Below, one piece after another: positions 1 through 20,721 of a stretch of DNA of 20,721 bases. Position numbers and translations under genes: made by a program. The notes under the pieces were generated by a model. It was not told where the DNA came from, made no database searches, and saw nothing but the letters and a program-made list of their open reading frames with translations. Source of the DNA: a virus; IMG/VR virus record IMGVR_UViG_3300033571_016671, positions 1 to 20,721 of that record. One strand, given 5' to 3'. Position 1 is the stretch's first letter. Each line of letters begins with the position of its first letter.

Positions 1-790
1 AGTCAAATTTGTATATACTGGGCGTACCACCAATCCCTACGTTGCCTGTTCCGTCAATCCTTACGCGTTCACCCCAGTTAGTACCGTCATATGTCCAGAA
101 ACCAAACTGAGATGCAGCACTGGCTGTTGCAGCAATAAGTTGTGTAAGGCCAGGGGTTGAAGTATTAACACCTACACGGAAGCCCGTATTGTTGGCAGTT
201 GTATCAACAAATTGTGCAATATTGTATCCCCATATTGTAGAATCAGGTCCTGTCCCTCTTACTTCTAATGTGTAGCTAGGTGTAGCAGCATTAATACCTA
301 CTTTGCCACTGGCATCAATTGCTAAACGAGAAACACCACTGGCGGTAAGGGCTAGTTGATTTGCACCAGGGGAATATAAACCAGTATTAACGTTACCTGC
401 AATTGCTAAAGACGGTGCACTTACGGTACCTGACCCAATGGTTACTGCAGGGAAAGGGAAGGTGCCAGAGCTTGCAATGGATGCAGGCAAGACGGTGCCA
501 TCGCTTGGCGTACCAACAGACTGAACATCACCTAATACAGTTGCAAAGAAGGTGGTGCCACTTAGTGGTGGTGTGGTGAATGTAAGGCCAGACCCTGAGA
601 TGGTGTAGTCAGTACCAGGGCGCTGGATGACACCACCCAGGGAGAGTAAAACGTTTTGTGCAAGTCCCGGAAGAACGCCTTGACCACCAGCGGCCAATGT
701 GAATCCTGAGGCAGTTCCGTTGAAACCGCCAGAGATTTGGTCGACAAGAATGTAACGACCAATAACAGGATTCTGACCGATATAAGCCAT
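1..790 (-). CDS. Tail-fibre protein, N-terminal part, cut by the left edge
   Basis: The minus-strand frame opens at the ATG at 788-790 (MAYIGQNPVIGRY...) and stays open to base 1, giving 263 residues with no stop. The first ~100 residues resemble the virion-attachment domain seen at the start of many cyanophage fibres: a segment around LLSLGGVIQRPGTDYTISG followed by a TPPLSGTTFF-like stretch. Fibre repeats follow, with phrases such as RLAIDASGKVGI and VRIDGTGNVGIG that are typical of long trimeric beta-structured shafts. A role in host adsorption is inferred from the family type. The C-terminal tip, where receptor specificity and any chaperone would lie, is missing. The upstream neighbour on the same strand is the 61-residue gene at 831-1016. 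Confidence 0.85.
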   Translation of the reverse strand, partial: MAYIGQNPVIGRYILVDQISGGFNGTASGFTLAAGGQGVLPGLAQNVLLSLGGVIQRPGTDYTISGSGLTFTTPPLSGTTFFATVLGDVQSVGTPSDGTVLPASIASSGTFPFPAVTIGSGTVSAPSLAIAGNVNTGLYSPGANQLALTASGVSRLAIDASGKVGINAATPSYTLEVRGTGPDSTIWGYNIAQFVDTTANNTGFRVGVNTSTPGLTQLIAATASAASQFGFWTYDGTNWGERVRIDGTGNVGIGGTPSIYKFD

Positions 791-822
791 TTAGTTATTC
801 CGGAACCTACACTTGTGTTCCT

Positions 823-828
823 ATTTTA
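823..828 (-). promoter_or_regulatory. -10-like element (TAAAAT) upstream of the left-edge fibre
   Basis: On the minus strand TAAAAT lies 32 bases upstream of the fibre start codon at 790, in the 40-base gap after the preceding gene. No convincing -35 box is visible. It matches the sigma-70 -10 consensus at five of six positions. It belongs to a set of similarly placed AT-rich hexamers in this window, but a chance match in an AT-rich gap is possible. Confidence 0.25.
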
Positions 829-830
829 AA

Positions 831-1016
831 TCAAACAACTTCAGGGGTAACTTCAGTTGCTTCAGTTTCTTCAGTTGCTTCGGGTTCAAACTCGAGAGTT
901 TCAATCAGTTGACCAATTAAGCTGGCGGCAAATCCAATGAGGTTGCTATCGCCAGTAGCACGGGCGGAACCAAACGAATTAATAGCCGAGACTAGGTCAG
1001 ATTTTTTGCAAGCCAT
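831..1016 (-). CDS. Small cyanophage-type protein with acidic tail (61 aa)
   Basis: The frame starts at the ATG at 1014-1016 (MACKKSDLVSAINSFGSARATGD...). The first ~40 residues look like one or two amphipathic helices with a conserved-looking SAINSFGSARATGD core. The last ~20 residues are acidic and repetitive (ATEETEATE). I recall similar small proteins in cyanomyophage genomes but know of no function. It sits in a same-strand run between the DUF7936-like gene and the left-edge fibre, so late co-expression is likely. The gene is supported by separate leader sequences on both sides and by typical phage gene spacing. Confidence 0.7.
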   Translation of the reverse strand: MACKKSDLVSAINSFGSARATGDSNLIGFAASLIGQLIETLEFEPEATEETEATEVTPEVV

Positions 1017-1039
1017 GGTGAAAAATAAAGGCTTCTGTA

Positions 1040-1045
1040 AGTATA
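1040..1045 (-). promoter_or_regulatory. -10-like element (TATACT) upstream of the 61-aa gene
   Basis: On the minus strand TATACT lies 23 bases before the ATG at 1016, in the gap after the stop at 1054. It matches TATAAT at five of six positions. No -35 box is evident, so this would be a -10-only phage-type promoter if it is real. Confidence 0.25.
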
Positions 1046-1053
1046 CCTAATTT

Positions 1054-1377
1054 TTACCAAGGAATGCCAGAGGCATCAACTGGATTTTCTTTGGTGTCAA
1101 GTTGAGCAGACAAACCACTACAGATGGTCTCAACTTGCTCATCACCAAGGGTGGCCAAGACCCAACCCACTACTTGACCTTCGGTGAGGTCTTCGTAAGG
1201 TGTGAAATTATCGGGGTCTGGATCGCCAAAACCAATAGAGCCGTAGCTGCTAGCGGTGAGGTCATCACCATCGGTTACTTCACGGGTAGCGGTAACGGTC
1301 CAGTGAGCAGTGTAGACGGCACCATCGGAAAGCTTGCGCTCAAGCTGAGCGATATGCCATTCAAAAGTATTAGCCAT
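1054..1377 (-). CDS. DUF7936-like cyanophage conserved protein (107 aa)
   Basis: The protein begins MANTFEWHIAQLERKL and ends DASGIPW. From memory, this matches a small family common in marine cyanophages (DUF7936): an N-terminal MANTFxW strand, a central beta region with TASSYGSIGF, the phrase NFTPYEDLTEGQVVGWV at about residues 57-73, and an ENPV...PW ending. The fold and function are unknown. It is soluble, with no membrane segment or signal peptide. It is read from the ATG at 1375-1377 with a TATAAT hexamer just upstream. Its value here is mainly taxonomic, as the family is a good indicator of a cyanophage. The family assignment is from recall, not a search. Confidence 0.75.
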   Translation of the reverse strand: MANTFEWHIAQLERKLSDGAVYTAHWTVTATREVTDGDDLTASSYGSIGFGDPDPDNFTPYEDLTEGQVVGWVLATLGDEQVETICSGLSAQLDTKENPVDASGIPW

Positions 1378-1400
1378 TTTAATTTGGTAGCTATGGTTTT

Positions 1401-1406
1401 ATTATA
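1401..1406 (-). promoter_or_regulatory. -10-like element (TATAAT) upstream of the DUF7936-like gene
   Basis: A perfect TATAAT on the minus strand lies 23 bases before the ATG at 1377, between that gene and the DUF218 gene stop at 1415. No -35 hexamer is recognisable at 16-18 bases. The hexamer plus the following AA also partly resembles the T4-type late element. Confidence 0.35.
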
Positions 1407-1414
1407 ATGTAAAA

Positions 1415-1927
1415 TTACCAACAATAAATTTTAGCTGTTTGCTCTTCTGCTTGAATTCCAGGCCAGCGGTTGGCTTTTATTTTGGTATCGTAAAGCAAGT
1501 AACTGGTTGTAGCCCAAATACCAGACCGTATCGCGTCATACAAAACTAACTTTGTTGATTCTTTTACGTCGGGGGAATTATATAGTGAGCTACACGGAAT
1601 AATTTCTATGTCTGTGTCAAAGTAACAAAACCTTGCAATGGTCATGGATCGCCGCATGTGAAACTCATCCGTCACCACATACAGTTTTTTAGGTTGTAAT
1701 GCAATAATTTTATTTTTTGTTTCTGTAAAATTTGTCACGGTATCCCAGGCGGCAAAGTCCAAGTCAATGCGGTCTTGGGTAATGCCTTTTTCTTTGTAGA
1801 TATCTAGGACTTGATTGATGCCGCCTTCTGAACTGACAATAATTTTGGTGAGCGGAAATTGTGCGGCAATCTCAGCTGCTTTGTAAGTGCGGTTTACATT
1901 ACCACCAAGGTGCAAAACAATATCCAT
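1415..1927 (-). CDS. DUF218/YdcF-like protein (170 aa)
   Basis: The chain looks like a DUF218 (YdcF/ElyC/SanA-type) alpha/beta domain. HLGGNVNRTYKAAEI at residues 6-20 corresponds to the glycine-rich first loop. A strand KIIVSSEGG follows at 28-36, then AWDTVTNFTETK at 60-71 (family: conserved Asn after a Thr). LYVVTDEFHMRRSMTIAR at 82-99 corresponds to the family's strand followed by a His-Met-Arg motif. Cellular relatives are linked to envelope polysaccharide or vancomycin-resistance phenotypes, and their enzymatic activity is poorly defined. This copy has no N-terminal membrane anchor, unlike SanA. Its place among fibre genes suggests a late role, perhaps at the host envelope (inference). 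Confidence 0.65.
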   Translation of the reverse strand: MDIVLHLGGNVNRTYKAAEIAAQFPLTKIIVSSEGGINQVLDIYKEKGITQDRIDLDFAAWDTVTNFTETKNKIIALQPKKLYVVTDEFHMRRSMTIARFCYFDTDIEIIPCSSLYNSPDVKESTKLVLYDAIRSGIWATTSYLLYDTKIKANRWPGIQAEEQTAKIYCW

Positions 1928-1942
1928 GGCTATTTGTACTTT

Positions 1943-1950
1943 TATTTATT
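1943..1950 (-). promoter_or_regulatory. T4-type late promoter candidate (AATAAATA)
   Basis: On the minus strand AATAAATA lies 15 bases before the DUF218 gene start. It fits the cyanophage late-promoter motif NATAAATA, which needs no -35 box. A scan by eye found no other copy so well placed before a gene in this window, and the position partly overlaps the stop region of the upstream gene. It is therefore only a candidate. Confidence 0.35.
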
Positions 1951-2374
1951 AGTTTACTTCCAAGACAGAATCTTTTGCTGGACAATTTTTAGCCCAGGGG
2001 GCACATAAACGCATTTCACCACCCAGGGTTTTACACGCTTCCGTGTAGCAGACTGTTACATCAACAGATTTTTCACTGTAGATAGGCCTAGGTAATTTAG
2101 TTTGGCTTTCATTTCCTGGTAGTTGGTTGTACTTTTCAAGTGCGCTGTCAACTTCTGTGGTAACAAGAAAATCTAAAAGCTTTTCATTGTTTCTAAACTT
2201 TTCATCTAGTTCACGATTGCGGTAATTATTGCCAAACCTTTGTTGCACCAGCATGTATAACTTCCAGAGGTGTTCATTTTCTATTTTTAAATAAGTAGCA
2301 AACATGCCTACGGCAACAATCAAAAGCCCAGCAATGACTGAGCTTTTATTGATGCCAAATAATTTTATCCGCAT
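1949..2374 (-). CDS. Small membrane-anchored protein with Cys-rich C-terminus (141 aa)
   Basis: The N-terminus (MRIKLFGINK) is basic and precedes one hydrophobic segment at about residues 11-28 (SSVIAGLLIVAVGMFATY), so it is probably a single-pass inner-membrane protein with an uncleaved anchor. A charged, probably helical middle follows. The C-terminal third holds four cysteines (CYTEAC, RLCAPWAKNC) that could form disulfides outside the membrane. I know of no assigned function, though similar Cys-containing tails occur in cyanophage hypotheticals. The gene lies directly downstream of the S74 fibre (26-base gap) and upstream of the DUF218 gene. A lysis or envelope role is possible but unproven. 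Confidence 0.6.
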   Translation of the reverse strand: MRIKLFGINKSSVIAGLLIVAVGMFATYLKIENEHLWKLYMLVQQRFGNNYRNRELDEKFRNNEKLLDFLVTTEVDSALEKYNQLPGNESQTKLPRPIYSEKSVDVTVCYTEACKTLGGEMRLCAPWAKNCPAKDSVLEVN

Positions 2375-2400
2375 TGTACAACCTGCCAGGCAAGAGAATA

Positions 2401-4209
2401 CTACACGATCCCAGCAGCAGTTAGCCGGGCTTCCAGGGCTTCGATCTTTACCAAGGATTCTTGCAATGCTTTTGTAAGAATAGCTGTTAGAGATCCATAA
2501 TCCAATCCCAAATGAGATTCCCCTGTTTCACTAATGATTGATTCATGAACAACTTCTGGTATAAGTGGTTTGACCTCTTGGGCAATGAAACCAATGTTGT
2601 GGCTGCCATCAGATTTAACATCGAACTGCCTGGGGCGCAGTGACTTGATCGTTTCAATGCCGTAGGCAATGTCTTCAATGTTTTCTTTATTCTTAGCGTC
2701 AGAGGCGTTAGTCCAGACGCCAGCGGTTGTTAGCGTTGCAATAGGTGGAGTGCCTGAAGCACCAACGTACCATTGGAAAGTTTTTGCTCCCCCGCTATTG
2801 CGGTTGACAAACTCAATGGTTGAGCCAGCATTGTCAAAGTTAATTTGTGGTCCAAGTATCCAAAAATCAGCGTTGACGGTTACTCTGCCAGCACTATCAA
2901 TCCTCATCCTCTCCGTAGGATTAGCCGCGCCGTCTGCTGTAGTGGAAAACACTAGGCGGCCTGGCATGTCATTAGCGCCGGGCGTGCCGTCTACCTCGGC
3001 CCTGATGTTGGCGCCCTCTACAAATTCAGTGCCATCACTTCCTTGGAATGAAATCTGCCCCATCTCGTCACCACTGGCGACAACGGTTGTGCCGCCAACC
3101 GAACTGGATCTATGCTTACCTAGCGCAATGATTGGTCCAGGACTGCCGCCGTCACCAAAGACAACTGATGAAAATCTATTTGAGCTGTTAGTGGTTGATG
3201 TGCCTTCGAGTTGGAACCCGGGCGCAATTGTAGTATTAAAAAAGTTTCCACGCGCAGTAGACGTGCCAACTAAGAGCCTGCCGCTGGAGTCGATGCGCAT
3301 GCGTTCGGTTGCATTACCAGCATTTGATCCACCGCTCGTCAAAAAAGCTAAAGAAGTTAATGTGTTTGTGGAAACCTCACTTATAGCCTGAATTGCTGCA
3401 TGTTGGTTTGTACTGGAAAAAGAATTTGCTATTGAAAAACTTAAAGATGCTGAGTTCCCTGTGCCAGCGGTGCTGTTATAAATTCTGGCGCCGGTGTTTG
3501 CGGAAGACGTCGCAATCTGAACATCCAATGCGTAACCAGGGCTTGTAGTGCCAATCCCCACGTTGCCTATTTCATTTATTCGCAATCTTTCAGTAAGAGT
3601 TGCTGTACCGGTCTGACTGGTAAAGAAAGCTAGACGAGATCCAACGGTAGTAGCTCCATCGGCAATATTCCGTATTTCACTAGCTCCGCCAGCAAACGAA
3701 GAATTATTGAATCGAAATGCTGAATAAACAGGTCCAGCAACGCCATACGCAAGTGAAGTCCCAATTGAAACACTGTCTGCTGCCCCTGCAACGTCTAATT
3801 TGTAATTAGGTGAGCTAGTCCCAATCCCTACCCTGCCGCTGGAGTCGATGCGGAGGCGTTCGGTTCCGTTAGTGTTAAAACGAATTGGCCAGGATCCATC
3901 AACTGATAGCAATGCACCTGAGGTATCTGTGATGTGGCGAAAGGTGGTAACCCCAGTTGAAGAAGTATATATGCTTGCTGTTGTTGCATCAACTGAAATA
4001 GAACCAGTCGTGAAGATGTTTCCGGCTACGTGAAGCGGTTGGCTTGGTGAGCTTGTGCCAATCCCTACACGATTATTAACAGGATCAAGATATAACGTAG
4101 CACTGTCATAGTCAAAAGGCTGCGATAGCTTATCGCCCGTAATAGTGCCATTATTAATCTGGCTACCGTTTACGTTTGAACTAGTAGTGACGTTACCAAT
4201 GTAAGGCAT
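2401..4209 (-). CDS. Tail fibre with C-terminal S74 intramolecular chaperone (602 aa)
   Basis: The start MPYIGNVTTSSNVNGSQINNG is the usual adhesin-fibre opening. Fibre repeats follow, with VGIGTSSP/VGIGTTSP and RLRIDSSGRVGIG-type phrases recurring every 60-90 residues up to about residue 490. The C-terminus is a Peptidase_S74 / endosialidase-type chaperone domain that starts at NASDAKNKENIED. Ser503 and Lys508 sit at the spacing of the Ser-Lys self-cleavage dyad known from the family, followed by GIETIKSLRPRQFDVK and NIGFIAQEVKPLIPEVV. By family precedent the domain trimerises the fibre and then cleaves itself off just before Ser503. A coiled-coil-like tail (ALQESLVKIEALEARL) ends the protein. 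Its stop and start lie close to its neighbours, within a fibre cluster. Confidence 0.9.
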   Translation of the reverse strand: MPYIGNVTTSSNVNGSQINNGTITGDKLSQPFDYDSATLYLDPVNNRVGIGTSSPSQPLHVAGNIFTTGSISVDATTASIYTSSTGVTTFRHITDTSGALLSVDGSWPIRFNTNGTERLRIDSSGRVGIGTSSPNYKLDVAGAADSVSIGTSLAYGVAGPVYSAFRFNNSSFAGGASEIRNIADGATTVGSRLAFFTSQTGTATLTERLRINEIGNVGIGTTSPGYALDVQIATSSANTGARIYNSTAGTGNSASLSFSIANSFSSTNQHAAIQAISEVSTNTLTSLAFLTSGGSNAGNATERMRIDSSGRLLVGTSTARGNFFNTTIAPGFQLEGTSTTNSSNRFSSVVFGDGGSPGPIIALGKHRSSSVGGTTVVASGDEMGQISFQGSDGTEFVEGANIRAEVDGTPGANDMPGRLVFSTTADGAANPTERMRIDSAGRVTVNADFWILGPQINFDNAGSTIEFVNRNSGGAKTFQWYVGASGTPPIATLTTAGVWTNASDAKNKENIEDIAYGIETIKSLRPRQFDVKSDGSHNIGFIAQEVKPLIPEVVHESIISETGESHLGLDYGSLTAILTKALQESLVKIEALEARLTAAGIV

Positions 4210-4211
4210 GA

Positions 4212-4583
4212 CTAGATAGTGTTATCTTGAGGATTCAACATGTAAGACACGGTAACATCAACTGCGCTACCGGTGCCTGCATAAGCACGAATGACGTCTT
4301 CTGATTGAACAATAATCTTGTTGCCAGTCATGAATTCAAGAGAAGACTGGTTGGGTACGGTGCCAGAGGTGATGATTGATCCTGTGCTTGTCACACCTGA
4401 TTTAATAATTTGTACCGTAACATTTTGAGAATTGGCGGTTGTATTAGAAGCAAGGATACTAAGCACAACACCATAGGTACCAGCTGGCACACCACTTGTA
4501 TTAGATACACCAGAAATGATTACAGTCGGAGAGGCGGATCCGCTAGCAATATTTTGTCTAACTACAGAAACAAAGCGGGCCAT
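4212..4583 (-). CDS. Small beta-rich virion protein (123 aa), probably fibre-associated
   Basis: The sequence MARFVSVVRQNIASG... is rich in Ser, Thr, Val and Gly with alternating hydrophobic strands, suggesting a single beta-sandwich. Phrases such as VPNQSSLEFMTGNKIIVQSEDVIRAY and VDVTVSYML look like a small phage structural family I recall near tail-fibre genes. It has no Cys, signal peptide or membrane segment. It lies between two fibre genes, 2 bases from the S74 fibre and preceded by a TATAAT element. A role as a fibre-to-tail adaptor or head/tail decoration protein is inference. Confidence 0.65.
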   Translation of the reverse strand: MARFVSVVRQNIASGSASPTVIISGVSNTSGVPAGTYGVVLSILASNTTANSQNVTVQIIKSGVTSTGSIITSGTVPNQSSLEFMTGNKIIVQSEDVIRAYAGTGSAVDVTVSYMLNPQDNTI

Positions 4584-4614
4584 TTATTTACAAGATCTAA
4601 TCACTGTTTTTTTA

Positions 4615-4620
4615 ATTATA
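4615..4620 (-). promoter_or_regulatory. -10-like element (TATAATTA) upstream of the 123-aa gene
   Basis: TATAAT on the minus strand, continuing TATAATTA, differs at one position from the T4 late element TATAAATA. It lies 31 bases before the ATG at 4583, in the 44-base gap between two fibre-cluster genes, and is followed by a run of A. There is no -35 box. Confidence 0.35.
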
Positions 4621-4627
4621 GACGCAT

Positions 4628-6100
4628 TTAACCAAGGGCGATGGCATAAACAATTGAAGCATTTTCTGTAATTGCAACTGTAGCAACTGTTGAGCCACTG
4701 ATAGTCAAACCCGAAGCAAAAATGCCGGATACACCACTGATTGTGGTACCGCTTAGATTCAAGAATACACCAGAGGTTCCTCGTACAATATTACCTGTGA
4801 CAGTAGCACCTGAAACACTGGTGGTAAAGGTGCCAGCAATACCTGTCAAGTTGGTAAATACACCAGCATTACCAGTGACTGTTTCACCAGAAACCGTAGT
4901 GGTGCCAATGACATTAACCCCGGTGATGTCGGTAAATCGTCCCGCGTTGCCTGTAATAGTTGCGCCTGAAACCGTGGTGGTACCTACGATTGTTACGCCG
5001 GTTAAGTTGGTAAATTGTCCAATATTACCTGTAACAGTTGCACCGGAAACGGTGGTTGTTCCGACAATTGTGACACCAGTAAAATTAGTAAATACACCAG
5101 TGTTACCAGTGATTGTTGCACCAGAAACTGTAGTTGTGCCGATGATAGTGGCACCAGTCAAGTTGGTAAATTGTCCAATATTACCCGTAATTGTTGCCCC
5201 GGAAAGAATCTGAGTAAATGTCCCCGAGATTCCTGTTACCGTACCGAAGTTACCTGCATCACCAGTAACAGTAGCTCCACTGACCCTGGTAGTGAAGGTA
5301 CCAGAAACTCCAGTAATGTTTGCAAACCGTCCCGTGTCACCTGTAATAAGTGCACCAGAAACGCTAGTTGTGAATACCCCGGTAACACCTGTAATATTTG
5401 TTGCTCGTATCGCATTACCGGTAATTGTTGCCCCCGATAAAGTACCTGTGACCGTTGCATTGGTTGCAAACTGAGCATTACCTGAAACAATCAGGCCGCT
5501 TTCAACGGTTAAGTTACCGCTAACCACCAGGGCTGGTGTTGACAGCGTTCCAAAAATACCCGTGGTCGCTTGGACGGTAGTGCCCGTGATTGTGACACCA
5601 CTTAAATTTTGAAATACGCCTGAAGTACCGGAGATTGAATTGCCGGTAATAACGGTTCCACTTAGGCGTGTTGAAAAATTACCACTGATTGCATTGATGG
5701 TATCGCCGCTAATTGTTCCACCACTAATGGTTCCGCCTTGAATTGTTGTGGCACGAATCGTGTTACCGGTAAGTGTGCTTCCACTAATGGTTCCACTGAC
5801 CGTTGCATTGGTTTGAACAATGACTGAATTAAAAGTTGACGCACCAGTAACCGTCAGACCGGATGTTGTAATACCACCAGAAACCGTAAGGCCGCTTTCA
5901 ATTACGACAGAACCACTGATGGTTCCCCCCGTGCGGGGAAGGTAGTAAATATTTAGATACGCCTTGGTTCCAGAAATGGTTAGTTTTTTATTTTTTAACG
6001 CCGGGTCAACTTCTGCTACACGAACAACCGTAAACAGATCTGCTTCCGCAAGACTGATACCAGCAAGTTCTTGTAAATCACTAATGCGCCTGTTGGCCAC
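4628..6100 (-). CDS. Repeat-rich tail fibre / beta-helix protein (490 aa), GTG start
   Basis: The N-terminus MANRRISDLQELAG is a familiar phage fibre or neck-attachment opening. It is read from a GTG at 6098-6100; an in-frame stop lies three codons upstream and no nearby ATG fits. From about residue 60 the chain is almost entirely Gly, Thr, Ser, Val and Ile. It includes imperfect pentapeptide-like TISGG repeats and then a regular 26-residue tandem repeat (about residues 222-429). This composition suggests a long parallel beta-helix or triple-beta shaft. No chaperone domain follows; the end (NASIVYAIALG) is short, so tip assembly may depend on another protein, such as the 123-residue product just downstream. 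Opposite-strand frames are open here only because the repeats lack stops. Confidence 0.85.
   Translation of the reverse strand: MANRRISDLQELAGISLAEADLFTVVRVAEVDPALKNKKLTISGTKAYLNIYYLPRTGGTISGSVVIESGLTVSGGITTSGLTVTGASTFNSVIVQTNATVSGTISGSTLTGNTIRATTIQGGTISGGTISGDTINAISGNFSTRLSGTVITGNSISGTSGVFQNLSGVTITGTTVQATTGIFGTLSTPALVVSGNLTVESGLIVSGNAQFATNATVTGTLSGATITGNAIRATNITGVTGVFTTSVSGALITGDTGRFANITGVSGTFTTRVSGATVTGDAGNFGTVTGISGTFTQILSGATITGNIGQFTNLTGATIIGTTTVSGATITGNTGVFTNFTGVTIVGTTTVSGATVTGNIGQFTNLTGVTIVGTTTVSGATITGNAGRFTDITGVNVIGTTTVSGETVTGNAGVFTNLTGIAGTFTTSVSGATVTGNIVRGTSGVFLNLSGTTISGVSGIFASGLTISGSTVATVAITENASIVYAIALG
4814..5437 (-). repeat. Eight tandem 78-bp repeats inside the fibre gene
   Basis: Eight in-frame units of exactly 78 bases (26 residues) start at 5437, 5359, 5281, 5203, 5125, 5047, 4969 and 4891. 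A shorter variant ninth unit starts at 4813. The consensus begins SGATITGN, has a central FTNLTGV and ends near TTTV or FTTSV. Units 4-7 are most alike (IGTTTV/VGTTTV endings), consistent with recent expansion. Each unit probably adds about one turn of beta structure, so copy number would change fibre length. Confidence 0.9.
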
Positions 6101-6130
6101 GTATTTTTACATGCAAATACCCTTAGATGC

Positions 6131-6136
6131 ATTATA
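6131..6136 (-). promoter_or_regulatory. -10-like element (TATAAT) upstream of the repeat fibre
   Basis: A perfect TATAAT on the minus strand lies in the 54-base gap before the GTG at 6100, with 30 bases between. No good -35 box was found. Confidence 0.35.
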
Positions 6137-6154
6137 GTGTGCCCGTACCTATCT

Positions 6155-6454
6155 CTACTTAACTCTGATTTCAATGCGTGGCAGGGTCTTGGCTGCAAAC
6201 TCCCAACCAATCTGAACTGCTGTTACAAGACTGCAGGAAATAAACAGAACAAGAATAAGTTCTGCCACTGTTGGGTTACGGCGTACATAGACAACTTGTT
6301 GTGGAACCATCTGTTGTTGGCGTTGTTCCAGTGTTGTACGCATGGCTGCTTCCCTTGCACGGGCCTTCATCATTTCAAGTTGCTCTGGAGTAATGGTCCC
6401 AGGGGTAGGCACTGACTGTTGGGGGATTTGACTAGGAGAAATTTGCTCTTCCAT
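6155..6454 (-). CDS. Small Gln/Pro-rich protein with C-terminal membrane segment (99 aa)
   Basis: Read from the ATG at 6452-6454 (MEEQISPSQIPQQ); a GTG eight codons upstream at 6478 is an alternative start. The N-terminal half is hydrophilic and Gln/Pro-rich with a helical, charged TPEQLEMMKARAREAAMRTTLEQRQQQ stretch. The C-terminal half has one hydrophobic segment (ELILVLFISCSLVTAVQIGW) and a short basic tail (IEIRVK). This topology, soluble helix then one membrane span, could suit a spanin- or holin-like or membrane-tethering role, but there is no diagnostic motif and I do not assign one. The gene is divergent from the plus-strand cassette and precedes the repeat fibre. Confidence 0.6.
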   Translation of the reverse strand: MEEQISPSQIPQQSVPTPGTITPEQLEMMKARAREAAMRTTLEQRQQQMVPQQVVYVRRNPTVAELILVLFISCSLVTAVQIGWEFAAKTLPRIEIRVK

Positions 6455-6508
6455 GGTGGCTACAAAAACTTTTCCCACACACTAGCATTAAACAAAACTT
6501 TTTGCCTT

Positions 6509-6922
6509 ATGAAATACGGACTTCGAAAAGGATTAGAAGATGTAGCGTTTGAGCTGAAAGGAATCAGAAATATCTTGGCATCCATGTGGCATAGCCGTTA
6601 TCAAAACGGAGAAACGGACCTATTAAATCCAGAGGCGTTTGCAGACGAGTACGTTTCAACTGAAGAATGTGCCAGGCGTCTTGGGGTATCTGATCAAACA
6701 ATCCGCAATTGGATGGCAACAGGTCGCAAAAATGCAGACAAAGGGTGGAGTGAAGGTGTCCATTACATTAACGTTTGTCCAGATCCGGGCAAACGCGCCG
6801 TAATTCGTATACCCTGGAATCATCTGGTCCGTTCATTTTCTAAGGACAGACCCATGGTTTCTTCTGATTTCCATAAGGTAAAACCGCTGTACCAAACTAC
6901 TACCGAAGGGAAATTAGAATAA
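6509..6922 (+). CDS. Helix-turn-helix DNA-binding protein (137 aa)
   Basis: Residues 48-72 (YVSTEECARRLGVSDQTIRNWMATG) form an excisionase/MerR-like helix-turn-helix. A wing-like stretch follows with WSEGVHYINVCPDPGKRAVIRIPWNHL, in which a Trp-x-x-Gly-x-His-Tyr element precedes a strand. The first 45 residues are helical and basic. ATG 6509 is chosen because the frame further upstream opens only with TTG and the leader overlaps the divergent gene; an internal ATG near 6584 is less likely. No clear Shine-Dalgarno is seen. It heads the plus-strand cassette and its stop overlaps the next ATG by one base (TAATG), so it may regulate this cassette (inference). The gene at 15536 carries a related HTH plan. 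Confidence 0.75.
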   Translation: MKYGLRKGLEDVAFELKGIRNILASMWHSRYQNGETDLLNPEAFADEYVSTEECARRLGVSDQTIRNWMATGRKNADKGWSEGVHYINVCPDPGKRAVIRIPWNHLVRSFSKDRPMVSSDFHKVKPLYQTTTEGKLE

Positions 6923-7380
6923 TGGCGTATCGTTTCCAGGGGATCTGCATTGATTCCGTCACGGTTGAGAACTATGAAGAGGCCTTGTCTAAATCTTTAG
7001 CACTTCAAGTTGTGGATTTTCTTCCACCTAGTGGCTCTTTTGATGATGAATGCTTACGTCGATATTTACAAAACCTTAAAAACTATGAAGAAGAAGACGC
7101 TAACTCCAACATGACGTTGGCAAATCGGTTGCGGATTGCATTCAAGGATATGCAACCGGATACCATCTGCGGTAAATTTCCCCTGGCCGAGTTGCCATTG
7201 AAGAGAAGGCTGCGGTGCGTGGCAGAATACCTGATTCGTTCCGGTGAATTTGACAAGGTGCGGGACGAAAAGGGTAAGCTGGTTAAAAAGCGTGGTAACT
7301 TAGGCAAGCTTGTCGTACTGTATAAGCCCCTTCCCAAGCTCCTCGAATCTCTTGCACGGCAAGGACTTTTGGAAAAATGA
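6922..7380 (+). CDS. Hypothetical protein in the plus-strand cassette (152 aa)
   Basis: The chain MAYRFQGICIDSVTVENYEEAL... is soluble. An acidic N-terminal half (YEEEDAN) leads into a basic C-terminal half (PLKRRLRCVAEYLIRSGEFDKVRDEKGKLVKKRG...KLLESLARQGLLEK). The alternating helix and basic pattern in the second half could be a winged-helix or nucleic-acid-binding region, but no named family is recognised. It starts within the stop of the HTH gene (TAATG) and its own stop overlaps the next start (ATGA), so translation is coupled with both neighbours. Confidence 0.7.
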   Translation: MAYRFQGICIDSVTVENYEEALSKSLALQVVDFLPPSGSFDDECLRRYLQNLKNYEEEDANSNMTLANRLRIAFKDMQPDTICGKFPLAELPLKRRLRCVAEYLIRSGEFDKVRDEKGKLVKKRGNLGKLVVLYKPLPKLLESLARQGLLEK

Positions 7381-7760
7381 AAAAACGTGAACAGTTAATT
7401 GCTTCAGTCATTGGTCCAGACCTAGATCAGACCAAGGCCAAGATGCTTGACACCACCATTAAGTTGATTCTTGGTGACATGGGTCAACAATATTTCAAGA
7501 TGTGGGAGCACGAAGGCCCTGGCGTCATGGTGTTCCAGCCTGAAAACAAAGAACGCTCCATGTTCTTTTTGACCTTAAAAGAAATTCACTCAGCACAAGA
7601 AGAGTGTGAACGTAGTAACGACGGTGACTTAGCTGAAACTTTCCGTCGTATCCTCCAGGCTGCACAGAAGATTGATCCGATTGAAAAAGCTGGTTATATC
7701 ATTAATGATGCAGATGGTATTCGCTATTTGGAAATAGACTACAACAAGGCGGCTGAGTAG
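7377..7760 (+). CDS. Hypothetical protein in the plus-strand cassette (127 aa)
   Basis: An alpha/beta soluble protein (MKKREQLIASVIGPDLDQTK...) with a central GPGVMVFQPENKERSMFFLTLKEI strand region and a helical C-terminus (TFRRILQAAQKIDPIEKAGYII). It overlaps the previous gene by four bases (ATGA) and ends two bases before the Dam-like gene. No family is recognised. Its tight coupling suggests it acts with the neighbouring proteins. Confidence 0.7.
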   Translation: MKKREQLIASVIGPDLDQTKAKMLDTTIKLILGDMGQQYFKMWEHEGPGVMVFQPENKERSMFFLTLKEIHSAQEECERSNDGDLAETFRRILQAAQKIDPIEKAGYIINDADGIRYLEIDYNKAAE

Positions 7761-7762
7761 TC

Positions 7763-8350
7763 ATGGCCATTCATGATATTCGCAGTCGCAAAGAAGATCT
7801 TGAGTTAATCACCAGCTATGACCTGGTATCTTCTGCACATGCTTTGCTGAACGGCATTGAGCTTGATGTTGCCAGTTCCAAGGTTGCCAATGAGTATGTC
7901 GAAGCAGAAAAGTTTTTTACTCCGCAAGATGACGGATTAAATGCTCAGCAGTGGTACGGACGTGTTTATTTATTTCCCCCAGGGGGAGCGTATTTTCGTG
8001 ACAAAAAAAACGATAGGTGGAAGATGACCCGGGCTTCGTCTCCCACCTTGGTATCTTCTCATGCTGTTTGGTTTAGAAAACTGTATCGATCCTGGTTTAA
8101 CCGTGAAGTTGAGCAAGGTTTGTACTTTACCAACTGCCCGGACATGATTCGGTATGAACAAAAATTATTCGACTTTCCTGTCTGTATCTTGAAAACCGCA
8201 CCAACATTGGTTAAAAATACGAGTAATGGTATTGACAGGCACAAGACCTGTACTTCGTTCTTGGTTTACTTGCCACCCATGGATGACGCAGGTAATTCCG
8301 TGCAAAAATTTATTGATATTTACGAGGAAAAGGGCCGGATTCTCTGCTAG
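7763..8350 (+). CDS. Dam-family-like protein with altered catalytic motif (195 aa)
   Basis: The layout follows the phage N6-adenine methyltransferase family (PF05869 type): LDVASS at residues 34-39, FFTPQDDGL at 51-59, QWYGRVYLFPPGG at 63-75, and later a WF-x-K...FTNCPDMIRY region at 103-131. In active Dam-like enzymes the strand ends in N/D-P-P-Y. Here the position is FPPGG at 71-75, which loses the catalytic Asn/Asp and aromatic residue. The remaining chain (SSPTLVSSHAVWF, FDFPVCILKTAPTL) is unlike ordinary Dam proteins, though I recall similar proteins in cyanophages. Activity may be lost or changed, so calling it a methyltransferase would be unsafe. It follows the 127-residue gene by two bases and precedes dCTP deaminase. 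Confidence 0.6.
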   Translation: MAIHDIRSRKEDLELITSYDLVSSAHALLNGIELDVASSKVANEYVEAEKFFTPQDDGLNAQQWYGRVYLFPPGGAYFRDKKNDRWKMTRASSPTLVSSHAVWFRKLYRSWFNREVEQGLYFTNCPDMIRYEQKLFDFPVCILKTAPTLVKNTSNGIDRHKTCTSFLVYLPPMDDAGNSVQKFIDIYEEKGRILC

Positions 8351-8383
8351 GTTTTGTAGACTGAAAGACGTTTCAACGCCGCA

Positions 8384-8971
8384 ATGAGCATACTGGCCGA
8401 CTGGGAAATCAAGTACTTGGCTCAGAACAAGGAGATGATTGCTCCATTTAAAGATCATCTCGTTAGCGAACGAGGTGATCAACGGATCTTGAGTTATGGC
8501 CTCAGTTCCTATGGCTATGACATTCGCCTATCACCTAAACAATGTCTTATCTTTGGCCGCATTCAAGCTGGTGAGTGTGATCCAAAAGAATTTAATCCTG
8601 AAATTCTTTGTGACTCTGAATTATTAGAAGATGAGAAGGGCCAGTATTTTATGCTGCCTCCTTATGGCTATTGTTTAGGTGTTGCCCAGGAACGCCTTAA
8701 ACTTCCTCGTGATGTAACTGTTGTTGCAGTCGGTAAATCTACATATGCCCGGTCGGGGATCTTGGTTAACATCACCCCAGCAGAATCTGGGTGGGAGGGT
8801 TACCTCACTTTAGAAATCAGTAATTGTACTGGTTTGTTTAATCGGATCTATGCTGATGAAGGTATTACACAACTGTTGTTTTATCGCGGCAACCCCTGCG
8901 AGATTACCTACCAGGACCGAAAAGGTAAATACCAGAACCAAGAGAAAGAAATTGTCTTCTCTCAAGTTTAA
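8384..8971 (+). CDS. dcd: dCTP deaminase
   Basis: This would deaminate dCTP to dUTP (or dUMP if bifunctional), supplying the thymidylate route and freeing deoxynucleotides for phage DNA synthesis. Family landmarks are present in order: SSYGYDIRLS at residues 41-50, GKSTYARSG at 117-125, TPAESGWEGYLTLEISN at 131-147 with the putative catalytic Glu144, DEGITQLLFYRG at 159-169, and a C-terminal KGKYQNQ at 180-186. Length (195 aa) is within the family range. The start is the ATG at 8384, with a 33-base gap after the Dam-like gene. It acts in the cytoplasm and fits a nucleotide-pool role with the DUF3310 gene downstream. Confidence 0.93.
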   Translation: MSILADWEIKYLAQNKEMIAPFKDHLVSERGDQRILSYGLSSYGYDIRLSPKQCLIFGRIQAGECDPKEFNPEILCDSELLEDEKGQYFMLPPYGYCLGVAQERLKLPRDVTVVAVGKSTYARSGILVNITPAESGWEGYLTLEISNCTGLFNRIYADEGITQLLFYRGNPCEITYQDRKGKYQNQEKEIVFSQV

Positions 8972-8993
8972 TTAATGTAGGAAAAACGGACAA

Positions 8994-9191
8994 ATGAATG
9001 TAGATAAAAAGCTTGACATCCTGGAAGTCCTGACTCGTTCAGTGATCTTCCAGGAGAATGAAGAGATCTCTAAAAAGTTATCTCGATACCGCAGTGATGA
9101 TGTTCAGTGGGTACTTAACATGCTCTCTGATATGTTTGAGCAACTTCAAGATTCTTTAGAACTTGAAGCTTATAACACCCGTCACCGTTAA
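8994..9191 (+). CDS. Small helical hypothetical protein (65 aa)
   Basis: A short, largely helical acidic protein (MNVDKKLDILEVLTRSVIFQENEEISKKL...DVQWVLNMLSDMFEQL). An AGGA at 8979-8982 lies 11 bases before the ATG, a fair ribosome binding site. No family is recognised. Its TAA forms a shared TTAA with the stop of the opposite-strand gene, so the two genes meet with a four-base overlap. Confidence 0.6.
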   Translation: MNVDKKLDILEVLTRSVIFQENEEISKKLSRYRSDDVQWVLNMLSDMFEQLQDSLELEAYNTRHR

Positions 9192-9625
9192 AAGAATCCC
9201 CTGAAGCTTCCAGAAGAGCGTTGCGGGCCATCAGAATAGTTTGTGCTACCCCCTTTACCAATCCTATCACCCATGCTTGGCATGGCAGTACCAGCAATAT
9301 TAGCTTCTGTCCTGGGAGTCTTACCACGAATGGTTGGTTCATCAATTGCAGCTTTTTGACGAAACTTACCAGCACTCCTGGCAGCCGCAAAATATTTAGC
9401 AATTTGATCTTGTTTATTGTTTAATGATTCAACCGCTTGCCTTTCATCAGGCTCTACGCGGCGAAGATCTGTATCATACGCTTGCTCAGGATGCAAGTCA
9501 GATGATTCAGCTCCAGAGGTACCAGAGTCATGCCTTGGGTCGTATTGAAGACGCCCCTTATTACCGATCCGTGTATCAAACGGTTCGTTTTCTTTGCCTT
9601 GACGAGGGTCGTAAAATCTTGCCAT
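9188..9625 (-). CDS. Hydrophilic hypothetical protein, possibly structural (145 aa)
   Basis: The sequence MARFYDPRQGKENEPFDTRIGNKGR... is strongly hydrophilic, rich in Gly, Arg, Asp and Ser, with a short helical segment near the middle (SLNNKQDQIAKYFAAARSAGKFRQKA). The ends look disordered (RSSGSFRGFF). There are no membrane or catalytic motifs. Low complexity at both ends and the position among late genes would suit a minor virion or scaffold-like protein, but this is only a guess. It is divergent from the overlapping pair at 9666 and converges on the 65-residue gene. Confidence 0.6.
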   Translation of the reverse strand: MARFYDPRQGKENEPFDTRIGNKGRLQYDPRHDSGTSGAESSDLHPEQAYDTDLRRVEPDERQAVESLNNKQDQIAKYFAAARSAGKFRQKAAIDEPTIRGKTPRTEANIAGTAMPSMGDRIGKGGSTNYSDGPQRSSGSFRGFF

Positions 9626-9665
9626 GATAATATTGTAATTGAGAAAATTTAAGTCGTATATAGCT

Positions 9666-10037
9666 ATGCACGGCGCTGCAGGATTTTTAGATAGTTTCGT
9701 TCAAGACGAAGTCAAGTGCCGCTGCCTTGACGAAGATATGTTTGGTGCACCTCTCGATAACGAGGAAAATGATGTACCCTTGTATGACATGTACAACAGG
9801 GGCTTAGCAGCATGCGAGCAGGGAATGGAGCGGACGAATCTCGGGTTGGAGGGGAATCCAGCGTTGCAGGGACAGAGGCCGGGGATGACTGGGTATATCC
9901 CATCGATGGAGGAAGCCCTGGAGCAGTATCCAGGGGCGTCACCAAAGCCAAAGACATTGATGATTTCTTTGCCCTCGGCGGACACCTTGGAGCAGGAACA
10001 ACTCCTGTCAAGGAAGCGCCGTGGTTTGAGCCGGTAG
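9666..10037 (+). CDS. Hypothetical protein overlapping the DUF3310 gene out of frame (123 aa)
   Basis: Read from the ATG at 9666 (MHGAAGFLDSFVQDEVKCRCLDEDMF...); a TTG nine codons earlier is an alternative start. The first ~48 residues, before the overlap, are clearly protein-like (FLDSFVQDEVKCRC, PLDNEENDVPLYDMYNRG). The last 75 residues (TGYIPSMEEALEQYPGASP...LSRKRRGLSR) are encoded in the same DNA as the start of the DUF3310 gene but in another frame. They have a plausible composition and a basic end. No family is recognised. Either the two genes overlap by 226 bases or a frameshift has split a single gene. Confidence 0.55.
   Translation: MHGAAGFLDSFVQDEVKCRCLDEDMFGAPLDNEENDVPLYDMYNRGLAACEQGMERTNLGLEGNPALQGQRPGMTGYIPSMEEALEQYPGASPKPKTLMISLPSADTLEQEQLLSRKRRGLSR
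9798..9802 (+). promoter_or_regulatory. Ribosome binding site (AGGGG) for the DUF3310 gene
   Basis: AGGGG lies nine bases before the ATG at 9812. It is one of the clearest Shine-Dalgarno sites in the window and supports independent initiation of the DUF3310 frame inside the upstream gene, rather than a frameshift. Confidence 0.6.
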
Positions 10038-10321
10038 AAGACAACGGTTGTAAAGATGGTGTTTGTCCAGTTCCATGGGCAACCAAACCTTCCCGTCCTG
10101 AGTTACAACCTGATCTAGTCAATCATCCGCCTCATTACACTGACGGCGGAATTGAATGCATCGAGGCCATTGAAGCGCAATTAACCACTGAAGAATATCG
10201 CGGGTACCTGAAGGGGAATTGTGCCAAGTATATTTGGCGTGAGCGCCATAAAGGCGGGACAGAATCACTGAAGAAGGCACGTTTTTATCTTGATCGTCTG
10301 ATCGAACTTGATGATGGTTAA
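9812..10321 (+). CDS. DUF3310-domain protein (169 aa)
   Basis: The C-terminal domain (residues ~103-168) has the DUF3310 signature: VNHPPHYTDGGIECIEAIEA, then GYLKGNCAKYIWRERHKGG, then SLKKARFYLDRLI. This family is common in phages and is sometimes loosely called a nucleotide kinase; its activity is not established. The first ~75 residues (SSVAGTEAGDDWVYPIDGG, DIDDFFALGGHLG) lie in the DNA shared with the upstream gene. A Cys pair (GCKDGVC) and Pro-rich linker join the two halves. ATG 9812 is the only usual start before the domain and has a good AGGGG site. Its stop shares TTAA with the NblA-like gene on the other strand. Confidence 0.85.
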   Translation: MRAGNGADESRVGGESSVAGTEAGDDWVYPIDGGSPGAVSRGVTKAKDIDDFFALGGHLGAGTTPVKEAPWFEPVEDNGCKDGVCPVPWATKPSRPELQPDLVNHPPHYTDGGIECIEAIEAQLTTEEYRGYLKGNCAKYIWRERHKGGTESLKKARFYLDRLIELDDG

Positions 10322-10620
10322 AAGGGAACACCTTCTTCGTCATCATCCTCTTCGTCGTCGTATATGCATGCGGCGGCGAGTTCTGCTAGTTCTAAATCAG
10401 TAGGTACATCAAAGTCAAGCTTGATGTTTTCATTCTCCAGGATATCTTTGACTGCATGCCACTCCATCAGACGCTGGTGATAGAGGTTCAAAAGCGCAGC
10501 ATATAGCTGGTCCCAGGTCATCTCCGCTGCCTGAAGCTCTGCTTTGCGCATGGCAAATTGAAGTTCTAAAGGCAGTTCAAACTCCCTGGGTTCAGATGAG
10601 CGTTCCATCCCTGTATTCAT
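10318..10620 (-). CDS. NblA-like phycobilisome degradation protein (100 aa)
   Basis: Residues 15-63 resemble NblA (PF04485). ELPLELQFAMRKAELQAAEMTWDQL matches the family pattern LxLExQFxLRxxExxVxxMSxEQ, and ALLNLYHQRLMEWHAVKDIL matches the second helix (LxxLYxQMMxREnxxKxxL). NblA is an adaptor that links phycobilisomes to Clp protease during nutrient stress. Phage copies are known in cyanophages (for example Ma-LMM01 and PaV-LD), where they are thought to dismantle the host antenna. Here the domain carries a ~37-residue C-terminal extension ending in an acidic run (DDEEDDDEEGVPF), absent from short host NblA. Assignment is from pattern recognition; a helix-hairpin protein of other function is possible. 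Confidence 0.5.
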   Translation of the reverse strand: MNTGMERSSEPREFELPLELQFAMRKAELQAAEMTWDQLYAALLNLYHQRLMEWHAVKDILENENIKLDFDVPTDLELAELAAACIYDDEEDDDEEGVPF

Positions 10621-10638
10621 GGCTTCAATGAGAGTATT

Positions 10639-11304
10639 CTAAGACCAGCTGTTAAATAAAGAATCTAGCTCATCGGAAGGATAATCGACCCAATCGGCAT
10701 CATCAGTGCGAAAAGCGTTGGCAAATTCGGACAACACATACGGACTGATTCGTTCTTCCAGTTGCCTAATTGCCTGTACCTGCTTGGGTGCTGCTGTGTA
10801 ATTCCGGAAGGCAGCAAGCAAAATATCAGTAAGAAAAGCAGGGATGGCATCTACTTCTTGGAGGAACAAATTTACTTCTTCTCGTCTACGATCCAAGAGG
10901 CTACCAATAGCTCGGTGGTCTTCATCAAAAATCCAGCGAACAATTTCCTCTGTTGCTGCGGCTAAATCTTCATGTTCAATGCAGTCAATTACACGGCTGT
11001 AAAGGAATGCTTCCCAACCCACCGAATGAATAAACGAAATCAATGCTTGGCGCATGCAATCGTCTAGACCAATGTTCAACTTGGAAAGCTGACCATCAAT
11101 GACATTGATTTCATGAAATAAATACTCCAGTGCTTTTTCTTTACTGCAATACTGTCCTTTCTTTACTGGCGCACCGTCTGGATAAAATTGCGTGCCATAT
11201 CCAAACGTGTAAGGTTCTCCGCCAGTTACAGGATTAGCATAAGCTTTTTCATTAAACCCTTCGTATTTACGAATGAGATTAATGGCATGCGAAAAATCTG
11301 CCAT
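10639..11304 (-). CDS. GH24-type lysozyme (endolysin, T4 e-like)
   Basis: The start is the ATG at 11302-11304 (MADFSHAINLIRKYEGF...). A GH24 lysozyme core is visible: YEGF with putative catalytic Glu15, AYANPVTGGEPYTFGYGT with Asn24 at the place of the usual Asp (T4 Asp20) and Thr33 in YTFGYG. CMRQALISFIHSVGWEAF follows as the helix before the active-site cleft, and LLDRRREEVNLFL in the C-lobe. It would cleave peptidoglycan to lyse the host. The chain (221 aa) is longer than T4 lysozyme (164 aa), with ~60 extra C-terminal residues of unknown role ending DYPSDELDSLFNSWS. It may instead be a tail-associated lysozyme. Its start codon abuts a perfect hairpin. Confidence 0.85.
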   Translation of the reverse strand: MADFSHAINLIRKYEGFNEKAYANPVTGGEPYTFGYGTQFYPDGAPVKKGQYCSKEKALEYLFHEINVIDGQLSKLNIGLDDCMRQALISFIHSVGWEAFLYSRVIDCIEHEDLAAATEEIVRWIFDEDHRAIGSLLDRRREEVNLFLQEVDAIPAFLTDILLAAFRNYTAAPKQVQAIRQLEERISPYVLSEFANAFRTDDADWVDYPSDELDSLFNSWS

Positions 11305-11326
11305 GGGAGTAACTACTGTTACTCCC
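11305..11326 (-). promoter_or_regulatory. Perfect 9-bp hairpin abutting the lysozyme start codon
   Basis: The minus-strand leader contains GGGAGTAAC, a four-base loop and GTTACTCCC, all perfectly paired and ending one base before the ATG. The 5' arm holds GGGAG, the only Shine-Dalgarno-like run close to this start. In the RNA the stem would bury it. T4 lysozyme (gene e) is known to have a hairpin that hides its start signals in early transcripts, so a similar control is plausible (inference). It is not followed by a U-run, so it is not a standard terminator. Confidence 0.65.
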
Positions 11327-11339
11327 AATCATACACAAT

Positions 11340-11465
11340 TTACCTACCTTGTCCGCGCATTTTTTTACGTCCGTGGTTAGGTAATGAATTTTGACCTTGT
11401 CCTTGCCGCGTTTTTTTGGGTTTGGGTTCCAGCTTGATTGTTGAGGTTGCTTTTGCTTTTGCCAT
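11340..11465 (-). CDS. Small basic conserved cyanophage protein (41 aa)
   Basis: A 41-residue frame from the ATG at 11463-11465 to the TAA at 11340-11342. It is highly basic: MAKAKATSTIKLEPKPKKTR, then QGQGQNSLPNHGRKKMRGQG. I recall a similar cyanophage small protein, also with a KKTRQG core and an RGQG ending. No function is known; nucleic-acid or capsid binding would suit the charge. It lies on the minus strand 28 bases after the HNH gene and 35 bases before the lysozyme start. No Shine-Dalgarno site is evident. Confidence 0.65.
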   Translation of the reverse strand: MAKAKATSTIKLEPKPKKTRQGQGQNSLPNHGRKKMRGQGR

Positions 11466-11493
11466 GGGGGTTACCAGTTGTAATTACAGGCTT

Positions 11494-11937
11494 TTACCTG
11501 TTCTGACAGTTTACCTGATGCGTGACCCAACGGCAATTCCCTGGGCAGTAATTGCCATAATTATCGGTACGGTCCAGTTCTAAGGCTTGATCTGCTCCGT
11601 TTTCTTCCGCCCATTTTTTAAATGCTGGGTAACTCGAAATCCATTCGTCACATACCTGAATTCCTTTTGCTATGTACGTGGGATATTCTTTACAACGACG
11701 ACGCATTTTTAACCATCGTCCATATAACCAATGGCCTTTATTATATTTGTTTTTGGCATCTCCATGTATTGTATTTGCTTTTTTTGTTGCGTTAATAATA
11801 AAATCAGTACATGAATGCACATGTTTCCTTGCACAAGAACGGCAACGGCCTTGCCATGTTTTCAAAGAATCTTTTCTCTTATTACAAGGCTTAAAACAGT
11901 CTTTGCACAAAGCCACAACGTATTTGTTTTTAGCCAT
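11494..11937 (-). CDS. HNH-like homing endonuclease with N-terminal zinc ribbon (147 aa)
   Basis: The N-terminus carries two Cys pairs (CKDC at 11-14, CRSC at 32-35) suggesting a zinc ribbon. The C-terminal part has the phage HNH family pattern: HGD at 58-60, LYGRWLKMRRRC at 71-82, KGIQVCDEW at 91-99, SYPAFKKWAEENG at 102-114, LELDRTDNYGNYCPGNCRWV at 119-138, then QVNCQNR. These are free-standing endonucleases, often mobile and inserted between phage genes. A role in homing is inference. It is flanked by the 95-residue gene and the 41-residue gene, both on the same strand. Confidence 0.82.
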   Translation of the reverse strand: MAKNKYVVALCKDCFKPCNKRKDSLKTWQGRCRSCARKHVHSCTDFIINATKKANTIHGDAKNKYNKGHWLYGRWLKMRRRCKEYPTYIAKGIQVCDEWISSYPAFKKWAEENGADQALELDRTDNYGNYCPGNCRWVTHQVNCQNR

Positions 11938-11963
11938 CTAAAACTTTTGCTACCAGTTAAAGT

Positions 11964-12251
11964 CTACCACGAATAATGACAGCTCCACCACCCGGGAGTC
12001 AGTTTGTCCTTCTTCTCGGAGCAGTTGTGCCTGGCCTTAAAGTTAGCACGCCGCCCTTCGTCTTTGTGCGATAGATAGTCATCGTAACCACGCAAGCCAA
12101 ATCGTACGATACCCTCCTTGCCATCCTGGCACCCCTTGACAACATATTTATGCTTGTCCCCTTTGGGGGCACGCTGTGGTTTGTTGCACTCCATCTTGTC
12201 CTTCTGGTACCGATGAGACGCACTTACAGCTTTTCTTGCTTTGTCTGACAT
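11964..12251 (-). CDS. Small Cys/His-rich phage protein of unknown function (95 aa)
   Basis: A basic protein with a distinctive C-terminal half: KYVVKGCQDGKEGIVRFG, GYDDYLSHKDEGRRANFKARHNC and PGWWSCHYSW. The Cys and His residues (C41, H62, H75, C77, C91, H92) could bind a metal. I recall this pattern in phage and algal-virus small proteins of the DUF5754 type, with no known role; I am not certain of the family number. Its ATG overlaps the stop of the 927-residue gene by one base (TAATG), implying translational coupling and perhaps a part in the same particle. Confidence 0.7.
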   Translation of the reverse strand: MSDKARKAVSASHRYQKDKMECNKPQRAPKGDKHKYVVKGCQDGKEGIVRFGLRGYDDYLSHKDEGRRANFKARHNCSEKKDKLTPGWWSCHYSW

Positions 12252-15034
12252 TAGAGCCCCTTAAACATGGAGGTAAATTCACCCAAGATTTTTTGTCCTG
12301 TTGTGGACTTGTAATTGGTATCTTCCTCATCTGATCCTAAGCTAAAGAAATTTGAAGTATCGGTTGTACTTGTATCTGAACTTTTGTCTTTGCTTGTTTC
12401 TGCTGCATTTTCATCAGCAAAGAAACTTTCAATTGTACCAAGGGAGGCAAAAGGATCTGTAAAATCTAAACCGCTTGTTTTAAGTGCTGTATTGGAACCT
12501 GCTTTGGTAAGAACTGCTTGCTCAGACCTATCTACATCAGGGAAAAAATTATTGTAAAACTCATCTTCTGTTCCTTGGAAACCAGCAGATTGGAAAGTTT
12601 TATACAACTCTGTCTGTGCCGTAGCTTGTGTATTTTTAAAATCTTCAGGGCGTTCAATGTAAGTAAGTCCCAAAACTTGTTGCGTTGGTTTTTGTCTTTT
12701 GTCATTTAAATATTTAATTTGTTCTCTGATGTCTTGCGCAGATCCTGTGCGTAATGTTTCAGAAATGTATTGTTTCAGTTCTTCTACAGTGCCCTTGAAA
12801 TCTGTTAGACCATACCGTTGCAAAACTTCATTCCAGGTACTTTTATCATTTGGATCTAAACCACGTAACATGTCATCGGCAAACTCTTCAGGTGTTACAA
12901 ATAAACCAAAGACAGTACCTTGTTTTAAAGCCTCATCTTTCAATACTGGAAGAATGTTGTTATAAATTTGATCTTGAACTTTTCCTGCGTTGAGGATATC
13001 GTCTGCTGCATCATAGCCTTTCCCCTGGCCCCTAACTTCAAAATGCATACGTGCAAATGCTGCTTTATCATTAATGTCTACACCGAAACGATAAGCTTGT
13101 TGCTGCCAATAAGCATCGCCCTGCTTAGCTGCTTCCCAATCAGCGGCAACAGTGGATGCTTGGTCAGCGTAAGCAGCTTCTCTTGCTTTATCCCCAGTGG
13201 GATTAAAGTAAAAAGTAGGATCAAAACTACGCGCAGATGTAGCTTTTATTTGATCTAAATAAGACTTAGCGCGTAAGTTTGCAGTGAGTGTTGCAGCGTT
13301 AAGCATATCTTGTGTCTGAAAAGGGTTTTGCTCTTCCTGTCTAACATCCAAGTATTCAACAAATTCATCCATAGATTTGGACGTATTAAAACGCGGCATT
13401 AAATACTTATCAATAAAGTTGCGTGCAAATTCACCATCAATTTTTACTTGTTCAGTAGCTTGATCTGTCGTATAACCAAGCTCTATGTCTTTGTTATATT
13501 TTTCTTTTAATGATTTATCAAACCATTGCTGCCAGTTATAAGCTGTATTATTCTGAACTCCTGTAATATTTTGTAGACTTTTGTTTAAAGATTCTTCTGC
13601 TTTACCAGCAGAAGTAAAAGATAAAACGCCACCAACTCCACTATCGCCAAGGATTGAATTGGTAAGTGTTTTATTGATATCCATGACTTCACTGAAGCCG
13701 CTAAAACCCCGCATCAAACTTAAAGTCTGTTCTTTTACTTTGGCTTTTTGCATTTCTGCAATTGAATCTTTTAATACATTTTGAGCAAGCGCACCAAATT
13801 TTCTAACGTCTACAATTGCTTTTTCACCAACTGCTTGGTTTAATGCGTCTTCAAGCTGGGTAACTCCATACCCAGCATTGATGTTGTAGTTGATACTTAC
13901 TTGTTTGTCTTCCGGACGATTTGACAAACGGAACAAGGCAGCAAACTCATCTGGTTTAGAAACATCTAAATACTTTTCTTTGGCTAATGTATCCCAATAC
14001 GGATCACCTTTCTTGGCTGCATCCCATTGTTGTGCAATTTCAGGGATGTTAAGTAAACGTTGAGACTGTGTTGCAGTATCTACGCCAAGTTGTAAATCTC
14101 TAACTGCTTGTAAATCTGCATCTGTTGGTGGTTTCTCCAGGTATGCATTGGAAGCTTTTGTTACTTCCGACGCATTACCACGCAACCCTGCAGGTTTTCC
14201 TTGCGTTGTATAGTTTTGTAAATAAAAATTATTCTCTCCATACCGTTCGGTTACGTCAATATCATCATTTGCTACAGCACTTTTCCACTGTTCAGCAACT
14301 GTGGGATTTTGAGTCTTGTAATAAGTAGGATCAAAATCTCCATACGCAGGTTTAGCTCCTAGGTTTGCGTCCCAGGTTTGAAGTTTTTCTGTGCGGTAAA
14401 AATTTTTAAAATTTGTTTCTAGGTTTTGTTTAAATTCGTCCGTAATACCAGGGTCTAATACAATATTTCTTAACGCTTGCCGTTGAGCAGCATAATCACC
14501 GCCAAGTGTACTAGACGCTGTTGAAACAGTTACATCGTACGCTTTATTTTTATTTGTATTTGCAGTGTTTAATGCAAGATTATTTGCATTTGTTTTTGTA
14601 TTATCTGCATTTGTTGCTGTATTAATTTTATTTGCGTTTGCATTTTGCGCGTTTAAAGCTGCATTAGTTTGATTTTTTTGAGCGTTAATGTCGTTGGTAA
14701 GAGTGTCCGGGGCCCATTCATAATAGTACTCAATATAAGGTTCTTGTACAGAATATGTTCTTGTTTTTGTTACAGGTTGCCAAACATTTGTATACGTCAT
14801 TGTTCTAGAATCATACACAGATTTCAACTCAGTGGTCTGGTAAGTTTCTGTTTTTTGAACAGTTCTATATGCAGTCCTGGATCTTTGAACTTGTTTTTGC
14901 GCGGTTGTTATGTAATCTGTTTTTAAATTTGTAGGAGCATCCGTTATTAAATTGGTAGGATTATCTGTGGTGTAATCTGTTTTTTCATATGTTACTTGCC
15001 ACTTCTTTGAAGGGGGATCGTAAAAAAGTCCCAT
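12251..15034 (-). CDS. Large putative virion structural protein with internal repeats (927 aa)
   Basis: The N-terminal ~110 residues are Thr/Tyr-rich (YEKTDYTTDNPTNLITD, RTAYRTVQKTETYQTTEL) followed by an Asn/Ala/Thr low-complexity helical stretch at about 115-170. Three related segments recur near residues 233 (FDPTYYKTQNPTVAEQWKSA), 326 (LNIPEIAQQWDAAKKGDPYW) and 604 (FDPTFYFNP...VAADWEAAKQGDAYW). Each is centred on an aromatic-W-x-A motif and followed by a D-containing helix. The C-terminus is acidic and Ser/Thr-rich (SKDKSSDTSTTDTSNFF) and ends in EFTSMFKGL. This type of protein resembles large cyanophage virion proteins of unknown place in the particle. There are no enzymatic motifs. It starts one base from the HNH gene and its stop overlaps the 95-residue gene. 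Confidence 0.65.
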   Translation of the reverse strand: MGLFYDPPSKKWQVTYEKTDYTTDNPTNLITDAPTNLKTDYITTAQKQVQRSRTAYRTVQKTETYQTTELKSVYDSRTMTYTNVWQPVTKTRTYSVQEPYIEYYYEWAPDTLTNDINAQKNQTNAALNAQNANANKINTATNADNTKTNANNLALNTANTNKNKAYDVTVSTASSTLGGDYAAQRQALRNIVLDPGITDEFKQNLETNFKNFYRTEKLQTWDANLGAKPAYGDFDPTYYKTQNPTVAEQWKSAVANDDIDVTERYGENNFYLQNYTTQGKPAGLRGNASEVTKASNAYLEKPPTDADLQAVRDLQLGVDTATQSQRLLNIPEIAQQWDAAKKGDPYWDTLAKEKYLDVSKPDEFAALFRLSNRPEDKQVSINYNINAGYGVTQLEDALNQAVGEKAIVDVRKFGALAQNVLKDSIAEMQKAKVKEQTLSLMRGFSGFSEVMDINKTLTNSILGDSGVGGVLSFTSAGKAEESLNKSLQNITGVQNNTAYNWQQWFDKSLKEKYNKDIELGYTTDQATEQVKIDGEFARNFIDKYLMPRFNTSKSMDEFVEYLDVRQEEQNPFQTQDMLNAATLTANLRAKSYLDQIKATSARSFDPTFYFNPTGDKAREAAYADQASTVAADWEAAKQGDAYWQQQAYRFGVDINDKAAFARMHFEVRGQGKGYDAADDILNAGKVQDQIYNNILPVLKDEALKQGTVFGLFVTPEEFADDMLRGLDPNDKSTWNEVLQRYGLTDFKGTVEELKQYISETLRTGSAQDIREQIKYLNDKRQKPTQQVLGLTYIERPEDFKNTQATAQTELYKTFQSAGFQGTEDEFYNNFFPDVDRSEQAVLTKAGSNTALKTSGLDFTDPFASLGTIESFFADENAAETSKDKSSDTSTTDTSNFFSLGSDEEDTNYKSTTGQKILGEFTSMFKGL

Positions 15035-15035
15035 T

Positions 15036-15398
15036 TTAAACCGCCAGTTGTAACGTGTCTACCTGATACACAAAGAGGTCAATTGCCTCGTATGTCATCC
15101 AAGCTTTAATTCTATCCATCTTAGCCTGATTAAAAAATTCTTGTTTTTTGTACCAGGTCTCCATCTGCTCGCTTGCTTTAGATGTATTACAACGTCGACA
15201 AGCTGGCATCAAATTATTTCGATTACTAGAACCTGATTTGAACCGTGGGATAATATGGTCCAGGCTTGTCGCCTCGTCGCCACAGTACCCACACTTACAG
15301 TCCCAGGAGTCGTAGATGGCTTGTCTAAATCGTTTCTTTGCAAGTTTGGGAGTCAGTTCAAGAAGCAATGCGAGGGGTTCGTGTTCGCAGCTGAACAT
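15036..15398 (-). CDS. HNH endonuclease (120 aa)
   Basis: A compact HNH domain: CKCGYCG at residues 34-40 (first zinc Cys pair), LDHIIPRFKSG at 46-56 with the catalytic Asp-His, NRNNLMPACRRCNTSK at 59-74 with the Asn and second Cys pair. The flanking helices (MFSCEHEPLALLLELTPKLAKKRF and WMTYEAIDLFVYQVD) carry no other domain. ATG 15398 is used; a TTG two codons earlier is possible. Such short free-standing HNH proteins can be homing endonucleases or terminase-linked. Here it sits one base upstream of the large virion gene, so a homing role is more likely than packaging (inference). Confidence 0.85.
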   Translation of the reverse strand: MFSCEHEPLALLLELTPKLAKKRFRQAIYDSWDCKCGYCGDEATSLDHIIPRFKSGSSNRNNLMPACRRCNTSKASEQMETWYKKQEFFNQAKMDRIKAWMTYEAIDLFVYQVDTLQLAV

Positions 15399-15479
15399 GC
15401 TCAATTTGCAGTTACTTTATTTTAATTTGACCCCATACATTTTCAGCTTAAATATAAAAATAAAGAAAAGTAAAAGCTC

Positions 15480-15507
15480 TTGACAGCGGTAGTAAAGCTG
15501 ATATGGT
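15480..15507 (+). promoter_or_regulatory. Sigma-70-like promoter for the HTH gene at 15536
   Basis: TTGACA at 15480-15485 is a perfect -35 hexamer. Sixteen bases later TATGGT at 15502-15507 matches the -10 consensus at four of six positions. A transcription start near 15513 would give a ~23-base leader before the ATG at 15536. This is the most convincing host-type promoter in the window, so the gene could be expressed early by host RNA polymerase. Confidence 0.6.
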
Positions 15508-15535
15508 AGGTACGCACACGACTTTTATTCAAGTC

Positions 15536-15745
15536 ATGACCAAGCAACGCGAATGGGTTTCCATTCACCAAGCAGAAGAACTCCTTGGTATTGATCGCAA
15601 GACTCTCTTTAGGTACCGCGATGATGGTACCCTAAAACTCGGTCCCCATTTCGCCGCTTTCCCTGGAACTTACTCACGTGACAGTTATCGTTGGAACGTT
15701 GAGAAAGTTCGGAAGCACCTGAACAAAATGGCAGCTGCCGTTTGA
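15536..15745 (+). CDS. Small helix-turn-helix regulator (69 aa)
   Basis: The protein reads MTKQREWVSIHQAEELLGID, then a recognition helix RKTLFRYRDDGTLKLG, then a wing-like GPHFAAFPGTYSRDSYRWN and a final helix (VEKVRKHLNKM). This is the excisionase/MerR-type plan. ATG 15536 is chosen because the upstream ATG at 15503 falls inside the -10 box of the promoter. The gene stands alone on the plus strand between minus-strand genes, with its own promoter and terminator, typical of an early regulator inserted among late genes. It could control phage genes or an excision step, but no integrase is visible in the window. It shares its layout with the HTH gene at 6509. Confidence 0.8.
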   Translation: MTKQREWVSIHQAEELLGIDRKTLFRYRDDGTLKLGPHFAAFPGTYSRDSYRWNVEKVRKHLNKMAAAV

Positions 15746-15761
15746 TTCCGAAACAAAACTT

Positions 15762-15792
15762 AAAACAGCTCCAATTATGGAGCTGTTTTTTT
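15762..15792 (+). terminator. Bidirectional rho-independent terminator
   Basis: A perfect 11-bp stem (15762-15772 with 15779-15789) with a six-base loop is followed by seven T on the plus strand (15786-15792). The 5' arm begins with AAAA, so the minus-strand transcript also has a U-run after the stem. It lies 16 bases after the HTH gene stop and 4 bases after the end of the GT-MTase gene on the other strand, so it can end both transcripts. Confidence 0.9.
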
Positions 15793-15796
15793 ATGG

Positions 15797-17416
15797 TTAA
15801 TTACGTTTGTAAACCAATAGGTTTTGTACAAACCAGCCCATGTGATAGCCAGCTTTCATGGCATCCGTTAACTGTTCTTCAACGTCTAGGCAGCGTTGTA
15901 ATGGTTGCGTTGCAAATAGATCTTCCCAGTAATCTTTGGTTTGGCAGTTAATGTGACCAACCCCACCTTGGCCTGGTTTGGCGGCTGTCCATATTAAAAG
16001 TCCTTCTGGCGCCAGGGTTTTTGCCATTGCTTCCACAATTTTTAAATTATTGGAAGACTCGATGTGTTCCGCTACTTCCATACAAAGGACTACATCGCCT
16101 GTTTCCTCTACATCAAACAAGCTTTTACAAACGAGATAATCTTTGCCTTGAACACGAACATCAGTATCATAACCAATGGCATTGACTCCCTGGTCACGGA
16201 AACACTCGACGTATGTACCTGGACCACAACCAAGATCTAAAACTTGTTGGGGATTTAAATTGTTTTTGATCCAGCTTGTTAAACGCCTGGCAAAAGGCAA
16301 CTCCTCATTATGAAGATATGTGTAGTTAATCTCTGTTGATTCGCGGAGCTGATACCAACCTTTTCTGTTAAGGTTGTTAATGTCTTGAAATATTTTGTCG
16401 TATTTTTTACCGCAGGCTTCTAGGCTGTACCTGGACCTAGCAACATTTGCCACCATCTGTCGAGAAAGGTCTCCTGCGTTATCGATGGCATCAATCCAGT
16501 CTTGCAGGGTATGGCAGCGGAAACCTGTTACACCATCGAGGATAGTTTCAGTAAATGCTCCATAGTCAACAGCAATTAACGGTGTTCCACACAACATAGC
16601 TTCAACGCCACTGCCAGCGAAGGGCTCAGTGAAGTTTGTTGGCATCAACGCTGCCCGTGCATTGCGTAAAAATTCAGAACGTGCTTTGCCTGTAATAGGT
16701 CCACGGTATTCAATGTTTGGATGTTCCCAAGGGGTTGGATCACCTTGACCATGAAGAACTATTGGCCAAGGGCTGTAGTTGGCAATTTCTTTAATCGTGT
16801 CCATTCCTTTGACGGAACAAATACGACCTAAGAAAGCAAGATATTTCCCTGGTTCGTAAGATGGTTCCCACTCGTCTAGGTCAAAGTAGTTAGGCACAAC
16901 CCACTCATAGTTACGGCCTTGACGTTTCTCTTCCCCCTGGTGGTAATGCATCCAGGCATAGCTTTCAAAAATACGAAAGCTATTAGGCATCAACGTGGGA
17001 TAACCAATGCCGGTTTCAACATGATGGTGGGACGGAAACTTGTCCATCAATATTTGATGCGCATGACCAAACGGATGGCAGATAATATCTTCCTTTTGTA
17101 AACGTTTACGTAACTCAACAATTAAACGTTCTTCAAATAGTTGGTGTCCTTCGCTGCCAACCGTTGCATCATCACCATGAAAATCGGTTTTTTTCCGATC
17201 TCCATAAAGTTTTTGAAACTCTTGTTTACTCAGAATGGGTACGTGTTCAGTTGCGCCCGCCTCGCTACCTTCGTTGCTGTATTCAATAACTTCATAACCA
17301 TATGCCTGCATCATCTTGGGAAAGCGCATTGCTTTCCCTGTGAATGCACAATGTGAGTATTCACTTGTTGCTTGGGTGTGAAAGATGCCAATCAGATGCA
17401 AACAAGGTTTTGTCAT
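15797..17416 (-). CDS. Glycosyltransferase-methyltransferase fusion (539 aa)
   Basis: The N-terminal ~355 residues look like a GT-B (GT4-type) glycosyltransferase. The nucleotide-sugar side has AFLGRICSVKGMDTIKEIA at 194-212 and the EPFAGSGVEAMLCGTPLIAV segment at 264-283, with the E264...E272 pair seen in many GT4 enzymes. The C-terminal ~180 residues form a class I SAM-dependent methyltransferase: VLDLGCGPG at 392-400, an acidic strand end in IGYDTD at 414-419, and DVVLCMEVAEHI at 441-452. The product may add and then methylate a sugar on virion proteins or host surface glycan; the acceptor is unknown. It follows the glycine-rich adhesin by 24 bases and ends at the terminator. The two activities in one chain could act in sequence on one glycan. 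Confidence 0.85.
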   Translation of the reverse strand: MTKPCLHLIGIFHTQATSEYSHCAFTGKAMRFPKMMQAYGYEVIEYSNEGSEAGATEHVPILSKQEFQKLYGDRKKTDFHGDDATVGSEGHQLFEERLIVELRKRLQKEDIICHPFGHAHQILMDKFPSHHHVETGIGYPTLMPNSFRIFESYAWMHYHQGEEKRQGRNYEWVVPNYFDLDEWEPSYEPGKYLAFLGRICSVKGMDTIKEIANYSPWPIVLHGQGDPTPWEHPNIEYRGPITGKARSEFLRNARAALMPTNFTEPFAGSGVEAMLCGTPLIAVDYGAFTETILDGVTGFRCHTLQDWIDAIDNAGDLSRQMVANVARSRYSLEACGKKYDKIFQDINNLNRKGWYQLRESTEINYTYLHNEELPFARRLTSWIKNNLNPQQVLDLGCGPGTYVECFRDQGVNAIGYDTDVRVQGKDYLVCKSLFDVEETGDVVLCMEVAEHIESSNNLKIVEAMAKTLAPEGLLIWTAAKPGQGGVGHINCQTKDYWEDLFATQPLQRCLDVEEQLTDAMKAGYHMGWFVQNLLVYKRN

Positions 17417-17440
17417 GGTTGACGAAAGTTTTAACAGTGT

Positions 17441-18382
17441 CTACCAAGAATAGATCAAAACTAACCCAGGGCCACCATTACCGCCAGCACCTGAACCACC
17501 TGTAGTACCGCCCGCTCCACCGCCGCCGCCGCCAGAACCAAAGCCGCCATTGCCACCATAACCACCAAGTGCGTTACCGGTGTTACAACCGCCTCCTGAA
17601 CCACCGCATGCAAGCAAAGGAGTCCGAAGCTCGACGCCAGGGGAGCCAATACCTGCAGTTGCACCAGCTGCGCCACCGTTCAAAGTTGCAAAAAGGTTTA
17701 AGACAGCTGCTTGAGAAGCAGGGGCTGTGATATTACCTCCGGTGCCTGTAGAACCACCGCCTCCTCCTGCGCCACCAGACAACAGTAATCCAGTTGTAGG
17801 GTATGTGATTGCGCCACCTGCACCGTTGGCAACTGCGCCGCCAGCAGCACCAGCTTGACCAGCAAGAAAAAAGCTGGTTCCCAGGGCACTTATAAAAGCG
17901 GTAGTATTTGCTGCAACCGCACCAGCGTTACCAGCATTTCCGACAACTGTTGCCGAAGCCGCTGTAGTACCTGCTGCTCCAGGGTTAGCAAAACATATGG
18001 TATAAATAGCTGCTGTAGATTGAGCAATCGAAACATAAGATCCAATACCGTTAGCTCCAAGGGTGCCGGCAGTAGTTGAGGAAGCACCGCCGTTACCACC
18101 AGCACCTGCTGAGACGTACAGGACATCTGGTAATAAAGAAGCTGGAACTTCTACTGTTGAAATGCCACTACTTCCGCCACCGCCACCACCGCCTCGTGCA
18201 GTTGTGGTCGCACTTGGAAAACCACCACCGCCGCCACCCCCGCCGCCAATGCAAACCATGCGGATCATGGTTATGTTGCTTGGTTTCTCCCAGGGGAGCC
18301 ACTGAGTGTTGGCGTTTGCAAAACCGGGGAAAATACTTACAAAACCACTTTGAGGTTTTGGAATGTCAAATACGTTAAGCAT
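17441..18382 (-). CDS. Glycine-rich adhesin / tail-tip protein (313 aa)
   Basis: About 60 N-terminal residues (MLNVFDIPKPQSGFVSIFPG) form a normal domain. Then poly-Gly runs begin (IGGGGGGGGGFP, RGGGGGGGSSG) alternating with beta segments, and the protein ends GGPGLVLIYSW. This is the pattern of glycine-rich receptor-binding adhesins (S16 gp38-like, polyglycine type II helices), which sit at fibre tips and carry receptor specificity in the loops between Gly runs. The Gly codons explain the C-rich plus strand. Its ATG overlaps the previous stop by one base, so it is coupled to the 150-residue protein upstream. Confidence 0.8.
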   Translation of the reverse strand: MLNVFDIPKPQSGFVSIFPGFANANTQWLPWEKPSNITMIRMVCIGGGGGGGGGFPSATTTARGGGGGGGSSGISTVEVPASLLPDVLYVSAGAGGNGGASSTTAGTLGANGIGSYVSIAQSTAAIYTICFANPGAAGTTAASATVVGNAGNAGAVAANTTAFISALGTSFFLAGQAGAAGGAVANGAGGAITYPTTGLLLSGGAGGGGGSTGTGGNITAPASQAAVLNLFATLNGGAAGATAGIGSPGVELRTPLLACGGSGGGCNTGNALGGYGGNGGFGSGGGGGGAGGTTGGSGAGGNGGPGLVLIYSW

Positions 18383-18834
18383 CAGTAGTTGCCCCCAAAT
18401 ACAAAAGCATTCCAGTTGGAGTTAGCAGTTTGAGCAACCGATTGGCTCACAAGCAAATACCTGCCGGTAGGAATTGCAAAGTTTAGCGGAATCTCAATTA
18501 AGTACGGTGCAGTTGTAACTGCCGAAACAGTTTGCGCTGCTGCCTGCACTTGTGCAATCAAGTCAGTGTTGGCGGCACTTGTAGCACCCGTGTTAATTGT
18601 GGACAGATATACTTGCAGCGTAGTTGCAACCGAAGAAATGACGCTAGTAGTCGAAACAAAAGTAAAACGCATTTTTTGAAGATACGACCCATCAACACCA
18701 GCAGAAAATGACAAAAAGCAGTTTGTGCCAATTGTGCCAGGAGCAATGGTATTGACGTTTGCTGTAGTAGTTGTAATGTCTACAGCTCCGACGTTCGGAG
18801 TTAATGTCCAAATTGGGGAAGTGTTTGCAGCCAT
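18382..18834 (-). CDS. Small beta-rich virion protein (150 aa), fibre-associated
   Basis: A Ser/Thr/Ala-rich protein (MAANTSPIWTLTPNVGAVDITTTTANVNTI...) with alternating beta strands and an aromatic-poor middle. The end (GRYLLVSQSVAQTANSNWNAFVFGGNY) looks like a jelly-roll strand pair. I recall similar proteins in cyanophage tail regions, with no known function. Placed between the long fibre and the glycine-rich adhesin, it may be an adaptor or assembly factor. It overlaps the adhesin gene by one base, which argues for joint production. Confidence 0.65.
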   Translation of the reverse strand: MAANTSPIWTLTPNVGAVDITTTTANVNTIAPGTIGTNCFLSFSAGVDGSYLQKMRFTFVSTTSVISSVATTLQVYLSTINTGATSAANTDLIAQVQAAAQTVSAVTTAPYLIEIPLNFAIPTGRYLLVSQSVAQTANSNWNAFVFGGNY

Positions 18835-18852
18835 GTTAGGTAAACGTAAGTG

Positions 18853-20721
18853 TTAGGGCATTGCTGCACTATACTGTACAGCAAGAACTTGACCATAAGT
18901 AATACCACCACCCCCACCACCTGCAGGCACTGCCCAAGTACCGTCAGCTCTTAAAAAGTTTGTAGTGCCGCCACCCGATAAGGGCGTAAGTCCTTTCAAG
19001 GTAGATGAAAATGTATCTAATAATGCAGTTGCTTGAGTTCCTGTTAAATCTTCGGGTGAGCCAGTACCTGCTGTTGTTCTACCTTTAAAAGTTGCTGTCG
19101 AGACATCTGCAAGTTTTGAATTTGTTACAACACCCGCATCAATAGTCCAAACAGTACCACTTCCACTTACAGTGATATCTCCTTTATCACCGTCAGTAAC
19201 GCCACCAGTAGAAGGCGCTGCCCAAGTACCGTCAGCCCTTAAAAAGTTTGTGGTGCCGCCACCAGATAAAGGAGCAAGTCCTTTTAGGGTAGATGAAAAA
19301 GTGTTAAGTAATGCAGTTGCTTGCGTTGCTGTTAAGTCTTCAGGCGCTCCAGTACCAGCTGTTGTTCTTCCTTTGAAAGTTGCCGTAGCAACTTGAGACA
19401 ACATTGTATTAGTAACGGTTGCAGAATCACCAGTAGTTATGACTGTTCCTGCTGTATCCGGAAGAGTTAACGTGCGGTTAGCAGTTAAAGTTGTAGGCGT
19501 AAGAGTTACTGCAAACGAACTGGCGCCCCCTGCGCGACCGTTAAGAATAATGCCATCTTGTGTGGCAGTTTGTCTAAATGTTTGACCCGTGGCATTAATA
19601 AATGTATTGGCAGCAGTGGTTGTAACCATGGTGCCAGCGACCAGCGTAGTGTCGCCATCTGCCAAAGTAAGAGTACGGCTAGCGGTAAGTGTTGTTGGAG
19701 TAATGGTAACAGCACGAGTGCTAGTACCGCCTGCACGACCTGCTAGAACAACAGCATCCTGGGTGGCCGCTGCTTCTGCTCGTACTGAGTTGGCAGCCCG
19801 GAAGGTCTGCGCAGCTGTAAATGTCTGCGCCGTACCAATAGTGGCAACAGTATCCGTAACGTTGGGAAGAGTTAATGTTGTACTGGAAGAAAGTGTTGCG
19901 GGAGTAAGAGTAATTGCTAAAGATGTGCTGCCACCAGCGCGGCCCGCTAATATGATTGCGTCTTGAGTTGCTGCTGCTTCCACCCTTACTGAGTTGGCAG
20001 CTCTGAAGGTTTGTGCTGCCGTAAATGTATTACTTGCGCTAGTTGTAACCATGGTGCCAGTGACCAGCGTAGTGTCGCCATCTGCCAACGTAAGGGTACG
20101 GTTGGCACTTAAAGTTGTAGGCGTAATGGTTACAGCCAGAGATGTGGTGCCACCAGCACGACCCGCTAATACGACAGCATCCTGGGTGGCTGCTGCTTCA
20201 GATCGAATAGCGTTAGCAACACGAAATGTTTGTGCGGCAGTAAATGTCTGCGCCGTACCAAGTACTGCTACCGTTCCCGCAACTAATGTTGTGTTGCCAT
20301 CTGCAAGGGTTAAGGTCCTATCTGCACTTAGTGTTGTTGGTGTAATTGTTACTTCAAAAGAACCAGTACCACCAGCGCGTCCTTGAAGAATAATACCGTC
20401 TTGAGTAGCGGCTGCCGTGGTACGAATAGAACCAATAACATCTAATGCATAAGCTGTTGCCGGGCTAGCACCAATTCCGACTTGTCCAGTTGATAGTACC
20501 CAAAGTCTGTTTGCATTGTTAGTGGCAACGCGTACATCATTGGCACCTAAACTACCAAGGGCAAGCGTACCGCCAGCTGAATATAAGTAAGTGCCATCAA
20601 TATCTCCAAAGGCGCCACCACCTGTAAAGGCACTGGAATTAATACCAAAATCACCATAAATTGTTGTGCCACCAACTCGATCATTATTGACAATAAAATC
20701 AGCAGACGCAGAAACACCAGC
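18853..20721 (-). CDS. Long tail fibre, start outside the window (622 residues seen)
   Basis: The minus-strand frame is open from base 20721 to the stop at 18853. The visible part starts inside a fibre shaft (VGIGASPATAYALDVIG) and runs into five repeats of about 68-73 residues, each with an AATQDxxxLxGRAGG core and an RTLTLADGDTTLV-type end. Then come two copies of a domain with ATFKGRTTAGTG and GGGTTNFLRADGTW. A short Gly-rich C-terminus ends QVLAVQYSAAMP. The repeats suggest a long, recombination-prone trimeric shaft. There is no chaperone domain, so assembly probably relies on a downstream product. The apparent Met at 20088 is an internal TTG (Leu codon) and not the start. Confidence 0.88.
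   Translation of the reverse strand, partial: AGVSASADFIVNNDRVGGTTIYGDFGINSSAFTGGGAFGDIDGTYLYSAGGTLALGSLGANDVRVATNNANRLWVLSTGQVGIGASPATAYALDVIGSIRTTAAATQDGIILQGRAGGTGSFEVTITPTTLSADRTLTLADGNTTLVAGTVAVLGTAQTFTAAQTFRVANAIRSEAAATQDAVVLAGRAGGTTSLAVTITPTTLSANRTLTLADGDTTLVTGTMVTTSASNTFTAAQTFRAANSVRVEAAATQDAIILAGRAGGSTSLAITLTPATLSSSTTLTLPNVTDTVATIGTAQTFTAAQTFRAANSVRAEAAATQDAVVLAGRAGGTSTRAVTITPTTLTASRTLTLADGDTTLVAGTMVTTTAANTFINATGQTFRQTATQDGIILNGRAGGASSFAVTLTPTTLTANRTLTLPDTAGTVITTGDSATVTNTMLSQVATATFKGRTTAGTGAPEDLTATQATALLNTFSSTLKGLAPLSGGGTTNFLRADGTWAAPSTGGVTDGDKGDITVSGSGTVWTIDAGVVTNSKLADVSTATFKGRTTAGTGSPEDLTGTQATALLDTFSSTLKGLTPLSGGGTTNFLRADGTWAVPAGGGGGGITYGQVLAVQYSAAMP
18922..19398 (-). repeat. Duplicated 288-bp-spaced fibre domain
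   Basis: Two in-frame copies begin at 19398 and 19110, both reading ATFKGRTTAGTG...EDLT...TALL...FSSTLKGL...PLSGGGTTNFLRADGTW. About 60 residues are near identical, so this is a fairly recent duplication within the fibre. Confidence 0.85.
19400..20424 (-). repeat. Five tandem fibre-shaft repeats
   Basis: In-frame repeat starts at 20424, 20205, 19986, 19782 and 19575 give units of 219, 219, 204, 207 and 176 bases. Each begins near an R-x-x-A-A-T-Q-D phrase. Units 2 and 4 end in almost the same sequence (LADGDTTLV-GTMVTT), consistent with duplication and drift. Confidence 0.85.

Follow-up and report, generated by a model that had tools for sequence, protein, structure and literature searches.

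A cyanophage DUF3310 gene that very probably begins inside its upstream neighbour, and the repeated separation of the two genes in S-EIV1-like relatives

Two adjacent plus-strand genes of a cyanophage, ORF1 of no known family and ORF2 encoding a DUF3310 protein, very probably share 226 nt that are read in different frames, such that ORF2 starts inside ORF1 and carries an N-terminal tail overprinted on that older gene. The pair lies in positions 1 to 20,721 of IMG/VR virus record IMGVR_UViG_3300033571_016671 (the window, i.e., the whole 20,721-nt stretch that was analysed). A terminal overlap is in itself a familiar type, and the unusual part is that this one has been decoupled repeatedly and that a nuclease gene is found at the junction.

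In the arrangement that we propose, both proteins would be made from one mRNA, with ORF2 translation most likely beginning at the internal ATG at 9812, which ribosomes would reach by direct entry or by re-initiation from ORF1. Within the shared stretch, ORF1 would be the frame that coded first and the more constrained of the two, and the predicted ORF2 product would run from the tail through a conserved WFxPV motif and a CxxGxCPxPW linker into the DUF3310 domain. Removal of the tail would mostly involve an HNH/endonuclease VII-like gene lodged at the end of ORF1, with a new start for ORF2.

Results

Two open frames in the window

The features of the pair are as follows.

9666-10037, plus strand: ORF1, 123 aa, no known family
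9812-10321, plus strand: ORF2, 169 aa, DUF3310 protein with a very probably overprinted N-terminus
9812-10037, plus strand: putative dual-coding overlap, 226 nt, ORF1 and ORF2 in different frames
9812-9814, plus strand: ORF2 start ATG, kept as ATG or GTG in overlap relatives
9798-9802, plus strand: AGGGG, Shine-Dalgarno-like, nine bases 5' of the ATG at 9812, in the window and near relatives only
10022-10036, plus strand: WFEPV motif of ORF2; the same bases encode RGLSR, the C-terminus of ORF1
10049-10078, plus strand: CKDGVCPVPW linker motif of ORF2, outside the overlap, kept in overlap and most split relatives
10118-10294, plus strand: DUF3310 domain (PF11753), ORF2 residues 103-161, E 5.9e-18

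The coordinates and frames of the overlap are exactly those given in an earlier note on this DNA, codon position 1 of ORF2 coinciding with codon position 3 of ORF1 throughout. Its placement of the sole usual ORF2 start inside ORF1, with AGGGG nine bases upstream, was also borne out, as the ATG at 9812 is the only ATG, GTG or TTG of ORF2 before the DUF3310 domain in the window. The "good" ribosome site that it described is not conserved, and a Shine-Dalgarno match of at least 4 nt was found upstream of the ORF2 start in 36 of 148 overlap relatives. The shared DNA had further been called G-rich and stop-poor; the former holds (35.4% G, a content reached in 0.2% of 226-nt windows taken from both strands, which average 22.1% with an sd of 3.5), and the latter applies to the ORF2 frame only, the third frame containing 4 stops.

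The PF11753 match of ORF2 exceeds the gathering score (65.1 bits versus a cut-off of 24), and searches of ORF2 against the PDB gave nothing below E 0.001. ORF1 had no match in Pfam, PHROG, NCBIfam or the PDB; the only annotated phage relative found for it is encoded by Synechococcus phage S-EIV1 (52% identity along the full length), and annotated phages gave no match at the DNA level. Because of this relative, and because S-EIV1 has the same gene order, the window is assigned by sequence to a cyanophage of the S-EIV1 lineage.

The overlap among relatives

Searches of viral and genome contigs yielded 170 distinct ORF1 nucleotide sequences from S-EIV1-like cyanophages, to which ORF1 appears to be restricted. 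These are mostly metagenomic contigs related to one another, so their counts are not phylogenetically independent: 149 have the overlap, 20 carry the genes split, and one is cut by a contig end (locus L131, whose ORF2 is broken by a tandem repeat, belongs to the virus type of L132 and was left out of the split count). A shared stretch that is open in both frames thus persists in diverged relatives (149 of 170 distinct sequences), over lengths of about 140-226 nt. The start of the overlap is not fixed, lying about 148 nt before the ORF1 stop in the S-EIV1 group versus 196-226 nt elsewhere. In the distant relatives L241 (52% identity) and L242 (49%), and likewise in S-EIV1, a long second frame is open and runs on into DUF3310, which indicates that the overlap is old.

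The same alignments bear on the possibility, raised in the earlier note, that a single ancestral gene was split by a frameshift or that the contig contains a sequencing error. The juxtaposition of the two frames fits such an origin, and nothing further does. None of the 170 relatives reads through the region in one continuous frame, the same layout recurs in 149 distinct relatives from many samples, and the ORF1 C-terminus is kept where split relatives hold both genes physically apart, leaving this explanation with a practically negligible probability. Likewise, the second frame is not broken in most relatives, such that dual coding was not refuted by this comparison.

Selection for an open second frame

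An ORF1 codon ending in T before a codon beginning with AA, AG or GA creates a stop in the ORF2 frame. Such a stop-forming wobble T occurs at 0 of 1495 sites in the overlap of overlap relatives, versus 647 of 1528 (42%) in the non-overlapping part of their ORF1 and 92 of 261 (35%) at the same region in split relatives; the ORF2 frame is therefore held open beyond what the ORF1 frame explains. In the window alone, 4.4 stops were expected in the ORF2 frame when the ORF1 protein was resynthesised with window codon usage (P of none = 0.005), and permuting only ORF1's own, already biased codons gave P = 0.16, so that the window by itself is suggestive of a selected second frame and the relatives decide. 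ORF1 wobble positions are G in 46% of cases in the overlap, 13% upstream and 23% in split relatives, which accounts for the G-richness of the shared DNA.

Constraint at the ORF2 start and the WFxPV motif

Although the ORF1 codon preceding Cys50 may encode Ala, Leu or Val, its last base is A or, rarely, G, by which the ATG or GTG start of ORF2 is maintained (ATG in 92 and GTG in 4 of 96 in the first set of overlap relatives); Cys50 itself is mostly lost in split relatives. The strongest dual constraint falls on ORF1 codons 119, 120 and 122, which write WFxPV in ORF2 and whose wobbles are fixed in 143/147, 143/148 and 87/90 overlap relatives, respectively, versus 6/15, 8/20 and 4/12 split relatives (again non-independent counts).

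These observations also weigh on where ORF2 translation begins. ORF2 could start downstream of ORF1, as annotated in S-EIV1, with the open frame a by-product of ORF1 composition; split relatives function with such a start, and the tail sequence is little conserved. We nevertheless regard this as very unlikely, since stop-forming T is absent where 42% is normal in the same gene and is regained in split relatives, the ATG and WFxPV wobbles are fixed in overlap relatives only, and past 9812 the window offers no further ATG, GTG or TTG ahead of the DUF3310 domain. A second possibility, also mentioned in the earlier note, is a programmed -1 frameshift by which ribosomes on ORF1 slip into the ORF2 frame to give an ORF1-DUF3310 fusion, and ORF2 is indeed in the -1 frame of ORF1 and open somewhat upstream of the ATG. 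However, no conserved in-phase slippery heptamer was found across 148 overlap loci, where 60 scattered X_XXY_YYZ heptamers occur in phase and the commonest is present in 18. Further, the internal start is kept through ORF1 amino-acid changes, which slipping does not require, and split relatives use an independent start, so that frameshifting seems most improbable. Initiation at the internal ATG remains by far the better fit.

A tail held open but almost free in sequence

Between its ends, the ORF2 tail is constrained very differently. With pairs chosen by total divergence, the overlap/upstream ratio of ORF1 four-fold site divergence is 0.60-1.27, versus 0.58-0.93 in split controls (one single-pair bin left out). 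With divergence hardly below that upstream, most of the tail gives no sign of sequence-level purifying selection. An apparent significant reduction at ORF1 four-fold sites in the overlap (31 of 34 pairs) was set aside since the pairs had been picked by neutral-site divergence and were thus biased; with total-divergence pairs, little of it is left and split relatives show as much, and we do not claim it. At the amino-acid level, purifying selection is seen along ORF1; for ORF2 it is clear at the start codon and in the five closing codons (WFxPV), and not in the middle. As judged from these alignments, selection on the tail is visible in its start codon and its closing WFxPV motif, in the absence of stops and in the richness in G at the first codon position, and the tail appears to need to stay open and Gly-rich while the sequence between its ends is almost free.

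AlphaFold2 placed almost all of ORF2 residues 5-65 at pLDDT <50, versus >90 for the DUF3310 helices, and the first ~65 residues are probably an overprinted, Gly-rich, disordered tail (the predicted S-EIV1 tail contains, for example, MRTNGLHTECGTR). The ORF1 prediction was not usable (mean pLDDT 62, pTM 0.22). No homologue of the tail was found outside the S-EIV1-like lineage. A match to Bacillus phage 055SW001 (38%, ORF2 query 17-169) was considered as a tail homologue and rejected, its score being no better than that of the DUF3310 part alone of Bacillus phage 035JT001.

Natural decouplings

In the 20 split relatives, the DUF3310 gene begins separately, behind ORF1 and near the WFxP motif, and the former second frame inside ORF1 contains 1-9 stops. 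Together with the open frame of the 149, these stops after decoupling agree with the earlier reading that two frames are under selection and, with the relatives at large, support its view of the first 75 ORF2 residues as an overprinted extension. On the ORF1 tree, which has few columns, leaves many forks open and places the long branch L068 unsurely, five state changes are needed between overlap and split, the split loci being a clade of 16 (SH-aLRT 98), two S-EIV1-group members, L068 and L191; L191 is sister to the overlapping L196 (SH-aLRT 99). Loss of the overlap appears the simpler direction of change because split tips are scattered beside overlap sisters. By this comparison, the ORF2 tail is dispensable over evolutionary time, having been removed about five times independently.

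The split relatives also inform which gene is older. Conceivably, the long ORF2 N-terminus came first and the 3' part of ORF1 was overprinted on it, ORF1 being likewise known from this phage lineage only. Against this, decoupled ORF1 remains intact and conserved along its whole length while the ORF2 tail is lost, and positions 1 and 2 in the overlap change less in ORF1 than in ORF2, such that we see only a slim chance for this reverse history and favour ORF1 as the older frame.

In a search for tail remnants (ESRG[AST]TSRN) in split ORF2s, three scored 8-14 bits, as high as none of 200 shuffles, four more were marginal, and the rest failed; this is kept as a lead only, because in L191 such a segment arrived with an inserted cassette.

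A nuclease gene at the junction

Of the 20 split relatives, 15 carry an insert at the ORF1 3' end, about 330-700 nt long. The nine that were read out contain a minus-strand gene related to HNH/endonuclease VII proteins (8e-9 and 1e-12 against phrog_1035 for two members), whose stop overlaps the ORF1 stop by 4 nt. Two examples are given here, and the same place in other split loci also holds such a gene.

L191, 3345-3905, minus strand: HNH/endonuclease VII-like gene at the 3' end of ORF1
L140, 686-1264, minus strand: HNH/endonuclease VII-like gene at the 3' end of ORF1

The occupied L191 and empty L196 sites have common sequence up to the last codons of ORF1 and again from the ORF2 linker; what lies between these parts in L191 is an ORF1 end of its own, together with the nuclease gene and a new start for ORF2. 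The gene is thus present in L191 and absent at the same site in L196, as for a free-standing homing endonuclease, and the difference would resemble homing by such an enzyme with co-conversion. We tentatively suggest, as an idea that may well be wrong, that the overlap junction is a homing site repeatedly invaded by an HNH/endonuclease VII-like gene that each time supplies a replacement for the end of ORF1 and a fresh start for ORF2; a selfish gene would in this way separate an overlapping pair and remove a de novo protein segment. Endonuclease gene insertion would then be a route by which overlaps are dissolved. Separately, two HNH endonuclease genes occur elsewhere in the window on the minus strand, at 11494-11937 and 15036-15404 (PHROG 3e-25 and 9e-26).

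Discussion

In tailed phages, long out-of-frame overlaps are frequently disregarded or annotated wrongly, and the annotation of S-EIV1 illustrates this. S-EIV1 (KJ410740; AHV82247.1, AHV82246.1) shares with the window the order dCTP deaminase, minus-strand gene, ORF1, DUF3310, minus-strand gene and lysozyme, as well as an open second frame with an ATG inside ORF1. It differs in a GenBank annotation without overlap, in which ORF2 starts 30 nt after the ORF1 stop, in the more downstream overlap start noted above, and in another DUF3310 subtype. In S-EIV1 (L158, 4544-4957), the open frame begins inside the preceding gene, about 59 residues beyond the 79-aa AHV82246.1, and the GenBank start of that protein is probably too far downstream. 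A full-text literature search on S-EIV1 and "overlapping" returned nothing on the ORF1/ORF2 pair, the original S-EIV1 paper lying outside its scope. The S-EIV1 lineage is widespread in freshwater and in the sea (its share of marine cyanophage is given in PMC5332604).

Terminal out-of-frame overlaps such as phiX174 A/K are well known in viruses (PMC8227390), as is disorder in overprinted viral proteins (PMC8227390, PMC7017920). Here too, one gene ends within the beginning of the next, which is read in another frame, and the overlapping protein part is predicted to be disordered, but the present case concerns a tailed dsDNA phage, spans 226 nt and offers about five natural decouplings usable as controls. 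With coupled and decoupled forms in close relatives, the cost and benefit of dual coding become directly measurable, as do the requirements for the persistence of an overprinted segment, namely openness and composition rather than sequence.

The DUF3310 domain is related to a domain of T7 gp1.7, a nucleotide kinase acting on dTMP/dGMP (PMC9339283). ORF2 has this domain in common with T7 gp1.7 and the PF11753 proteins of many phages, whereas its tail was found in the S-EIV1-like lineage only and the name of kinase would apply by homology only. Given this likeness and the dCTP deaminase gene nearby (8384-8971), the DUF3310 part plausibly acts in nucleotide metabolism.

Neighbouring observations

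In L104, L105 and L158, a different DUF3310 subtype stands behind the same linker motif (C..G.CP.P), which suggests that the domain downstream of it has been replaced. Several relatives have a 54-56 nt element, FLSSDRNSNFPGENTI, in the linker between CPVPWA and DUF3310 (L086 5423-5477; L131 5417-5524, twice in tandem; also L008, L130, L132, L133 and others), which appears to be a small repeat or mobile piece inside the coding region. Downstream of the pair, a minus-strand gene at 10318-10620 of the window encodes a 100-aa protein with a weak match to NblA, the phycobilisome degradation protein (PF04485, E 2e-4, below the gathering score), and its stop overlaps the ORF2 stop by 4 nt, tail to tail.
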